Positions 1 to 64,000 of a stretch of DNA of 64,000 bases are shown piece after piece. Source of the DNA: an uncultured Oscillospiraceae bacterium (GTDB lineage: Bacteria; Bacillota; Clostridia; Oscillospirales; Oscillospiraceae); the NCBI GenBank assembly GCA_934569045.1, contig CAKTJX010000008.1, positions 8,565-72,564 on the forward strand. The letters are read 5' to 3'. The first letter of the stretch is position 1. Each line of letters begins with the position of its first letter. A program made the translations under genes and the position numbers. The notes under the pieces are model-generated. The model saw only the letters and a list, made by a program, of their open reading frames with translations, was not told where the DNA came from and searched no databases.

Positions 1-36
1 CCGCCCAAGGCGCAAAAAGATCATTTTCTGGCCGAC

Positions 37-72
37 CAAAAAGAAAACCGCACACCGAAGACCCGATGTGCG
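37..72 (-). terminator. Intrinsic terminator of the SAM riboswitch leader
   Basis: On the minus strand a GC-rich hairpin (outer stem CGCACA/TGTGCG at 49-72) is followed by a T-rich run (minus TTTTCTTTTT). It lies directly after the S-box aptamer, as expected for the expression platform. The controlled gene lies beyond the left edge of the window. Confidence 0.8.
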
Positions 73-81
73 TAAAGCGTA

Positions 82-182
82 GTTATCGAATCCTCATCTT
101 TCGTCTGCCGCCGGATTTGGCACCTTGATTATCAGGTTGCCGGGTTTCATTGGGCCGTTCCCTCCACCACTCTTGATAAGGC
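82..182 (-). promoter_or_regulatory. SAM-I (S-box) riboswitch aptamer
   Basis: Read on the minus strand, the region carries the S-box hallmarks in order: CTTATCAAGAG, GGTGGAGGGA, GGCCC, ATGAAACCCGGCAACC, GGTGCCAAATCC and GAAAGATGAG. The closing P1 stem is TTATC/GATAA. SAM binding is known to favour the terminator and switch off methionine, cysteine or SAM metabolism genes. The target lies to the left of the window, so its identity is not visible. Confidence 0.95.
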
Positions 183-272
183 TTTGTATGCAGTTTTTCC
201 ATATTCTACACAATCCCTGTCAAAATGTCAAGAGGTTTGACAGAGGTTCCGGCAATGTTAACATTTCCGTCA

Positions 273-301
273 TAGACAAAGCGCCTTTTTCCTGTTAAAA
301 T
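273..301 (+). promoter_or_regulatory. Sigma-A promoter for the rhomboid-like/glpK operon
   Basis: TAGACA at 273-278, a 17-base spacer, and TAAAAT at 296-301 preceded by an extended TG at 293-294. It lies 30 bases upstream of the first gene's start codon. Confidence 0.7.
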
Positions 302-330
302 AAACGCAAACAACGAAGGAGTTGACCCCA

Positions 331-1188
331 TTGAAAAACTGGCGCAGAAATTTTGAACGCTACTGCTACGCAAACCAACGAAAGGGCATCCCGAATCTGA
401 TGCTCTATATCTGCCTCGGCAACGCCGTGGTCTATCTGATCAGTGCCATGGCCGGAAATTACCTGCTCTACAATCTCTTGAGCTTTAACCGCGCCGCCAT
501 CCTCCATGGGCAGATCTGGCGGCTGTTTACCTACCCGCTGACCCTGATGAACAGCAATATCCTCTTTATGCTGATTTCTCTTCTGTGCTATTACTCCCTG
601 GGCACCGCCATGGAGCGGCAGTGGGGCACGCTGAAATTCAACATCTTCTATTTTTCCGGTGTGCTGCTGATGGACGTATACGGGATGCTCTTCGGCTGCA
701 ACGCGAATGTGTACTATCTGAATATGAGCCTGTTCCTGGGCTACGCCACGCTGTATCCCCAGGCCCAATTCCTGCTGTTTTTCATCATCCCCATCAAGGC
801 CTGGGTGTTTGCCCTGTTTGATCTGGTAGTCATCTTTGTTGGGCTGTTCCAGACGCCCTTCACCGCCTACAACCTGTTCCCGCTGGTGGCTCTGGGCAAC
901 TATTTTCTGTTCTTTGGGAAGGACGTGCTGAACGTCGTGCCCCTCTCCTGGCAGAACAAGATTCGCAAGGTTTTTCGGAAGGCCCCCAAGCAGCAGCCGA
1001 AGATTATCCATTTCCATGTGACCGAGCAGCCCAAGAAGGCCGAGCAGAAGAACTACACTCACAAATGCACTGTCTGCGGCCGCACGGATGTAACCAACCC
1101 AGAGCTGGAATTCCGGTACTGCTCCAAGTGCAACGGGTACTACTGCTATTGCAGTGACCATATCAACAACCACACCCATATCCAATAA
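331..1188 (+). CDS. Rhomboid-like membrane protein (probable pseudoprotease) with C-terminal zinc-finger-like tail
   Basis: This 285-residue protein has about six hydrophobic segments laid out like a rhomboid protease. The region around residues 80-115 (LFMLISLL, then AMERQWG, then FNIFYFSG) matches the rhomboid TM2/L3 area, and [12 protein letters not shown] matches the usual IPxK stretch. The catalytic GxSG serine motif is replaced by LNMSLF and no C-terminal catalytic histidine is visible, so it is probably inactive as a protease. The tail (about residues 245-285) holds CTVCG, CSKC and CYC with histidines, suggesting a zinc site facing the cytoplasm. The start is TTG 331, nine bases after AAGGAG at 316-321. 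An earlier in-frame TTG at 322 abuts the ribosome site. It is followed 29 bases later by glpK, so the two may be co-transcribed. Its function is unknown. Confidence 0.75.
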
Positions 1189-1217
1189 CAGAAACAATTC
1201 GGAAGGACGGGAAACAC

Positions 1218-2714
1218 ATGGCGAAATACATGATGGCTCTGGACTCCGGCACCACCTCCAACCGCTGCATTCTCTTTGACGAGAATGGCGAAATCTGCTC
1301 GGTTGCCCAGAAGGAATTCACCCAGATTTTCCCCAAGCCCGGCTGGGTAGAGCACGATGCGGACGAGATTTTTACCACCCAGCTGGAGGTCGCTCGGCAG
1401 GCGATTTCCGCCATTGGGGCCACCGCCGCGGATATCGCTGCCATCGGCATCACCAACCAGCGGGAAACCACCATCTGCTGGGACAGGCACACCGGGCGGC
1501 CCGTATACAACGCCATCGTTTGGCAGTGCCGCCGGACAGCGGAATACTGCGACCAGCTTGTGGAGGACGGTCTGGTGGACACCATCCGCAGTAAAACGGG
1601 GCTTGTCATCGATCCCTATTTTTCCGGCACCAAAATCCGCTGGATTCTGGAAAATATGCCCGGTGTCCGGCAACGGGCAGAGGCGGGAGATATCCTATTC
1701 GGCACGGTGGAAACCTGGCTGATCTGGAAGCTCACCGGGGGAAAAGTCCATGTGACGGACTACTCCAACGCCTCCCGGACCATGCTGTTCAACATCAATA
1801 CCCTCTCCTGGGATGAAGATATTCTGAAGCTCTTCGGCATTCCCAAATCCATGCTGCCAGAGCCCATGCCCTCAAGCTGCTGCTATGGGCACACGGAGGC
1901 CCAATTCCTGGGGGTGCCCATCCGCATTGCGGGAGCCGCCGGAGACCAGCAGGCTGCCCTGTTTGGCCAGACCTGCTTCACTCCCGGAGACTCCAAGTGC
2001 ACCTACGGAACCGGCGCGTTCCTGCTGATGAACACCGGGGAAAAGCCCATCTTCTCCAAAAATGGGCTGGTGACCACCATTGCCTGGGGGCTGGACGGGA
2101 AGGTAAATTACGCTTTGGAGGGCTCCATCTTTGTGGCCGGGGCCGCCATCCAATGGCTGCGGGACGAGCTGCGGGTGATCGAGTCTGCGGCGGACTCGGA
2201 GTATATGGCCCAGAAGGTAAAGGATACCGGCGGCTGCTATGTGGTCCCCGCCTTCACAGGTCTGGGCGCACCCTATTGGGATGCCTACGCCCGGGGTGTC
2301 ATCCTGGGGCTGACCCGCGGCGTCAACAAATACCACATTATCCGGGCCACCCTGGATTCCATTACATACGAAATCGGGGACGTGCTCTCCGCCATGGAGG
2401 CCGATGCCGGGATTCGGCTTGCCTCCCTGAAGGTGGACGGCGGCGCTTCCGCCAACAACTATCTGATGCAGACCCAGGCGGACATCAGCGCCGCCCCGGT
2501 AGACCGGCCCAAATGCGTGGAGACCACAGCGGCAGGGGCTGCATATCTGGCGGGTCTGGCGGTTGGGTTCTGGAAGGATCAGAGCCAGCTCAAAACCATC
2601 CGGGAGACAGACCGGGTCTTTGCGCCCCAGCTGAAGGAGGAAGCTCGCCAGGCCCGTTTGGAGGGCTGGAAAAAGGCCGTCGGCTGCACCAGAGGCTGGG
2701 CCAAGGAGGATTGA
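1218..2714 (+). CDS. glpK: Glycerol kinase
   Basis: The 498-residue product is a full-length FGGY-family kinase that phosphorylates glycerol to sn-glycerol 3-phosphate with ATP in the cytoplasm. The N-terminus has the phosphate-binding [13 protein letters not shown] motif. The family hallmarks NQRETT, the WQCRRT region and the C-terminal [11 protein letters not shown] signature are all present. The ribosome site GGAAGGA precedes ATG 1218. No glpF facilitator or glpD dehydrogenase is nearby. The gene sits between a rhomboid-like protein and a small lipoprotein whose start lies 3 bases past the glpK stop, so a three-gene operon is likely. Confidence 0.97.
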
Positions 2715-2717
2715 TTG

Positions 2718-2963
2718 ATGGGCAGGCATATACTGCTGCTTCTTCTGCCTCTGCTCCTCCTGTCCGGCTGCCGCAGGCAGGCTCCCACGGAAACCGTAGA
2801 ATACAATGGGAACTACTACAATGCCTCCCAGCTCTCGGAGCACACAAAGCGGTGGCTGGAATGGTATCACAGTCTTTCGGAGGAGGAGCGGCAGAAGGTA
2901 GATTTGATTCCTTCGGAGTTTTCACCCTACGGCAGGATTTCCACAATTGAGACGGAACCGTAA
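2718..2963 (+). CDS. Small predicted lipoprotein
   Basis: An 81-residue protein with a leucine-rich signal peptide ending in the lipobox LLSGC, then a short charged, tyrosine-rich domain. It should be lipidated on Cys17 or close to it and exposed outside the membrane. The ATG at 2718 is chosen over an in-frame TTG at 2715 because AAGGAGGA at 2703-2710 gives normal spacing. It follows glpK almost without a gap and is probably its last operon partner. I do not recognise the family. Confidence 0.75.
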   Translation: MGRHILLLLLPLLLLSGCRRQAPTETVEYNGNYYNASQLSEHTKRWLEWYHSLSEEERQKVDLIPSEFSPYGRISTIETEP

Positions 2964-2969
2964 ATTTCA

Positions 2970-2998
2970 GGGTACGCTGCAAAATGCGCAGCGTACCC
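2970..2998. terminator. Bidirectional hairpin between converging genes
   Basis: An 11-bp stem (GGGTACGCTGC with its complement) encloses a short loop between the glpK operon and the converging anti-sigma gene. The T-tract is weak on the plus strand. Confidence 0.6.
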
Positions 2999-3018
2999 TT
3001 CCCTTATTCTCACTGGAT

Positions 3019-3735
3019 TCAGCTGTCTTCCGACGGGTGCATGGTGTCTTTTGTAAGCGCATAGTCCGCTTCTTCCTCCGCGGTGGCTTTGCGAACTTCC
3101 ATTCCCTTTTCCCAAACCAGAATCGAGCGCTCCGGGTCGTCTTTGATTCCGAGGTAAACTTTTGAAACGGGAACCATCGTTTCCCCGTTCAGCCAGGCAA
3201 AGGCACTGTCCGGATCAAAGCCAACCGCCGCTGTGCCGCTTCGGGACGGTGTATTTGTTTTTTTCGCCAGGATGGGTCTGTAGGCTGAAATATAGCCGCA
3301 GCCATCCTTTCCCACCTCTACCGCGGTGCTGTAATAATTCAAATCATACAGATCATCATAGGAAATATGGATAGCCCCGTCCGAGGTCTGATAGATGCCC
3401 ATGACGACCATATCGTCCTTTCCCATGGGAACGCAATACCACTCTGTCAGAGCGGCGTGGCCAAAGAACAGCAGCGCAAGAAAAATGGCAGCGCCCAGAC
3501 CAATCCAAAGAGATCTTTTTTTCTCCCGCTTCCACTTTCTTTGGATGGGACGCAAGGGTTCCGCATCCAATACATTTTCCCCCGGCTCAGGCAGCCCATT
3601 GAGGTCATCCAATATTTTTTTGCAATCTACGCATCTGGCACAATGCGTTTCCACTGCGCCGCGGCTTTCAGGGCTGCAAACATCATCGTGATACAGTGGG
3701 ATCAGGTCACGGATGACTCCGCAAGGATAATTCAT
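3019..3735 (-). CDS. Membrane anti-sigma factor with zinc-binding HCxxC motif
   Basis: This 238-residue protein starts with a short cytoplasmic domain carrying the zinc anti-sigma pattern H-C-A-R-C (about residues 28-35, followed by VDCKK). One membrane helix follows near residues 75-95, then an extracellular domain of about 140 residues of no recognised family. Proteins of this kind bind and inhibit their partner ECF sigma factor until an envelope signal releases it. The start ATG 3735 overlaps the stop of the sigma gene (ATGA), so the pair is translationally coupled. The ribosome site is AAAGGAGG. The inducing signal cannot be read from the sequence. Confidence 0.85.
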   Translation of the reverse strand: MNYPCGVIRDLIPLYHDDVCSPESRGAVETHCARCVDCKKILDDLNGLPEPGENVLDAEPLRPIQRKWKREKKRSLWIGLGAAIFLALLFFGHAALTEWYCVPMGKDDMVVMGIYQTSDGAIHISYDDLYDLNYYSTAVEVGKDGCGYISAYRPILAKKTNTPSRSGTAAVGFDPDSAFAWLNGETMVPVSKVYLGIKDDPERSILVWEKGMEVRKATAEEEADYALTKDTMHPSEDS

Positions 3736-4193
3736 TCCAGTTCCTCCTTTATCTTCAATCGTGCGCGGTGGTAGGTCACCCGCGCCCAATTCTCCGTTTT
3801 TCCAAATAAGAATCCGATTTGTCGGAAGGGCAATTCTCCCAGCACACGCAGAGAAAACACCTCTTTGTAAGGCTCCGGCAGGCTGTGGAGCGCCTGATGA
3901 ATCTGAAATGCGGATTCCTTGCGCAGCATCATTTCCTCTAAAGAATCACCGGGCGGCTCCTCCGTCTCATGGAGCTTTCTCTTTTTTAGGTAGGACAAAT
4001 AGGTATGCTTGGCGATTTGGCAGAGCCAGACGTAGAGCTTGCACTGGCCCCGAAAAGTGTCTAATGATTTCAGTGCCTTGAAAAAGGTTTCTTGGGTGAT
4101 CTCCTCTGCCAGGGCCGGGTCTCGGCTCATGGCTAACATGTATTTGTAGACATCCCCAAAATAACGATTGTATATTTCCTCATAATCTTCCAC
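3732..4193 (-). CDS. ECF RNA polymerase sigma factor
   Basis: A 153-residue ECF sigma-70 protein. Region 2 (YNRYFGDVYKYML, then EEITQETFFKAL) binds the -10 element and core polymerase. Region 4 (ALHSLPEPYKEVFSLRVLGEL, followed by a helix-turn-helix and the YHRARLKIKEEL end) binds the -35 element. I chose the GTG at 4193 because AAAGGAGG lies seven bases upstream. The longer reading frame to 4253 would place its start upstream of the likely transcription start. It is coupled to the anti-sigma gene and belongs to a different subgroup from the other two ECF genes in the window. Confidence 0.9.
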   Translation of the reverse strand: MEDYEEIYNRYFGDVYKYMLAMSRDPALAEEITQETFFKALKSLDTFRGQCKLYVWLCQIAKHTYLSYLKKRKLHETEEPPGDSLEEMMLRKESAFQIHQALHSLPEPYKEVFSLRVLGELPFRQIGFLFGKTENWARVTYHRARLKIKEELE

Positions 4194-4216
4194 AGCCTCG
4201 CCTCCTTTACCCATAA

Positions 4217-4242
4217 GACGCATGAGATTCCGTTTCGTTACA
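4217..4242 (-). promoter_or_regulatory. Candidate ECF-type autoregulatory promoter
   Basis: On the minus strand, TGTAAC (4242-4237), 16 bases, then CGTC (4220-4217). This matches the AAC/CGTC layout of ECF promoters such as those of Bacillus SigX and SigW. It would give a leader of only about 16 bases before the GTG start. Confidence 0.6.
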
Positions 4243-4429
4243 GGTGTTTCCAAATTTTACGAAGTGCGTATATTTTCATAACAAAAAGCAAGCTCTTAAC
4301 GGGCATTATACTACCCTGTTCTACTTTCTGCAAGAGACATGAAAGGCTGCCTACGATCCTCCGCGCCGTTCTGTTTGTCCAAGGCGAGCATAGGATGTGC
4401 TATCCTACGAAAACTTTGGGGTGGTACTG

Positions 4430-5041
4430 ATGGAATATCCAACAAATCACGCATTTTTACGGGGCAGTCTTGTGAATATCCCGGAATTTTCCCATGAAAG
4501 CGGTGGAAAGCGGTTCTTTCGTCTTTTCCTGGAGGTGCCCAGGCTGTCCGGGGCTGTGGATACGCTGCCGGTGATCGTTCGGGAGAGTCTGTTAAACGCG
4601 CTGGACCTCTCCGGTGGGGAGATGCTGTCCGTCACCGGGCAGGTGCGGTCCCACAATCTGCGGGAGGCGGACAGTCGACGGCTGCTGATCTTTGTCTTCG
4701 CGGAGCAGCTGTTGGCGGAGGACGGCCCCGCCGTGAATGAGGTCTCCCTCTGCGGAACTCTTTGCCGGGAGCCCAACTATCGGCGGACCCCCCTGGGGCG
4801 GGAAATCTGCGACGTGATGCTGGCGGTTCCCCGTATCCCCAGGCGGGCAGATTATCTGCCCTGCATTCTCTGGGGCTCCACCGCTCAGCTGGGGGCAAGA
4901 TGCCATGTGCGGGATCGGCTGTCCATACAAGGGCGGCTCCAAAGCCGGGTCTATACAAAGCTCACCGAGGCGGGGGCCCAGGAGCGCACCGCCTATGAGG
5001 TCTCTGCCCTGACTGCCGCCCAGGAAATCGATTCCTTTTAG
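4430..5041 (+). CDS. SSB-like protein with two predicted OB folds
   Basis: A 203-residue protein built from two similar halves. The first (about residues 5-95) and second (about 103-195) both have the strand pattern of bacterial single-stranded-DNA-binding OB folds (for example HAFLRGSLVNIPEF and VNEVSLCGTLCREPNYRRT). Ordinary SSB has one OB fold and an acidic tail, and this protein has no DDDIPF-type tail. A role in binding single-stranded DNA is inferred, not shown. The ATG at 4430 follows GGGGTGG. An in-frame GTG at 4397 has no ribosome site. The next gene is the repair enzyme nth, which has its own promoter. Confidence 0.65.
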   Translation: MEYPTNHAFLRGSLVNIPEFSHESGGKRFFRLFLEVPRLSGAVDTLPVIVRESLLNALDLSGGEMLSVTGQVRSHNLREADSRRLLIFVFAEQLLAEDGPAVNEVSLCGTLCREPNYRRTPLGREICDVMLAVPRIPRRADYLPCILWGSTAQLGARCHVRDRLSIQGRLQSRVYTKLTEAGAQERTAYEVSALTAAQEIDSF

Positions 5042-5050
5042 CGGAAAGCA

Positions 5051-5079
5051 TTGAAAAGTTGGATTTTTTGTGGTATTGT
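5051..5079 (+). promoter_or_regulatory. Sigma-A promoter of nth
   Basis: TTGAAA at 5051-5056, a 17-base spacer, and TATTGT at 5074-5079 with a TG just upstream. Confidence 0.6.
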
Positions 5080-5109
5080 ATAGGAAAAGACAGAGAAGGT
5101 GACAATACC

Positions 5110-5745
5110 ATGGAAGAAAAGGTTCAGGCAATCATCGAGATTCTGGAAGACCGCTATCCGGAATCCATGTGCGCCCTGCATTATAACAAGGACTATGAAC
5201 TGATGATCGCCGTGCGGCTGTCGGCCCAGTGTACCGATGCCCGGGTGAACCTGGTGACCCCGGCGCTGTTCGCCGCTTACCCGACATTGGAAGCCATGGC
5301 GGCCGCGCCCATTGAAGATGTGGAAAACTATGTGCGCTCCTGCGGCTTCTACAAGCACAAGGCGCGGGATATTGTCCTGGCATGCCAGATGCTGCTGCGG
5401 GATTACGGTGGGAAGGTTCCCGGCACCATGGAGGAGCTGCTGCGGCTGCCCGGCGTGGGGCGGAAGACCGCCAATCTGCTGCTGGGGGATATCTACAAAG
5501 TGCCTGGGAGCGTGGTCTGCGATACCCACTGCATCCGCATCTGCGGCAAGCTGGGGCTGAGCCACGGCAAAGAGCCGGAGAAGGTGGAGCAGCAGCTGCG
5601 CAAAATCCTGCCGCCGGAAAAGAGCAATGACTTCTGCCATCGGCTGGTGCTCTTTGGCCGGGAAATCTGCACGGCCCGGAACCCCAAATGCGGCCAATGC
5701 CCCCTGAGCCCCTTCTGCCTGGAGGCCAACCCGGAAGCGAAATAA
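5110..5745 (+). CDS. nth: Endonuclease III (DNA glycosylase/AP lyase)
   Basis: The 211-residue product is a base-excision repair enzyme that removes oxidised pyrimidines and cleaves at the abasic site. The helix-hairpin-helix is LPGVGRKTANLLL, with the catalytic lysine in GRKTA. The catalytic aspartate is in VVCDTH. The C-terminal 4Fe-4S cluster cysteines have the usual C-x6-C-x2-C-x5-C spacing (CTARNPKCGQCPLSPFC). Its length is normal. The ATG 5110 follows GAGAAGGTG. An intrinsic terminator lies ten bases after the stop, so it is a single-gene unit. Confidence 0.97.
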   Translation: MEEKVQAIIEILEDRYPESMCALHYNKDYELMIAVRLSAQCTDARVNLVTPALFAAYPTLEAMAAAPIEDVENYVRSCGFYKHKARDIVLACQMLLRDYGGKVPGTMEELLRLPGVGRKTANLLLGDIYKVPGSVVCDTHCIRICGKLGLSHGKEPEKVEQQLRKILPPEKSNDFCHRLVLFGREICTARNPKCGQCPLSPFCLEANPEAK

Positions 5746-5754
5746 ATTCTATCC

Positions 5755-5793
5755 GCCCTCTTGTCCGCATACCCTGTGGACAAGGGGGCTTTT
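5755..5793 (+). terminator. Intrinsic terminator after nth
   Basis: A 12-bp stem GCCCTCTTGTCC (5755-5766) pairs with GGACAAGGGGGC (5778-5789), followed by TTTT. Confidence 0.85.
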
Positions 5794-5823
5794 CACAGCT
5801 CCGATGGAAGGAGCGTGATCCGC

Positions 5824-7326
5824 TTGAGAAAACCGCTGTTTTACAGCGCCCTGCTGCTCACCGCCGTAAACCTGCTGCTGCGAATGGTGGGCACGGTGTT
5901 TCAAGTCTATCTCTCCCGGAAGATCGGGCCGGAGGGCATCGGTCTTTTGCAGCTGACCATGTCCGTAGGAAGCCTTGCCATGATCGCGGGCATCGGCGGC
6001 ATCCGCACGGCGGCCATGTACCTGACGGCGGAGGAGCTGGGCCGGAAGCGTCCGGGGTGCCTGCGGTGGGTGCTCTCCGGCTGCATGGGCTACAGTCTTG
6101 TTTGCAGCCTGAGCGTGGGGGGCGCGCTCTACCTGTTCGCCCCGGCCATTGCGGAAAACTGGATTGGGAACCCCGCTGTTACCGATGCGCTGCGGCTGTT
6201 CTCCCTCTTCCTGCCCATGAGCTGCCTGTGCGCGCTGATGACCGGATTTTTCACGGGACAGAACCGCATCGGCACACTGGCTGTGGTGGAGATTGGGGAG
6301 CAGCTGCTTTCTATGGCCGTGACCATGGTCTGTCTGCACTTCTGGGCGGGCCGGGATTCCGGCAGGGCCTGCAAGGCTGTGATTCTCGGCAGCGCTGTGG
6401 GAAGCTGCCTGACGGTGCTGGTGCTGCTGATCCTCTATCTTCTGCAAAAGGCTCCCGCTGCGCCGAAAATTCCCATCCGAAGCCGGGTTCTCCGGGCGGC
6501 AGCGCCTCTGGCCCTGGCGGACACCGCCAAATCCGGCATCTCCACTCTGGAAAATCTAATGGTCCCCCGGCGGCTGGCGCTGGCGGTTGCCGATCCTCTG
6601 GCACTGTTCGGCATCATTACGGGGATGGTCTTTCCCGTGCTTATGTTCCCCGCCTGCATTCTCTTCGGGCTGTCGGAGCTGCTGATCCCGGAGATGGCCC
6701 GGTGCCACTGTGCCGGAGAGGAACGGCGCATCCGGTATCTGCTCCACCGCAGTCTGCGCATTGCCCTGCTCTATGGGCTGCTGTTCGGGGGACTGCTGTT
6801 TCTGCTGGCAGAGCCTCTGTGCCTGGGGCTCTACCAGAACGCCCAGGCAGGCCGCCTGCTGCGCCGATTTGCCCTGCTGGCCCCCATGCTCTACTGCGAC
6901 GCGGTGACGGACGCCATGACCAAGGGCTTAGGGCAGCAGCGCTGGGCCATGCGGTTCAATATTTTCACCAGCGCTTTGGATGTGGCCATGCTTTTTTTCC
7001 TGCTGCCGGTGTTCGGAAGTGACGGATATCTTCTGAGTTTCTTCCTCTCCCACGCTATCAACTTTTTTCTCTCCATCCGCCACCTGCTGCGCATCACCCA
7101 GGAAACGGTCTGCTGGCGGTTCGCCCTGCCGGGCCTGCTGTGCGCCGGACTTTCTCTCTACGCCAGCGCCCTGGTGCCTGCCCAATGTGGGGCCGCCTGC
7201 TATGCGTTGCTGCTCTCCTGCTCGCTGTACCTGACCAATACGGTGAGCTCTAAGGACCTTCTGTGGTTCTGCCGACTATTGAAAGTGCCGGAAAAGGCTT
7301 TACCTTTCCGGGAAAATCTGCTATAA
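5824..7326 (+). CDS. SpoVB-family lipid-linked oligosaccharide flippase
   Basis: A 500-residue polytopic membrane protein of the MOP superfamily (polysaccharide flippase/SpoVB branch), with about 13-14 hydrophobic helices. The N-terminus (LFYSALLLTAVNLLLRMVG, then VYLSRKIGPEGIGLLQL) is typical of SpoVB and YtgP-like proteins, which are thought to move lipid-linked cell-wall or spore-cortex precursors across the membrane. I chose TTG 5824 because GGAAGGAG ends 10-12 bases upstream. An in-frame GTG at 5815 lies too close to that site. It stands alone between a terminator and a small gene with its own promoter. Whether its role is in sporulation or vegetative growth cannot be told from the sequence. 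Confidence 0.85.
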   Translation: MRKPLFYSALLLTAVNLLLRMVGTVFQVYLSRKIGPEGIGLLQLTMSVGSLAMIAGIGGIRTAAMYLTAEELGRKRPGCLRWVLSGCMGYSLVCSLSVGGALYLFAPAIAENWIGNPAVTDALRLFSLFLPMSCLCALMTGFFTGQNRIGTLAVVEIGEQLLSMAVTMVCLHFWAGRDSGRACKAVILGSAVGSCLTVLVLLILYLLQKAPAAPKIPIRSRVLRAAAPLALADTAKSGISTLENLMVPRRLALAVADPLALFGIITGMVFPVLMFPACILFGLSELLIPEMARCHCAGEERRIRYLLHRSLRIALLYGLLFGGLLFLLAEPLCLGLYQNAQAGRLLRRFALLAPMLYCDAVTDAMTKGLGQQRWAMRFNIFTSALDVAMLFFLLPVFGSDGYLLSFFLSHAINFFLSIRHLLRITQETVCWRFALPGLLCAGLSLYASALVPAQCGAACYALLLSCSLYLTNTVSSKDLLWFCRLLKVPEKALPFRENLL

Positions 7327-7327
7327 T
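7299..7327 (+). promoter_or_regulatory. Promoter of the 77-residue gene
   Basis: TTTACC at 7299-7304, a 17-base spacer, and TATAAT at 7322-7327 with an extended TG. It overlaps the 3' end of the flippase gene. Confidence 0.6.
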
Positions 7328-7356
7328 CATACAAAAAAGAAAAGGAGCGGCTTTCT

Positions 7357-7590
7357 ATGCGTCTGGAATCCATACAGGCCTGCCTGCGGGGCAAGAACAT
7401 CCCCTTCCAGTATTGGGAGGAAAACGACAGCGGCAGCATCAGCTTCATTCACCGGGGGCTGTCCTACCACATCTGGGAGTATCCCGCCCCGGAGCGGGGG
7501 GCAGAGAGCAACGTCCGCTCCGCGGGACGCGGTGAGGATTTTGAAGGGGACTACGAGGGGCAGATCCTGGCGATCTTACAGGAATTCTGA
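7357..7590 (+). CDS. Conserved small acidic protein of unknown function
   Basis: A 77-residue soluble protein with no signal peptide or membrane helix. The central GSISFIHRGLSYHIWEYP and the C-terminal NVRSAGRGEDFEGDYE look like family-conserved blocks of a small Clostridial protein, as I remember it, but I know of no assigned function. AAAGGAG precedes the ATG with good spacing. The lysR gene starts 22 bases after its stop and may be read from the same promoter. Confidence 0.7.
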   Translation: MRLESIQACLRGKNIPFQYWEENDSGSISFIHRGLSYHIWEYPAPERGAESNVRSAGRGEDFEGDYEGQILAILQEF

Positions 7591-7612
7591 AATTTTCCTT
7601 GGGAGGTTGCAA

Positions 7613-8542
7613 ATGGATACCAATGTGTTCCACTACTGTCTGGAAGTGGAGGAAAGTAAAAACATCACGCTTGCCGCCAAACATCTGTTTATCTCTCAGC
7701 CGGCACTGACCAAACAGCTTAACAAGCTGGAGAAAGAACTGGGCTTTCAGCTCTTCGACCGCACCCGCAGCCCTGTGACCGCCACACCCCAAGGGGAGAT
7801 TTTCCTGAACTTTGCCCACCGCTACGTGGAAATGGAACAGGAGCTTCTGGAGAGCTTACAGCAGTTCCAGCCCGTTCAGGCAGAGCCTGTGCGCATTGCC
7901 ACCACCCACCGGGGCGGGGCCTATGCCGGTTTTCAGGCTGCGTCCTTTATGCTGGCACACCCGGAGATTTCTCTGGAATACACCAACCGATCCTCCGCCC
8001 AGTGTGAGGAGGATCTGGAAAATGAACAAGCGGATCTCGCCATCTATACGGAGCCGGTTCGCTCTGACAAGCTGGAGTATATGCCCGTTCAGGAGGACCC
8101 GCTGGTCTTTGTGATCCCGAAAAACTCCCCCATTCTGGAGGGGCTGGATCTTTCCGGCAATTCGCTGGAGCACCCTGTTCAGATCGACCCCCAGCGGTTC
8201 CGCAGTCCCGCTATCCGGTACATTCTGGCCACCAAAGGTCAGGGGCTCTACTACGCGGAAAACGCCTTCTTTAAAAAGTACCGCATTACCCCCATCAATC
8301 CCCAGCGGATTGACTACGTGGATACCCGGTATCTGGTCGCCTGCAGCGGCTGCGGCATCGCGCTGCTGCCCCACATGACCATCCGGAAGTCCAAAAATAC
8401 CCAAAACGAGATTTACGGCATGGTCAAAGGGGACGATTTGCACCGCTATGTCATCGTCGCCCGGAAGAAGGGGCGGCAGCTTTCCCCTGCCGCGGAAACC
8501 GTATGGCGGTTTATGGTTGGAATTTCCGCCAAAATTCGATAA
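7613..8542 (+). CDS. LysR-family transcriptional regulator
   Basis: A 309-residue regulator. The N-terminal winged helix-turn-helix (residues 3-62) reads FHYCLEVEESKNITLAAKHLFISQPALTKQL in short blocks typical of LysR proteins. A dimerising helix and a periplasmic-binding-protein-like effector domain (about residues 90-300) follow. The ATG 7613 follows GGGAGG. LysR proteins usually respond to a small metabolite and act on a nearby gene. The next gene is a 2-hydroxycarboxylate carrier, so a citrate- or malate-like effector is plausible, but this is inference. Confidence 0.9.
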   Translation: MDTNVFHYCLEVEESKNITLAAKHLFISQPALTKQLNKLEKELGFQLFDRTRSPVTATPQGEIFLNFAHRYVEMEQELLESLQQFQPVQAEPVRIATTHRGGAYAGFQAASFMLAHPEISLEYTNRSSAQCEEDLENEQADLAIYTEPVRSDKLEYMPVQEDPLVFVIPKNSPILEGLDLSGNSLEHPVQIDPQRFRSPAIRYILATKGQGLYYAENAFFKKYRITPINPQRIDYVDTRYLVACSGCGIALLPHMTIRKSKNTQNEIYGMVKGDDLHRYVIVARKKGRQLSPAAETVWRFMVGISAKIR

Positions 8543-8660
8543 CCTTTTGGAATTGCCTTTATAACTTGTTTACAAAGGAGGATGGCCCCGGGCGCAGCTT
8601 TCCGGGGCCATCCCATTTTGACCGACGCGGATTCCGTGCGTCCCCATTCCAAAAGGTTAT
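8539..8660 (+). repeat. Terminator enclosed by a 15-bp perfect inverted repeat
   Basis: ATAACCTTTTGGAAT at 8539-8553 and its exact complement at 8646-8660 are separated by 92 bases. The left copy contains the lysR stop codon. Between them, GATGGCCCCGG (8581-8591) pairs with CCGGGGCCATC (8602-8612) and is followed by CCATTTT, which looks like the lysR terminator. The outer copies could be binding sites for the LysR protein or the ends of a small mobile relic. Confidence 0.7.
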
Positions 8661-8692
8661 GATGCCCCGCTGAAAGAGGAATTGTCGAACTA

Positions 8693-8722
8693 TTGCACAA
8701 TTTAGATTCTCTGATATATAAT
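8693..8722 (+). promoter_or_regulatory. Promoter of the 2HCT carrier operon
   Basis: TTGCAC at 8693-8698, an 18-base spacer, and TATAAT at 8717-8722. The right arm of the inverted repeat (8646-8660) ends about 32 bases upstream, where a LysR activator site would be expected. Confidence 0.6.
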
Positions 8723-8789
8723 GCAGTTGTTGATTTTACCGGTAAAAAATGGAACCTGCACAAACAAATTTCATATTGGAGGGTCTATT

Positions 8790-10094
8790 GTGAACAAACT
8801 GAAAGAGACAAAAATCCTGGGCTTCCCTCTGTGGATGTACCTGATTTTAAGTGCCCTGATGCTTCTCATGGCGGCCAACGACTGGATGCTGACCAACATG
8901 GTCGGCGCACTTGCCTTCGCCATGATCATCGGCACCCTGCTGGGCTGGGTCGGCGACCACATTCCCGTGTGGAAAACCTGGTTCGGCGGCGGTATGCTGT
9001 TCGCCTGCCTGGTGGCCGGTGCGCTGAACACCTTTAATCTGATCGGCGAGGGCTCCAAGGAAGCGCTGAACACCTTCAACGGCTCCACCGGCTTCCTGGA
9101 TCTGTATATCCTGGTTCTGATCACCGGCTCCGTTCTGTCTGTGGATCGCAAAATGCTGATCAAATCCTTCGCTGGTTTCATCCCCACCATTCTGGCCGGT
9201 GTCGTGGGTGCGCTGGGTCTGGCAGGCATTGTCGGTGCCATCACCGGCGTAGGTGCCATCGATGCCATTGCCACCTACGCCATCCCGGTTATGGGCGGCG
9301 GCAACGGTGCCGGCATTACGCCTATGAGCAAAATGTGGGCAGCTGCAACCGGCGGTGATGCCTCCACCTGGTACGCTTCCGCTTTCGCGATTATCAGCAT
9401 CGGCAACCTCTGCGCCGTGTTCATGAGCGCCCTGCTGAATAAGCTGGGCCAGGCCAAGCCCTCTCTCACCGGCAATGGCGCGCTGATGGAAGGCGAAAAG
9501 CTGGTGCAGGGCAAGGGCGAGGAAGTAAAGCCCACCGTCGGTGACTATGCCACCGGTCTTGCTCTGGGCGTTGTGTGCTACAACGTAGCGAACCTGTATG
9601 CCAAGAAAATTTCCATCATCAACCACGCCAATCTGGGCTTCAGCATCCATACCTTCGCATTTATGGTCATTCTGATCGCCATTCTGAACATTGCCAATGT
9701 TCTGCCCGCCAACGTAAAGGCCGGTGCCAGAGGTATGCAGATGTTCTTCGTCAAGTATATGTCCTTCCCCCTGATGATCACCGTTGGCATCGGCACAAAC
9801 CTGAGCGACTACGCCAAGGTGTTCACCAACCCCGCTTACATTCTGATCATCATGGCAACCGTCATCGGCGCGATGATCGGCACCTTCCTGATGGGCAAGG
9901 TATTCCACTTCTATCCTGTGGAGTCCATGCTGACTGCCGGCCTCTGTATGGCCAACGGCGGCGGTTCCGGCGACGTGCAGTGCCTGGGTGCCGCGCACCG
10001 TATGGAGCTGATGTCCTACGCCCAGATCTCTTCCCGGATCGGCGGCGCTATCATGCTGGTAATCGCAAGCTTTGTCTTCGGTAAATTCCTGTAA
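8790..10094 (+). CDS. 2-hydroxycarboxylate transporter family carrier (citrate/malate type)
   Basis: A 434-residue secondary carrier of the 2HCT family (CitS, CimH, MaeN relatives), with about eleven hydrophobic helices. The two re-entrant loop signatures are present: MGGGNGAGITP in the first half and NGGGSGDVQ in the second. These carriers usually import citrate, malate or lactate with Na+ or H+, or exchange them. The start is GTG 8790, preceded by GGAGGG. It is followed after 14 bases by a hydrolase gene, and the downstream locus encodes a sodium-pump subunit. The exact substrate cannot be read from the sequence. Confidence 0.9.
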   Translation: MNKLKETKILGFPLWMYLILSALMLLMAANDWMLTNMVGALAFAMIIGTLLGWVGDHIPVWKTWFGGGMLFACLVAGALNTFNLIGEGSKEALNTFNGSTGFLDLYILVLITGSVLSVDRKMLIKSFAGFIPTILAGVVGALGLAGIVGAITGVGAIDAIATYAIPVMGGGNGAGITPMSKMWAAATGGDASTWYASAFAIISIGNLCAVFMSALLNKLGQAKPSLTGNGALMEGEKLVQGKGEEVKPTVGDYATGLALGVVCYNVANLYAKKISIINHANLGFSIHTFAFMVILIAILNIANVLPANVKAGARGMQMFFVKYMSFPLMITVGIGTNLSDYAKVFTNPAYILIIMATVIGAMIGTFLMGKVFHFYPVESMLTAGLCMANGGGSGDVQCLGAAHRMELMSYAQISSRIGGAIMLVIASFVFGKFL

Positions 10095-10108
10095 TCAAGA
10101 GGTATCAT

Positions 10109-10930
10109 ATGGCAAAAGAAAATCCACTTGCAGCCAATCTGACCCTGGAGCAGCAGAAGAATCTGTTCGGCAACGCCTATCTGAATATGCTCTGGCACTG
10201 CCCTACGGATCAGCGGTTTCACTACTGGGTCCATCTGCCGGACTGCTACTATGACGAGGCAGAACACAATTACTCCCTGATGGTCATTATCCACGGCACC
10301 GGCTGTGCCACCGAGGAATACATCAAGCAGGCCAAGGAGCTGTCTGACAAATACCATATGGCCATCCTTGCCCCCATGTTCCCGGGTGGTTTGATTCAGC
10401 GGGATGACTTCAACAGCTACAAGCTGCTGTCCTGTGACGGCATCCGGTATGACCTGATTCTGCTGGACATGATCGAGGATATGGCTAAGCGGTATCCGGG
10501 TGTTCACACCGATAAGTTCTTTATGTTCGGCCACTCCGGCGGCGGCCAGTTTGTCAATCGATTCCTGTTCGCCCACCCGGACCGCATGAAGGCCTGCTCC
10601 ATCGGCGCGCCTGGCCGTCCCACCTTTCTGAACCCGGACGCGGATTATTTCTGGGGAATCCGGGACTTCAAGGAATACTTTGGCTACGATGTTGACCTGG
10701 AGGCCGTCAAGCAGGTGCCTGTTCTGATCACCGTCGGTGAACTGGACAACAAGTATATCGGCGACTCTCCCTACGGAGACAACCGTGTTGACCGCATGAA
10801 GAGCCTGCAGAAGAATCTGCAGGCGCACGGTGTCCACGCGGAACTGGAAATTCTTCCCGGCTTTGCCCATGAGGGCGGTGAGAAGGAACGGGTTCAGGCC
10901 GCGCAGATGTTCTTCGTCCGTTATCTCTGA
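10109..10930 (+). CDS. Alpha/beta-hydrolase fold esterase-like protein
   Basis: A 273-residue cytoplasmic alpha/beta hydrolase. The nucleophile elbow is GHSGGG, the oxyanion region is VIIHGTG, the probable acid is in GELDN and the histidine is in GFAHEG. The substrate is unknown. It is the second gene of the carrier operon (14-base gap, AAGAGG ribosome site), so it may hydrolyse an ester or conjugate brought in by the carrier. A strong terminator follows. Confidence 0.85.
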   Translation: MAKENPLAANLTLEQQKNLFGNAYLNMLWHCPTDQRFHYWVHLPDCYYDEAEHNYSLMVIIHGTGCATEEYIKQAKELSDKYHMAILAPMFPGGLIQRDDFNSYKLLSCDGIRYDLILLDMIEDMAKRYPGVHTDKFFMFGHSGGGQFVNRFLFAHPDRMKACSIGAPGRPTFLNPDADYFWGIRDFKEYFGYDVDLEAVKQVPVLITVGELDNKYIGDSPYGDNRVDRMKSLQKNLQAHGVHAELEILPGFAHEGGEKERVQAAQMFFVRYL

Positions 10931-10951
10931 TCACTCCTCTTTCTATCAATT

Positions 10952-10987
10952 GTGCCCCACGCAAAACCGCATGGGGCACGCCTTTTT
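10952..10987 (+). terminator. Intrinsic terminator after the carrier/hydrolase operon
   Basis: Stem GTGCCCCA (10952-10959) with TGGGGCAC (10972-10979), followed by GCCTTTTTT. Confidence 0.9.
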
Positions 10988-10992
10988 TCCTC

Positions 10993-11021
10993 TTGACATT
11001 CCCGGTTGGACTTTATATAAT
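10993..11021 (+). promoter_or_regulatory. Consensus sigma-A promoter of the oadB leader
   Basis: TTGACA at 10993-10998, 17 bases, and TATAAT at 11016-11021. Both hexamers match the consensus exactly. It drives a leader of about 170 bases. Confidence 0.9.
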
Positions 11022-11029
11022 GACCGCAA

Positions 11030-11124
11030 GGTAAAAGGGAGTAAAGGGCGGGCCTCCCCCGCCGCATGGGTTCGTCATCACGGCGCAAGCCCGGAGCCAT
11101 GCCGCAGGCTTGAGACTTTTATCA
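11030..11124 (+). promoter_or_regulatory. Probable yybP-ykoY (Mn2+) riboswitch aptamer
   Basis: An 8-bp P1 pairs GGTAAAAG (11030-11037) with CTTTTATC (11116-11123). The conserved GGGAGTA follows the P1 5' strand, GTCATCACGGCG lies in the middle, and TGAGAC precedes the P1 3' strand, as in the yybP-ykoY family whose members sense Mn2+. The P1 3' strand is also part of the 5' arm of the downstream terminator, so ligand binding would prevent termination and turn the gene on. The match was made by eye. Confidence 0.7.
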
Positions 11125-11166
11125 CAGTATTTTTATGCTGTGGTGAAGGTCTTCTTTTTTTCTTTC
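11113..11166 (+). terminator. Regulated terminator in the oadB leader
   Basis: An uninterrupted 18-bp stem (including G-U pairs) joins 11113-11130 to 11135-11152 around a TTTT loop. It is followed by TCTTTTTTTC. Its 5' arm overlaps the aptamer P1 strand (11116-11123), so the two structures exclude each other. Confidence 0.85.
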
Positions 11167-11200
11167 TCACAGCGACGCCATGTTGTAAGGAGGATCAAGC

Positions 11201-12322
11201 ATGGAAATTTTCAGTCTCTTTTCCAATCTGCAAAACCTGACGCCCCAGATGGTCATAATGTGGGCCATCGGCGGCCTGCTCATCTATCTGGCCATTGCCA
11301 AGAAGATGGAGCCAAGCCTGCTGCTGCCCATGGGGTTCGGGGCCATTCTCGTCAATCTGCCCCTGTCTGGGGCCATCACCCAGGGGGAAACTGTGGGGGC
11401 ACTGTCGGTGCTCTTTCAGGCAGGGATGTCCAATGAGCTGTTCCCGCTGCTGCTGTTCATCGGCATTGGGGCTATGATCGATTTCGGCCCCCTGCTGGAA
11501 AAGCCCTGGCTGCTGCTGTTCGGCGCGGCGGCCCAGTTCGGCATTTTTCTGACGCTTGTGCTGGCGGGGTTCTTCTTTGATCTCAAGGACGCCGCCTCCA
11601 TCGCCGTCATCGGCGCGGCAGACGGCCCCACCGCCATCTTCGTTGCCAATATTCTTGGCTCCAAATACTTAGGGGCCATCATGGTGGCCGCCTACAGCTA
11701 TATGGCATTGGTGCCCATTGTGCAGCCGCCGGTGATCAAGCTCGTCACCACCAAAAAGGAGCGGCTGATCCGGATGCCCTATCACAAGGGCAGCGTCAGC
11801 AAGCGCACCCGCATTCTCTTCCCCATTCTGGTGACCGTCATTGCCGGACTGGTGGCCCCCACCAGCGCCTGCCTGGTCGGCTTTCTCATGTTCGGAAATC
11901 TGCTGCGGGAGTGCGGTGTGCTGAATGCCCTGTCAGAAACCGCCCAGACCGTCCTGGTGAACCTCATAACCATCGTCCTGGGGCTTACCGTAGCCAGCCA
12001 GATGACGGCGGAGGCCTTTTTGCAGCCGGATACGCTGCTGATTCTGGCCCTGGGGCTGGTGGCCTTTATCGGGGACACCGCCGGAGGTGTGCTTTTTGCG
12101 AAATGCATCAATCTGTTTCTGCCGGAGGGCAAAAAGATCAATCCCATGATCGGCGCCGCCGGAATCTCCGCCTTCCCCATGAGCGGCCGGGTGGTAAACC
12201 AGATGGGGCTGAAGGAAGACAACCAGAACTATCTGCTGATGTACTCCGTCAGCGTGAATGTCTCCGGGCAGATCGCCTCCGTCATAGCAGGCGGCCTGAT
12301 TCTGACCCTGATGGGCGCGTAA
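11201..12322 (+). CDS. Sodium ion-translocating decarboxylase beta subunit (OadB/GcdB/MmdB family)
   Basis: A 373-residue integral membrane protein. In the family, the beta subunit decarboxylates carboxybiotin and couples this to Na+ export. The hallmark IGAADGPTAIF around residues 139-150 is present, and the whole chain is made of paired hydrophobic segments as in OadB. AAGGAGG precedes ATG 11201. The biotin carrier and carboxyltransferase (alpha) subunits are not in the window, so the acid substrate (oxaloacetate, methylmalonyl-CoA or glutaconyl-CoA) is unknown. A tiny gamma-like gene follows. The long leader with a riboswitch and terminator suggests transcriptional control by a ligand, probably Mn2+. 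Confidence 0.92.
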   Translation: MEIFSLFSNLQNLTPQMVIMWAIGGLLIYLAIAKKMEPSLLLPMGFGAILVNLPLSGAITQGETVGALSVLFQAGMSNELFPLLLFIGIGAMIDFGPLLEKPWLLLFGAAAQFGIFLTLVLAGFFFDLKDAASIAVIGAADGPTAIFVANILGSKYLGAIMVAAYSYMALVPIVQPPVIKLVTTKKERLIRMPYHKGSVSKRTRILFPILVTVIAGLVAPTSACLVGFLMFGNLLRECGVLNALSETAQTVLVNLITIVLGLTVASQMTAEAFLQPDTLLILALGLVAFIGDTAGGVLFAKCINLFLPEGKKINPMIGAAGISAFPMSGRVVNQMGLKEDNQNYLLMYSVSVNVSGQIASVIAGGLILTLMGA

Positions 12323-12335
12323 GGAGGTGGAGAAT

Positions 12336-12461
12336 ATGCTGCATCCCGATGCTCTGGCCCAGACCCTTCCCATGCTGGTCAAAGGCATGGCAGGCATTTT
12401 CCTGGTCATCGGCGTCATCGTCCTGGCCGTAAAGCTTCTGAACCATTTCACAAAAGAGTAA
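12336..12461 (+). CDS. OadG-like small membrane subunit
   Basis: A 41-residue open frame 13 bases after oadB, with AAGGAGGTGG as a strong ribosome site. It encodes a short N-terminus, a single hydrophobic helix (GIFLVIGVIVLAVKLL) and a basic end. This is the size and layout of the OadG-related small subunits that sit next to the beta subunit and hold the decarboxylase complex together. Classical OadG is about twice as long and has a metal-binding tail that is missing here. The position and ribosome site make it a real gene. Confidence 0.75.
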   Translation: MLHPDALAQTLPMLVKGMAGIFLVIGVIVLAVKLLNHFTKE

Positions 12462-12472
12462 CGTGAAATATT

Positions 12473-12506
12473 TTCGGGCGCGCTCTTGGAGCCGCCCGAA
12501 TTTTTT
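12473..12506 (+). terminator. Intrinsic terminator after the oadB-oadG unit
   Basis: Stem TTCGGGCG (12473-12480) with CGCCCGAA (12493-12500), followed directly by TTTTTT. Confidence 0.9.
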
Positions 12507-12527
12507 GCGGAAACAATCGGTTCCGTA

Positions 12528-12556
12528 TTGTTTTTTCCGGGAAGAAAAGCTATAAT
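12528..12556 (+). promoter_or_regulatory. Promoter of the xpaC-telA operon
   Basis: TTGTTT at 12528-12533, a 17-base spacer, and TATAAT at 12551-12556. Confidence 0.7.
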
Positions 12557-12584
12557 AGTTCCGAAACCAATTGGAGGAACGACC

Positions 12585-13778
12585 ATGGCAAACGAGCATT
12601 CAAATCAGGACTGGGACTCCCTGGGCCGCAGCATTGAGCAGATCATCGACCAGGCCATCACGTCCCGGAATTATCAGGAATTGAGCCGCACCATTACCAA
12701 AACCATAGACAAAGCCGCCAGCGCCGGTTCTGACGCGCTGTGGAAAGCCCTGGATCTCTCCGGGACCATGCGGGCAAAGCCCTATGTAAAGGCGGACGTC
12801 CAGACCACCGTTTCGCCCCAGCCTGCAAAGCAGAATCTGCCCGCCCTCTATGGCAGCGCCAACGGCGAAACCGCAAAGGGCATTCTCAAAACCGTTTTCG
12901 GCGGAATCCTCACCATCACCGGCTTTACCCTCTCGCTGATCTCCGGCATTTTTCAGCTGGTTGGCATGGCTGCCGGTTCCATCATCGCCCCGCTGTGCTT
13001 CGGCGTGGGCAGCCTCGGCATCGGCTCCTGGCTGCTGACCGGCGGCATCCGCTCCCTGGGAAAGGTGAGCCGGTATAAAGTCTACCTGAAGGCCCTGGGC
13101 GAAAAGACCCACATCACCCTGGACAAGCTGTCCCGCAGCGTGGGCAAGCCCGTAAAGTTCGTCCGCAAGGAGCTCACCGGTATGATTCACGACGGGCTCT
13201 TCCTGGAAGGCCACCTGGACAACGAGCAGACCAGCCTCATCACCAGCGATGAAACCTACCGGCACTATGAGCAGAGCCGCCTGGAGCTGGAGGCCCGCCG
13301 AAAGGAGGAGGCCGCCAAGCCCACAGCCGCCGCCGTCTCCCCCAAGGTACAGGAGGTGCTGGATCGGGGCAACGCCTATCTGCGAGAGATTCGCCGGTGC
13401 AACGATGAAATCCCCGGAGAGGAGATTTCCGCCAAGATTTCCCGGATGGAGTCCATCGTCCAGAAGATCTTTGAACGGGCAGAAGCCCACCCGGAGATCA
13501 TTCCCGACCTGAAAAAGCTGATGGACTACTACCTGCCTATGACCATCAAGCTCCTGAATGCTTATGCGGATATGGACCGGCAGCCCATTCAGGGCGACAC
13601 CATCCGCGCCTCCAAGCAGGAGATTGATGCCACCTTGGATACCCTGAATCTGGCCTTTGAAAAGCTCCTGGACTCCGTGTTCCAGGACACCGCCATGGAC
13701 GTATCCAGCGATATATCCGTACTGCATACCCTGCTCGCCCAGGAAGGGCTCACAGGTGACGATTTTAAGCAGGAATAA
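12585..13778 (+). CDS. XpaC-family (5-bromo-4-chloroindolyl phosphate hydrolysis) protein
   Basis: A 397-residue protein with a soluble N-terminus, two adjacent hydrophobic segments (about residues 105-155, GILTITGFTLSLISGIF and the next helix) and a long alpha-helical C-terminal half. This matches the XpaC family, named after a Bacillus locus affecting indolyl-phosphate hydrolysis, whose real function is unsettled. ATG 12585 follows GGAGG. TelA starts 12 bases after its stop. xpaC-telA pairs are a common arrangement in Firmicutes and suggest an envelope-stress or toxic-compound tolerance role. Confidence 0.85.
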   Translation: MANEHSNQDWDSLGRSIEQIIDQAITSRNYQELSRTITKTIDKAASAGSDALWKALDLSGTMRAKPYVKADVQTTVSPQPAKQNLPALYGSANGETAKGILKTVFGGILTITGFTLSLISGIFQLVGMAAGSIIAPLCFGVGSLGIGSWLLTGGIRSLGKVSRYKVYLKALGEKTHITLDKLSRSVGKPVKFVRKELTGMIHDGLFLEGHLDNEQTSLITSDETYRHYEQSRLELEARRKEEAAKPTAAAVSPKVQEVLDRGNAYLREIRRCNDEIPGEEISAKISRMESIVQKIFERAEAHPEIIPDLKKLMDYYLPMTIKLLNAYADMDRQPIQGDTIRASKQEIDATLDTLNLAFEKLLDSVFQDTAMDVSSDISVLHTLLAQEGLTGDDFKQE

Positions 13779-13790
13779 AGGAGAAAACCA

Positions 13791-14939
13791 ATGGAACAGG
13801 AATTTGAAAATTTGGAAGCCGTCCCCAGCCTGACCCTGGAGCCGGAGCTGGAAGAGAAGCCGGAGCTGGCCGTGAAGGAAGAAACCGCCCCCGTACAGGA
13901 GGCCATCCCCCAGCCGGTGCTCACCGAGCAGGAGCAGAAGATGGTGACGGACTTTGCCGCGAAAATTGATCTGGAGAACACCGCCCAGATTCTCCAGTAC
14001 GGCGCTGCCGCCCAGAAAAAAATGGCGGACTTCTCCGATGCCGCCCTGGCCAATGTCCGCACCCAGGACTTAGGCGAGGTGGGCGACCTGATCGTAAATG
14101 TGGTTGGAGAGCTGAAGGACTTTGGACAGGAGGAGCAGAAGGGCTTTCTGGGCTTCTTCAAGAAGCAGAGCGACAAGCTGGAGCTGATGAAGAGCCGCTA
14201 TGCCAAAGCCGAGGTCAACGTGGAGAAAATCAGCAGTGCTCTGGAGCAGCACCAGGTGCGGCTGCTGAAGGACTCCGCCGTGCTGGATAAGATGTATGAG
14301 CAGAACCTTGCCTACTTCAAAGAGCTGACCATGTATATTCTGGCCGGCAAGCAGAAGCTCCAGGAGGTTCGGGATGGGAAGCTGAAGGAGCTGGAGCAGA
14401 CCGCCCAGCGCACCGGTCTGGCGGAGGATGCCCAGGCCGCCCGGGATCTGGCAGAAAAGTGCAACCGGTTTGAAAAGAAGCTCTACGACCTGGAGCTGAC
14501 CCGGACCATCTCCATCCAGACGGCGCCCCAGATTCGCATGATCCAGAACAACGACAATGTGATGGTGGAGAAAATCCAGACCACATTGGTCAATACTATC
14601 CCCCTGTGGAAAAACCAGATGGTTCTGGCCCTGGGTATCGCCCACTCCACGGAGGCTGCTCAGGCCCAGCGGCAGGTCAATGATGTGACCAATGCCCTGC
14701 TGAAATCCAACGCCGAAAAGTTGCACATGGCCTCTGTAGAGACCGCCAAGGAGGCGGAGCGGGGCATTGTGGATATGGAGACCCTGAAGAAGACCAATGC
14801 CGACCTGATCCAGACCCTGGACGATGTGATGAAGATTCAGGCCGACGGACGGGCCCAGCGGCAGGCCGCCGAGGTGGAAATGGCAAAGATGGAGCAGGAC
14901 CTGAAGAATAAGCTGCTGCAAATTCGTAACGGAAAGTAA
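13791..14939 (+). CDS. TelA-family toxic anion resistance protein
   Basis: A 382-residue, highly helical cytoplasmic protein of the TelA/KlaA family, first linked to tellurite resistance. Family landmarks are GFLGFFKKQSDKL, the long coiled-coil middle, the ISIQTAPQIRMIQNN block and VNTIPLWKNQM. An acidic, low-complexity N-terminus (about 50 residues) precedes the domain. It is co-transcribed with xpaC. Its molecular function is unknown, and the family is also associated with stress tolerance other than to tellurite. A tandem-hairpin element fills the 3' untranslated region. Confidence 0.9.
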   Translation: MEQEFENLEAVPSLTLEPELEEKPELAVKEETAPVQEAIPQPVLTEQEQKMVTDFAAKIDLENTAQILQYGAAAQKKMADFSDAALANVRTQDLGEVGDLIVNVVGELKDFGQEEQKGFLGFFKKQSDKLELMKSRYAKAEVNVEKISSALEQHQVRLLKDSAVLDKMYEQNLAYFKELTMYILAGKQKLQEVRDGKLKELEQTAQRTGLAEDAQAARDLAEKCNRFEKKLYDLELTRTISIQTAPQIRMIQNNDNVMVEKIQTTLVNTIPLWKNQMVLALGIAHSTEAAQAQRQVNDVTNALLKSNAEKLHMASVETAKEAERGIVDMETLKKTNADLIQTLDDVMKIQADGRAQRQAAEVEMAKMEQDLKNKLLQIRNGK

Positions 14940-14940
14940 A

Positions 14941-15139
14941 TTTTGGGGGCTGTTGCATCTGTGCGGCAGCCCCCAAATGAAATCCGGCCTGCGGCCGGGT
15001 GAAATCCGCCTTGCGGCAGGTGAAATCCGGTCGGTGACCGGATGAAATCGCCCGGTTCGGGCGGTTGTGGTGTCCCTTCGGGACGATTGAAAATGAAAAG
15101 GGGTGCGTTGCGGTTCATGCGCAGCGCACCCCTTTTTTT
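14941..15139 (+). repeat. Tandem-hairpin 3' element, copy A, ending in a terminator
   Basis: It begins next to the telA stop. A leading hairpin GGGGGCTG/CAGCCCCC (14945-14974) is followed by four GAAATC boxes at 14979, 15001, 15022 and 15044 (spacing 22, 21, 22), each followed by a short hairpin such as CCGGCC/GGCCGG and CCGGTC/GACCGG. Next comes GTCCC-TTC-GGGAC (about 15072-15084). The last hairpin, AGGGGTGCG/CGCACCCCT (15099-15133), has a T7 tail and acts as the terminator. The closing hairpin probably serves the converging gene too. Copies B, C and D share the same order. Confidence 0.9.
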
Positions 15140-16814
15140 AGTTCTCTGCGGTTCCGGTCAGGAGCTTTTGCAGAAGCATCAGGTCTGACAGGTTTATTTG
15201 GCCGTCGCCGTTCAGGTCGGCGTTGCCGGTTTCCACCAGCACATTCTGGCCTGCCAGGTACCGGCGCAGCCGCAGCAGGTCTGCCGCAGTGACCCGTCCG
15301 TCGCCGTTGATGTCGCCGGGGATGCCCACGGTCACCTGGACAGAACCGGCATGGCAGGTAACCTCTAAGAGCTCTGCCTGGTCATTGACGCCGGAAACCT
15401 CCGTCAGGGCCACGGGGATTTCCCCCTGGGGGGCCTGCTGGGAAATGCGGAACAGGAGCGTCAGGATGGCCCCGTTTTCCTCCGTCTGGTCCGGCTGAAT
15501 CCAGAGGGCCTTCTCCCCTTCCCCCAGCCCAACCGTCCAGTCTCCCTGGGCGAAAGCCTCATTGGGGCAGTCGAAGTCCTCCAGGGTCAGCAGGCTGCTG
15601 TCATAATCGATCTGGAAATTCAGACCGCAGAGGCCGGGATTGTTCGCCAGGGTCACGGTCACCTTCACCGTCTGCCCAGGCTGGGCGGATTCGCTGCTCA
15701 CCGTCAAAATAGGCAGGAGCTTCTGCACCGGCTCGGTTTCCGCAGTCTCCGGCTGTGTCTCGTCCGCGGCCGCTGTTTCCTCGGTCTGGGGCTCCGTGGT
15801 GTCCGCAGTCTTGGTGGGCACCGTCTCCTCTGTCCGCGATTCTGTCGTCTCTTCGGTCTGGGGAGCCGACGCATCCGGCGCTTCCTCCGTGGCCGCAGTC
15901 TCTTCCGCGGGTTCCGTCTCCGCCGTATCCAGAGCTGTGAAGTCCAGGCCCTTGGCCTCGGCAAAGCTTTCCGCTGCCGTGCCGGAGTAGCCCAGAATTT
16001 CCGGGGCGGCATCCAGGGCGTTTTCATCCACCGTCTCGATGCTCGCCGGGAAGGTCACCGACACCAGCTTGCGGCATAGGCTGAAGGCCCCGGCATCCAC
16101 CGCCGTGACGCCCTCCTCCAGGGTCACATCCGTAATGTCTCCCCGGAGAGAATCCCATGGATAGTAGCGTTCCCCCTCTTTCAGGGCAACGTCCCCCTTG
16201 CCGGAGACAGTCAGCTCGCCGCCGGACAGGGTCCAGGTGCCTCCCGCCCAGGTGCCTTCCTGGGATGCCAGCTTGTGCAGGTCCACCTGGCGGAAGGTTC
16301 CGCCGTTTGCCTGTATGTAATCCTGCACGCCGGTGCCCGCCGTGCCGTTGATCAGGGTCTTGTCGCCAAAGGCGCCGTCCCCCACCCAGGCAACGCTGCC
16401 GGGCAGGAACACCGTGCTCAGCTGGGTGCATCCGGCGAAGGCGTTCTGCCCGATTCCGATCAGCCCTTCCGGGTAGGTAACCCAGCACAGGGCGGTGCAG
16501 TTTTCAAAGGCGCTGTCATGGATATAACGAAGGCTCTTGGGCAAGGTAACGGATTTCAGGGCGGTGCAGTCCTTTAAGGCCTCCGCCTGGATGGCGGTAA
16601 TTCCCTCGTCTACCCGCAGGGCCGTAATCTCCTCCTTGGAATTCTCCCAGGGCAGCGGCGTGGAAAAATCCATTTCCCCCTGGCCGGAAATGCAGAGCAC
16701 CCCCTCCTCCAGGGACCAGCTCTGCTCCGGCGGCTCGGCCCAGGTTGGCACAGCCAGCAGAAACAGCGCCGCCAGGCACAGTGCCGCGGACAGAATCCAT
16801 CTACAGCTTCTCAT
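15138..16814 (-). CDS. Secreted BspA-type LRR, cohesin-like and dockerin protein
   Basis: A 558-residue protein with a signal peptide (residues 1-26). Two BspA-like leucine-rich blocks follow (about 35-150, with LKSVTLPKSLRYIHDSAF, and about 185-290). Next is a threonine/glutamate-rich linker (about 295-365), a cohesin-like domain (about 370-500, GQTVKVTVTLANNPGLCG) and a C-terminal type I dockerin (about 503-556). The dockerin has two calcium loops, DINGDGRVTAAD and DLNGDGQINLSD. No sortase motif is visible. A cohesin and a dockerin in one chain could allow self-assembly or docking to other surface proteins. It lies 28 bases downstream of ftsH on the same strand and may be read through from it. 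Confidence 0.85.
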   Translation of the reverse strand: MRSCRWILSAALCLAALFLLAVPTWAEPPEQSWSLEEGVLCISGQGEMDFSTPLPWENSKEEITALRVDEGITAIQAEALKDCTALKSVTLPKSLRYIHDSAFENCTALCWVTYPEGLIGIGQNAFAGCTQLSTVFLPGSVAWVGDGAFGDKTLINGTAGTGVQDYIQANGGTFRQVDLHKLASQEGTWAGGTWTLSGGELTVSGKGDVALKEGERYYPWDSLRGDITDVTLEEGVTAVDAGAFSLCRKLVSVTFPASIETVDENALDAAPEILGYSGTAAESFAEAKGLDFTALDTAETEPAEETAATEEAPDASAPQTEETTESRTEETVPTKTADTTEPQTEETAAADETQPETAETEPVQKLLPILTVSSESAQPGQTVKVTVTLANNPGLCGLNFQIDYDSSLLTLEDFDCPNEAFAQGDWTVGLGEGEKALWIQPDQTEENGAILTLLFRISQQAPQGEIPVALTEVSGVNDQAELLEVTCHAGSVQVTVGIPGDINGDGRVTAADLLRLRRYLAGQNVLVETGNADLNGDGQINLSDLMLLQKLLTGTAEN

Positions 16815-16842
16815 TGTTCATCTCTCCCGTTCTCTCGATTTC

Positions 16843-18750
16843 TTACGGGTTTTCCGGCTCCTCGGTATGCTCCGCCTGGGGCTGCGCTGGCTCCTTGGCG
16901 GCGTTCACATAGGCCATCAGCTCTTCGCCGGTGATGGTTTCCTTCACCAGCAGATACTCGGAAATCTCATCCAGCAGGCCCCGGTTGTCCTTCAACAGCT
17001 TCATTGCATCCGCAAAGGCGCCGTCCAGCAGCTTCTGAACCTCCCGGTCCACCTTGGCCGCCGTATCCTGGGAGCAGTCCATATAGGCCTGTCCATCCAG
17101 GTAGCTGTTCTGCACGGAGGCAGTGGTCATCAGCCCCAGCTCCTTGCTCATGCCGTACTGGCTGACCATGTTCCGGGCCAGAGAGGTAGCCCGCTGCAAA
17201 TCGTTGGCGGCACCTGTTGTCTGGGCGCCGAAGACCAACTGCTCCGCTGCCCGTCCGCCTACCAGGCTCTTCAGCTCCACTTCCAGTTCTTCCCGTGTGG
17301 AGAGGAACTTCTCCTCCTCCGGCAGGTACATGGTGTAGCCCAGGGCACCGGAGGTATGGGGGACGATGGTGATTTTGGAAACGGGCTGGGCATGCTTTTC
17401 CAAGGCGGAGACCAGGGCGTGGCCCACCTCGTGGTAGGCGACCAGACGCTTCTCCGTCTCAGTGAGCACGGTGTTCTTCTTCTCGGAACCGGCAATGACG
17501 GTTTCAAAGGATACCAGCAGATCCTCCTGGTTTACCGCCTTCCGGCCCATACGCACCGCCCGCAGGGCAGCCTCATTGACCAGGTTTGCCAGATCCGCAC
17601 CCACGGCACCGGCGGTGGCCTGGGCGATCTTCTTCAAATCCACATCCTCGGACAGCTTGATCTTCCGGGTATGGACCTTCAGAGTGTCCAGACGGCCCTG
17701 GTAGTTGGGCCGGTCCACAATGATCCGGCGGTCAAACCGGCCGGGCCGCAGCAGGGCCTTGTCCAGAATCTCCGGGCGGTTGGTTGCCGCCAGACAGACG
17801 ATGCCCTTGGAGGGCTCGAAGCCATCGATCTCGCTGAGCAGCTGGTTCAGCGTCTGCTCCTGCTCGGAGTTGTTGCCGTACCGATTGTCACGGGCGCGGC
17901 CCACGGCATCGATCTCATCAATAAAGATAATGCAGGGGGCAACCTTTGCGGCCTGCTGAAACAGGTCCCGCACCCGGCTGGCACCCATGCCCACGAACAT
18001 TTCCACAAAGTCAGAGCCGGAAATGGAGAAGAAGGGCACATCCGCCTCCCCCGCCACCGCCTTGGCAAGCAGGGTCTTACCAGTACCGGGAGAGCCCACC
18101 AGCAGCGCGCCCTTGGGCAGCCGCGCGCCGATCTCGGCATACTTCTGGGGGTTGTGCAGGAAGTCGATGATCTCCTTCAGGGATTCCTTTGCCTCGTCCT
18201 GTCCGGCCACGTCCTTGAAGGTCACACCGGTCTGCTTTTCCATATAGACCTTGGCTTTGCTCTTGCCGAAGCCGCCCATCATGCCGTCGCCGCCCATGCG
18301 CTTGCTGAGGGTCCGCATGAACAGGAAGAGGATTGCGAAGGTGACGCCGTAGTACAGGATCATCATGATCATGGAATTGTCTTCCTGAATCTGCCAATCC
18401 GATACCACGCCCTGCTTCACCAGCTCATCGTACACGGACAGCCAGTCGCCGCTGGGCATGCCGGTATAGCAGGCCTTCTGCTGGGACGCGGGCTTGGCCG
18501 CCTCCTCCTTGGTCAGGTAGTAGATGCGGCTGCCCCGGCGCTGAACCTCGGCCAGCTGGCCCTGCTCCATGGCCGTATAAAAATCGGAATAGGTGGTCTG
18601 GGTATACTGGCTGTTGGAGACCATGTTGTAGATCCATCCAAACAGCAGCACCAGGGCCAGCGCAATGATCAGCGGCGTCCAGAAGCTGCCCTTGGGCTTG
18701 TCTCCGCCGGGCTTCTTATTGCCGGGCCCGTCTTTTTGTTCATAACTCAT
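16843..18750 (-). CDS. ftsH: ATP-dependent zinc metalloprotease FtsH
   Basis: A 635-residue membrane-bound AAA+ protease that degrades misfolded and regulatory membrane proteins. There are two N-terminal membrane helices (about 25-45 and 128-148) around a small extracellular domain. Walker A GSPGTGKT lies near residue 220, followed by [11 protein letters not shown] and the second region of homology ([20 protein letters not shown]). The zinc site HEVGHA lies near residue 441. The C-terminus is proline- and glutamate-rich. All catalytic motifs are intact. It has a divergent promoter facing rlmB. Confidence 0.97.
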
Positions 18751-18784
18751 GTATCTTATGCCTCCTCAGGCTTATTCACCGGGT

Positions 18785-18813
18785 ATCATATCACATTTTT
18801 GCACCGCTGGCAA
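18785..18813 (-). promoter_or_regulatory. Promoter of ftsH
   Basis: On the minus strand TTGCCA (18813-18808), a 17-base spacer, and TATGAT (18790-18785). Confidence 0.6.
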
Positions 18814-18886
18814 TGAATGATTCCCGGTTTGCGGTAAATTTTCTGTGAATGCACCGCTTTACCCGGGCTTTCCTGAAAATAAGAGT

Positions 18887-18914
18887 TGTGAAACGGGAGA
18901 AAACCTGATATAAT
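18887..18914 (+). promoter_or_regulatory. Promoter of rlmB
   Basis: TTGTGA at 18887-18892, a 16-base spacer, and TATAAT at 18909-18914. Confidence 0.6.
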
Positions 18915-18962
18915 AGGGAAGATTCTATGGAAATGTAACGATGTGAATTGGAGATGAATCCT

Positions 18963-19778
18963 ATGTACGATAAAAAAGAACGGTTCCAGCGCCGCCCCAT
19001 GGGCGCGGAACGGAGCCGTCAGGAGCAGCCCGCCCAGGAAGAAACCGAAGGTCAGCTGGAGGGCCGCAACGCCATTGCCGAGGCTCTGAAGAGCGGACGT
19101 ACCATCGATAAGCTGTTTATTGCCACCGGCGACACGGACAAGGGCCTGCAGCGTCTGGCCGCCCAGGCCAAGGAGGCCGGGGCCGTGGTTGTCCCCGTAG
19201 ACCGCCGGAAGCTGGACGCCATGTCCTTCACCCGGTCCCACCAGGGTGTGATCGCCCTGGCCGCTGCCCATGAATACTACACCATTGACGACATTCTGGC
19301 GGAGGCCGCCAGCCGGGGGGAGAATCCTCTGATCGTCATTTGTGATGAGCTGTCCGATCCCCACAACCTGGGCGCCATCCTCCGCTCCGCGGAGTGCGCC
19401 GGGGCCCACGGGGTCATTATCCCCAAGCGCCGCAGCGTCGGCCTTACCGCCACGGTGGCAAAGGCTTCCGCGGGGGCCATGGAGTACATGAAGGTCGCCC
19501 GGGTCACCAATATCAGCGCCGTCATGCAGGAGCTGAAGGACAAGGGCGTTTGGATCTTCGGTACCGCCGCGGAGGGGGCCATCCCCATGTACCAGGCGGA
19601 CCTGAAGGGGCCCGCGGCCATTGTCATCGGCAACGAGGGCGTGGGCATGAGCCAGCTGGTGCGGAAAAACTGCGATGTCACCGTATCCATCCCCATGGCC
19701 GGGCGGATCAGCTCCCTGAACGCCTCCGCCGCGGCATCCATTCTGCTCTATGAGGCCGTCCGCCAGCGTCTTGGATAA
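18963..19778 (+). CDS. rlmB: SpoU-family 23S rRNA (guanosine-2'-O)-methyltransferase RlmB
   Basis: A 271-residue RNA methyltransferase. A substrate-binding domain (about residues 25-105, LEGRNAIAEAL) precedes the SPOUT catalytic domain. The three SpoU motifs are present: DPHNLGAILRSAECAG, VIGNEGVGMS and PMAGRISSLNASAAASILLYE. RlmB methylates G2251 in the peptidyl-transferase loop. I chose ATG 18963 because GGAG lies nine bases upstream. The ATG at 18954 and TTG at 18948 are too close to that site. It is followed 17 bases later by the pseudo-ATPase gene. Confidence 0.93.
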   Translation: MYDKKERFQRRPMGAERSRQEQPAQEETEGQLEGRNAIAEALKSGRTIDKLFIATGDTDKGLQRLAAQAKEAGAVVVPVDRRKLDAMSFTRSHQGVIALAAAHEYYTIDDILAEAASRGENPLIVICDELSDPHNLGAILRSAECAGAHGVIIPKRRSVGLTATVAKASAGAMEYMKVARVTNISAVMQELKDKGVWIFGTAAEGAIPMYQADLKGPAAIVIGNEGVGMSQLVRKNCDVTVSIPMAGRISSLNASAAASILLYEAVRQRLG

Positions 19779-19795
19779 ATTCCGGGAGGAACCAT

Positions 19796-21862
19796 ATGGA
19801 TAACCAAGAAAATCTCGATGAAGTGCAGGACTTTGACCTGGATTCCATCCTAAACGAATTTCACACGGACCCAGATCAGCCCGAGGCAGAGCCGGAGGCT
19901 GCCGCCGCCCAGGAGGATTCCGGCGCCGACACAGCCCAGGAGCCCCCGGTGAATCTGGACGGGGACGACGATTTTGAGCGGGAGCTCTCCGCCCTGCTGG
20001 GGGAACTGGACGATTCCACCGAACCCGGTGAAGCGGAAGAAATCCGGGAGGATCTCTCCGAGACCAAGGTTTTCTCCGTACCGGAGGAGGCCGGGAGTGC
20101 CCCGGAGTCCGCTGGTGCCGCCCCGGCGGACGGCCAGCAGACCATCCGCTTTGAAAGCGTCCAACCCCGGGAAGCGCCCAAAAGTGAGCCGGAGCCCATC
20201 CCCATTCATGAGGGACTGCGGGAGCTGCGGCGGAAAATCATTGCGGGGCCTGAAAAGCGGTACTATGAGCTCTCCGATCAGGGGGTTCTGGGACTGCAGA
20301 TTGCCATTGTGCTGAATCTTCTGGTGGTGGCCTTCTGCGCCGCCTCCGCCACCATGTTCACTATGGAAATGGTGCCGGAAAACCGGCTTCGGTTTGTTAT
20401 CTTCACCCAGGTGCTGGCCATGCTGGTGTCTGCTTTGCTTGGCTGCCATCAGATGCTGGATGGGCTGGGAGAGCTGCTCCACGGGCGCTTTACCATCAAT
20501 ACCCTTCTGACCTTTACTCTGGCCGCCTGCTGCGCGGACGCGTTCTTCTGCTTCCAGGAGCTGCGGGTGCCCTGCTGCTCCGGCTTTGCCCTGCAAATGA
20601 CCTTCGCGCTGTTTGCCCGGTATCACCGCCGCACCACAGAAACCTACCAGATGGACACCCTGCGCAAGGCCACCCGGCTGAAAAGCATCGTCAAGGAGCC
20701 GGACTACCTGGACGGAAAGCCCGTGCTGCTCCGGGGCCAGGGCGATGTGGATGACTTTACACAGGTTTACCAGAAGCCCACCACGCCGGAAAAGGTTCAG
20801 GGCTTCTACTGCCTGCTGAGCCTGCTTGTTTGCATTGGCCTGGCGGTGCTCGCCGGACTGCGGCACAATGTGAGCCTGGCTTTCCAGGTGCTGTCCGTAT
20901 CTCTGATGGCCGCCGTGCCCGCCAGCTTCTTTGTATCCCTGACCCGGCCCGCCTGCATTCTGGAGCACCGGCTGCACATGGTGGGCGCTCTGATCTGCGG
21001 CTGGCAGGGGGTCGCCAAGCTCCGGGGCAAGGCCTGCTTCCCCATTACGGATGACGACCTGTTCCCCACCGGCTCCACCAAGCTCAACGGTGTGAAGTTC
21101 TACGGGACCCGGGAGCCGGAGCAGATTCTCTCCTATGCCTCTTCCCTGATCAGCGCCTCCGGCGGGGAACTGGTGCCCCTGTTCCAGAATATGCTGAAGA
21201 ACCGGGGCGGCAGCGAGTACCCTGTCAACGAATTCCGGGATTACGGCATTGGCGGCGTAGGCGGCGTCATCCGGGGCGAGGCGGTGCTGCTGGGCAACCT
21301 GGAATTTTTGCAGAGCATGGACGTAAACATCCCCCAGGGAACCACCGTTTCCCAGGCGGTGTATATGTCTATTGACGGTCAGCTCAGCGCCGTGGTGGCC
21401 ATTTCCTACGCGAAAATGCGCTCCTCCTCCGCTGGCCTCACCTCTCTGAACGGCTACCGCAAGGTCCAGCCGGTGATGCTCACCCAGGACTTCATGCTGA
21501 CCAACGAATTCCTGCACAGCAAATTCTCCATCAATACCCGCCGCTTCATCTTCCCGGACCGTCAGACCCGTGAGGAGCTGATTGGGCGTCAGGCCAGCCC
21601 GGATTCCCCCGTTCTGGCCCTGTCCACCCGGGAGGAGCTGGTGAGCTCTGTGTACCCCATCACCGGCGCCAATGCCCTGTATACCGCCTGCCGCCTGGGT
21701 CTGCTGATCCATATGCTAGGGGGCATCGTGGGTATGCTGATCATGTTCGCCCTGGCCTTCCAGGGCAGCACCGAAATTCTGACCCCCGCCAATGTGCTGC
21801 TCTACCAGCTGATCTGGATGGTTCCCGGGCTGCTGGTGACCGAGTGGGCAAGAACCGTGTGA
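19796..21862 (+). CDS. Degenerate P1B-type ATPase-like membrane protein
   Basis: A 688-residue protein with the eight-helix plan of heavy-metal P-type ATPases but without their catalytic residues. Residues 1-155 are acidic and probably disordered. Helices lie near 163-185, 198-218, 234-252, 260-275, 336-355, 363-386, 635-656 and 662-682. The CPC metal site is replaced by AVPAS (373-377). The phosphorylation motif DKTGT is replaced by TDDDLFPTGST (418-428). The hinge MLTGD reads MLTQD (561-565). Nucleotide-domain-like GGVIRGEAVLLGNLEFL (489-505) is retained. It probably does not pump, and may serve as a sensor or scaffold. It is likely co-transcribed with rlmB. Confidence 0.75.
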   Translation: MDNQENLDEVQDFDLDSILNEFHTDPDQPEAEPEAAAAQEDSGADTAQEPPVNLDGDDDFERELSALLGELDDSTEPGEAEEIREDLSETKVFSVPEEAGSAPESAGAAPADGQQTIRFESVQPREAPKSEPEPIPIHEGLRELRRKIIAGPEKRYYELSDQGVLGLQIAIVLNLLVVAFCAASATMFTMEMVPENRLRFVIFTQVLAMLVSALLGCHQMLDGLGELLHGRFTINTLLTFTLAACCADAFFCFQELRVPCCSGFALQMTFALFARYHRRTTETYQMDTLRKATRLKSIVKEPDYLDGKPVLLRGQGDVDDFTQVYQKPTTPEKVQGFYCLLSLLVCIGLAVLAGLRHNVSLAFQVLSVSLMAAVPASFFVSLTRPACILEHRLHMVGALICGWQGVAKLRGKACFPITDDDLFPTGSTKLNGVKFYGTREPEQILSYASSLISASGGELVPLFQNMLKNRGGSEYPVNEFRDYGIGGVGGVIRGEAVLLGNLEFLQSMDVNIPQGTTVSQAVYMSIDGQLSAVVAISYAKMRSSSAGLTSLNGYRKVQPVMLTQDFMLTNEFLHSKFSINTRRFIFPDRQTREELIGRQASPDSPVLALSTREELVSSVYPITGANALYTACRLGLLIHMLGGIVGMLIMFALAFQGSTEILTPANVLLYQLIWMVPGLLVTEWARTV

Positions 21863-22051
21863 GGCAGCTGCTCGGCAGCTGCGGTGAAATCCAGCCGTTG
21901 GCTGGGTGAAATCGGTCTGGCGACCGATGAAATCCGATCTGTGACCGGACGAAATCACCCTTGCGGGTGGATATGGTGTCCCTTCGGGACGAATAAACAA
22001 GCGGAAAAGAGAGGGCGTGTTGCAGCCTTTGCAACACACCCTCTCTTTTTA
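21863..22051 (+). repeat. Tandem-hairpin 3' element, copy B, ending in a terminator
   Basis: It starts at the stop codon of the pseudo-ATPase gene. A leading hairpin CAGCTG/CAGCTG (about 21865-21881) is followed by GAAATC boxes at 21886, 21908, 21929 and 21951 (spacing 22, 21, 22). Their hairpins are CCAGCC/GGCTGG, CGGTC/GACCG, CCGATC/GACCGG and ACCC/GGGT. GTCCC-TTC-GGGAC follows. The closing stem, GAGAGGGCGTGTTGC paired with its near-complement (22009-22045), has a TTTTT tail. Confidence 0.9.
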
Positions 22052-22075
22052 GTAAGGCGATAAAATGTCCCGAAT

Positions 22076-22127
22076 CCCGTAGGGGCGGCTACCATGTTGC
22101 TCTTGACATAATAGCCGCCCCTACGGG
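22076..22127. repeat. 16-bp perfect inverted repeat
   Basis: CCCGTAGGGGCGGCTA at 22076-22091 and its exact complement at 22112-22127 enclose a 20-base loop. It has no T-tail and lies after the terminator of copy B, so it is not a simple terminator. It may be a dispersed palindromic repeat. A second copy is not present in this window. Confidence 0.8.
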
Positions 22128-22150
22128 TCTTCAAGACTTGATTCGCATTT

Positions 22151-22336
22151 TCAATTTGGGACTGGTCCTATGATTCCAAGCGCGATGGCATCCAGAAACA
22201 GCATGACGGCAACCGCACAGATTGCAACGGTGATCACAATTGCTTTTACAATGCGGCTTTTGATTTGGCGCAGCGAGAAGACGGAAAGCAGAATGTACGG
22301 CCAAACGATCAGGTTGTGTAAAACGACTGTTTTCAT
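22151..22336 (-). CDS. Small two-helix membrane protein of unknown function
   Basis: A 61-residue open frame with AAGGGG about ten bases before the ATG. It has two hydrophobic stretches (about residues 8-22 and 30-56) joined by a basic turn (RQIKSRIVK). No family is recognised. The ribosome site and amino-acid make-up support coding, but it stands alone with no clear promoter. It could instead be a chance frame. Confidence 0.45.
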   Translation of the reverse strand: MKTVVLHNLIVWPYILLSVFSLRQIKSRIVKAIVITVAICAVAVMLFLDAIALGIIGPVPN

Positions 22337-22418
22337 TCCCGCTCACCCCTTTATGTTACTATAGCATGGAGCAAATACATCGGCAAGCTGAATTCCTGCG
22401 TAAAAAATCTTAAATTTC

Positions 22419-22445
22419 TGTCAGCGTACCACCCTCTTTCGCGTC
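22419..22445 (+). promoter_or_regulatory. Candidate ECF promoter of the second sigma operon
   Basis: TGTCAG (22419-22424), a 17-base spacer ending CCCTCTTTCG, and CGTCT (22442-22446). The CCCTCTTT-N2-CGTCT part is identical in sequence and register to the promoter at 56619-56645 of the paralogous operon. Confidence 0.6.
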
Positions 22446-22491
22446 TTTGATAGCAAAGGCTTTATTTTACAGAGAACGGAGGAATCCAAAC

Positions 22492-23052
22492 ATGAGTGAC
22501 GAAGAGATTATCGCGCTGTACTTTGCCAGAGACGAACAGGCTTTGGCCCAGACGGACGCGAAATACGGCTCCTATTGCTTTGCCCTTGCAAACGCCATCC
22601 TCCCTTGCCGGGAGGACGCGGAGGAGGCCGTCAACGACACCTACTGGAAAGCCTGGCAGACCATGCCGCCCAAGCGTCCGTCGGTGCTGCGGATGTTTCT
22701 TGCGAAGATCACCCGGAATCTGGCATTTTCCCGCTGGCGCAATCTGACCGCCCAGAAGCGGGGCGGCGGAGAGCTTCCTCTGGTGCTGGAGGAGCTGGAG
22801 GAATGCGTCGGCACCGACGAGGACGCCGAGGCCGCGCTGGAAGCCAAGGAGCTGACAAAGGCCATTGCCGCATTCCTGGACACCCTTTCCAGGCAGGAGC
22901 AGAACATCTTTCTGCGGAGATATTTCTTCCTGGAGGATGCCCAAACCATTGCCCAGCGGCACGGTCTGCGCCGGGATGCCGTGAACCAAAGCCTCAGCCG
23001 AACCCGCAAGAAGCTGCGCGCACATTTGATTCAGGAGGGATATGCGTTATGA
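22492..23052 (+). CDS. ECF RNA polymerase sigma factor
   Basis: A 186-residue ECF sigma factor. Region 2 is ALANAILPCREDAEEAVNDTYWKAW. A linker follows with the unusual AQKRGGGELPLVLEELEECVG. Region 4 is FLDTLSRQEQNIFLRRYFFLEDAQTIAQRHGL, ending in SLSRTRKKLRAHL. The KRGG-LVLEELEECV segment is shared with the sigma factor at 56681-57238 and is absent from the one at 3732-4193. The ATG 22492 follows GGAGG. Its stop overlaps the start of the next gene (ATGA), so the two are coupled. Confidence 0.9.
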   Translation: MSDEEIIALYFARDEQALAQTDAKYGSYCFALANAILPCREDAEEAVNDTYWKAWQTMPPKRPSVLRMFLAKITRNLAFSRWRNLTAQKRGGGELPLVLEELEECVGTDEDAEAALEAKELTKAIAAFLDTLSRQEQNIFLRRYFFLEDAQTIAQRHGLRRDAVNQSLSRTRKKLRAHLIQEGYAL

Positions 23053-24863
23053 AAAATTCGGAAGTACTGTTTCTCGCCATCGGAGGCCTGGAAGCCTCCC
23101 GCCTGGAGCAATCCGAGCTGGCACCCCGGAAGCGGGCAAAGCCCCGACTTCTTCTGACTGCCGCATTGATCGCCCTTACCCTGCTTCTCGTTGGGTGCGC
23201 CGCGGCAATTTACAGCCGCATTCACATCCACTATACGCAGTATGAAGCCCCCACAGCCACAGTCTCCCAGACGGAAGATTCTTCCGAAAAAAACGTTCTG
23301 ACCGACTGCTATCCCCAGACAGTTTGCGAGGGGTACACCATGACAGGCGGTGCCCCCATGGACCGGACCACCCAGAATCTCCGCTATTCCAATGATGTGG
23401 GAAAAACCATATCCTACAGCATTTCCACCAGCCACGCTATCGACGGTGCGCTGGCCCAGCCCAGCGAAACCTCCACCCTCACCGTATCCGGTTGGGAAGC
23501 CACCCGGCAGGTCTCCGGCTACGGCGAGGGCGGCCAGACCATTACCTGGCACAATAAAACGAACGGATACTATGCCAGCCTTTTTACCGACGACGTTTCC
23601 GCAGACATCCAGGCCATGGCCGAAAGTGTCGCCTTTGGTCCCCGGCTTCCCCTCTCCTTCCTCTGCAAGCAGGGAATCCCCTGGGATGTATGGTATCCCC
23701 AGCAGGTCCCGGAGGGCTACAGCATCTCCAGGGTTTCTACCATGGACAGCCTGACCGTCGCCTACAGCAGCAAAGAGCATACAATTACCTACTGCGCATC
23801 CTTCACAAAGGACTTTATGGAGGAATTGAACACACCGCCCCATGACAGCTATGTATGGACGGATGAAACGGTTGCCGGGGAACCGGGCCGGATGATGACC
23901 ACCAGCAGTGGACTGCGCATCCTATACTGGACGAATACCCAAGAGGGCTTCCACGCAATGCTCTCCACACTGGACGAGACGGTGGACATCCTAGCCATAG
24001 CCGCCAGCGTTGCCCCCGGTGCGCCGCTGGAGCTGTCCAACGATTACCTGGGCCCGGATTACTCCATCGAATTACAGCAGGAGCCGGACACCTATATAGG
24101 CTGGGAATCCATTTACCCCCAGGCCGTGCCGGAGGGCTATTCCATCGACTTTGTCAGTAACCGGGCCTACGGGGAGCAGACCGTCCACTACAAAAACGCC
24201 GCCGGAGACTCTATCAGCTACACCTTTTATTACCGCCTGGGCCAGTGGGGCCGGGTCTTTGACGGCATGGGCATCCCCCAGGAAGTGGACATCAACGGCA
24301 GCACGGGCTACCTAAACGGCAATCAGCTGATCTGGGCAGACGAGGCCAAGGGCTACGGCTACGCCCTGCGCGCCAGCGAGGAGGTCGATCTCATTTCCAT
24401 TGCGAAAAGCGTCGGCATAGGGCCGGAGCTGGAATCCAGCGATGCCCCGAACACGGCCAAGGCACTGGAAGAGCTGGGAGACTACAACATTACGGCTCTG
24501 CCCGCCGGGATGGCAGAGGACAGCTTCACCGGAAGTCCCCTGGAGGATGGCGGAGGCTGGTACGCCTATGTGCGCCGATGGTACTATAATAAAGAGACCA
24601 ATCAGGAGCTCTACTTCACCTATGAAACCTATGTCACCGACGCGGACTCCCTGGAAGCCGTCGCCCAGATCACAATGGGAGACACCCCCGCGGAAATGCG
24701 CACCGTCCACGGCTGCACCGGGGCCGCGGCCATCCGTGGAAACCAAGCAAAGGTGGTCTGGATCGAGGGCACCGCCGAAAAGGGCATCAGCTTTGCCCTG
24801 AGCAGCCCGGACTACTCCATTGAGGAGCTGCTTGCCATTGCGGAAAGCGTACAAAAGCAGTAA
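23049..24863 (+). CDS. Membrane-anchored sigma partner with four tandem DUF4367-like repeats
   Basis: A 604-residue protein with a short basic cytoplasmic N-terminus, one membrane helix (about residues 34-55) and a large extracellular part. That part holds four related repeats starting near residues 86, 215, 355 and 478. The first three open with YPQ-x-V-x-EGY, and repeats 2-4 share the strand LYW/LIW/VVW. All four end with a helix such as DILAIAASVAPG, IAKSVGIG or LLAIAESVQ. This resembles DUF4367 domains found at the outer ends of anti-sigma-like proteins. No zinc HxxxCxxC motif is present, so inhibition of sigma would use a different surface. It is translationally coupled to the sigma gene. 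Confidence 0.8.
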   Translation: MKNSEVLFLAIGGLEASRLEQSELAPRKRAKPRLLLTAALIALTLLLVGCAAAIYSRIHIHYTQYEAPTATVSQTEDSSEKNVLTDCYPQTVCEGYTMTGGAPMDRTTQNLRYSNDVGKTISYSISTSHAIDGALAQPSETSTLTVSGWEATRQVSGYGEGGQTITWHNKTNGYYASLFTDDVSADIQAMAESVAFGPRLPLSFLCKQGIPWDVWYPQQVPEGYSISRVSTMDSLTVAYSSKEHTITYCASFTKDFMEELNTPPHDSYVWTDETVAGEPGRMMTTSSGLRILYWTNTQEGFHAMLSTLDETVDILAIAASVAPGAPLELSNDYLGPDYSIELQQEPDTYIGWESIYPQAVPEGYSIDFVSNRAYGEQTVHYKNAAGDSISYTFYYRLGQWGRVFDGMGIPQEVDINGSTGYLNGNQLIWADEAKGYGYALRASEEVDLISIAKSVGIGPELESSDAPNTAKALEELGDYNITALPAGMAEDSFTGSPLEDGGGWYAYVRRWYYNKETNQELYFTYETYVTDADSLEAVAQITMGDTPAEMRTVHGCTGAAAIRGNQAKVVWIEGTAEKGISFALSSPDYSIEELLAIAESVQKQ

Positions 24864-24870
24864 CGGCCGC

Positions 24871-24907
24871 AAGAACCGGGGCTCCCAAAAAGGGAACCCC
24901 GGTTCTT
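24871..24907. terminator. Strong hairpin between converging genes
   Basis: A stem of about 16 bp (AAGAACCGGGGCTCCC with its near-complement) around AAAAA. The T-tail is poor on both strands, but the position suggests bidirectional termination. Confidence 0.6.
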
Positions 24908-24919
24908 GTAGTTCTGGAA

Positions 24920-26272
24920 TTACGCCGCCCGGCGTTCTGCCTTGCGGAAGACCACCGTGAAGGCAATCATCTGGACGATAAAGGTGACAACCCAGGAGAT
25001 GGGATAGGACAGGTACAGGCATTCCTGGGTGTGGTAGGCGGGAATCTGGAAGATGGTGTAAATCCACACAATCCGCATACCGCAGATGCCCAGCACTGTA
25101 ATGATCATAGACAGGAAGGACGCACCCATGCCCCGCAGGACACCGGTGACCACGTCCTGGAGCCCGAACAGGAAGTAGGGCAGAATCGTCACCACCATGC
25201 GGGCCATGCCGATGGAGATGGCCTCCTGGGAGTCCGTAATGTACAGGCCCAGCAGCTGGGGGCCAAAGTAGACCATGGCGAAGCCCGCCACGATGCCCGC
25301 GATCACGGCATAGCCCATGCAGAACCAGGAGATCTTTTTCACCCGGCCATACTGCATTGCACCGCTGTTCTGGCCCACATAATTCACCGCCGTCTGATGG
25401 AAGGCGTTCTCAATAACGTACATAAAGCCCTCCAGGTTGGACACCGCCGCGTTGCCGGACACCGCAACGGCCCCGAAGGAATTCACCGCCGACTGGATCA
25501 CCACATTGGAGGCGGAGAACATGGATGCCTGAATGCCCGCGGGAACGCCGATACGGAGCATCTTCACCAGAGGCTCCCCATAGATGTGCATTTTCTTCAG
25601 CTCCAGCTTGCAGCTGTCCGTCCGGCGGGTCATAACCCAGACAATGGCAACGGCGGACAGGCCCTCCGAAAGAATCGTCGCCAGGGCCACGCCGTCCACA
25701 TTCATGCCCACATAGCGCACAAAGACAATGTTCAGAATCACGTTGAGCACCCCGGCTGCCGTCAGGATGATCAAGGGGCTCTGGGTATCCCCCGCCGCCC
25801 GAACCATGGAGGCGCAGAAATTATAGATCATGTTAAAGGTGATGCCCAGGAAATAAATCTCCATATAGAGCTTGGCAAGGGGCAGCACATCCTCCGGGGT
25901 AGCCATGGCCACCAGAATCTTGCCGGACAGGGCCACGCCCACCACTGTCAGGAACAAGCCGCTGAGGGCCGCCGTGGGCACCGCCGTATGGACGGTGCGG
26001 AACACCGCCTGCTCCTCCCGGCCGCCGATGCCATGGGCCACCGCCACACCGGCACCTACGGAAAGGCCAATAAACAGATTGACAATCAGATTGGTGATGG
26101 CGCCCGTAGAGCCCACCGCCGCCACGGAAATGCTGCCGCAAAACCTGCCCACGACGATCAGATCCGCCGCGTTGAATAAAAGCTGCAAAACGCTCGTCAG
26201 CATGATGGGAATGGCATAGGTCACCAGGGGCCAGGCCAGGGGGCCTGACAGCATATTTCTTTCCTTTTTCAT
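24920..26272 (-). CDS. MATE family efflux transporter
   Basis: A 450-residue MATE exporter with twelve predicted helices in two related halves. The N-terminal MLSGPLAWPLVTYAIPIMLTS and VGRFCGSISVAAVG, and the second-half VSGNAAVSNLEGFMY, are typical of the NorM/DinF-like branch that exports cationic compounds with Na+ or H+. I chose ATG 26272 because GGAGA lies about nine bases upstream. The longer frame to 26326 adds a basic, unconserved extension. The substrate is unknown. It is separated from the next gene by a terminator. Confidence 0.88.
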   Translation of the reverse strand: MKKERNMLSGPLAWPLVTYAIPIMLTSVLQLLFNAADLIVVGRFCGSISVAAVGSTGAITNLIVNLFIGLSVGAGVAVAHGIGGREEQAVFRTVHTAVPTAALSGLFLTVVGVALSGKILVAMATPEDVLPLAKLYMEIYFLGITFNMIYNFCASMVRAAGDTQSPLIILTAAGVLNVILNIVFVRYVGMNVDGVALATILSEGLSAVAIVWVMTRRTDSCKLELKKMHIYGEPLVKMLRIGVPAGIQASMFSASNVVIQSAVNSFGAVAVSGNAAVSNLEGFMYVIENAFHQTAVNYVGQNSGAMQYGRVKKISWFCMGYAVIAGIVAGFAMVYFGPQLLGLYITDSQEAISIGMARMVVTILPYFLFGLQDVVTGVLRGMGASFLSMIITVLGICGMRIVWIYTIFQIPAYHTQECLYLSYPISWVVTFIVQMIAFTVVFRKAERRAA

Positions 26273-26360
26273 AAGATTTCTCCGCTTCTCCTTTACTGCC
26301 TTGCTGAAAACCCGTTCATTATACATCCGTTTTTTTCAATTGTCAAAGTTTCCGGAATAC

Positions 26361-26391
26361 AAAAAAGAGCGCTTTACGGCGCTCTTTTTTA
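26361..26391 (-). terminator. Intrinsic terminator of the SPFH/TPM operon
   Basis: A symmetric AAAAAAGAGCGC/GCGCTCTTTTTT hairpin around TTTACG lies just after the stop of the TPM gene on the minus strand. It could work in both directions. Confidence 0.88.
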
Positions 26392-26400
26392 GGCTCTCTG

Positions 26401-27255
26401 TCAGAATTTCCCCGATCTGCCGGAATGGCTGCCGGAGGAATAGCTTGTGGAAACGCTCCCGGAGCCGCCGGAGCTGCTTTTCTCTGTCTGGCGGGGGGTA
26501 CGGGTTACGGTACGGCGCAGGAAGTGGTCCGACTGCCGGGTCAGACGCATAGAACCGGGCACCACATAGTCATCCGCCTGGTTCTTGGTTCCGGCAGAAT
26601 GCATGGGCACAATCAGCACCACCGCGGTAACCGCCGCGGCAAAGAGCCCCGGCAGGCAGAAGAAGACGATGGTGACAAGCAGGCTGCTCTCTTCCTCCGC
26701 CTGGTCGTTGCGGCTGGCAAGGCCCTCCCCGATGGGGGTCCCGTTCCGGGCTGCCTCCAGGTATTCCTCACAGCAGTTCAAATACTCGTTGAAGCCGCCG
26801 TAATAGTCATTGTCCCGGAAATAGGGCAGAATCCGGTCCTCAATGTAGTCCCGGCCGGCCTCCGTAAAAATCGCATCCGCCCGGTCGCTGTTGAAATCCA
26901 GGTTGAAATCCCGCTCCGCCATGCTGAGCATCAGGGTTGCCCCGGCCTTGTCCGGGCCCCAGCCCAGCTCATAGCTGTCGTAGATATCGATGCAGGCATC
27001 CTCAATGCTGGAAGCCTTGGAGTAGGTGGTATAGTCGTCCACCACGATCAGATACACGCTGAAGCTGTACTCCTGGCTGATCTCCTGGGCCCGGGCTTCC
27101 AGGGCGGCATCCTGGTCAGAGGTCAAAAGGTTTGCGGCATCCGTCATGTGCCGCAGCTTGGCATCGGAGTCATCCTCCGCCGCAAAGACAGCCAGGGGCA
27201 GCGTTACCAGCAGAAGAAGTGTCAGAAGCAAAGGGAGCAAACGTCTTGTCTTCAT
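26401..27255 (-). CDS. TPM-domain membrane protein (YdjH-like)
   Basis: A 284-residue protein with a signal peptide (residues 1-25) and an extracellular TPM domain (about 35-175; HMTDAANLLTSDQDAALEARAQEI, then FSVYLIVVDD). One membrane helix lies near 195-220. The cytoplasmic serine/glycine-rich tail ends in SSGSHSGRSGKF. TPM domains occur in photosystem II maturation proteins and in membrane stress modules. It is the third gene of a leftward operon with a zinc-ribbon protein and an SPFH protein. In Bacillus the same trio follows pspA as ydjG-ydjH-ydjI, where it acts in membrane-stress defence. Confidence 0.85.
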   Translation of the reverse strand: MKTRRLLPLLLTLLLLVTLPLAVFAAEDDSDAKLRHMTDAANLLTSDQDAALEARAQEISQEYSFSVYLIVVDDYTTYSKASSIEDACIDIYDSYELGWGPDKAGATLMLSMAERDFNLDFNSDRADAIFTEAGRDYIEDRILPYFRDNDYYGGFNEYLNCCEEYLEAARNGTPIGEGLASRNDQAEEESSLLVTIVFFCLPGLFAAAVTAVVLIVPMHSAGTKNQADDYVVPGSMRLTRQSDHFLRRTVTRTPRQTEKSSSGGSGSVSTSYSSGSHSGRSGKF

Positions 27256-27267
27256 TTCGATCCCTCC

Positions 27268-28380
27268 TTATAAGAACAGCCAGCCAAGCAGCGCGGAACC
27301 GGCGGCAAAGGCAATACCGAGGTAGGTCCACAGCCGCTTTTTGTCAATGGGCAGATCCCCGATGAGGCGGCCTGTCTGGCCGTTCATGGCGAAGAGGTAA
27401 TTCTTCCCATTCCACTGGGTGGAGAGCAGCCATACGGGCAGCAGCGCGTACTTCACGTCCTTCGGGTGCACCTGAAGATTCTTGCCGGTGGTCACGCAGG
27501 TCTCATAGCCCAGCACCGTATTGCGCACCGCGTTCTCCGCACTGCGTTCACAGCGCAGCCGGGCCCGCTTCATGCTGTCCCCTTTAGACACGTCATACTT
27601 ATCCGCGAAGAAGCCGGGCAGGTAGGCCAGGGAGAAGGGCTTTAAATCCTTGTATTCAAAGGGCTCGATGGCATCCATGTGGCTGTCCGGCATCTTGGTA
27701 GCGCCGTCCACCGGGATCTTCTCAAATTCCAGGGAGCCTTGGCGGTGAACCAGGAAATGGTCCGTCTCTGTGATGATCTCCTCCGCCGTGGTATGGCTGT
27801 GGGAGCGGGTGGCGTCAAAGCGCATATCCGCGTCCACCTTGGCATCAAACAGCCAGAAGGGAACATAAACGCCCTTGACCTCCTGCAAATGGCTGTCGCT
27901 GGCGAAGGCCTTTGGCAGGATGGGCTTGTGGCTGTAGTGCTTCTTCAGCGCCGCCACCGCATCCTCCTTGGTTTTCACGAAGGGGATGATGTAGTCCGGC
28001 TTCCGGGCCCCGGACAGCTGGCCGGGGATCACCGTGGGGTTGCCGCAGTAGGGGCAGGAAGTTGCCGCCGTGGTCTCGTCGCACAGCAGCTCCGCGCCGC
28101 ACTGGGGGCAGGAATAGGCCCGCAGCTTCTGGGCATCGCTCCCCCATTCCCCGCCTGCCTCAGATAGGTCCCAATTTTCCACCGGTGCCTGCCGAGCCTG
28201 CTTTTCCGCCTCCTCAAAGGCTTTTTCCGCGTCTCCCGCCTTCTGGGATTGTAGCGCCTCGATCTCCTCTAGGGTATAGGAGCTGCCGCAGTAGTCGCAT
28301 TCCAGCTTGCCGGAGCTTTCCCCAAAGTGGAGCGGACCGGTACAGGCCGGGCACTTGTAGTTGATGACCGCATTGGCCAT
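27268..28380 (-). CDS. Double zinc-ribbon membrane protein (YdjG-like)
   Basis: A 370-residue protein with two zinc ribbons in the cytoplasmic N-terminus: CPACTGPL plus CDYCGSSY (about residues 10-35), and CPQCGAELLCD plus CPYCGNPT (about 90-115). A beta-rich domain containing VYVPFWLFDAKVDADM and LLPVWLLSTQWNGKNYLFAMNGQTG follows. One membrane helix closes the chain (about 350-370). This layout matches YdjG of Bacillus, a partner of the SPFH protein YdjI. It lies between the SPFH and TPM genes with gaps of 60 and 12 bases. Confidence 0.82.
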   Translation of the reverse strand: MANAVINYKCPACTGPLHFGESSGKLECDYCGSSYTLEEIEALQSQKAGDAEKAFEEAEKQARQAPVENWDLSEAGGEWGSDAQKLRAYSCPQCGAELLCDETTAATSCPYCGNPTVIPGQLSGARKPDYIIPFVKTKEDAVAALKKHYSHKPILPKAFASDSHLQEVKGVYVPFWLFDAKVDADMRFDATRSHSHTTAEEIITETDHFLVHRQGSLEFEKIPVDGATKMPDSHMDAIEPFEYKDLKPFSLAYLPGFFADKYDVSKGDSMKRARLRCERSAENAVRNTVLGYETCVTTGKNLQVHPKDVKYALLPVWLLSTQWNGKNYLFAMNGQTGRLIGDLPIDKKRLWTYLGIAFAAGSALLGWLFL

Positions 28381-28440
28381 AGATTTCTCCCCTTTCTGAA
28401 TGCGCCGGGCAATTCCAGAGCCCGGCGCACAGCCTGTTCC

Positions 28441-29760
28441 TTACAGTACGATATCTTCCTCGGTAAAGGGATCGCCGCATTCCGGGCAGAACTTGGGCGG
28501 ATGCTTGGGGTCCTCCGGTGCCCAGCCGCACTTGGCGCACTTATAGGAGGGCTCTGCGGCGGGCCGCTTTGCCCCGCACTGGGTGCAGAACTTGCCCTTA
28601 TTCACCGCGCCGCAGCTGCAGGTCCAGCCCTCTTCCGGCTTTTTGGCCCCGCACTCCGGGCAGAATTTTCCAGTGGCCTGGCTGCCGCAGCCGGGGCACT
28701 TCCAGCTGTCGGTGTCGGGCTGCTGCTTGGCCGCGGGGGTCTGATAGGCAAAGCCCTGGCCCTGCTGGAACAGGCCCTGCACATTGGCCGCGCCCGCGTT
28801 TCCCGCCATATTCATGCCCGCAAAGGCCATCATGGGGCCTGTGGCCGTATTCTTGGCGGCGGATTCCATGGCGTTGGCGGTGGCATTCACCATATGACCG
28901 GCGGCCACATTGGGATTGCTCAGGAAAGCGGACTGCTGCATGGCCTTCAGCCGCTTCTCGTCCTCTTCAGTGGCGCTGACGGAGGACACGCCGAAGGAGA
29001 CAATCTCCAGGCCCCGCCGCTGCCGCCACTGGGTAGAGAGTACCTCGTTCAGGGCGTTAGCAATATCCATGGTATGCAGGGGCAGCTCCGTATAGCCGAT
29101 GCCCATAGTAGAAATCTTTCCGAAGGCGGGCTGCAGCGCCGTCATGAGCTCGGACTTCAGCATGCTGTCCAGCCGGTCCCGGGTGTAGGCCTCGGTGATG
29201 TTGCCGCAGACATTTTTATAGAAGAGGATGGGGTCGCACACCCGATAGGAGTACTCGCCGAAGCAGCGGATGGAGACCGTGGTGCGGAAGCCAATGTCCT
29301 CATCCACAACCCGGAAGGGCACAGGGGTGGGGGTGCCGTACTTGTTGCCGTAGAGCTCCTTGGTATTGATGTAGTAGACCCGCTGATCCTTGCCGGTATC
29401 CCCGCCGAAGGTAAAGCGTCGGCCGATGGAGGCAAAGGTATCCTTCACGCTCTGGCCCAGAGCGCCGGAGAAGACGCTGGGCTCCGTGGAGGCATCATAG
29501 ACAAATTCACCGGGCTCCGCGCAGATTTCCGCCACCTTGCCCTGATCCACGATCAGCATACACTGGCCGTCCGCCACGGCGATGACAGAGCCGTTGGAGA
29601 TAATATTGTCGCTGCCCTTATTGGAGGAACGGGAGGAGACCCGCTTCTGGCCCTTTACCGCCAGGACTGTCTCCGGCAGCGCGTCACAATAAAAATATTC
29701 CTTCCACTGGTCGGCCAGGACTCCGCCCGCCGCGCCCAGCGCAGCTTTGATAAGACCCAT
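28441..29760 (-). CDS. SPFH/Band 7-like protein with C-terminal zinc ribbons (YdjI-like)
   Basis: A 439-residue cytoplasmic protein. The SPFH-like domain spans about residues 20-290 (FRTTVSIRCFGEYSYRV, then GLEIVSFGVSSV). A glycine/alanine/methionine-rich stretch follows (about 300-355). The end carries several zinc-ribbon pairs: CPGCGSQATGKFCPECG, CSCGAVNKGKFCTQCG and CAKCG plus CPECG. The Bacillus homologue YdjI is annotated as a virion-core-like protein and helps place PspA at damaged membranes. ATG 29760 follows AAGGAGAG, and a promoter lies 66 bases upstream. No pspA/liaH gene is in the window. Confidence 0.88.
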   Translation of the reverse strand: MGLIKAALGAAGGVLADQWKEYFYCDALPETVLAVKGQKRVSSRSSNKGSDNIISNGSVIAVADGQCMLIVDQGKVAEICAEPGEFVYDASTEPSVFSGALGQSVKDTFASIGRRFTFGGDTGKDQRVYYINTKELYGNKYGTPTPVPFRVVDEDIGFRTTVSIRCFGEYSYRVCDPILFYKNVCGNITEAYTRDRLDSMLKSELMTALQPAFGKISTMGIGYTELPLHTMDIANALNEVLSTQWRQRRGLEIVSFGVSSVSATEEDEKRLKAMQQSAFLSNPNVAAGHMVNATANAMESAAKNTATGPMMAFAGMNMAGNAGAANVQGLFQQGQGFAYQTPAAKQQPDTDSWKCPGCGSQATGKFCPECGAKKPEEGWTCSCGAVNKGKFCTQCGAKRPAAEPSYKCAKCGWAPEDPKHPPKFCPECGDPFTEEDIVL

Positions 29761-29825
29761 AGTGATCTCTCCTTCATAATACAAATCATCTGGAAGAAAC
29801 GTGCGCACACGCATTCTTCTAGGCT

Positions 29826-29854
29826 ATTTTACCAAACAGGCAGGTAGAAATCAA
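29826..29854 (-). promoter_or_regulatory. Promoter of the SPFH operon
   Basis: On the minus strand TTGATT (29854-29849), a 17-base spacer, and TAAAAT (29831-29826). This is sigma-A-like, not ECF-like. Confidence 0.65.
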
Positions 29855-29916
29855 GCGTTGTCTATAAAAAACGCAAATTTCTCTCTTTCTTTTCCGGGGC
29901 CCCGGGCCGCAGTGGA

Positions 29917-29945
29917 TTGACATTGCTTTTTCCGCAGAATATAAT
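29917..29945 (+). promoter_or_regulatory. Consensus promoter of the polymerase gene
   Basis: TTGACA at 29917-29922, 17 bases, and TATAAT at 29940-29945. Both hexamers match the consensus. Confidence 0.9.
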
Positions 29946-29978
29946 GGCAGTATGCATTTTATGATTTTGGAGGACTGA

Positions 29979-31160
29979 ATGAACGCTTACTTTTCCGGGA
30001 TTCCCTTTCCCGCCCTTCGCGGGCAGCTCCGCGGCCGCGTGCAGGAAGGGACCGTGCATATTCTGTGGTACCTGGCTGCGCTGGCCCTGATCGCCCCTGT
30101 CTATCTGGGCCATTTTCCGGTTGCCGTCTACGCCGCGTTCCAGGGGATCATCTACGCCACCTCTCTGGCAGCCTACGCCTTTCTCGCCATGAAAATCTAT
30201 TTCTGGGACGAGCACAGCCGGGGGGAGCTTCTGGCGATTACCCAGTGCCTGATTCTGCTGATTCTCGGCACAGCCGTCAGCAAAAACCGCTGCTTTTTAA
30301 GCTCCTTTCTGCTGGCGCTGAGCTGCAAGGGGCTGCCCTTTCCGAAAATCTGCCGGTTCTTTTTCTGGTTCTTTGCGGCGGGGCTGGTGCTGAACCTGCT
30401 GCTGGTGGCCGCGGGGGTGCTGGAGGATGCCGTCACCGTCCGCGGGGAGCTCTGGGGCAACGGCAATCTGCGCCACAGCCTGGGCTTCGGCCACCCAAAC
30501 ACCCTGGGCTTCTGGGGCATGCTGCTGGTCTTCTCCGGACTGCTGAGCTTCTACCGGAGCAGGAAGGATTTCCCCACTGTCCTAGCGCTGCTGGCGGGCA
30601 GCTGTCTGCTCTTCCGCCTGACAGATTCCAAGGCCGCCTTCTTCTCCTCCCTGCTGGCCATTTTTCTGTGTCTGCTGCTGCGTCCCCTTTCCCCGAAGCT
30701 TGCCGGAAAGAAGTGGGTCCGGTTTGGCTGCCCTGCCATGATGCTGCTGATCGTGCTGACATTTTTGACTCTTTGTTTTCTGTACCGGCCGGACAGCGGC
30801 TTCTTCCGGCTGTGCAACCTGGTCCTGTCGGACCGGCTCGGCTACGCGAACCAGGGTATCCACAGCTTCGGCTTCAGCCTCTTCGGGGCCCAGGTGGACT
30901 TCCGGTGGGACCCGGTGGACAGCTTCTATGCCTACGCGCCCATCTGTCTCGGCGTGGTTCCCAGTCTTGTCTATTTCGGCCTGCATCTGTGGAGTATGTA
31001 CCGGGCCGCGGAAAACGGCTGCTGGGGCATCGTGGCCGTTGCCTTTGCGGGCATGCTGTACGGCACTATGGAATATGGCCTGATGAATCCCATTCACCTG
31101 CCGCTTTTCGCCGCCGCGGCGGCCCTCCCCGGTGAATCGGGTCGAAAATCGTCGGTTTGA
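29979..31160 (+). CDS. Wzy/O-antigen-ligase-like polysaccharide polymerase
   Basis: A 393-residue polytopic protein with about ten helices. The loop RHSLGFGHPNTLGFWG around residue 168 is the typical signature of Gram-positive oligosaccharide repeat-unit polymerases. Such enzymes join lipid-linked repeat units on the outer face of the membrane. No other capsule or exopolysaccharide genes are near, and it has its own consensus promoter, so it is an orphan polymerase. The glycan cannot be inferred. It lacks an obvious terminator before prs. Confidence 0.75.
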   Translation: MNAYFSGIPFPALRGQLRGRVQEGTVHILWYLAALALIAPVYLGHFPVAVYAAFQGIIYATSLAAYAFLAMKIYFWDEHSRGELLAITQCLILLILGTAVSKNRCFLSSFLLALSCKGLPFPKICRFFFWFFAAGLVLNLLLVAAGVLEDAVTVRGELWGNGNLRHSLGFGHPNTLGFWGMLLVFSGLLSFYRSRKDFPTVLALLAGSCLLFRLTDSKAAFFSSLLAIFLCLLLRPLSPKLAGKKWVRFGCPAMMLLIVLTFLTLCFLYRPDSGFFRLCNLVLSDRLGYANQGIHSFGFSLFGAQVDFRWDPVDSFYAYAPICLGVVPSLVYFGLHLWSMYRAAENGCWGIVAVAFAGMLYGTMEYGLMNPIHLPLFAAAAALPGESGRKSSV

Positions 31161-31216
31161 CGGAAGCGGGCGAAAACCAATGCTGTTTTTTTGCTGTTTT
31201 TTCATTTGTTTCTCTA

Positions 31217-31246
31217 TTGAAAACCCAGGTAAAGGAATGGTATAAT
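31217..31246 (+). promoter_or_regulatory. Promoter of prs-pth
   Basis: TTGAAA at 31217-31222, an 18-base spacer, and TATAAT at 31241-31246. Confidence 0.65.
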
Positions 31247-31307
31247 ACTTTTGAACTTTGTCCGGGCACCGGATAAAAAAAGAATATATAAGCGAGGTAA
31301 ATCATTG

Positions 31308-32273
31308 ATGATTACGTACGGAGAGAACATCAAGATTTTCTGCGGCAACTCCAACCCGGAATTTGCCAAGAATATCTGCAAGGATCTGGGAGTGGACCTC
31401 GGTAAGGCAGAGGTGAAGACCTTTGCCGACGGCGAGGCTTCTGTCAGCCTGCTGGAGACCGTCCGCGGCGCAGACGTTTTCCTGGTTCAGTCCACCTGCA
31501 AGCCCGTAAACGACCATCTGATGGAACTGCTGGTTATGTGCGATGCCTGCCGCCGTGCTTCCGCCGGCAGAATCACCGCCGTGATCCCCTACTTTGGCTA
31601 CGCCCGTCAGGATCGGAAGGCCAAGAGCCGCGATCCCATCTCCGCCAAGCTGGTTGCCAACATGATCACCGCCGCCGGCGCTGACCGGGTGCTGACCATG
31701 GACCTGCACGCTTCCCAGATTCAGGGCTTCTTCGACATTCCTCTGGATCATCTGCTGGGCAACCCCACCTTTGTTGATTACTACCTCGCAAAGTTCCCCG
31801 AAACCGAGTACAACCATGATGAGTTCGTAGTTGTCTCCCCCGATGTTGGCTCCGTGGGCCGTGCCCGTGCCTTTGCCAGCAAGGTGCACATGGGCCTCGC
31901 CATTGTGGATAAGCGCCGCCAGAAGGCCAATGTCTGCGAAGTCATGAACGTCATCGGTGATGTACGGGGCAAGACCTGCATTCTGTTCGACGACATGGTG
32001 GATACCGCCGGTTCCCTGTGCAACGCCGCCAAGGCCCTGACCGAGATCGGCGGTGCCAAGGAGGTCTACGCCTGCGCGACCCACGGTGTTCTCTCCGGCC
32101 CCGCCTATGACCGCATCGAGGCCAGCCCCATCAAGGAAATGGTCTTCCTGAACACCATTCCCCAGGCCGGCAACACCGCCAGCGGCAAGATCAAGTTCCT
32201 GGATGTTTCCCATGTGTTCGCCCGTGCCATTGAGCACATCCACGGCGGCACCTCCATCGCGGATCTGTTCTGA
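31308..32273 (+). CDS. prs: Ribose-phosphate pyrophosphokinase
   Basis: A 321-residue PRPP synthetase that transfers pyrophosphate from ATP to ribose 5-phosphate for nucleotide, histidine and tryptophan synthesis. Landmarks are FCGNSNPEFAKNICKDLG, FADGEASVSLLETVRG, YFGYARQDRK, MDLHASQIQGFF and the PRPP-binding loop CILFDDMVDTAGSL. I chose ATG 31308 because a GCGAGG site lies ten bases upstream. Its TGA stop shares one base with the ATG of pth, giving tight coupling. Confidence 0.97.
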   Translation: MITYGENIKIFCGNSNPEFAKNICKDLGVDLGKAEVKTFADGEASVSLLETVRGADVFLVQSTCKPVNDHLMELLVMCDACRRASAGRITAVIPYFGYARQDRKAKSRDPISAKLVANMITAAGADRVLTMDLHASQIQGFFDIPLDHLLGNPTFVDYYLAKFPETEYNHDEFVVVSPDVGSVGRARAFASKVHMGLAIVDKRRQKANVCEVMNVIGDVRGKTCILFDDMVDTAGSLCNAAKALTEIGGAKEVYACATHGVLSGPAYDRIEASPIKEMVFLNTIPQAGNTASGKIKFLDVSHVFARAIEHIHGGTSIADLF

Positions 32274-32860
32274 TGCCGTCCGACAATACCTGGCTCATTG
32301 TGGGACTGGGCAATCCCGGTCCCGAATACGCCAAAACCCGGCACAATATCGGCTTCCGCTGCCTGGATATCCTGGCCGAGAAGCTGGGCTGTCCGGTGGA
32401 TAAGGGCAAGTTTCAGGGGCTCTACGGCCAGACCACCTATCACGGCAATAAGGTGTATCTGCTCAAGCCCCTGACCTATATGAATCTGTCCGGCCGGTCT
32501 GTGCTGCAGCTCAGCGCCTATTTCCAGATCCCGCCCCAGCGGATCATCGTCCTCTTTGACGATATCTCCCTGGAGCCCGGCCGTCTGCGGGTGCGGGGCA
32601 ACGGCTCCGCCGGTGGGCACAACGGCATCAAGTCCATCATTCAGGAGCTGGGCAGCCAGGAGTTTCCCCGGGTGAAGATCGGCGTAGGGGCCAAGCCCCA
32701 CCCGGATTTTGACCTGGCGGACTGGGTTTTGTCCGCGTTCTCCGCATCCGAGGAAAAGGCACTGGCCGTTTCTCTGGAGAACGGTGCCAAAGCCGTTCTG
32801 ACCATTCTGGATGACGGTGTCAGCGCCGCCGCCAACGCCTACAACGGCAGCCACACTTAA
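32273..32860 (+). CDS. pth: Peptidyl-tRNA hydrolase
   Basis: A 195-residue enzyme that frees tRNA from stalled peptidyl-tRNA. All catalytic landmarks are visible: VGLGNPGPEYAKTRHNIGF (Asn and catalytic His), PLTYMNLSG, LFDDISLEPGRLRVRGNGSAGGHNG and the KIGVGAKP segment. Its length is normal. Its start overlaps the stop of prs by one base. prs-pth-mfd is a common gene order in Firmicutes, and mfd follows after 114 bases. Confidence 0.96.
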   Translation: MPSDNTWLIVGLGNPGPEYAKTRHNIGFRCLDILAEKLGCPVDKGKFQGLYGQTTYHGNKVYLLKPLTYMNLSGRSVLQLSAYFQIPPQRIIVLFDDISLEPGRLRVRGNGSAGGHNGIKSIIQELGSQEFPRVKIGVGAKPHPDFDLADWVLSAFSASEEKALAVSLENGAKAVLTILDDGVSAAANAYNGSHT

Positions 32861-32868
32861 AGAAAAAT

Positions 32869-32896
32869 TTCCTCCAGGGATTTTTCCCTGGAGGAA
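32869..32896 (+). terminator. Hairpin after pth
   Basis: A 12-bp stem TTCCTCCAGGGA (32869-32880) with TCCCTGGAGGAA (32885-32896). The T-tail is absent, so it may attenuate or stabilise the 3' end instead of terminating fully. Confidence 0.55.
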
Positions 32897-32974
32897 CTGT
32901 GCGTTTCACGGAGAGGGAAAGCTTCCCTTTCCGCTTTGTGCATTGCGCCAATCTATCCTATTTTGAGGTGAACC

Positions 32975-35900
32975 ATGGAACAGCCCTTGCTTTTTCTGCT
33001 GAAAACCATCCCGGAGTACGCTTCCCTTGTAGAGGCCGTCAAGGCCGGGCAGAATGCCGCCGTCACCGGTGTCGGTCAGATTAACCGGAGCCATATGATC
33101 GCCGGACTGCGCAGGGACGCGCTCCGGCCCATTGTGGTGCTCTGCCAGGATGACATGGCCGCCCGCCGGACCCAGGAGGAGCTGAAGTGCTTCCTGGGGG
33201 AAACGGCCCCGATCCTCCCCAGCCGGGACATGACCTTTTACGACGCGGCGGTGGTCTCCCGCAGCTGGGAGCAGAAGCGGCTGCGGCAGCTCTATGACTT
33301 CGGCTCCGGCAATGTGCCCATCCAGATTCTCACCTGGGAATCCCTCAGCCAGCGGACCATGCCCCCGGCTGTGCTGAACCGGGCCTGCTTCTGCCTGGAA
33401 GTCGGAAAAGAGTACCCCCTGGAGGACCTCACCGCCCAGCTGGTGGCCGCGGGCTACAGCCGCTGCGGCATGGTAGAGGGCGTGGGTCAGTTCGCCGTCC
33501 GGGGCGGCATTGTGGATATCTACTCCCCCGGAGAAGACAGCCCCGTGCGGCTGGAATTCTTCGGGGACGAGCTGGACACCATGGGCTATTTTGACATCGA
33601 CACCCAGCGCCGCAGCGACAACCTGGAGAAGATGCTGATTCTGCCCACCCGGGAGGCCCTGCCCGGAATGCACCCCAAGGGCCGGGAGGGGCTGCTCCAC
33701 GACCTGGAGACACTGCTTGCCCGGCAGAAGCGGCGAAAAAACCTGAACACAGCCCTGATTGACACCCTGACCAAGGATATTGAGCGGCTGGAAAACGATG
33801 TGCACACCCTAGCGGCGGACCGGTATCTTGCCCTCATCTACCCGGAAATGGCCACCGCCGCGGACTATGCTCCCCAGAACGCCCTCTGGGTGCTCTGCGA
33901 CCACGCCAACCTGCAGCGCGCCGCCAAAACCCGCACGGAGGAAGTGGGGATGCAGCTGGACAGCCTGCTGCAAACCGGGCTGGTAGCCGGGGAGCTCTGC
34001 GACTTTGTGTGCCAGTGGGAGGACTTTTGCAGGCAGCTCTCCGGCCGGCCCACGGTCTATTTTGATGCCTTCGGCGGCAGCGCCTACCCGGAGGAGGCGG
34101 CCCCCAAGCAGCTGCTCCCGGTGACTGCCAAGCAGCTGCCCAGCTACGGCGGCAACCTGGATGCCGCCGTCAGCGATATGAGCCACTACCAGAAGATGGA
34201 GTTCGGCACCCTGGTGCTCTGCGGCACCCGCCACCGGGCAGAGCTGATGCAGCAGATGCTGCGGGAGAAAAACCTCTCTGCCTTCCTGGCAATTCCCTTA
34301 AACACCCTGCCCAAGGCCGGGCAGATTCTTCTCACCGACGGCACCCTGCCCTACGGCATGGAGTATCCCCTCAGCAAGCTGGCGGTGCTGACAGAGGGCC
34401 AGCTCATTGCCAAAACAGAACCCAAGCGCCGCGCTGCCCAGAAGAAGGCCGCCACCAACCGGCAAAAGCTGAATTCCTTTACAGATCTGACCCCCGGCGA
34501 TCTGGTTGTCCACGAAAACTACGGCATTGGCCGCTTCCTCGCCATGGAGCAGATCAAAATTGACAATGCGGTCAAAGACTATATCAAAATCGCTTACCAG
34601 GGCTCAGACACCCTCTTTGTCCCCGCCACCCAGCTGGACCTGGTGAGCAAATATATCGGCGGCGGCGGGGAAAACGCCAATGTGAAGCTGAACAAGATCG
34701 GCTCCGATGCCTGGCAGAAGACCAAGGCCAAGGCCCGAAAGGCCGCCAAGGATATGGCCGGGGAGCTGATTCAGCTTTACGCCGCCCGGAAGCGGCAGTC
34801 CGGCTACGCCTTCTCCACCGATGCCCCCTGGCAGCGGGAATTTGAGGAGAACTTCCCCTACCCGGAAACCGACGATCAGCTGCGCTGCATCGCGGATATC
34901 AAAAAGGACATGGAGTCCCCCATTCCCATGGATCGGCTGCTCTGCGGCGATGTGGGCTTTGGCAAGACGGAGGTGGCCCTGCGGGCGGTGATGAAGGCCG
35001 TGATGGACGGCAAGCAGGTAGCCATTCTGGTGCCCACCACGGTGCTTGCCCAGCAGCACTACCAGACCGCCGTCTCCCGGTTCCGGGGCTTCCCGGTGAC
35101 CATTGACGTGCTCAGCCGGTTCCGCACCCCGAAGCAGCAGCAGCACACCCTCCAGGAGGTTCGCAGCGGCAATGTGGATCTGATCATCGGCACCCACAAG
35201 CTGCTGCAAAAGAGCGTCCAGTTCAAGGATCTGGGGCTGCTCATTGTGGACGAGGAGCAGCGCTTCGGCGTGACCCACAAGGAGCGGCTGAAGGAGCTGT
35301 CCAAGGGCGTGGACGTGCTGACCCTGTCGGCTACCCCCATTCCCCGGACCCTGAACATGGCCCTGTCCGGCATCCGGGATATGTCCACCATTGAGGAGCC
35401 CCCGGCGGACCGGTATCCCGTGCAGACCTATGTGATGGAATACTCCACCGCCATTATTGACGATGCCATCCGCCGGGAGATTGAGCGGGGCGGCCAGGTT
35501 TTCTACCTCCACAACCGGACGGAAACCATCGACCAGTGCGCCAGCGCCCTGCAAAAGCGGATTCCCGGCCTGACCGTAGGCGTAGCCCACGGCCAGATGA
35601 GCGAGGATGCCCTGGGCGAGGTGATGACCGCCATGGCGGAGGGCGATATCCAGGTGCTGGTGTGCACAACCATCATTGAAACCGGCCTGGACATTCCCAA
35701 TGCCAATACTCTGATCATTGAAAACGCGGACCGCTTCGGCCTGAGCCAGCTTCACCAGCTCCGGGGCCGGGTTGGCAGGTCCACCCGCCATGCCTACGCC
35801 TATTTCACCTACCGCCCGGATAAGAACCTGACAGAGGTTGCCGAGAAGCGGCTCTCTGCCATCCGGGACTTTGCGGAGTTCGGCTCCGGCTTCAAGATCG

Positions 35901-36493
35901 CCATGCGGGATCTGGAAATCCGGGGTGCGGGCAATCTGCTGGGCGCGGAGCAGTCCGGCCACATGATGAGCGTGGGCTACGATATGTACCTGAAGCTGCT
36001 GGACGAGGCGGTGCTGGAAGAAAAGGGCGAGGCCCCCAAAGCCCCGGAATGCACCGCCGATCTGAACGTCACCGCCAATGTGGACAAGGAATATGTGTCC
36101 CGCGGAGAGGAGCGGATGGACCTGTACCGCCGGATGGCCGCCATCCGCAGCCAGGAGGACGCGGACGATCTGCTGGACGAGATTGTGGACCGGTACGGCG
36201 AGCCGCCGAAGGGCGTGCTGAACCTGATCGACATTGCCCTGCTCCGGGCTCAGGCCATGGGGCTCGGCATCAAGGATATCAAGCAGAAGGCCGGGGATAT
36301 CCTCTTTGTGCTCACCAATCTGGACTTCGATGCCGTAGGCAGCCTGTGCTCTGACCCGGACTACAAGGCCCGCCTCACCTTCCTTGCCAACGCCAAGGAG
36401 CCCACCCTGCGGCTGAAGCTGGTCACCGGGCCGGACAGCCTGAAGCAGGCCAAGGCCTTTATCGCCAGATATCAGGCCCTTTGTGGGAAATAA
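32975..36493 (+). CDS. mfd: Transcription-repair coupling factor
   Basis: A 1172-residue DNA translocase that removes stalled RNA polymerase and recruits UvrA. The N-terminal UvrB-like part includes VRGGIVDIYSPGE. The CarD-like polymerase-interacting domain begins near residue 504 (LTPGDLVVHENYGIGRF). The SF2 motor has Walker A GDVGFGKTEV near residue 657, the DEEQ box near residue 758 and the motif QLRGRVGRS. The C-terminal regulatory domain follows (about 1000-1150). Its length and motifs are normal. The ribosome site GAGGTG precedes ATG 32975. Confidence 0.97.
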   Translation: MEQPLLFLLKTIPEYASLVEAVKAGQNAAVTGVGQINRSHMIAGLRRDALRPIVVLCQDDMAARRTQEELKCFLGETAPILPSRDMTFYDAAVVSRSWEQKRLRQLYDFGSGNVPIQILTWESLSQRTMPPAVLNRACFCLEVGKEYPLEDLTAQLVAAGYSRCGMVEGVGQFAVRGGIVDIYSPGEDSPVRLEFFGDELDTMGYFDIDTQRRSDNLEKMLILPTREALPGMHPKGREGLLHDLETLLARQKRRKNLNTALIDTLTKDIERLENDVHTLAADRYLALIYPEMATAADYAPQNALWVLCDHANLQRAAKTRTEEVGMQLDSLLQTGLVAGELCDFVCQWEDFCRQLSGRPTVYFDAFGGSAYPEEAAPKQLLPVTAKQLPSYGGNLDAAVSDMSHYQKMEFGTLVLCGTRHRAELMQQMLREKNLSAFLAIPLNTLPKAGQILLTDGTLPYGMEYPLSKLAVLTEGQLIAKTEPKRRAAQKKAATNRQKLNSFTDLTPGDLVVHENYGIGRFLAMEQIKIDNAVKDYIKIAYQGSDTLFVPATQLDLVSKYIGGGGENANVKLNKIGSDAWQKTKAKARKAAKDMAGELIQLYAARKRQSGYAFSTDAPWQREFEENFPYPETDDQLRCIADIKKDMESPIPMDRLLCGDVGFGKTEVALRAVMKAVMDGKQVAILVPTTVLAQQHYQTAVSRFRGFPVTIDVLSRFRTPKQQQHTLQEVRSGNVDLIIGTHKLLQKSVQFKDLGLLIVDEEQRFGVTHKERLKELSKGVDVLTLSATPIPRTLNMALSGIRDMSTIEEPPADRYPVQTYVMEYSTAIIDDAIRREIERGGQVFYLHNRTETIDQCASALQKRIPGLTVGVAHGQMSEDALGEVMTAMAEGDIQVLVCTTIIETGLDIPNANTLIIENADRFGLSQLHQLRGRVGRSTRHAYAYFTYRPDKNLTEVAEKRLSAIRDFAEFGSGFKIAMRDLEIRGAGNLLGAEQSGHMMSVGYDMYLKLLDEAVLEEKGEAPKAPECTADLNVTANVDKEYVSRGEERMDLYRRMAAIRSQEDADDLLDEIVDRYGEPPKGVLNLIDIALLRAQAMGLGIKDIKQKAGDILFVLTNLDFDAVGSLCSDPDYKARLTFLANAKEPTLRLKLVTGPDSLKQAKAFIARYQALCGK

Positions 36494-36497
36494 AGGG

Positions 36498-36556
36498 TTG
36501 TCTGCCAGTTGAAACCATGGTATAATGACTGCGGTCGTTATACCATGGTTTTTCTT
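36498..36556 (+). promoter_or_regulatory. Overlapping mfd terminator and downstream promoter in one palindrome
   Basis: A perfect 13-bp inverted repeat AACCATGGTATAA/TTATACCATGGTT (36513-36525, 36538-36550) with an inner GAC/GTC is followed by TTTCTTTTTC, which makes a terminator for mfd. The same left arm contains TATAAT (36521-36526), 17 bases after TTGTCT (36498-36503), which makes a promoter for the VanW gene. Confidence 0.65.
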
Positions 36557-36612
36557 TTTCTCCCCGGCTGTGCCGGTGGAAAAACAAACAGTCCGGACAG
36601 GAGGAATGTCCT

Positions 36613-38280
36613 ATGGATACAGAGAACCCCATTCTGGAAGAGGACGATGATGCCTTCCTCGCCTCCCTGAACGCCCTTCTGGGAGACGAGCCCGTGGAGG
36701 TGGAGGAGGAGCCCCCCGCGCCGCCGGAGCCTCCCAAAAAGAGACCTGAAAAGCAGCAGATGCCCCGTCACGCCAAAAAGAGGCCGCCCAAGCCCTCGAA
36801 AAAGGCCGCGGCCATTACGGGCATCCTGGCCGGTGCCGCGGTGGTGTGCGCGCTGGCCGTGCCCGCCATTCTGCGGGCCATAGACCCCTACGGCGGGAAG
36901 ATCGCCCCTGGGGTCACCGTGGGCACAGTGGATTTGAGCGGACTGAGCAAAAGCGAGGCAAAAAAAGCCCTGGCGGACTACTATTGCGATTCCGAGAAGG
37001 ACATGGTGGTCTCCTTCCCGGGTGTTGCCTCCATTCTGGACGGCACCGGGGAGGGGGATTCCTTTCTGACCCTGACCCTTTCCTCCAACGAAACCGGGGC
37101 CCGGCTGGACGCGGGCGAGGCGGTGCAGGAGGCCTACGCCGTAGGCCGGAAGAGCGACATTACGGCAAACCAGCTGACGCTGCTTCCCTACCTGCATCTG
37201 GACCAGACCGCCCTGTACACGGCGGCGGAAACCTACGCCCAGTCCCTGAAGGCTCTGTCCCGGGCGGACAGCTATGAAGTCCAGGAAATAGCACCGGACG
37301 TCAGCCCGGAAAAGTGGAACGAAAACACCCCCTGCCAGACGGTTCTTTTGAAGCGGGGCTATCCCGCCATCGAAATCGACGCGGATCAGCTGTTCCGGCA
37401 GCTGCTGTCTGCCTATGAAGCCCAGACCTTTGCACTGGACTATGACGGCGACGTAACCGTCACCCAGCCAGAGGCGGTAGATTTGGATGCTCTCTGGCAG
37501 CAGACCCGTCTGGCAGCTGTGGAGCCCAGCGTGGATTTGACCACCTATCAGGTGGTGCCCGGCCGGCACGGCTACGAATTTGACCTGGACGAGGCCAAAA
37601 CCCAGTGGGCCAATGTTCCCTATGGCGGAGAACTGACCCTGCAGCTCCACTACACCGCACCCCAGACCGCCAACGAGGATGCCTATTTCCAGGACACCCT
37701 GGGCCACTGCGAAACCCCCCACGGCAACAACGAGAACCGCAACAGCAACCTGCGCAAAGCCTGCGAAATGCTGAACGGCCTGGTGCTGCAGCCGGGACAG
37801 GAATTCTCCTACAACGAGACCCTGGGCGAGCGCACCAAAGAAAAGGGCTGGCTCCCCGCCCCCGCCTACTCCGGCGTGACTCTTGTGGATTCTCCGGGGG
37901 GCGGCATCTGTCAGGTGTCCTCTACCCTGTACTTAGCCAGCGTCTACGCCGAGCTCACCATTCTGGAGCGGGTGAACCACGGCTATCCCGTGAGCTATAT
38001 TCCCTTGGGCATGGATGCCACGGTAAACTGGGGCTTTACGGATTTGAAGATGCGCAACGACACCCCCATGCCGGTGAAGATTCTGGCGGAGGAATCCGAT
38101 GGCTATGTCCGAGTCTCCATCCTGGGCACCGAAACCCGGGACTATACCGTTGAAATGAGCTACAGCGTGGGTGGCCGCCATGTAAAGACCTATATGAGCA
38201 AATACGACAAGACCACCGGCGAGCTGATCTCCAAAGAGCCGGTAGCCCTGTCCAGCTACCTGGAGGATATTTATAAGTAA
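36613..38280 (+). CDS. VanW-domain cell-wall protein
   Basis: A 555-residue protein with an acidic then basic proline-rich cytoplasmic N-terminus (about 65 residues) and one membrane helix (about 66-88). A tandem PG_binding_4-like region follows (about 95-370). The VanW domain is C-terminal (about 375-520), with the hallmark FSYNETLGERTKEKGW, GGGICQVSSTLY and ERVNHGYPVSYIPLGMDATVNWG. VanW proteins occur beside some vancomycin-resistance genes, but most, as here, are chromosomal wall proteins without a known reaction. No vanA-type ligase is near, so this is not a resistance cluster. Confidence 0.88.
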   Translation: MDTENPILEEDDDAFLASLNALLGDEPVEVEEEPPAPPEPPKKRPEKQQMPRHAKKRPPKPSKKAAAITGILAGAAVVCALAVPAILRAIDPYGGKIAPGVTVGTVDLSGLSKSEAKKALADYYCDSEKDMVVSFPGVASILDGTGEGDSFLTLTLSSNETGARLDAGEAVQEAYAVGRKSDITANQLTLLPYLHLDQTALYTAAETYAQSLKALSRADSYEVQEIAPDVSPEKWNENTPCQTVLLKRGYPAIEIDADQLFRQLLSAYEAQTFALDYDGDVTVTQPEAVDLDALWQQTRLAAVEPSVDLTTYQVVPGRHGYEFDLDEAKTQWANVPYGGELTLQLHYTAPQTANEDAYFQDTLGHCETPHGNNENRNSNLRKACEMLNGLVLQPGQEFSYNETLGERTKEKGWLPAPAYSGVTLVDSPGGGICQVSSTLYLASVYAELTILERVNHGYPVSYIPLGMDATVNWGFTDLKMRNDTPMPVKILAEESDGYVRVSILGTETRDYTVEMSYSVGGRHVKTYMSKYDKTTGELISKEPVALSSYLEDIYK

Positions 38281-38285
38281 TCCTA

Positions 38286-38324
38286 CCCCTGCGTCCAATG
38301 GCGACGCAGGGGGACTTTATTTCT
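38286..38324 (+). terminator. Intrinsic terminator after the VanW gene
   Basis: Stem CCCCTGCGTC (38286-38295) with GACGCAGGGG (38303-38312), followed by GACTTTATTTCTT. Confidence 0.75.
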
Positions 38325-38353
38325 TAAAATCTCCTGAAGATTTCGTTTTTCCA

Positions 38354-38412
38354 TTGACAGATTGGTCTATTCATGGTAGACTGCAAGTGTGGTCGATCGC
38401 GAATAGACCAAT
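38354..38412 (+). promoter_or_regulatory. BlaI-type promoter with two operator dyads
   Basis: Promoter: TTGACA (38354-38359), a 17-base spacer, and TAGACT (38377-38382). Two dyads of the form GGTCNA-N7-TAGACY lie at 38364-38382 and 38391-38409, 27 bp centre to centre. The outer halves form a 12-bp perfect inverted repeat (38361-38372 and 38401-38412). The first dyad covers the -10 element, so repression by the downstream BlaI-like protein is expected. Confidence 0.75.
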
Positions 38413-38429
38413 TGAAAGGAAGTGCTTTT

Positions 38430-38801
38430 ATGGACGAATGGAAGCTGGGGCTTGTGGAAACGCGGTTTGCCGAACTTATCTGGGACCACGCGCCCATTTC
38501 CTCCGGAGAACTGGTGAAGCTCTGCGCGCGGGAGCTGGAGTGGAAAAAATCCACCACCTACACCGTGCTGAAAAAGCTCTGCGACAAGGGGCTGTTCCAA
38601 AATGAAAACGGCACCGTTACGGTGCTGCGCTCCAAGCAGGAATTCCAGTCCTTGCAAAGCCGGCAATTCGTAGATGATGCCTTTTCCGGGTCGCTGCCCG
38701 CCTTTATCGCCGCCTTTGCCCAGAGCAGCCGGCTGTCACAAAAGGATTTGCAGGAAATCCGCGCCTTGATTGACGGTTACGAAAAGGAGGCCAAGCCATG
38801 A
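38430..38801 (+). CDS. BlaI/MecI/CopY family transcriptional repressor
   Basis: A 123-residue winged-helix repressor. The DNA-binding domain spans residues 1-75 (VETRFAELIWDHAPISSGELVKL, then KKSTTYTVLKKLCDKGL), where KSTTYTVLKKL is the recognition helix region conserved in BlaI. The C-terminal dimerisation part is shorter and acidic. ATG 38430 follows AAAGGAAG. It overlaps the next gene by four bases (ATGA), as blaI-blaR1 pairs usually do. By analogy it is inactivated when the membrane protease partner senses a wall signal. Confidence 0.92.
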   Translation: MDEWKLGLVETRFAELIWDHAPISSGELVKLCARELEWKKSTTYTVLKKLCDKGLFQNENGTVTVLRSKQEFQSLQSRQFVDDAFSGSLPAFIAAFAQSSRLSQKDLQEIRALIDGYEKEAKP

Positions 38802-40564
38802 CGCGACTCTTTTTGTATATGGTGAACCGGAGCATCACCACCGGTTTTCTGATTCTGGCGGTGATGGCTCTGCGGCTGCTCTTTCGGAAGCTGCCGAAGG
38901 GGCCCCAGTGTCTTCTCTGGGCCCTGGTGGGCCTGCGGCTGGCGCTGCCCTTCTCCCTGGAGAGCGCCGCCAGTCTGATTCCCCAGGCCGAGCCCATTCC
39001 GGCCCAGGCCGTTGTTCAAGGAGCTCCCGCCGTGATCTCCCAGAGTTCCACGGTGATCAAGGAAGTGCCCCTCTCCCAGGCGGCACAGACGGCGCAGACG
39101 GTCCCTGCCGCTGTCCAAGCCATCGATGCCATCGATCCTTTCCAGACGTTTTTCCTGGTGTGCTCCGTCCTTTGGCTGGCAGGCCTGGGGGCCATGCTCC
39201 TGTATGGTCTTCTCTCCTACGGCCGTCTGCGGCGGAAGCTCTCCGTGTGCATTCGGCTGGAAGACAACATCTACCTCTGCGATGGGATTGCCTCCCCCTT
39301 CATTCTGGGGCTGTTCCGCCCGAAAATCTATCTGCCCTCCGGCCTGGAGGAAACCGCCCGGCCCTATGTGCTGGCCCACGAGCGGGCCCACCTGGTCCAT
39401 GGGGACCCCTGGTGGAAATGCATCGGCTTTGGGCTGCTCAGCGTCTATTGGTTCCATCCGCTGGTATGGATCGCCTACTGTCTCTTCTGCCGGGACCTGG
39501 AAATGGCCTGTGACGAGCGAGCCGTAAGGGAGATGTCCCCGGCGGAACGGAAGAGCTACGCCTGCACCCTGCTTGCCTGTGCCGCCTCGAAAAGCACGTT
39601 TTCCGCCTGTCCCGTAGCTTTCAGCCAGAACAGCGTCAAGCAGCGCATTGCCAACATTCTGCAAAAGAAAACCACCCAAATCTGGGTGCTGGCCCTTGCC
39701 TGTGTCCTGGCCGTCGGCATTCTCTGGTGCTTTGTCACCGAGCCGAAGAACGCGGAACCAGAATCCTCCCCAGCAGGCACAATCGCATTGGACAGCGCCA
39801 CCGCGCCGAAAACCGACACAGAATCGGTAGCGGCGGAGGATCAGGCAGCTTACCAATTTATGCAGGTCTATCTGGATGCCGCGGCACAAGATGACTTTGA
39901 CCGCTTTGCGGAGTTCATCTACTTCCCCAATGAAGCTGTTTATGTCCTGAATAAAGAAAATTACTACCCTGGTGTCTCTTCGATTGTCTCCTGGCGGCGG
40001 ATCAATTCCAAGCTCTGGGCATTCGATATCCTGTATGAAGGATTTGAAGAGCCTGCTCACCTGTTCGTAGGAGAGCTGGACGGAGGAAAAAAGATCATTC
40101 AGCATGTAGACGATGTTCCAAGGACGCTGCGGGAAAATCTGGTGGCCAGCGAATTTGAAAGCGGCACCTTTATGCATCTCTCCTCCGACCTACAGCAGAT
40201 TCAATATGAGCTACAAGCCTTTTCCGCCCCGGCCAAGGTGGAGTGCTTCCAGCTGGAAGACATCCAGCCGAACAACGCCATCGGCAGTCAGCCCAGCTTC
40301 ACGGATTTGGTCTTTTCCACGGATGCATGGGTTGCCCAGGAGGACTACAGCAGAGCCCCGGGGCCGAGGCTCTATACCACCGGCTGTCGAATCACCAGCG
40401 AGGATGGCCGAAGCGTCGTCATCCGGGATGACCGGGAGGGCTTCGACCTATTCAATGCCGACGGCACCTGGGATAAGCAGATTCTGGCGTTCTGTCCGGG
40501 CTTCTCCGGTACCGAAATTCTCGCCTATATCCGGAATTGGGCCCTGGCGCAGGAAGCCGGATAA
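38798..40564 (+). CDS. BlaR1/MecR1-like M56 metalloprotease sensor
   Basis: A 588-residue membrane sensor. Helices lie near 5-25, 35-52, 112-135 and 300-318. The M56 zinc site HERAH is near residue 192, with the distal EMACDERAV near residue 235. The extracellular part after residue 320 is not a penicillin-binding transpeptidase domain. It holds a DUF-like region (about 345-440) and a second domain (about 460-588) of no recognised family. The ligand is therefore probably not a beta-lactam. It should cleave or inactivate the BlaI-like repressor whose gene it overlaps. Confidence 0.87.
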   Translation: MTRLFLYMVNRSITTGFLILAVMALRLLFRKLPKGPQCLLWALVGLRLALPFSLESAASLIPQAEPIPAQAVVQGAPAVISQSSTVIKEVPLSQAAQTAQTVPAAVQAIDAIDPFQTFFLVCSVLWLAGLGAMLLYGLLSYGRLRRKLSVCIRLEDNIYLCDGIASPFILGLFRPKIYLPSGLEETARPYVLAHERAHLVHGDPWWKCIGFGLLSVYWFHPLVWIAYCLFCRDLEMACDERAVREMSPAERKSYACTLLACAASKSTFSACPVAFSQNSVKQRIANILQKKTTQIWVLALACVLAVGILWCFVTEPKNAEPESSPAGTIALDSATAPKTDTESVAAEDQAAYQFMQVYLDAAAQDDFDRFAEFIYFPNEAVYVLNKENYYPGVSSIVSWRRINSKLWAFDILYEGFEEPAHLFVGELDGGKKIIQHVDDVPRTLRENLVASEFESGTFMHLSSDLQQIQYELQAFSAPAKVECFQLEDIQPNNAIGSQPSFTDLVFSTDAWVAQEDYSRAPGPRLYTTGCRITSEDGRSVVIRDDREGFDLFNADGTWDKQILAFCPGFSGTEILAYIRNWALAQEAG

Positions 40565-40802
40565 CCGGAGATGGTCCCGATACGGCTCATACAGACTGCA
40601 TAAATTCGGGCGCTTATTTTTGGTATCAATCACCAAAAACACAATGTATCCGTCTTTTGTGCCCCGATTTTCCTGTTTTGTATACCCCGGGAATTTCAAA
40701 ATTGTTTTGGCTTTCCCCGGAGCGGAGTGGTTTTCCGAAGAAAGCCGCTGTCAAGGGGGAAATGTGTGGATTTTTTCCTGCCTTTTCTGTCGAAGATGCC
40801 GA

Positions 40803-40831
40803 TTGCGCCGCCGGGCCTGCCGTGCTATAAT
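40803..40831 (+). promoter_or_regulatory. Promoter of the 104-residue gene
   Basis: TTGCGC (40803-40808), 17 bases, and TATAAT (40826-40831) with an extended TG. The preceding stretch 40565-40800 holds no gene or structure that I can support. Confidence 0.65.
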
Positions 40832-40861
40832 CCTGCCCAGTGTGTGTTTGGAGGTAGCAGT

Positions 40862-41176
40862 ATGGTATTGACACAGGAACTCGCAAAGCACCCTTCCCTG
40901 CCACTAGCCCAGATGGAGGCAGCCGCCTTTTCCCGGATTCCAGGCATGGAGCAGCTGCGCCGCGCCAGCGAGGATGCGTCCCTTCGCGCCAAATATCCCG
41001 ATGCCGCCTTCGCCCTGATGGCCGCGGGCAACCTGTTCACCGGGGACCCGGAGCAGTGCGCCATCCACCAGGAAGCCTATTTCTCCATTTTGCGGGGAGA
41101 AAATTTAAAAAACGTCCGCTTCCGTTACGAAAAGGAAATGGACGCCTATGTGCGGGAACATATGTGGGACGACTAA
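40862..41176 (+). CDS. Small hypothetical protein
   Basis: A 104-residue soluble, helical protein with no signal peptide or membrane segment. ATG 40862 follows GGAGG with good spacing and lies 31 bases after a promoter -10 element. No domain is recognised. The stretch YPDAAFALMAAGNLFTGD is the most distinctive part. It stands alone between the BlaR1 gene and a hairpin-rich region. Confidence 0.7.
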   Translation: MVLTQELAKHPSLPLAQMEAAAFSRIPGMEQLRRASEDASLRAKYPDAAFALMAAGNLFTGDPEQCAIHQEAYFSILRGENLKNVRFRYEKEMDAYVREHMWDD

Positions 41177-41510
41177 ACTGTCAAAAAATCCCTACGGGCT
41201 TTTCCGACAAACTTTTGCAGTCTGCTGCGCGCACGCCCTACGGGGGCACTGCTCCGCGCTAAGAGCCGCCTACGGCGGTTGCGCTCTGCACAGTGCTGCG
41301 GCGCTAGACTTGCAGCCTGATAGGTATTTTCTGTCAGGTACACGCCCCGACAGAAAATGATTTTACTTTATTTGCCGACTTCCGTCGGCAAACTCTGCTG
41401 GGCTTCCTTGCAAGTGATTTATGGCTGGGCGGATGTGGTGTCCCTGAGGGACGATTTTAAAAATGAGCGGAGCGCTACGTTTGGGCAGCGCTCCGCTTTG
41501 CTTGTCTGAG
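41177..41510 (+). repeat. Hairpin-rich gene-free region with a truncated tandem-hairpin element (copy E)
   Basis: No gene is visible here. Perfect stems are CCGCC-TAC-GGCGG (41266-41278), ATTTTCTGTC/GACAGAAAAT (41326-41335, 41349-41358) and TTTGCCGAC/GTCGGCAAA (41371-41379, 41384-41392). From 41427 the sequence matches the 3' part of copies A-D: GGGCGGATGTGGTGTCCC, then GGGACGA (ending 41453). A closing stem GCGGAGCGCT/AGCGCTCCGC (41466-41475, 41487-41496) follows. The GAAATC-hairpin part is missing. The last stem probably terminates the converging HMA gene as well. Confidence 0.75.
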
Positions 41511-41511
41511 C

Positions 41512-41769
41512 TTACTTTCTGTGGAACAGGGAGAAGCCCTTCTTTTCGTAGGGCTCGGACTGGATGGCCTTTACCTGATAGCCGGTTTTCTCGATGGCGG
41601 CCCGGAGGGCAGCCTCGTCCAGGGGGGCGTCGCTGAGAATTTCGGTCTCGCCCTTGGTGTGGGAAGAGGTGACCTTGCGCACCTGCACAGCCTGACGGAC
41701 CGCGTCGTTCACATGGCTCTCGCACATGCCGCACATCATGCCTTCTACCTGAACCGTTGTCTTTACCAT
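41512..41769 (-). CDS. Heavy-metal-associated (HMA) domain protein
   Basis: An 85-residue CopZ-like protein. The ferredoxin-like HMA fold starts with VQVEGMMCGMCESHV, whose M-x-C-x-x-C loop binds Cu+ or a similar soft metal. A lysine/phenylalanine-rich tail (YEKKGFSLFHRK) follows the domain. I chose ATG 41769 because AAAGGTGG lies upstream, and the longer frame upstream is unconserved. No copper ATPase is adjacent, so the chaperone's partner is elsewhere. An operator-like dyad covers its -35 element. Confidence 0.85.
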   Translation of the reverse strand: MVKTTVQVEGMMCGMCESHVNDAVRQAVQVRKVTSSHTKGETEILSDAPLDEAALRAAIEKTGYQVKAIQSEPYEKKGFSLFHRK

Positions 41770-41796
41770 AAAGCATTCCACCTTTCTTTTTCCCAG

Positions 41797-41831
41797 ATTA
41801 TAGCACCGTTTTAGGTTAGCGTCAACTAACC
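41797..41831 (-). promoter_or_regulatory. Promoter and operator dyad of the HMA gene
   Basis: On the minus strand TTGACG (41825-41820), a 17-base spacer, and TATAAT (41802-41797). The perfect dyad GGTTAG-N6-CTAACC (41814-41831) covers the -35. The plus-strand TTAGGTTAG (41811-41819) is identical to one half of a DtxR/IdeR-type metal box, but the spacing differs from that consensus. Confidence 0.65.
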
Positions 41832-41844
41832 AATTCTCACAAAA

Positions 41845-41873
41845 CACGGAGCGGCATTTTGTACCGCTCCGTG
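41845..41873 (-). terminator. Intrinsic terminator of nrdD
   Basis: Stem CACGGAGCGG with CCGCTCCGTG (41845-41854, 41864-41873), followed on the minus strand by TTTTGTG. Confidence 0.75.
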
Positions 41874-41881
41874 AATTTTGA

Positions 41882-44104
41882 TTATAGGTGCAGAACCCGA
41901 TCCTTGATCTCCTGGGTTCGTCCCTGGTTCCAGAACTGGGTGCCGATGTAGCCGCAGGTGCGCCGGGCCACATTCATCTTGTTCTGGTCCCGGTTGCCGC
42001 ACTGGGGGCAGACCCAGACCAGCTTGTGGTCATCCTCCTGGATCTCAATTTCCCCGTCATAGCCGCAGACCTGGCAGTAGTCGGACTTGGTGTTCAGCTC
42101 GGCATACATGATGTTGTCATAGATAAACTGCATCACTTCCAACACCGCATCAATGTTGTTCTGCATATTGGGCACCTCGACATAGCTGATGGCACCGCCG
42201 GGGGACAGCTGCTGGAACTCCGCCTCAAAGCGCAGCTTGGTGAAGGCATCAATGGGCTCGGACACATGGACATGGTAGGAGTTGGTGATATAGCTCTTGT
42301 CGGTGATGCCAGGCACGATGCCGAAGCGCTTTTGCAGGCACTTGGCGAATTTATAGGTGGTGGATTCCAGGGGCGTGCCGTACAGGGAGTAGTCAATGTT
42401 CTCCGCGGTCTTCCACTCCAGGCACTTGTCGTTCATCTTCTGCATGACAGACAGGGCGAAGGGCTTCGCCTCGGCATCGGTGTGGGATTTGCCGGTCATA
42501 TACTTGACGCACTCATACAGCCCCGCATAGCCCAGGGAAATGGTGGAGTAGCCGCCATAGAGGAGCTTATCGATGGGCTCGCCCTTTTGCAGTCTGGCCA
42601 GAGCGCCGTACTGCCACAGGATGGGGGCCGCATCGGACAATGTGCCCTTCAGCCGCTCATGGCGGCAGCGCAGAGCCTTGTGGCACAGCTCCAGCCGCTC
42701 CTCAAAGATTTCCCAGAATTTCGCCACGTCTCTGCCGGAGGACAGGGCCACGTCCACCAGGTTTATGGTAACAACGCCCTGGTTGAACCGGCCATAGTAT
42801 TTGGGCTTCCCCGGCTCGTAGTTCTTGGCCCCCGCCACGTTGTCCCAACCGTTGCCAGAGCGGTCCGGTGTCAAGAAGCTGCGGCAGCCCATGCAGGTGT
42901 ACACATCGCCGCTGCCGGCGGTCTCGCCCTTGGAGAGCTTGTACTCCTTCATTTTCTTCTCGCTGATATAGTCCGGGACCATCCGCTTGGCGGTGCACTC
43001 CGCGGCCAGGCGGGTCAGATACCAGTAAGGCGTGTCCTCCCGGATATTGTCCTCCTCCAGCACATAGATCAGCTTGGGGAAGGCAGGGGTGATCCACACG
43101 CCCTTCTCGTTCTTTACACCCTCATAGCGCTGGCGCAGGGTCTCCTCAATGATCATGGCCAGGTCCTTTTTCTCCTGTTCGCTCCGGGCCTCATTCAGGT
43201 ACATGAAGACGGTGATAAAGGGAGCCTGTCCGTTGGTGGTCATCAGCGTCACCACCTGGTACTGGATGGTCTGTACGCCCCGGCGGACCTCATCACGCAG
43301 ACGGTCCTCCACCACCTTGGAGATGGCCTCCTCGCTGGGGCTGACGCCAAACTCCTGCATCTCCTTTTCCACGCTGCGGCGGATCTTTTCCCGGCTGATC
43401 TGGACAAAGGGGGCCAGGTGGGTCAGGGAGATGGACTGGCCGCCATACTGGTTGGAGGCCACCTGGGCAATGATCTGGGTGGCAATGTTGCAGGCGGTGG
43501 AGAAGGAATGGGGCTTCTCGATCAGGGTGCCGGAAATGACCGTGCCGTTCTGGAGCATATCCTCCAGGTTGACCAGGTCGCAGTTGTGCATATGCTGGGC
43601 ATAGTAATCGGAGTCATGGAAGTGGATAATGCCCGCCTCATGGGCCGCCACAATGTCCCGAGGCAGCAGAATCCGGCTGGTGATGTCCTTGGACACCTCG
43701 CCTGCCATATAGTCCCGCTGGACGGCGTTGATGGTGGGGTTCTTGTTGGCGTTCTCCTGCTTGACCTCTTCGTTGTTGCACTCGATGAGGCTCAGGATGC
43801 GGTCGTCCGTGGTGTTGGACTGGCGGGCCAGGTTCCGGGTGTACCGGTAGGTAATGTACTCCTTGGCCACCTCAAAAGCACCATGGGCCATGATGGACTT
43901 TTCCACCAGGTCCTGGATCTCCTCTACAGAAGGGCTGCGGCCCATCTGCTCGCAGGAAACGCTGACGCTTTCCGCAATCCGGGCGATCTGCATGGGGGTC
44001 ATCCGGGCCTTCTCTTCTACCGCGTTATTGGCCTTGGTGATGGCCATATTGATCTTTTCAATATCAAAAACAACCTCTGTACCGTTGCGCTTGATGATCT
44101 TCAT
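41882..44104 (-). CDS. nrdD: Anaerobic (class III) ribonucleoside-triphosphate reductase
   Basis: A 740-residue glycyl-radical enzyme that makes deoxyribonucleotides without oxygen. The N-terminal ATP-cone (about residues 1-90) gives allosteric control. The catalytic barrel follows. The zinc site is CQVCGYD plus CPQCG (about residues 670-700). The glycyl radical loop RRTCGYIG lies near residue 716. All motifs and the length are normal. The activase gene nrdG, often next to nrdD, is absent: the upstream neighbour is galM on the other strand and the downstream gene is the HMA protein. Two NrdR boxes lie at the promoter. Confidence 0.97.
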   Translation of the reverse strand: MKIIKRNGTEVVFDIEKINMAITKANNAVEEKARMTPMQIARIAESVSVSCEQMGRSPSVEEIQDLVEKSIMAHGAFEVAKEYITYRYTRNLARQSNTTDDRILSLIECNNEEVKQENANKNPTINAVQRDYMAGEVSKDITSRILLPRDIVAAHEAGIIHFHDSDYYAQHMHNCDLVNLEDMLQNGTVISGTLIEKPHSFSTACNIATQIIAQVASNQYGGQSISLTHLAPFVQISREKIRRSVEKEMQEFGVSPSEEAISKVVEDRLRDEVRRGVQTIQYQVVTLMTTNGQAPFITVFMYLNEARSEQEKKDLAMIIEETLRQRYEGVKNEKGVWITPAFPKLIYVLEEDNIREDTPYWYLTRLAAECTAKRMVPDYISEKKMKEYKLSKGETAGSGDVYTCMGCRSFLTPDRSGNGWDNVAGAKNYEPGKPKYYGRFNQGVVTINLVDVALSSGRDVAKFWEIFEERLELCHKALRCRHERLKGTLSDAAPILWQYGALARLQKGEPIDKLLYGGYSTISLGYAGLYECVKYMTGKSHTDAEAKPFALSVMQKMNDKCLEWKTAENIDYSLYGTPLESTTYKFAKCLQKRFGIVPGITDKSYITNSYHVHVSEPIDAFTKLRFEAEFQQLSPGGAISYVEVPNMQNNIDAVLEVMQFIYDNIMYAELNTKSDYCQVCGYDGEIEIQEDDHKLVWVCPQCGNRDQNKMNVARRTCGYIGTQFWNQGRTQEIKDRVLHL

Positions 44105-44145
44105 GGTAAGGTCCTCCTTTGGGGAAATTTTCTCTTCGCTGCCTC

Positions 44146-44196
44146 ATTATACAACATATTGTGGTTTTGTCAAGCTTCGACCACTAAATGTTGTGG
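44146..44196 (-). promoter_or_regulatory. nrdD promoter with two NrdR boxes
   Basis: On the minus strand TTGACA (44173-44168), a 16-base spacer, and TATAAT (44151-44146). Box 1 (44149-44164) and box 2 (44181-44196) match the 16-base NrdR consensus ACACWATATATWGTGT at 13 and 12 positions. Their centres are 32 bp apart, about three helical turns, as is usual for NrdR sites. Box 1 covers the -10, so repression is expected when dNTP levels are high. Confidence 0.85.
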
Positions 44197-44308
44197 TCAG
44201 GGCCTTTGCGCGGTTTTCACGGGAAAAGATTTGGAAGTACGCCCGATGCACTTTTTCTCAAAATGCGGACGAAAGTTTGCTTTTCCCGCAGGAGGCCAAA
44301 ATAAGACA

Positions 44309-44337
44309 TTGTAATTCCGGCAAGAATATAGTACAAT
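44309..44337 (+). promoter_or_regulatory. Promoter of galM
   Basis: TTGTAA (44309-44314), 17 bases, and TACAAT (44332-44337). Confidence 0.6.
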
Positions 44338-44402
44338 TGCTTTGCATGGTCTTAACATAATTTAGGCTCTTCCAAAGAGAAAACGAAAGGGAGCATTCTG
44401 AT

Positions 44403-45422
44403 ATGAAAAAGAAATTCGGCAATCTGCACAGCGGCGCGGAGGCCACACTCTATACCATCCAAAACGGCGGCCTCACCGCCGAGATCACCGACCTGGGGGC
44501 CACCCTGGTTTCCCTGTGGGTGCCGGACGCCCAGGGAAGCCTGGAAGACGTGGTTCTGGGCTTTGACGCGCCCCAGGACTATGCGCAAAGCACCGCCTTT
44601 CTGGGGGCCACTGTGGGCCGCAGCGCCAACCGCGTCGGCGGCGCCGGATTTGATCTGGCGGGCAAGCACTTTGCCATGACTCCCAACGAAAACGGAAACA
44701 ACCTGCACTCCGGCCCGGATTTCTATAAGAACCGGCTCTGGACGCTGGAAAATCAGGAGGAAGATCAGCTGACCCTCTCCCTGGAGAGCCCGGATCTGGA
44801 CCAGGGTTTCCCGGGAAATGCCCACATCCGGGTCACCTACCGCTTAGACGGCGAGGGCGGGCTGCACATTCTCTACTGGGGCCGGTGCGACAAGGACACC
44901 GTCTTTAATATGACCAATCACAGCTATTTTAATCTGGCGGGGCAGCAGCACCCGGAGAAGGCGGTGCAGCAGGAGCTCTGTATGCCCGCCCGCCACTTCT
45001 GCCCCGATGACGCGGAGAACATTCCCACGGGAGAACTGCGGGATGTGGCCGGAACCCCCATGGACTTCCGCAGTCCCAAGCCCATCGCCCGGGATCTCCA
45101 GGCGGACTACGAGCCCCTGAAGCTTCAGGGCGGCTTTGACCACAACTGGGAGGTCTTCTGCAACCCCTGCGCCACGCTGACGGACCCGGAATCCGGCAGA
45201 ACCCTTTCCGTCTACACGGACTGCCCGGGTATTCAGGTCTACTCCGGCAACTATCTGAATGAAACCGGCAAGGGCGGCGTGCATTACGGCAGGCACAGCG
45301 GCATCGCCCTGGAAACCCAGTTCTACCCCGACTGCCTCCATAAGCCCAGTTGGGCCCAGCCCGTTGTCACCGCCGGGAGGCTCTACAGGAGCGAAACCAT
45401 TTACCGGTTCTCCACAAAATAA
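44403..45422 (+). CDS. galM: Aldose 1-epimerase (mutarotase)
   Basis: A 339-residue enzyme that interconverts alpha and beta anomers of hexoses such as galactose. The catalytic histidine lies in TNHSYFNLAG and the catalytic glutamate in GIALETQFYPD. NRVGGAGFDLAGKHF near residue 80 holds the substrate-binding Asn-Arg. Its length is normal. GGGAG precedes the ATG. No other Leloir-pathway gene is nearby, so it may serve general sugar uptake. Confidence 0.94.
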   Translation: MKKKFGNLHSGAEATLYTIQNGGLTAEITDLGATLVSLWVPDAQGSLEDVVLGFDAPQDYAQSTAFLGATVGRSANRVGGAGFDLAGKHFAMTPNENGNNLHSGPDFYKNRLWTLENQEEDQLTLSLESPDLDQGFPGNAHIRVTYRLDGEGGLHILYWGRCDKDTVFNMTNHSYFNLAGQQHPEKAVQQELCMPARHFCPDDAENIPTGELRDVAGTPMDFRSPKPIARDLQADYEPLKLQGGFDHNWEVFCNPCATLTDPESGRTLSVYTDCPGIQVYSGNYLNETGKGGVHYGRHSGIALETQFYPDCLHKPSWAQPVVTAGRLYRSETIYRFSTK

Positions 45423-45495
45423 GCGCATTTTTCTCCCCTCCTGCATAAACTGGCCTATAAGCGCAAGCTTTAGAAGCAAATCAGGAGGTAATCCT

Positions 45496-46329
45496 ATGGC
45501 TGATCAATGCACTTCCGCCCTGCGCTGCAATCCCAACGATCTGCGGCAGGCCATGTCCATCCACACCCGCAAAATCACCGACTCCTGCCGGGATAAGGAC
45601 TGCATTGAGGATCTGCCCGTCTACCTGACGTCCAGCTCCCAGCGGGTTCTGGACGGTTCCGCCGGCACCAGAGTCCGGTGCGCCGAGCTCATGAGCACCT
45701 ACATAGATGTAGAGCCGGTGACCTTTGACCGCAACCACTACTGCATCGACATTACGTTCTTCTACCGGGTCCTGGCGGATACCGTCATCGGGGCCAACCG
45801 GCCCGCCACCCTCTGCGGTCTGGCGGTATTCACCAAACGGGTGGTGCTCTGCGGCGAGGAGAGCTGCGCCCACATCTACCGCAGCGATCTGCGGCCCTGC
45901 ACAGCCGATGCCCGGAATCTGGCCAGCCGCCCCGCCGCCGTGGTGGAGGCCCTAGACCCGATGGTGCTCAGTAGCCGGGTACGGGAGGCCTGCGAGTGCG
46001 GCGGCCGGGACAGCTGCCCGGTTTCGCTGCCGGACTGGATCAAATCCATGTTCGATGAGGAGCTGGTGATGCAGCCGGATCGGCGCAGGCTCTATGTGAC
46101 CCTGGGCCAGTTCTCCATTGTCCGCCTGGAGCGGGACGCCCAGCTGATCGTCCCGGTCATGGACTACAGCATCCCCACCAAGGAATGCTGCGACTCCCCA
46201 GGCTGCGCGGAGGACCCCTGCGAGCTCTTCAGCCGCATCCCCTTCCCCGCCGCCCAGTTCACCCCCAAGGGCTGCGACTGCCGGCCACAAAGCTGCTGCC
46301 AGCCGGAGAATGGCTGCTGCGGAAAGTAA
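45496..46329 (+). CDS. Conserved Clostridial cysteine-rich protein of unknown function
   Basis: A 277-residue protein with no signal peptide or membrane helix. The N-terminal part (about residues 1-180) has blocks such as IHTRKITDSCRDKDCIEDLPVY in short runs and FDRNHYCIDITFFYRV, which I recall from a widespread uncharacterised protein of spore-forming Clostridia. The C-terminus is very rich in cysteine (CCDSPGCAEDPC, then CDCRPQSCCQPENGCC), suggesting metal binding or disulfide cross-linking as in spore coat proteins. That role is inference. AGGAGG precedes ATG 45496. CATAAACT at 45444-45451 resembles a sporulation sigma -10 but has no convincing -35. Confidence 0.7.
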   Translation: MADQCTSALRCNPNDLRQAMSIHTRKITDSCRDKDCIEDLPVYLTSSSQRVLDGSAGTRVRCAELMSTYIDVEPVTFDRNHYCIDITFFYRVLADTVIGANRPATLCGLAVFTKRVVLCGEESCAHIYRSDLRPCTADARNLASRPAAVVEALDPMVLSSRVREACECGGRDSCPVSLPDWIKSMFDEELVMQPDRRRLYVTLGQFSIVRLERDAQLIVPVMDYSIPTKECCDSPGCAEDPCELFSRIPFPAAQFTPKGCDCRPQSCCQPENGCCGK

Positions 46330-46519
46330 ACTTTTGGGTCTGCCGCAAAAGCGCGGCAGGCCCAACGAAATCCGACCGATGGCCGGGTGAAATCTGTCTG
46401 GCGACAGGAGAAATCCGGTTTCAACCGGACGAAATCGCCCCTGCCGGGCGGTTGTAGTGTCCCTGCGGGACGAACTGGAAAAGAGCGCGCTGCGGTTTTT
46501 TCAGACTGCAGCGCGCTTT
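46330..46519 (+). repeat. Tandem-hairpin 3' element, copy C, ending in a terminator
   Basis: It begins at the stop of the Cys-rich gene. The leading hairpin GGGTCTGCCGC/GCGGCAGGCCC is followed by GAAATC boxes at 46367, 46389, 46410 and 46431 (spacing 22, 21, 21). Their hairpins include CTGTC/GACAG, CCGGTT/AACCGG and GCCC/GGGC. GTCCC-TGC-GGGAC follows. The closing stem AGCGCGCTGC/GCAGCGCGCT (46484-46517) has a short T-tail. Confidence 0.9.
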
Positions 46520-46532
46520 TGGGAAAATAAAA

Positions 46533-46556
46533 ACGCTGCCGGGAATACGGCAGCGT
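46533..46556 (-). terminator. Intrinsic terminator of rpmB
   Basis: Stem ACGCTGCCG/CGGCAGCGT (46533-46541, 46548-46556), followed on the minus strand by TTTTATTTT. Confidence 0.85.
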
Positions 46557-46605
46557 ATTTATCAGCCACGGGGATCAGATGGCCCGCTCAAAGGGTACCG
46601 GGAGA

Positions 46606-46794
46606 TTAGACAGCTCTCTCGACCTTATTGGAACGGAGGCATCTGGTACAAGCGTACACATGGCAGGGAGTTCCATTGACAACAGCCTTGACCCGCTTGA
46701 CATTGGGCTTCCAGGCACGGTTGGAACGTCTGTGGGAGTGGGAAACCTTAATACCAAAGGTTACACCCTTGCCACAAAAATCACACTTCGCCAT
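46606..46794 (-). CDS. rpmB: 50S ribosomal protein L28
   Basis: A 62-residue L28 of the zinc-ribbon type, with CDFCGKG near the N-terminus and CTRCLRSNKV near the C-terminus forming the four-cysteine zinc site. The conserved SHSHRRSNRAWKPNV block is present. GGAGG precedes the ATG. It is a single-gene unit between its own promoter and terminator. Presence of the zinc-binding (C+) form means it is not the zinc-independent paralogue. Confidence 0.96.
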   Translation of the reverse strand: MAKCDFCGKGVTFGIKVSHSHRRSNRAWKPNVKRVKAVVNGTPCHVYACTRCLRSNKVERAV

Positions 46795-46856
46795 TCATTG
46801 CACCTCCCATCCGGACATAATCGTCATCATTCTTGCGCTAACTCGAACGCCTGAAT

Positions 46857-46885
46857 ATAATAGCAGAGATTGTGGAAAAATGCAA
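46857..46885 (-). promoter_or_regulatory. Promoter of rpmB
   Basis: On the minus strand TTGCAT (46885-46880), 17 bases, and TATTAT (46862-46857) with an extended TG. Confidence 0.65.
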
Positions 46886-46921
46886 GTCTTTTTTTCAATT
46901 TTTTCTTTTTATTTTTGGCCC

Positions 46922-46949
46922 TTGATATTCTTAGGGCGGCTGGTATAAT
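46922..46949 (+). promoter_or_regulatory. Promoter of hprK
   Basis: TTGATA (46922-46927), a 16-base spacer, and TATAAT (46944-46949) with an extended TG. Confidence 0.65.
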
Positions 46950-47010
46950 AAATGTGGATTGTTGCGGCTGTCCATTGCGTGACTGCCGACAGGAAGGAGC
47001 GCGGAGAAAA

Positions 47011-47952
47011 GTGAGCGAATACAACGTAACACTTCCCGATATTGCAAAAGAATTTCATATGGAGGTTATTTACGCCTCCACTGACTATAATTCCATCCGT
47101 CTGACCGTGGAGGATGTGGCCCGGCCGGGCCTGACCCTCTCCGGCTACTTTGACCATTTTGAGCCCCGTCGGCTTCAAGTGTTGGGCAATATGGAGTGGA
47201 GCTATCTGCAAAAGAAAGCCCCCCAGGAGCGGCTGGTGATCTTCGACCGGCTGTTTGACTACCGGATTCCGGCGCTGCTGATCTGCCGCAGCCTGCCGGT
47301 GGATCAGGAATGCCTGGCCATGGCCAAGAAGCACAATATCTCCATTCTCCGCTCGGAGGAGGCCACCAGCACCTTCTGCTCCTCTCTCATCTCCTACCTG
47401 CGGGCAGAGCTGGCCCCCATGGTCACCCGCCACGGCGTGCTGATGGAGGTCTACGGCGAGGGCCTGCTGCTGACCGGAGAAAGCGGCATCGGCAAAAGTG
47501 AGGCCGCCCTGGAGCTCCTGAAGCGGGGCCACCGGCTCATTGCCGACGATGCCGTGGAGATCCGCAAGGTCAACAGCAATTCCCTGGTGGGCAGCGCCCC
47601 GGAGCTGATCCGCAACTACATTGAACTGCGGGGCATCGGCATTGTCAATGTGGCCAAGCTCTTCGGCATGGGCTCCGTCCGGTCGAAAAAGTCCATCGAT
47701 CTGGTGGTCAATATCGTCCCCTGGAACAACCAGGATGCCTATGACCGGCTGGGTCTGGAGGAACAGTATATGGAAATTCTGGGGGTCAAAATCCCCATGA
47801 ACACCATCCCCATCACCCCGGGCCGGAACCTGGCCGTCATTCTGGAAGTGGCCGCCATCAATGTGCGCCAGCGCAAGCTGGGCTATAACGCCGCCCAGGA
47901 ATTCACCGACCAGATCAACCGCCACTTTGCCAGCCTTGAGGGAAAAGAATGA
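47011..47952 (+). CDS. hprK: HPr kinase/phosphorylase
   Basis: A 313-residue bifunctional enzyme that phosphorylates and dephosphorylates Ser46 of HPr and so controls carbon catabolite repression. The P-loop GESGIGKSE lies near residue 155. The catalytic segment LIADDAVEI and the HprK signature NYIELRGIGIVNV are present, and the C-terminal capping helix follows. The start is GTG 47011, with GGAAGGAG and GGAG upstream. Earlier in-frame codons would extend into the promoter. Its stop overlaps the next gene (ATGA). Confidence 0.96.
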   Translation: MSEYNVTLPDIAKEFHMEVIYASTDYNSIRLTVEDVARPGLTLSGYFDHFEPRRLQVLGNMEWSYLQKKAPQERLVIFDRLFDYRIPALLICRSLPVDQECLAMAKKHNISILRSEEATSTFCSSLISYLRAELAPMVTRHGVLMEVYGEGLLLTGESGIGKSEAALELLKRGHRLIADDAVEIRKVNSNSLVGSAPELIRNYIELRGIGIVNVAKLFGMGSVRSKKSIDLVVNIVPWNNQDAYDRLGLEEQYMEILGVKIPMNTIPITPGRNLAVILEVAAINVRQRKLGYNAAQEFTDQINRHFASLEGKE

Positions 47953-48926
47953 AAGAACTGACCATCGGACAAAATGACGCGGGCCAGCGCCTGGACCGTT
48001 TCCTGGCGAAGGCCGTGCCGCTGCTCCCCGCCTCCCTGGCCCAGAAATATATCCGCTTAAAGCGCATCAAGCGCAACGGCGCCCGGGCCCAGCGGGACAC
48101 CCGGCTGGAGGCAGGCGACACCCTGCAATTATACATCAACGACGAATTCTTTGACACCCCCAGAGAGGACAACGCCTACCTGACCGTGGCCGTTCCCAAG
48201 CTGAACATCGTCTACGAGGACGATCATATTCTGCTGGTGGACAAGCGGCCCGGTCTGGCGGTGCACCCCCACGACGGGGCGGAGTACGGACGCACCCTGA
48301 TCGATCAGATTCAGGCCTACCTGTACCAGAAACGGGAATGGCGGCCCAGAGAGGAGCATTCCTTCACCCCCGCTCTGTGCAACCGCATTGACCGGAACAC
48401 CGGCGGCATCGTTATCGCCGCCAAGACGGCGGAGGCCCTGCGGGTGATGAATCAGAAGATCAAGGACCGGGAAATCGACAAGCGGTATCTCGCCATCGTA
48501 GAGGGCACACCAAAGCCCAGAGAGGGCAGCCTGAAGGGCTACCTCTTCAAGGACGCGGTGAAAAACCGGGTCTTCGTCACAGACGCCCCCAAGCCCGGTT
48601 CCAAAACCTGCCAGACGAACTACAAAACTCTGGCAAGCCTAAACGGCCTCTCCCTGGTGGAGTGCGAGCTGATCACCGGACGAACCCACCAGATTCGCGC
48701 CCAGTTTGCCCACGCGGGGCACCCCCTGCTGGGTGACGGAAAATACGGCAAGCTGGACAAGCGGTATGACCGGACCTACCAGGCCCTCTATTCCTACCGT
48801 CTGACCTTCCGGTTCACCACCGATTCCGGGGCCCTGGAATATCTGAACGGAAAGAGCTTCCAGGTGGAAAAGGTGGATTTCGTAGAGGAATACTTCCCGG
48901 GCTTCCAGATCAGCGGCAAAAAATAA
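47949..48926 (+). CDS. RluD-family pseudouridine synthase
   Basis: A 325-residue enzyme that isomerises uridine to pseudouridine in rRNA or tRNA. An S4 RNA-binding domain lies at the N-terminus (about residues 12-75, YIRLKRIKRNGARAQ). The catalytic domain has VDKRPGLAVHP and the active-site aspartate in NRIDRNTGG, where most family members have HRLDxxTSG. GRTHQIRAQFAHAGHPLLGD follows. It is coupled to hprK by a four-base overlap. Whether it is RluC, RluD or another paralogue cannot be decided. Confidence 0.9.
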   Translation: MKELTIGQNDAGQRLDRFLAKAVPLLPASLAQKYIRLKRIKRNGARAQRDTRLEAGDTLQLYINDEFFDTPREDNAYLTVAVPKLNIVYEDDHILLVDKRPGLAVHPHDGAEYGRTLIDQIQAYLYQKREWRPREEHSFTPALCNRIDRNTGGIVIAAKTAEALRVMNQKIKDREIDKRYLAIVEGTPKPREGSLKGYLFKDAVKNRVFVTDAPKPGSKTCQTNYKTLASLNGLSLVECELITGRTHQIRAQFAHAGHPLLGDGKYGKLDKRYDRTYQALYSYRLTFRFTTDSGALEYLNGKSFQVEKVDFVEEYFPGFQISGKK

Positions 48927-48952
48927 CGCCCCTATCCAATCCCAAAAACAGC

Positions 48953-49130
48953 GAGTGCGTTGCAAACCAATCGCAACGCACTCAATTTTTATTCGTCCCG
49001 CAGGGACACCGCAACCGCCCCAACAGGGCGATTTCACCCGATCGAAGACCGGATTTCATCTGTCAAAGACAGATTCCACCCAGCCCCGGCTGGATTTCAC
49101 CTGGGGCTGCCATTGCGGCAGCCCCAGATT
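48953..49130 (-). repeat. Tandem-hairpin 3' element, copy D (minus strand)
   Basis: Read on the minus strand it starts at the stop codon of the CGGC gene. A first GAAATC box overlaps the stop (49132-49127) and a leading hairpin CTGGGGCTGCC/GGCAGCCCCAG (49101-49127) follows. Boxes lie at 49098, 49077 (variant GGAATC), 49057 and 49035, with hairpins CCAGCC/GGCTGG, CTGTC/GACAG, CCGGTC/GATCGG and GCCC/GGGC. GTCCC-TGC-GGGAC follows. The closing stem GAGTGCGTTGC/GCAACGCACTC (48953-48963, 48973-48983) has T-runs on both sides and may also terminate the converging pseudouridine synthase gene. Confidence 0.9.
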
Positions 49131-49472
49131 TCAGTGGGTTCCTTCCTCCCATGCCAAATGCTGGTTGTCCAGGGCCTGCTCGATCTGAGCCAGCTGGGGG
49201 CACTTGTGCACAACACAGGTGGCAATGTGAATCTTGTCCACATGCTCCTGGCCCATGCGCTCCAGCTTCTCCGTAAAGCCTGGGTCCATCAGCTTGTCTG
49301 CCTCACAACCGTTGCAGTCAAAGTAGGCGGAGAGCTCCACCGTCTGTCCCTCGTACTGGGTAAAGCTCTTCTTCCGGTCATAAAAAGTCCGGAAGCAGGC
49401 CGCGCCGGTGCAGACGCTGCCGGATTTGCGGCAGTGCAGAATGGCAATTTTCTCAATTTTTCCTTCCATCAT
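49131..49472 (-). CDS. CGGC-domain putative metal-binding protein
   Basis: A 113-residue cytoplasmic protein of the CGGC domain family. Conserved cysteines appear in ILHCRKSGSVCTGAAC, FDCNGCEAD, IATCVVHKCP and their spacing matches this family. It is thought to bind metal but its reaction is unknown. It is the last gene of the cobalamin-riboswitch-controlled ABC transporter operon and starts at the stop of the second ATPase gene, which suggests that it handles the imported metal or cofactor. Its 3' end carries tandem-hairpin copy D. Confidence 0.82.
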   Translation of the reverse strand: MMEGKIEKIAILHCRKSGSVCTGAACFRTFYDRKKSFTQYEGQTVELSAYFDCNGCEADKLMDPGFTEKLERMGQEHVDKIHIATCVVHKCPQLAQIEQALDNQHLAWEEGTH

Positions 49473-50150
49473 TCATTCCTCCAATGTAATGATTCCCTCT
49501 TGAACGTCATACACCCGATCACAGACCCGGTCACACAGGCTGCGGTTGTGGGTGATGAAGAAATAGGCCGCGCCGCTCTCCTTCTGGTAGTCCCGCAGCA
49601 TTCCGATCATCTGGGCCTGGGTGATCACATCCAGCATGCTGGTAGGCTCATCCAGCACCAGCACATTGGGACGCAGCACCAGCAGCCTTGCCAATGCCGC
49701 CCGCTGCAGCTCGCCGCCGGACAGCTCGCTGGGGCAGCGGAGAAGATGCTCCTCGTGCAGGCCGAACCGCTCCACATTCTCCACCAGAATCTCTCTGGAA
49801 TAGGGCAGATGGTAGAGGGTATAGGGCTCCGTCATGCTTTTGATCAGCGGCAGAGCCGGGTTAAAAGACACCTCCGGGTGCTGGAACAAAATCTGGATAT
49901 TCCGCCGGACATCTCCACGGTAAGGATACGCGCAGAGCTGATCCTCATAGTAAATCTGCCCAGAGGTGGGCTTCAGCAGCCCCGCGGCCATCATACCCAG
50001 AGTGGATTTTCCGCTGCCGCTGTCGCCAAAGAGGCCCACAGTCTGCCCGGCTTCCAGGGTAATATTGGCGTTCCGAACGGCATAGAAGCGCTCCGCGCCG
50101 CCGTTTCGGCTTTTATAGGTCTTTGTCAGCTGTTCCAGCCGCATCCGCAT
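49473..50150 (-). CDS. ABC transporter ATPase (OppF/DppF/NikE type)
   Basis: A 225-residue ATP-binding subunit. Walker A is GDSGSGKST (about residues 42-50), the signature is LSGGELQRAALARLL, Walker B is VLVLDEPTSMLD and the switch histidine is in FFITHNRSL. It is shorter than typical OppF (about 300 residues) because it lacks the C-terminal zinc/iron-cluster tail, as NikE proteins do. Its start lies inside the 3' end of the previous ATPase gene (38-base overlap). Confidence 0.9.
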   Translation of the reverse strand: MRMRLEQLTKTYKSRNGGAERFYAVRNANITLEAGQTVGLFGDSGSGKSTLGMMAAGLLKPTSGQIYYEDQLCAYPYRGDVRRNIQILFQHPEVSFNPALPLIKSMTEPYTLYHLPYSREILVENVERFGLHEEHLLRCPSELSGGELQRAALARLLVLRPNVLVLDEPTSMLDVITQAQMIGMLRDYQKESGAAYFFITHNRSLCDRVCDRVYDVQEGIITLEE

Positions 50151-51066
50151 AGAGCCAGCACCTCACTTTCTCCTCCCCTACCGAAAACAGGGGCGGCATT
50201 TTTTTGCAGATTTCCATACAGTCCTTGCAGCGGTGGCGATACCGGCAGCCGAAGTTTTCGTAGCCCGTATGGGCCGGGGCGAAGCCTGCCTTGTCCACCT
50301 CCATACCGTTTTCCGGGATGGCCCGCAGCATATCCCGGGTATAAGGGTGCAGGGGCGCGCGCATCAGCTTTTCCGTGGGGCCGTATTCCACCTGCTGGGC
50401 CGCGTAAAGCACGCAGATGTGGTCAGAGATTTTTTCCGCGAACAGCAGATCATGGGTCACGCACAGCAGGCTCTTCTCCCCCAGCTGCCGGAAGGTCTCT
50501 GCCACCAGAGCAACCCGTTTTTCATCCAGGCCCTTGCTGGGCTCGTCCGCCAGCACGATTTTGGGGTCCGCGGCAATGCCCATGGCTACCATGGCCCGCT
50601 GCCGCATACCGCCGCTGAAGGTATGGGGATATGCCCGGGCCAGAGCTTCCTCGTCCCCCAAGTGGAACTTTTTCAGCAGAGAAACACTCTTTGCCTCCGC
50701 TTCCTTCCGGTGGAGGCCCTTGTGCTCCATCAGGGGCTCCCCAACCTGGAAGCCCACCCGCATCAGCGGGTTCAGGGCCTCTCCACCGCCTTGGGGCACA
50801 TAGGAAATGACAGCGCCCCGGACCTTATCCAGTTCCTTTCGCTTCATCTGCCAGATGCTTTTCCCATCCAGCAGCACGTCCCCCCTGACCTGGGCCGTCT
50901 CCGGCAGGAGCCGCAGGATTGCCAGCAGCAGAACGCTCTTTCCGCTGCCGGTCTCCCCCACCAGCGCCAGCTTGCCGCCCTCCGGCAGCTCCAGGGACAC
51001 GTCTTCAACAGCTTGAACATCGCTGTCCGCGCTGAATTTTACCGATACATGTTTGATTTCCAGCAT
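50113..51066 (-). CDS. ABC transporter ATPase (OppD/DppD/NikD type)
   Basis: A 317-residue ATP-binding subunit. Walker A is GETGSGKS, the Q-loop region is YVPQGGGEALNP, the signature is FSGGMRQRAMVAMG and Walker B is IVLADEPSKGLDE. The oligopeptide-transporter C-terminal tail has a cysteine cluster (CRYRHRCKDCMEICKK, then RCWL). ATG 51066 follows GAGGTGAGG and lies five bases after the permease stop. The frame is open much further upstream, but that part overlaps the permease gene and is not used. Confidence 0.9.
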   Translation of the reverse strand: MLEIKHVSVKFSADSDVQAVEDVSLELPEGGKLALVGETGSGKSVLLLAILRLLPETAQVRGDVLLDGKSIWQMKRKELDKVRGAVISYVPQGGGEALNPLMRVGFQVGEPLMEHKGLHRKEAEAKSVSLLKKFHLGDEEALARAYPHTFSGGMRQRAMVAMGIAADPKIVLADEPSKGLDEKRVALVAETFRQLGEKSLLCVTHDLLFAEKISDHICVLYAAQQVEYGPTEKLMRAPLHPYTRDMLRAIPENGMEVDKAGFAPAHTGYENFGCRYRHRCKDCMEICKKMPPLFSVGEEKVRCWLYADAAGTADKDL

Positions 51067-51071
51067 CTTCC

Positions 51072-51878
51072 TCACCTCTTCTGCTGGCCGTAGTAGCCCA
51101 CCAGCATGAATCCCAGCACCGCCAGGGAGGTACACAGAATCGGCGGAAGATACCACCAATATAGCCCCCGTACCACACCGTTTCTGAAAAACGCATAGTG
51201 CAAAATGGCACCCCAGCTCTTTTCTCCAAAGGCCCCCAGGCCCAGGAAACTCAACGATGCCTCCGTCATCATGGCGGAGGATACCGCCATGGCCCCCCGG
51301 GACAGGATAATATCCTTCAGATTCGGCAGCAGATGCTTGAACATGATTACAATGTCCCGCTGGCCGATGGCCTTTTCGATTTTGACAAAGGGCTCTTCCT
51401 TCAGCGCCAGAATCTGGGACCGAAGCACCCGGGTGGTACCCGTCCAGGCGGTAATGCTGATGGCCACCACAATGCTGAGAATTCCGGGGGACAGATAGCA
51501 CACCAGCAGCGTCGTCAGCGCCAGCCCCGGCACCGCCATGGCAAGGTTTGTAAGCCCTGTAATGAGCTTATCCACCACGCCGCCGTACCAGCCGGACAGC
51601 AGCGCCAGCAGCGTTCCTACACAGGTAACCACCACCGCCGCGAAGACGCCAATGACCATAGAGATGCGGGTGCCATAGATCAGTTCGCTGAAAATATCCT
51701 GCCCCACATCGTTGGTCCCCAGCGGATGCTCCGGGCTGGGCTTGCCGTAGGTCAGCGCGCTGGTAGCCGCCGGGTCATAGGGGACAATGGCCGGGGCAAC
51801 GATGGCGATAATCACAAAAAAGCCGATGATCAGGCTTCCAACCAGCACAGGAATATTGACTTTTTTCTTTTTCTTCAT
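51072..51878 (-). CDS. ABC transporter permease (OppC/DppC/NikC type)
   Basis: A 268-residue permease with about six helices. GTNDVGQDIFSELIYGTRIS is the conserved N-terminal block of DppC/NikC proteins. The coupling loop that contacts the ATPases includes ALKEEPFVKIEKAIGQRD. It is translated from an ATG eight bases after the stop of the previous permease gene. Confidence 0.92.
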   Translation of the reverse strand: MKKKKKVNIPVLVGSLIIGFFVIIAIVAPAIVPYDPAATSALTYGKPSPEHPLGTNDVGQDIFSELIYGTRISMVIGVFAAVVVTCVGTLLALLSGWYGGVVDKLITGLTNLAMAVPGLALTTLLVCYLSPGILSIVVAISITAWTGTTRVLRSQILALKEEPFVKIEKAIGQRDIVIMFKHLLPNLKDIILSRGAMAVSSAMMTEASLSFLGLGAFGEKSWGAILHYAFFRNGVVRGLYWWYLPPILCTSLAVLGFMLVGYYGQQKR

Positions 51879-51886
51879 TGTCTCAC

Positions 51887-52864
51887 CTACTTTACGGTCA
51901 CTCTGGGATCGATGACGCCCACCAGAATGTCACTGAGCAAATTGGCCATGACCACACAGAACGCAGAGATCAGGAAGCAGAACTGGGCCGTGGGAAAGTC
52001 CCGGCTGGATACCGCGTTGTAAAACAGCTGGCCCATGCCCTTCCAGCCGAAAATGGTCTCAATCATCATGGAGCCGGACAGCAGGCCGCCCATCTGCATG
52101 CACATACTGGTCATATAGGGCAGCATGGCGTTGCGCATCACATGGCGGAAGAGAATTTTCCGGTCTGAAAGGCCCTTGGAGGCCGCCGTTACCGTATAGT
52201 CCGCGTGGCGCACCTGGGAAACACTGCTCTTCATCAACATAAAGTCCCCGGAGCAACGGAACAGAACCAGGATCGAAAGAGGCAGGGCCATATGCTTTAA
52301 AATGTCCAGCGTCCGCACCCAGCCTGTGCCGATGCCGCTGGTCATGCCGCCGATGGGCACCCAACGCAGCCTATAGGCGAACAGGGCCAGCGCCAGAACG
52401 CCGATGCAGTTGCTTGGCACCGTGTTCAAAAACAGGGCAATGGGGGTCAGGATGCAGTCCAGCCGCTTTCCTGGCCGCCATCCTGCCAGCACGCCCAGGA
52501 CTCCGCCCAGAATGCCGCCCAGAATCCAGGTGGGAATGGACAGCAGAATCGTCCAGTGGATGCAGGAGAAAGCATTCTCCACCACCGGTTTCTTATTGGA
52601 ATATGCAATTCCGAAATCCAGCGTCACCACGCTTTTGAGGTAGCGCAGATACTGAACGCCCAAAGGTTCATTCAGGCCGTATTTTTCCGCAATGAAGTTC
52701 AGTTCCTCCGGGTCCGTATCCAGAAGATAGTAATATTCCTCCTGCCCAACAAGATGCTGCAGGGGATCTCCCGGCATAAAGCGAACCATAAAGAAGCTCA
52801 CCGTGATGATCACATAAATCGTAAAAATGGCCGTCAAAATTCTTCTCAGCAGATATTTCCCCAT
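51887..52864 (-). CDS. ABC transporter permease (OppB/DppB/NikB type)
   Basis: A 325-residue permease with about six helices. RRILTAIFTIYVIITVSFF and FMPGDPL are the usual N-terminal signature. The coupling region is YTVTAASKGLSDRKILFRHVMRNAMLP, given here in short as TAASKGLSDRKI. It forms the translocation pore with the following permease. It lies 76 bases after the binding-protein gene. Confidence 0.92.
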   Translation of the reverse strand: MGKYLLRRILTAIFTIYVIITVSFFMVRFMPGDPLQHLVGQEEYYYLLDTDPEELNFIAEKYGLNEPLGVQYLRYLKSVVTLDFGIAYSNKKPVVENAFSCIHWTILLSIPTWILGGILGGVLGVLAGWRPGKRLDCILTPIALFLNTVPSNCIGVLALALFAYRLRWVPIGGMTSGIGTGWVRTLDILKHMALPLSILVLFRCSGDFMLMKSSVSQVRHADYTVTAASKGLSDRKILFRHVMRNAMLPYMTSMCMQMGGLLSGSMMIETIFGWKGMGQLFYNAVSSRDFPTAQFCFLISAFCVVMANLLSDILVGVIDPRVTVK

Positions 52865-52940
52865 GGACCACCAATCCTTTCCGAATGATAAAGAAGGCTG
52901 CCTCCGCGGGATAGGCGCAAAGGCAGCCGGGAAGAAATGC

Positions 52941-54662
52941 TTACTTGCTGGTCAGAGAGTACCAGAGCTCGTCATTGACCACGCCCCAGGAGGGACGGTT
53001 GTACCAGCCCTCGTACTTATCGGTACGGTAGGGGTAGAAGCAGGAGGTCCAGCTCAGAGCGCAGCCGAACAGGGTGTCCGCCGCCTCCTGTTGCAGCCAC
53101 TGGATGCAGGATACATATTCGTCCTGAGAAGAGGCGTTCTGCATCCGCCAGACAGTATCGTTGAACTCCTTGTCCGTATAGGTGCCCCACAGCCAGGAAG
53201 CGCTGCGCTCCGTGCCGGGCTTGGGCTCATACACATAGTAGCGGAAGGCAGAGGTGTGCCGGGCCATACCGGCGGTGGTGTAGCCGATGGCAATATCGTA
53301 GTTGCCGTCCTGGATATTGCTCTCCCAGACCTCGGAGCTGACAATAATCTCCTGATCCACATAGGCGTTGACGCCCACAGCCTTCAGGTTGTCGATCAGA
53401 ACCTCGGCAATCCGGTTCCGCAGGTCCATCTTCTTGGAATACTGGGGGACGATCAGGATCTTCATTTCAGAGCCGTCGGGGAATTCCCGGAAGCCGTCAT
53501 TGTTCACATCCATATAGCCGGCCTCGTCCAGAATCCGCTCCGCCTCGGCGGTGTCCTGGGCGAACTGAGGCAGGCCATCCAGGTAGCCGGTGCAGCTGGG
53601 GGGAATGATACCGGCGCGGGGAACCTCACCGTAGCCGCCGCCGATTACATCGGTCAGCAGATTCCAGTCCATGGCCTTGGTCACAGCCAGACGGAACTGG
53701 TAGTCGGAACCGGCAGGCCGCGTCATGCCGAAGGTGATCTGGTCTTCGCCGGAATAAATGCTCTCACCGGGGTCTACGGCGCTGTCGGAGATCAGGTCGA
53801 TCAGGGTAGCGTCAATGGGGGTAGAGTAGGCATAGTAGCAGTCGATCTCACCGGCATTCAGGGCCATCATCACAGCGGTCTGGTCGGCATAGGTCTTGAT
53901 GGTCACGGAATCCACGGTGATTTCGCCGTGATAGTTGTTTTCAGGAATGGCCTCGTAGTAGGAGACCTGGGCATCTACATCATAGGATACCAGCTTGTAG
54001 GGGCCGCAGCCAACGGCGGCATCGGGCTCGGTATAGTTCTTATACTCGTCAGAGCCCTCAAACTTTTCCCAGACGTGCTTGGGAAGCAGGCCCTGCATGG
54101 TTGCGGAGCCGGACAGCCAGCCATAGACATCGGGCTCGCTGAAGGTGATGCGGCCGCTGTCATCGCCGGTCTGCTCCACGCTGACCAGATGGATGAAGTT
54201 GGTGCTCTTGGTGGTGTCCTTCAGGAAGCGGAAGGTGAAATCGATATCATCCCAGGTAACCTTCTCGCCGTCACTCCAAACCGCGGTGGTGGGCCAGGTG
54301 AAGTCCAGGACCTTCCCATCCTCGGAAATCTCGAAGGAGGTGAAGAAGAAGGGCTGCAGCTGGCCGTTCTCATCCTCATAAATCCAGTTGGCACGGCAGA
54401 AGTTCACATAGTTGATCCGGCCGAAGATATCGGTCTGGCCCACCAGGTTGAAGGTGGTGTTGGCGGTGGTGGTGCCGATCACCAGGTTTTCCACATGCTT
54501 TTTGGCAGTCTCCCCGGTGGTTTCCGTCTCGGCGGCGGCAGCCGCGGTCTCCTGCTGGGCAGCCGTGGTGTCCGCGCCTGCCGTCGTTGTCTGGCTGCCG
54601 CAGCCGGCAAACAGACCCATCAGCAGCACAGCCGCCAGAACAAGGCAAAGTACTTTTTTCAT
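52941..54662 (-). CDS. ABC transporter substrate-binding lipoprotein (SBP_bac_5 family)
   Basis: A 573-residue lipoprotein with a signal peptide and lipobox LFAGCGS (Cys near residue 21). A threonine/alanine/glutamate-rich spacer to about residue 55 precedes the bilobed family 5 binding fold (for example SDGEKVTWDDIDFTFRFL, then VGCGPYKLVSYD). This family binds peptides, nickel or cobalt chelates and other solutes. I chose ATG 54662 because AAGGAGAAAGAG lies upstream. It is the first gene after a cobalamin riboswitch with a terminator, so its solute is likely linked to B12: cobalt, a cobalt chelate or a corrinoid. Confidence 0.88.
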   Translation of the reverse strand: MKKVLCLVLAAVLLMGLFAGCGSQTTTAGADTTAAQQETAAAAAETETTGETAKKHVENLVIGTTTANTTFNLVGQTDIFGRINYVNFCRANWIYEDENGQLQPFFFTSFEISEDGKVLDFTWPTTAVWSDGEKVTWDDIDFTFRFLKDTTKSTNFIHLVSVEQTGDDSGRITFSEPDVYGWLSGSATMQGLLPKHVWEKFEGSDEYKNYTEPDAAVGCGPYKLVSYDVDAQVSYYEAIPENNYHGEITVDSVTIKTYADQTAVMMALNAGEIDCYYAYSTPIDATLIDLISDSAVDPGESIYSGEDQITFGMTRPAGSDYQFRLAVTKAMDWNLLTDVIGGGYGEVPRAGIIPPSCTGYLDGLPQFAQDTAEAERILDEAGYMDVNNDGFREFPDGSEMKILIVPQYSKKMDLRNRIAEVLIDNLKAVGVNAYVDQEIIVSSEVWESNIQDGNYDIAIGYTTAGMARHTSAFRYYVYEPKPGTERSASWLWGTYTDKEFNDTVWRMQNASSQDEYVSCIQWLQQEAADTLFGCALSWTSCFYPYRTDKYEGWYNRPSWGVVNDELWYSLTSK

Positions 54663-54738
54663 GCGTTTCTCTTTCTCCTTTTGGGTGTGCGAAGCCACTT
54701 TGGGCCGCATCCCGGATTTTCGGGTATCTGCGGATCTG

Positions 54739-54775
54739 AAAAAAGGTGCGTCCCGCCGCATGGCAGAACGCACCC
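54739..54775 (-). terminator. Terminator of the cobalamin riboswitch
   Basis: Stem GGTGCGT/ACGCACC (54745-54751, 54768-54774), followed on the minus strand by TTTTTT. Confidence 0.88.
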
Positions 54776-54795
54776 TTACAGACAATACCTTATCC

Positions 54796-55000
54796 TATTG
54801 GTGTAAGCTCGGTCCCCCACCGGAACGTCAGACACTTCCAACGGCAGGTCTCCTGGCTTCGGTTCCACGCACTTCGTCCCCTTCTCGGCAGAGCCAATGG
54901 GCTATTGACGAAGCGCTCCCCATCACAGTAGAGCGGGCTGCGGCAGATTCACACTGCCTTCCCTTTTAAACCCTCCGAACTTTCTCGGAAGGTACCGGTG
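54796..55000 (-). promoter_or_regulatory. Cobalamin riboswitch
   Basis: On the minus strand the B12 box AGCCAGGAGACCTGCC lies at 54858-54843. Upstream in order are GGTACCTTCC, TTTAAAAGGGAAGGC, GTGTGAATCTGCCGCAGCCC and ACTGTGA, all as in the cobalamin riboswitch family. The terminator follows within about 20 bases. B12 binding is known to turn such operons off. The controlled operon is the Opp/Nik-type ABC transporter with the CGGC gene. Confidence 0.93.
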
Positions 55001-55074
55001 GATGCAAATATCCAATTGCCCTGATTATACTACGTTTCCTGTAAAAAGCAAGAGGGAAATGGATATTTTTATAC

Positions 55075-56481
55075 TTATTCATCATTTTCTCGAATGGATT
55101 GCATTTCTCTTTTAGGAATCTCCGGATATACCTTTCCCAGGGCATAAAAGCTGACAAAAAGCACAAACAGCAGCAGATTATGGCCAATCATGCAGCCCCA
55201 GGCGGAAACCAGGCCCAGCCCCAGAAGCCGGGTGCAGACAAAGGTTCCGAGGATGCGGACGCACCACATCCCCAAAATGTTGAATACGAAGGGCGGAACC
55301 GTCCGGCCCACGCCCTGCATGACGCCCTCCAGCACAATGGGCACACCATAAAAGGGCTCGGAAACGGCCACCATCCGCAGCACCCTGGTGCCCAAGGCCT
55401 TGACCTGAGGATCTTTTGTAAAAATCGACATGAGCTGGGGCGCGAAAATCAGCAGCAGCCCACCGGAGACCACCATCAGTCCGATTTCCAGGGGAAGGAT
55501 TGTCTTGGTCAGGGACTTGAGCCGCTGGGCGTCTCTGGCCCCCAGGGCGTTGCCTGCCAAAGTGGCGGCGGCAGTCTGCATGCCCCAGCCGGGGATGTAG
55601 AACAGGGACTCCACCGTATTGGCAATGGTATGGGCCGCCGTGGCCGTATCGCCCAGGGCATTGATCATGGCAGCAAAAACCACATAGCCCAGAGACGTTC
55701 CGAAGCGCTGAAGCATATTGGGAAAGGCCACCTTCCAGCAGGGGGCCAGAATCTCCCCATCCGGCAGGAACCGCTTTCCTTTTGGCGACAGCTCCGGGTG
55801 ACTCCACAGCCGCGCCGTCATGGCAATGCCGCTGTAGACATAGGCCGCGGCACTGGCCGCCGCCGCCCCCTGGATGCCCCAGCCAGCGCCCCACACATGC
55901 AGGCGCAGAGAGAACAGCGAAATCTCCCGGCTGGGGTAGATCAGCAGGAAATTCAGGACGATGTTCAATAGGTTCATATTCAGGCTTACCCGCATGGGCG
56001 TCCGGGTATCTCCCACAGAGCGCAGCACCGTGGCAAAAATGATGCTGGCCGCCCGGAACAGCATGGGGCTGTAGAGAATCCGAAAATACCGGGATGCCAT
56101 AGGCCGGATGCTAGCCTCCACCTGCATCCAGGCGGTGATATGCCCACTGAGCGATGTGGTGATTGCCGTAAACAGCAGGCCAATGAGCACCGTCACGGTC
56201 ACCGCCTGGGCGGCGGCCCGCTGGGCCTTGTCCCGCTCCCCTGCCCCATAGCTCTGGGAGATGAAGGCCAGAAAGCCCACCCCCACCGCCGAAACCGTGC
56301 TGCCCACCAGCCAGGAGACCGTACTGGTGGCCCCCACCGCAGCGGTGGCCTGGGTGCCCAGGGCCCCCACCATAGCCGTATCGATATACTGCACCGCCGT
56401 CTGCATCAGCTCCTCCAGCATGGTAGGCCAGGCCAGGGCAAAGATCACAGACAGCATCTTTCTATCCAGTCGATTCTTCAT
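55075..56481 (-). CDS. MATE family efflux transporter
   Basis: A 468-residue MATE exporter with twelve predicted helices. LAWPTMLEELMQTAVQYIDTAMVG and TAAVGATSTVSWLVG are typical of the first half. MINALGDTATAAHTIANTVESL is the equivalent in the second half. It is not close to the other MATE protein in the window (24920-26272) and belongs to a different branch. The substrate is unknown. A hairpin CTCCGA/TCGGAG (about 56489-56509) lies in its leader. Confidence 0.88.
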   Translation of the reverse strand: MKNRLDRKMLSVIFALAWPTMLEELMQTAVQYIDTAMVGALGTQATAAVGATSTVSWLVGSTVSAVGVGFLAFISQSYGAGERDKAQRAAAQAVTVTVLIGLLFTAITTSLSGHITAWMQVEASIRPMASRYFRILYSPMLFRAASIIFATVLRSVGDTRTPMRVSLNMNLLNIVLNFLLIYPSREISLFSLRLHVWGAGWGIQGAAAASAAAYVYSGIAMTARLWSHPELSPKGKRFLPDGEILAPCWKVAFPNMLQRFGTSLGYVVFAAMINALGDTATAAHTIANTVESLFYIPGWGMQTAAATLAGNALGARDAQRLKSLTKTILPLEIGLMVVSGGLLLIFAPQLMSIFTKDPQVKALGTRVLRMVAVSEPFYGVPIVLEGVMQGVGRTVPPFVFNILGMWCVRILGTFVCTRLLGLGLVSAWGCMIGHNLLLFVLFVSFYALGKVYPEIPKREMQSIRENDE

Positions 56482-56510
56482 TTCTCTCCTCCGACATTTT
56501 CTATCGGAGT

Positions 56511-56540
56511 ATTATACACGCTTCCCCGCGCCGCCGTCAA
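56511..56540 (-). promoter_or_regulatory. Promoter of the second MATE gene
   Basis: On the minus strand TTGACG (56540-56535), an 18-base spacer, and TATAAT (56516-56511). Confidence 0.65.
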
Positions 56541-56618
56541 GCGGGAAAAGCGGGCGGTCCGCCGAGGGCCCCGCAAATTCAGTTTTCAGTCGCCTTTTTC
56601 CAAAAATTATGGTATAAG

Positions 56619-56645
56619 TGAAACACCCCAGCCCTCTTTTCCGTC
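56619..56645 (+). promoter_or_regulatory. Candidate ECF promoter of the third sigma operon
   Basis: TGAAAC (56619-56624), a 17-base spacer ending CCCTCTTTTC, and CGTCT (56642-56646). The spacer end and the -10 match the promoter at 22419-22445 in the same register. Confidence 0.7.
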
Positions 56646-56680
56646 TATATAAATGAGAGATAAAAGAAGGAGGCAGCTAT

Positions 56681-57238
56681 ATGGAAGACGCGGAGATTCT
56701 CGCGCTGTATTTTTCCCGGGCCGAAGAGGCCATCGGGGAAACCGCCGCGAAGTACGGCGGGTACTGCTATTCAATAGCCATGCACGTTTTGGAAAACCCG
56801 GAGGACGCGGAGGAGAGCGTCAGCGACACCTGGTTCACCGCCTGGAATACAATCCCACCCCAGAAGCCCGGCATTCTCTCCGCCTTTCTGGGACGGATCA
56901 CCCGTAACCTGTCCATTGACCGTTGGCGGCAGCGGCAGAGCACAAAACGGGGCGGCGAGGCCGTGTCCATTGCTTTGGAAGAGCTGCGGGAGTGCGTCAG
57001 CGGGACGGAAAGCCTGGAAAACGCCGCTATCCGGCGGGAAACCCTGCAAAGCATTCAGCGCTTTCTGGACGGACTTTCTCCCGTGGAGCGCAGTCTCTTT
57101 GTCCGGCGCTACTGGTACTTAGATACCTCCCAGGAGCTTGCGGAAAAGACCGGCTTCACCCGCGGAAAAATCCGAACCCAGCTCCGCAGAATCCGCCTGA
57201 AGCTGGAAGCCCATCTGGAAAAGGAGGGATTGAAATGA
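56681..57238 (+). CDS. ECF RNA polymerase sigma factor
   Basis: A 185-residue ECF sigma factor, paralogous to the one at 22492-23052. Region 2 is SIAMHVLENPEDAEESVSDTWFTAW. The shared linker is STKRGGEAVSIALEELRECVSG. Region 4 is FLDGLSPVERSLFVRRYWYLD, ending RIRLKLEAHL. ATG 56681 follows AAGGAGG. The stop overlaps the next gene (ATGA). With the similar promoter this suggests a duplicated regulatory module. Confidence 0.92.
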   Translation: MEDAEILALYFSRAEEAIGETAAKYGGYCYSIAMHVLENPEDAEESVSDTWFTAWNTIPPQKPGILSAFLGRITRNLSIDRWRQRQSTKRGGEAVSIALEELRECVSGTESLENAAIRRETLQSIQRFLDGLSPVERSLFVRRYWYLDTSQELAEKTGFTRGKIRTQLRRIRLKLEAHLEKEGLK

Positions 57239-58980
57239 CCGAATTGGAGCTATTGGAGCTGCTGGGCGACCTGAACCCCAGCTGCATACAGGAGTCCCGG
57301 CATCTCCGCGCCGCAAAAGCCCAGGCCCGGCAGCAGCACACCATCCAAAAATATATGGCCATTGCCGCCATGCTGGCGGTGCTGGTGGGGCTAAGCGCGG
57401 TGGCCCTGCCCTATCTCGCCGCAAACTGGGTCCACCCGGACACCACCGCCGATTCCACGGATGCCACAGAGGCCGTCACAGAAACCGTTCCCCAGATCAC
57501 TGGGCTCTCCATAGATGTTCCCGGAATTCTGGAAAATCGGGTCACCTTCTACTCGGCAGAGTATGGGGATGTCACCTTGGCGGAGTATACTGAATCCATG
57601 CGCACCTGGCTGCAAAGTCAGGACTGTCAGTCCAGCCGATACGCCGTTCTGGATATAGACAGCGACGGCATCCAGGAGCTGGTCGTCCAATTTGCGTATC
57701 TGGGAGAAGCCCACGGATCGCTGCTGATCGGCAGCAAGAATAACCGTCTCCAGGGCTGGTACTTCGAGCCGCGGGCCCTGGACTGCCTGAAAGCGGATGG
57801 CACCTTCCGCGTCACCTATCCCAGCGGGGCCCGATGGGCAAAGCTCTACTACGATGGACAGCGCTGGGTCAATATTCTCCAGGAGGAGCAGCAGGATGCT
57901 TCGTCCCTGCCGGATGCTCCTTGGCAGAACATGCCGGAAAATGCCCAGGAGGTGCCGATACGCAGCGAACGGGAACAGGACACCACCCTCTCCTATACCG
58001 TCAACGGCGAGGAAGTGCAGAAGGCGGCTGCCCTCTGGTCCGGCTCCCGGTTTACCATGTACGTTCTCGGCCCGGAGAACGGCAAGGGCTGGGTCCACAG
58101 CACCGTCTCCTATGGGGACACCCAGGCGGACCGTTGGACCTATGCCGACCAAGACTTAGACGGCTTCCTGCGAACGACCGCGCTGCAATTCAGCACCCGG
58201 CAGGACGCGCAGCAGTACTATGAAACACGCTATCCCGTCCGCCTGACAGTTGCCTATCGCCCGGAGGAGGCGCTCTCCGCCGTTCAGGAATGGGTGCGGC
58301 AGCTTTTCCCGGATACAGAGCTGATTGCCAGCTCCCGCGGCAGTCTCTACGCTGGAGACGATGCTGCCGGACAGCTGGAAGTCTATTTTACCAAGGCTCC
58401 CGGCGGCTATCTGGTGCAGCTGCGGGAGGACCCGCTGAATTATGACCTTGCTAAGGTTATGGGGGCCATGGCGGCGATGGGCGGCAGTCTGGAACCGATC
58501 ACCGCCGCCTTCACCTCTGCCGAGATGCGGTCTGATCTGGCGTTCTTCCCCGTTTGGAAGTACGAAAACGGCGCATACACAGAGCAGCAGGAGCCCTTCC
58601 AGCTCTGTCAGAAAGCGGGCTGGAGCACTTATATTCCCAACAACGGGCAATGGATCACAGAATACACCGCCCTGCCCGTCCCCGGAGACTATCCCCACCA
58701 GAGTATGCTCTGTACGGCCAATTACAATGTCCACTTCACTGTTGTGGATTTGGGGGCCCAGACCTTGGAAAGCGCCATTGCCTGGGCCATGGACAGCTAC
58801 GCGGAGCAGTCCCCCTATGAAGGGAAGGACGGCAGCACCGTCTGTGCCGGGGACACCACCATCCGCTTTGTCCCCTACCGGGGCGGCTTCTATGCCCTCC
58901 TTGTCACCTACCCCGCCAGCGAAACCGAAGGCCTGGGCGTTTACGTCAATCTCATGTGCGACCAGTTCCGCAGCGAATAA
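57235..58980 (+). CDS. Membrane-anchored sigma partner (anti-sigma-like) protein
   Basis: A 581-residue protein with a short cytoplasmic segment (residues 1-40; ELLELLGDLNPSCIQESRHLRAAKA), one membrane helix (about 42-62) and a large extracellular region. It is coupled to the ECF gene by a four-base overlap. The N-terminal plan resembles that of the partner at 23049-24863, without a zinc motif. The extracellular part is different: it contains DIDSDGIQELVV near residue 140, like a calcium-loop repeat, and no DUF4367-like repeats that I can see. Its function as an anti-sigma factor is inferred from position and topology. Confidence 0.75.
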   Translation: MTELELLELLGDLNPSCIQESRHLRAAKAQARQQHTIQKYMAIAAMLAVLVGLSAVALPYLAANWVHPDTTADSTDATEAVTETVPQITGLSIDVPGILENRVTFYSAEYGDVTLAEYTESMRTWLQSQDCQSSRYAVLDIDSDGIQELVVQFAYLGEAHGSLLIGSKNNRLQGWYFEPRALDCLKADGTFRVTYPSGARWAKLYYDGQRWVNILQEEQQDASSLPDAPWQNMPENAQEVPIRSEREQDTTLSYTVNGEEVQKAAALWSGSRFTMYVLGPENGKGWVHSTVSYGDTQADRWTYADQDLDGFLRTTALQFSTRQDAQQYYETRYPVRLTVAYRPEEALSAVQEWVRQLFPDTELIASSRGSLYAGDDAAGQLEVYFTKAPGGYLVQLREDPLNYDLAKVMGAMAAMGGSLEPITAAFTSAEMRSDLAFFPVWKYENGAYTEQQEPFQLCQKAGWSTYIPNNGQWITEYTALPVPGDYPHQSMLCTANYNVHFTVVDLGAQTLESAIAWAMDSYAEQSPYEGKDGSTVCAGDTTIRFVPYRGGFYALLVTYPASETEGLGVYVNLMCDQFRSE

Positions 58981-58989
58981 GCCGTACAA

Positions 58990-59025
58990 AACACCGCCGT
59001 CTCCATTGTCGGAAGCGGCGGTGTT
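58990..59025. terminator. Hairpin between converging genes
   Basis: Stem AACACCGCCG/CGGCGGTGTT (58990-58999, 59016-59025), with a T-rich run on the plus strand. It probably ends both the sigma operon and thrS. Confidence 0.7.
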
Positions 59026-59073
59026 CTCTATTTCATTTATTTTTTCTCGGAAATCAGAGCCCGATAGTTCTTT

Positions 59074-60861
59074 TTATCGTGCCCGGGTCTTGATCTCGTT
59101 CTGGACCTTGGCGATAAAGTCGTCCAGCTTCATCACGGAAGTCTCGTCCGTGTCCCGGTTGCGGACGGAGATGGTGCCCTCTTCGGCCTCCTTGGCGCCC
59201 AGGATCAGCATATAGGGGGCCCGGTCAATCTGGCGGGCTTCCCGGATCTTGTAGCCGATCTTCTCGCTGCGCTCGTCCAGCTGGGTGCGGATGCCCGCAT
59301 CGTCCAGAGCCTGGTTTACCTGGCGGGCATAGTCCATGGTCTTCTCAGACACGGGCAGAACCTTTACCTGCAGGGGGGCCAGCCACACGGGGAACTTGCC
59401 CTTGGTCTCCTCAATCATATAAGCCATGAACCGGTCCAGAGAGCCCAGGATTGCCCGGTGCAGCACCACAGGGGTCTGCTCCTGGCCGTGGTCATCCACA
59501 TACTTCAAATCGAACTTGGCCGGCAGGCAGAAGTCCAGCTGGCAGGTAGACAGGGTGTACTCCGCGCCCACGGCGGGCTTCACGTTCACGTCCAGCTTGG
59601 GGCCGTAGAAGGCAGCCTCACCGATTTCCTCGGTGAAATCAATGCCCAGCTCCGTCAGCACCTCCCGCAGGGCGGACTCGGCCTTCTCCCACATGGCGTC
59701 ATCGGGATGGTACTTGACCTTGTCCTCCGGGTCCCGCAGAGACAGGACACAGCGATAGTCCGTAATGCCAAAGTCCTTGTACACATCGGAAATCAGGCCA
59801 ACCACCCGGGCCACCTCGTCCTTGATCTGATCGGGGGTGACAAACAGGTGGGCATCGTTCTGGCAGAAGTGACGGCCCCGCTCGATGCCCTTCAGGGTGC
59901 CGCTGGACTCATAACGGAAGTCGTGAGCAATTTCACCAATACGGATGGGCAGCTCCCGGTAGCTGTGGGGACGGTTGGCGTAAATCATCATGTGGTGGGG
60001 GCAGTTCATGGGCCGCAGGACAAAGCTCTCGCCGTCCACTTCCATGGCGGGGAACATATTGTCCTTGTAATGTGCCCAGTGGCCGCTGGTCTGATACAGG
60101 GCCACAGTGCCCACGCAGGGAGTCATGACATGCTGATAGCCCAGCTTGCGCTCTTTTTCCTTGATATAGTTCTCCAGCTCCTGCCAGACCGTATAGCCTC
60201 TGGGCAGGAACATGGGCAGGCCCCGGCCCACCAGCTCGTCGGTCATAAACAGGCCCATTTCCTTGCCGATTTTCCGGTGGTCTCTGGCCTTGGCCTCCTC
60301 CTGCTGCTTCAGGTACTCATCCAGCTCTTCCTGGGAGGCAAAGGCCACACCGTTGATGCGGGTGAGCATCTTGTTGTTGGCATCGTTCTTCCAGTAGGCG
60401 CCGGACTGCTGGGTGATCTTGAAGGCCTTCAGGCCCTTGGTGTAGGTCAGGTGGGGGCCAACGCACATATCGATATAGTCACCCTGCTGATAGAAGCTGA
60501 TGACGGCATCCTCGGGCAGGTCTCCGATGTGCTCCTCTTTATATTTGGCATGACGGTCGTGCATCAGCTTCACCGCCTCGTCCCGGGGCAGGATGAAGGG
60601 CTTGATGGGCAGGTTGGCCTTGACGATCTTCTTCATCTCTTTCTCGATGGCTTCCAGATCCTCATCGGTCAGCTTCCGATCACCGAAATCCACATCATAG
60701 TAGAAGCCCTTCTCGGTAGCGGGGCCATAGGCGAAGTCCGCATCGGGATACAGGTGCTGAATAGCCTGGGCCATGATGTGGGCAGCGGTATGCCGCAGAA
60801 CATGCTGGGCTTCCTCCGGGGGGCACTCTGCCACGGTGCCGTCTTTGTAAATAATCTTCAT
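59074..60861 (-). CDS. thrS: Threonyl-tRNA synthetase, lacking the TGS domain
   Basis: A 595-residue class II synthetase that charges tRNA-Thr. The editing domain has HVLRHTAAHIMAQA and the second His/Cys site DMCVGPHL. The catalytic core has MNCPHHMM (zinc-binding Cys), FRYESSGTLKGIERGRHF and the class II motif 3 VLHRAILGSLDRFMA. The anticodon-binding domain is at the end. The chain starts with MKIIYKDG directly before the editing domain, so the N-terminal TGS domain of about 60 residues found in classical ThrS is mostly absent. ATG 60861 follows AAAAGGAG. It is controlled by a T-box. Confidence 0.96.
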   Translation of the reverse strand: MKIIYKDGTVAECPPEEAQHVLRHTAAHIMAQAIQHLYPDADFAYGPATEKGFYYDVDFGDRKLTDEDLEAIEKEMKKIVKANLPIKPFILPRDEAVKLMHDRHAKYKEEHIGDLPEDAVISFYQQGDYIDMCVGPHLTYTKGLKAFKITQQSGAYWKNDANNKMLTRINGVAFASQEELDEYLKQQEEAKARDHRKIGKEMGLFMTDELVGRGLPMFLPRGYTVWQELENYIKEKERKLGYQHVMTPCVGTVALYQTSGHWAHYKDNMFPAMEVDGESFVLRPMNCPHHMMIYANRPHSYRELPIRIGEIAHDFRYESSGTLKGIERGRHFCQNDAHLFVTPDQIKDEVARVVGLISDVYKDFGITDYRCVLSLRDPEDKVKYHPDDAMWEKAESALREVLTELGIDFTEEIGEAAFYGPKLDVNVKPAVGAEYTLSTCQLDFCLPAKFDLKYVDDHGQEQTPVVLHRAILGSLDRFMAYMIEETKGKFPVWLAPLQVKVLPVSEKTMDYARQVNQALDDAGIRTQLDERSEKIGYKIREARQIDRAPYMLILGAKEAEEGTISVRNRDTDETSVMKLDDFIAKVQNEIKTRAR

Positions 60862-60892
60862 GGGTATTTCTCCTTTTCTGAGCGTCGGGATG

Positions 60893-61125
60893 CAAAAAAG
60901 CACCCCTGGATTTTCCAAGGGTGCTTGCATTCAGCACGGTTCCACCTTGATTTTTCACTCATAGCCCTCTGTCGTTGGGCGGACACGGCAGTGCTTGTGC
61001 CAATCGGCTTTCTCGCACGCAGCTCAGGAGTGGTATCGCCCAGGGCATTGGGACACGCTTGCAGCAAAACGCGCGCCTCTCTGAAACCAACACGGAACCG
61101 GGGTCAGTCTCCCTCTTCGCTATTA
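60893..61125 (-). promoter_or_regulatory. T-box leader of thrS
   Basis: On the minus strand the T-box AAGGTGGAACCGTG lies at 60949-60936. The terminator hairpin GCACCCTTGG/CCAGGGGTGC with a T6 tail follows (60925-60893). The GAGGGAGAC start of stem I lies near 61115. An ACC triplet lies in the region expected for the threonine specifier, but I did not fold the stem to confirm it. Uncharged tRNA-Thr should prevent termination. Confidence 0.92.
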
Positions 61126-61130
61126 CCAGG

Positions 61131-61159
61131 AGTATAGCACTTTTTGCGGGAAAGCGCAA
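61131..61159 (-). promoter_or_regulatory. Promoter of the thrS leader
   Basis: On the minus strand TTGCGC (61159-61154), 17 bases, and TATACT (61136-61131) with an extended TG. Confidence 0.65.
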
Positions 61160-61208
61160 CTACTTTTTTGCCTTTCCGGAATTTTTCTGCTGGACTTTTT
61201 GATTTTAC

Positions 61209-61307
61209 CGTGAATTTACATACGCCCGGTCGTGCAATTTACATCCGGGCCGTATACTTTGTAAAATACCATGCGGGAGATTCCAGCCAGTCTGAGTTCC
61301 GCATGGT
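61209..61307 (+). promoter_or_regulatory. Promoter region with repeated AATTTACAT boxes and a dyad
   Basis: TTTACA (61238-61243), 18 bases, and TAAAAT (61262-61267) make a plausible promoter for the small gene at 61347. CGTG-AATTTACAT occurs twice (from 61209 and from 61231, 22 bp apart) over the -35. A dyad ACCATGCGG/CCGCATGGT (61268-61276, 61299-61307) follows in the leader. Confidence 0.5.
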
Positions 61308-61346
61308 GTAAATTTCCATTTTTCAAACAGAAACGAGGTATACATC

Positions 61347-61571
61347 ATGACCTACAGGACGATTGTAATTGACTACACGCCCAAAGCAAAAAAGATGGCC
61401 GCGGCCATCGAGGAGAAGGCAAACGAACTGGCGCAGGCCGGCTGGGAGCTGGTGACCTTTTCCGTAACGAACTCCGCCAAGGCCATTCTGGTATTCCGTG
61501 TGCCGGAGGAAGCCCCGCGGGACGCTGCCGCGCCGGAGGAGGCCGTGGAAGCCGCTGGAGAAGCGGAATGA
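61347..61571 (+). CDS. DUF4177-like small protein
   Basis: A 74-residue protein. The first 50 residues have the pattern of DUF4177 proteins: a strand (YRTIVIDYTP), a helix rich in alanine and lysine ending in ELAQAGWELVTFSV, and a strand (AILVFRVPEE). A low-complexity acidic alanine tail follows. Its function is unknown. GAGG precedes the ATG. Its stop overlaps the ppx start by four bases (ATGA), so it was part of the ppx-ppk operon. Confidence 0.75.
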   Translation: MTYRTIVIDYTPKAKKMAAAIEEKANELAQAGWELVTFSVTNSAKAILVFRVPEEAPRDAAAPEEAVEAAGEAE

Positions 61572-62487
61572 AGCAGGCCATCATTGATATCGGCTCCAAC
61601 TCCATCCGCCTGACGCTCTATGAAACCCAGGGGCAAAGCTTTCACATCCTCTTCCGCGAGAAAATCATGGCAGGGCTTGCCGGATATGTGGAGGATGGGA
61701 AGCTAAGCGCCGAGGGCATCGAGTGTGCCTGCGCAGGGCTTCTGACCTTCCGAGGCATCCTGCAAACGCTGGAGATCCAGCAGATCCGGGTTTTCGCCAC
61801 CGCGTCTCTGCGGAATATTTCCAACACAGAGCAGGCCTTGTCTGTTATCCGGGCGGCCACCGGCTATGCGGTGGAAATCATCCCCGGCGAGGAGGAAGCC
61901 CTCCTGGGCTATGCCGGCGCTATGCAGGAGCTGCATCTGACCAGCGGCGCGTTTCTGGACATTGGCGGTGCGAGTACCGAGATTGTCACCTTTGAAGACA
62001 GCGCGCCGGTGGATTTCGCAAGCTTCCCCATCGGCTCTTTGAGCCTGTACCGCCGCTGCGTCAGGAAGATTCTGCCGGGAGACGGTTCCCTCAAGCGTTT
62101 GCAGCAGGAAATCACCCAGGCAATTGACGTTCACGAAGGCGCGCTGGCACCCCGGCCGCTGGCAGTCGGCGTTGGTGGGACAGCCCGGGCGGCGCTCAAA
62201 CTGGCAAGGCACTATTATAAAATATCCGATGACTGCCGCAGCATGACCGCCGGGCAGTTGGACGGCCTATGCAAATTCCTTTGCAGCGGAAAGAAGCAAG
62301 CGATCTGATCCTGCGGCTGGAACCGGAGCGAATCCATACCCTTGTGCCGGGAATTCTCATTCTGCGGCACGTATTTCATCTGTTCCAGGCAGAGCAATTG
62401 ATCGCCAGCAAATACGGGGTCCGGGAAGGTTATCTATGCCAAAAAATACTCAAAAACAATATCGATACACCCAAAACCGAGAGCTGA
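61568..62487 (+). pseudogene. ppx: Exopolyphosphatase (Ppx/GppA family), frameshifted
   Basis: The N-terminal part is intact, with the sugar-kinase/actin fold motifs IDIGSNSIRLTLYE, ATASLRNISN, EEEALLGYAGAM and FLDIGGASTEI, and GVGGTARAALKLA. The frame stops at 62308, just after [14 protein letters not shown]. The rest of the family domain ([20 protein letters not shown], then [11 protein letters not shown]) continues in another frame from about 62290 to 62487. One missing base in the AAA run at 62290-62292 explains the break. It could be a true mutation or an assembly error, but the downstream ppk is also broken. Confidence 0.85.
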
Positions 62488-63796
62488 GCTGGCTGCGGTT
62501 CAATCAGCGGGTTCTGGAGGAGGCAGCGGACCCCACCGTTCCCGCTCTGGAGCGGCTGAAATTCGTCTCCATTTTTTCAGCAATCTGGATGAATTCTTTA
62601 TGGTGCGTGTGGGCAGCCTCTTTGACCTTGCCCGCATGATGCCGGATGACGCGGACAGCAAAACCGGCTGGACCCCCGCCGAGCAGCTGCACCATATCTA
62701 CCGCGCCATTCCGGGCCTGCTCACCATGAAGGCGCAGATCTACGCCGCGGTCATGGAAGAACTCGGCCGCGGCGGAATTCAGGATGTCTCCCCGGAGTCG
62801 GTGACCGCGGCAGATTTCAAGCAGATCAACCGGTTTTTCAAAACCGAGCTGCTGCCGGTCCTGTCCCCTGTGCTCCTGGGCCCCAACCATCCCGTCCCAC
62901 ACTTTGTCAACAAGAACCTCTATGCGGCGGCGCTGCTGGAGACCAAGAAGGGGCACAAGGCAGTGGGCATTGTACCAGTGCCGGACAGTGTGCCCCCATT
63001 TCTGCTGCTTTCCGATGGAAAGCGGTTTGTGCGCACGGAGGAAATTCTCCTGCGCTGGCTGCCCACGCTGTTTGATACGCACACTGTGAGGGAGTCCTGC
63101 GTTTTTACGGTCACCCGAAATGCCGACATCAGCTTTGACGAGGAGAAATTTGAGGACAACGAGGAGGACTTTCGCCGTCAGATGAAAAAGCTGCTCAAGC
63201 AGCGTGACCATCTGGCCGTGGTGCGGCTGGAGCTGAGCGCGCCGGTATCCGCGGAATTCCAGAAGCTCCTTTCCGCCCTTGTCCGGGTGGAGAACCATCA
63301 GATTTTTGTGGACACAAGCCCGCTGAATATGCGCTATGTATTTCGTCTGATCGGCGAGCTTCCAAAGGAGGTCACTCCCCGCCTGCTGTATTCCGCCTAT
63401 TCCCCCCGTTGGGCCGAGGATCTGCGTCAGGATCAGCCCATTCTCGCGCAGGTGCAGCACCAGGACCGTCTGCTCTTCTATCCCTATGACGCGGTAGAGC
63501 CCTTTCTTCGGCTTTTGAATGAAGCGGCGGAGAACCCACAGGTATTGTCCATCAAAATTACCATCTACCGGCTCGCTTCGTCCTCTAAAATCGCACAGGC
63601 CCTTTGCCGCGCAGCGGAAAACGGGAAAGAAGTGCTTGTGCTGATGGAGCTCCGGGCCCGCTTTGATGAGGAAAACAATCTGACGTGGTCGAAGATGCTG
63701 GAGGAATCCGGCTGCCAGGTGATTTACGGGACAGAGAGCTTCAAATGCCACAGCAAAATCTGCCTGATTACCCTCCGCTACTATAGAACCTTATAA
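62436..63796 (+). pseudogene. ppk1: Polyphosphate kinase 1, frameshifted and truncated
   Basis: The N-terminus ([17 protein letters not shown]) reads in one frame to the T-run at 62572-62577. The expected continuation [18 protein letters not shown] is in the next frame, so one base is missing there. The second frame continues through the middle domain to FKCHSKICLI near 63770, which holds the first half of the catalytic phospholipase-D-like site. It then changes to an unrelated LRYYRTL and stops at 63796. About the last 300 residues, including the second catalytic part, are missing. The tRNA terminator begins nine bases later, so a deletion or rearrangement joined them. Confidence 0.85.
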
Positions 63797-63804
63797 AGCA
63801 AAGA

Positions 63805-63840
63805 AGAAGTCCTGCACGCAATCAAGCATACAGGACTTCT
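63805..63840 (-). terminator. Terminator of the tRNA operon
   Basis: Stem AGAAGTCCTG/CAGGACTTCT (63805-63814, 63831-63840), followed on the minus strand by CTTTGCTTT. Confidence 0.75.
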
Positions 63841-63915
63841 TGGAGGTACCGCCCAGATTTGAACTGGGGAATGAAGGTTTTGCAGACCTTTGCCTTACCA
63901 CTTGGCCACGGTACC
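63841..63915 (-). tRNA. tRNA-Cys (GCA)
   Basis: Acceptor GGTACCG/CGGTACC, anticodon loop CTGCAAA with anticodon GCA, a T-arm with GTTCAAATC, and an encoded CCA at the 3' end. All arms form a normal cloverleaf. Confidence 0.95.
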
Positions 63916-63924
63916 ATTTGAAAT

Positions 63925-64000
63925 TGGAGCGGGTGACGAGGCTCGAACTCGCTACCTCCACCTTGGCAAGGTGGCGCTCTACCGGATGAGCTACACCCGC
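63925..64000 (-). tRNA. tRNA-Gly (GCC)
   Basis: Acceptor GCGGGTG/CACCCGC, anticodon loop TTGCCAA with anticodon GCC, T-arm GTTCGAGCC and an encoded CCA (63925-63927). Its first base is the last base of the window. It lies ten bases upstream of tRNA-Cys in the same operon. Confidence 0.95.

Follow-up and report, generated by a model that had tools for sequence, protein, structure and literature searches.

The stretch of DNA analysed here (64,000 nt from an uncultured Oscillospiraceae bacterium, hereafter the window) carries four copies and one decayed copy of a repeat whose core is Gut-1 (RF01706), an orphan RNA family that has already been described and to which a larger cassette context is added here. 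All of them occur after stop codons and on the coding strand. Comparison with related genomes suggests that the repeat is most likely a Gut-1-cored mobile cassette which occupies the terminator slot of a gene and includes a terminator of its own. Patchy copy numbers, orthologues that are free of the cassette and junctions located in T-runs lead to this reading.

The copies of the window have a layout, designated type B, in which a single array has a leading hairpin on its 5' side and a GTCCC (or GTATCCCC) hairpin on its 3' side, in most cases with a terminator behind it. In detail, each of the four is composed of a leading hairpin, four linker+hairpin units of 20-22 nt, a GTCCC(TKC)GGGAC hairpin and a terminator with a T-run, and starts at most a few bases 3' of the stop codon (TAA for copies 1 and 3, TGA for copies 2 and 4) on the coding strand. 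The earlier note had reported four copies with this architecture, and their number, positions and layout were all verified. The genes located 5' of them are telA (PF05816), a gene with a CGGC domain and two genes with no Pfam match. Scores are given below for RF01706 and for R1, a covariance model built from 17 copies including the four of the window, which score 96.2-116.2 bits.

Copy 1 (+ strand) has its leading hairpin at 14942..14977, starting 2 bases past the telA stop, and its four units and GTCCC/GGGAC hairpin at 14977..15088 (RF01706, 62.3 bits; R1, 116.2 bits), with the Gut-1 core proper placed by Rfam at 14975-15053; the terminator hairpin and T-run follow at 15096..15139 (sequence and fold). 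The whole copy is predicted to fold at -119.8 kcal/mol (z -8.12). In copy 2 (+ strand), the leading hairpin (21864..21882) comes directly 3' of the stop codon (21860-21862) and is followed by the four units and GTCCC hairpin (21884..21994; R1, 104 bits; RF01706, 46.2 bits) and by a terminator recognised in the sequence (22006..22051). The corresponding parts of copy 3 (+ strand) are found at 46334..46365, 46365..46475 (R1, 96.2 bits; RF01706, 47.6 bits) and 46480..46522, the first and last being placed from the sequence. Copy 4 is on the - strand: its leading hairpin (49099..49129) is directly 3' of the TGA of the CGGC-domain gene (49131-49472), its four units and GTCCC hairpin occupy 48991..49100 (R1, 111.6 bits; RF01706, 60.5 bits) and its terminator, again read from the sequence, 48942..48985. 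A single stem position is mismatched in copy 1 (unit 2), copy 2 (unit 3) and copy 3 (unit 1). The decayed fifth copy (41351..41456, + strand) was detected by a motif match and by R1 (18 bits, E 0.0037); its units are degenerate, and its retained GTCCC hairpin precedes a terminator-like hairpin. Overall, the window contains 70 occurrences of GAAATC versus 36.35 expected from shuffles, and 6 matches to GTCCCTNMGGGACRA with at most one mismatch, at five places, versus 0.07 expected.

Other features of the window include a gene convergent to copy 1 (15138-16814, - strand) that encodes a single protein with BspA-type leucine-rich repeats, cohesin and dockerin, and three Rfam matches on the - strand, namely a Cobalamin riboswitch (54826-55014, 111.2 bits), a SAM riboswitch (91-182, 77.6 bits) and a T-box-like match (60914-61126) whose 48.9 bits are below the cut-off of 93 bits. 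An inverted repeat, CCCGTAGGGGCGGCTA...TAGCCGCCCCTACGGG, occurs at 22077-22127 and a similar one was seen by eye 3' of elements in genome G136 (L264, L267); it probably represents a separate, unrelated repeat family.

The four copies align with RF01706 over the full model (1-77); two of them pass its gathering cut-off of 50 bits and the other two are just short of it. Three consecutive hairpins with UGAAAU linkers, the feature that the window copies have in common with Gut-1 RNA, are present in the RF01706 alignments of copies 1 and 4 and in the R1 alignment. Since the core is RF01706, a brand-new RNA family is ruled out for this part; the earlier note, which knew of no described function, was right as to function and had missed the existing description of the core. 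In the passages that concern Gut-1, Weinberg et al. (2010; PMC2864571) rated it as 'certainly' a structured RNA and 'probably not' cis-regulatory, gave its taxon entry as 'human gut only' (environmental sequence) and counted it with the noncoding RNAs unaffiliated with mRNAs. In the literature searched, the accession RF01706 was found only in that description and no further paper on Gut-1 was retrieved. The present data differ on both the latter traits: 70 of the 73 copies having a called upstream gene share the strand of that gene, and RF01706 scores over the cut-off in a genome from roe-deer colon (G006). In contrast to the RNA as published, the core sits here, in many genomes, inside a longer gene-end cassette with its own terminator, and a second form occurs behind tRNA genes and 5' of S23 genes.

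In silico folding of 17 type B copies (window, G205 and G136) predicted 36 pairs, 16 of which display two-sided changes, with 96.9% of the cells of this alignment being paired. Double changes occur in 67 cells, compared with 21.0 after shuffling and 1 to 4 in slid controls; further pair types (30 versus 29.8) are not above the shuffles. A larger alignment (A3) comprised 79 matches, of which one on the opposite strand (L378 907-1036, 37 bits) was left out, giving 78 copies. On these, a self-scripted tree-aware null (FastTree, parsimony, 60 simulations) retained 6 of the 36 pairs at E < 0.05, distributed over helices 1 to 4 (2, 2, 1 and 1) and with no covarying pair in helix 5; two off-structure pairs likewise pass. 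As judged from these alignments, selection acts on sense-strand base pairing, as had been proposed from the paired stem changes in the window. Significant covariation, which the earlier note would have taken as support if present in each stem, is found in helices 1-4 and not in helix 5.

The linkers had been regarded as fixed and single-stranded GAAATC, and neither property holds. Copy 4 has one GGAATC and other genomes have GATAT, GATGT or GAAGC, the linkers recorded across genomes being GTGAAAT, GTGATAT, ATGATGT and ATGAAGC. In the consensus fold of the 17 copies, the AU that ends one linker is paired with the GU at the beginning of the following one, which leaves only GAA or GAU unpaired; in the copy located at pfk in G414, the linker ends read GU / AU instead and the pairing is kept. 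Loops of the cUNCGg type number 102 versus 4 for the opposite-strand equivalent, many of them belonging to the conserved fifth hairpin, and because of this imbalance the functional form is likely to be RNA. A GTTGCA core common to the leading hairpin and the terminator was detected in both for only 14 of the 78 copies, by a strict hairpin count that fails on mismatched stems.

The genomic location of the 78 R1 matches was assessed with a self-written gene finder (pooled codon-usage model) and a terminator finder. These matches come from 70 chosen sources, which represent ten genome sources with the window counted as one; the weaker matches are type-B-like, less than proven type B. The upstream gene is on the same strand in 70 of the 78 (58 within 120 nt), on the opposite strand in 3 and was not called in 5; the downstream gene is in the opposite orientation in 48, on the same strand in 27 and missing in 3 (Fisher p 9e-7 for upstream versus downstream orientation). 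A terminator is present within 110 nt 3' of the array in 65. The 3'-end, coding-strand placement noticed earlier in the window is hence also that of copies in other genomes. In a separate survey of 77 arrays from nine genome sources (some of type A, see below), an upstream protein was available for 63, one gene being counted twice (L262), and no orthologous upstream proteins were found between genomes among these 63, only two weak matches with 25-27% identity. The array finder used for this survey misses linkers of the ATGATGT type, and hence the pfk copy of G414, a genome of which it covered 2 arrays. A conserved regulatory element of particular genes was discarded on the grounds that upstream genes, pfk excepted, are not shared between genomes.

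The distribution among relatives was explored by large searches in which 9, 22 or 62 candidates were scored per genome, so that the counts are lower bounds. The closest telA relative, among the best 80 of 219 matches, is Pseudoflavonifractor sp. MSJ-30 (G001; 90% protein identity). Of 200 genomes of its family, 39 have RF01706 matches and 28 of these reach a score above the cut-off, with a maximum of at least 22 matches in one genome (22 candidates scored per genome). A covariance-model search of related genomes, which the earlier note had proposed, was performed with R1 and was positive in 46 genomes out of 400 from the same family (9 candidates each); matches above 75 bits are confined to five genomes (G136, G205, G190, G023 and G357), the one in G357 having the appearance of a type A array behind a tRNA. 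In the genus of G001, 22 of 61 genomes match, the best score being 84.6 bits in G461 (62 candidates per genome). In the genus of G205 (16 genomes), G205, G412 and G414 have 18, 23 and 9 matches respectively, G413 and G416 a single one each, and 11 genomes none; similarly, G136 has 29 and the 3 other genomes of its genus none. Identity between copies is 0.81 within genomes, 0.78 when two genomes of the G205 genus are compared and 0.63 otherwise, and each window copy has another window copy as its nearest neighbour. Among the roles suggested earlier, that of a mobile RNA-like repeat family is supported by these patchy copy numbers, by the unshared upstream genes and by the cassette-free orthologues described below.

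Several variants were observed in the course of these searches. In G136 (L262, L264, L265, L267, L274), a second 3' form, GTGATGTGNGYGACAACAATACG..CATTCATCC with variants, takes the place of the GTCCC hairpin, and L262 and L274 have two arrays in succession. At L253 (G190), the array and its flank are tandemly duplicated, 215 bp apart. Two tandem arrays were seen by eye directly 5' of a phage-terminase-like gene at L301 / L231 (G072:C35, about 26600-27000). Viral contigs were scanned separately for exact triple GAAATC, with at least 120 stretches being found; of the 80 such loci listed, R1 matches only one with an E of 0.01 or lower (L110 5000-5097, + strand, 48.5 bits) and the others look like chance, so that a phage origin was rejected.

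Gain of copies was examined at gene ends of G205 and G412, where 17 copies were eligible; 11 gene ends were queried and 10 had close orthologues, none being found for L392 at 82% or more. At 9 of these 10 ends (rny, rsmH, mscS, L236, L238, L240, L244, L366 and L391), the cassette is absent from every readable close orthologue, which mostly has a plain terminator instead; the L391 orthologue of G413 was unreadable because of a contig end. All 13 other genomes of the G205 genus whose rny end was read are cassette-free, which indicates that the cassette was gained by G205. The same rny flanks, GAGCAC | TTTTTCAAATTTTTTG, surround the cassette in G205 and, in G413 and G414 (gene ends 96-97% identical), enclose a plain terminator: both flanks are kept and the plain hairpin is replaced by the cassette. 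The right flank resumes within the old T-run at rny, rsmH (versus G412) and L391, and less exactly at mscS, where the G414 site has undergone other changes and has no plain terminator. At L236, the flank resumes in a T-run lacking a clear hairpin in G414, and G412 has another repeat there. At L244, the last codons are altered and the stop is supplied by the first linker; at L366, the segment separating the stop from the T-run has been replaced, and the right flanks of L366 and L238 are too diverged for the junction to be placed. Finally, the terminator of the relatives at L240 resembles that of the cassette itself, so that insertion beside or before the terminator, or loss in the relatives, fits this site as well as replacement does.

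The pfk copy is common to G205 and G414, which indicates that copies are inherited once gained; it is absent from G412 and G413, whose downstream sequence differs. For the window, the G001 orthologue (83%) of the gene preceding copy 4 has a plain terminator directly 3' of its stop, the rest of the intergenic region being different, and telA of G001 (locus L001) is also followed by a plain terminator. Among 80 telA loci, R1 gave a single weak match (23 bits), which lies over 4 kb away from telA. Inspection of the compared empty sites by eye revealed neither terminal (inverted) repeats nor target-site duplications, the marks by which a MITE is recognised. Target duplication as the source of the leading hairpin and terminator was excluded since the old rny stem resembles neither. 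Taken together, these comparisons of orthologous ends clearly point to copies gained at gene ends, on the coding strand and at the place that the ancestral intrinsic terminator had occupied, with the junction in the T-run where the right flank can be aligned.

In the scheme proposed here, one copy would correspond to one mobile cassette of about 180-200 bp, composed of the leading hairpin, a Gut-1 core of four GAA/GAU-linked hairpins, the GTCCC hairpin and an intrinsic terminator. Because the cassette brings its own terminator, the host gene would still end properly, and copies would be tolerated and accumulate. Group IIC introns target intrinsic terminators as well, a preference which the cassette shares; it differs from them in that 180-200 bp is too small for the intron structure or a reverse transcriptase and in that the terminator is replaced, not followed. 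The least certain step of the scheme is mobilisation, for which an S23-family protein, encoded by related paired-array elements behind tRNA terminators, might bind the arrays and supply the activity.

The link to S23 comes from type A arrays, which consist of two mutually facing arrays, the first of them frequently adjoining the T-run of a terminator, and which are often located 5' of a PF05635 gene; at least 7 pairs of Gut-1 and PF05635 within 300 bp occur among the matches listed. After removal of 4 duplicates and of 2 loci with no recognised ORF, 35 distinct PF05635 loci were considered, 6 of which had been preselected for nearness to Gut-1 and some others of which come from carrier genomes. 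An array is present within about 650 nt upstream in 18 of these 35, a same-strand tRNA in 19, both in 13 and neither in 11; as a control, 810 kb of telA loci were scanned with the array finder, which gave 21 arrays. Rfam analysis of 20 loci placed a tRNA or RNase P RNA 5' of the array in 12 of the 14 array-bearing ones (the exceptions being L284 and L300), and at L286 (G182:C16) the paired S23-linked array is behind an RNase P RNA gene rather than a tRNA. Such paired arrays have a tRNA (or RNase P RNA) terminator on one side and a gene for an S23-type four-helix-bundle protein on the other; four of these proteins were confirmed with Pfam. A different arrangement was seen by eye at L297, L298, L299 and L303, where S23 genes have no hairpin arrays and lie between short direct repeats, for example GACAGTTGACAATT or GAGATAGGAGATAG; these are perhaps another S23-linked element type.

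At the genome level, PF05635 is confined, within the G205 genus, to the three copy-rich genomes G205, G412 and G414, the 13 others having no match (p 0.0018), a search made after the idea of an S23 link had been formed. In the family of G001, it occurs in 25 of 39 RF01706-positive versus 26 of 161 negative genomes (p 9e-9, uncorrected for kinship). The match is not complete: G023 and G315 have type B copies and no PF05635 match, and G001, G045 and G357 have PF05635 with no type B copy found, so that S23 is neither clearly necessary nor sufficient; genes may be missing from draft genomes. No recognisable S23 gene is located within the 64-kb window. Since PF05635 is missing from two copy-bearing genomes, the role of S23 as a mobiliser is put forward as a hypothesis; that S23 proteins mobilise or bind the arrays is a tentative lead with real but imperfect support from these associations. 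We know of no account of the role of S23/four-helix-bundle proteins, none was among the literature matches listed, and no paper among these matches joins S23 proteins, tRNA terminators and hairpin repeats. The intervening sequence (IVS) of Coxiella is an element with an S23 ORF within 23S rRNA (PMC4990558), comparable in that a PF05635-type ORF lies in a small element at a stable-RNA locus; it differs in being inside 23S rRNA, whereas the arrays here follow the terminator of a tRNA or RNase P RNA gene, and the form seen in the window is ORF-less. A broader picture, in which S23 proteins of gut Clostridia recognise GAA-linked arrays as part of an RNA-centred mobile system invading intrinsic terminators, with an ORF-bearing form behind tRNA/RNase P RNA genes and an ORF-less Gut-1 form swapping out mRNA terminators, is possible but speculative.

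The main competing interpretation is that of a REP-like repeat moved as single-stranded DNA by a RAYT/HUH (Y1) transposase, with a tag and palindrome occurring singly or in inverted pairs and S23 being a bystander. Tag+palindrome units, inverted pairs, intergenic spread and within-genome families all resemble REP/REPIN systems (PMC3116915, PMC3733652), and the resemblance to REP/BIME/REPIN with RAYT (see also PMC2817692) extends to the many copies per genome, inverted pairs being found here in the S23 form. However, the tag is neither GTAG nor CGTC, as none of GTGAAAT, GTGATAT, ATGATGT and ATGAAGC contains either; the co-occurrence seen is with S23, and the sense-strand cUNCGg loops point to RNA. 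The cassette is further distinguished from REP by four units in a fixed order with their own terminator, oriented and in the terminator slot. We consider such an origin rather unlikely.

A host-useful 3'-UTR element, whose hairpin chain would shield the mRNA end or bind a regulator and be kept as the host gene needs it, would agree with the strict gene-end, coding-strand placement, with the strongly selected structure and with the pfk copy retained in two species with compensating changes. It is nonetheless improbable, given upstream genes that are unrelated and, except for pfk, unshared between genomes, orthologues that manage with no cassette and 11 of the 16 genomes of the G205 genus devoid of any match. 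Ordinary fast evolution, with terminators changing quickly and arrays growing in place by slippage, would account for the different stem sequences of the relatives' terminators and is very hard to reconcile with the same multi-part cassette, sharing a within-genome consensus, at unrelated genes of one genome and missing as a whole at orthologous sites.

The reading favoured here, that of a mobile cassette in the terminator slot, would provide a testable answer to the question of what the Gut-1 RNA is. It would describe a repeat that spares its host by supplying the very function it displaces, namely the terminator, and S23/four-helix-bundle proteins would gain a candidate RNA partner. Finally, species-specific copies would rewrite the 3' ends of ordinary genes, which may be relevant to the reading of mRNA ends in gut bacteria.
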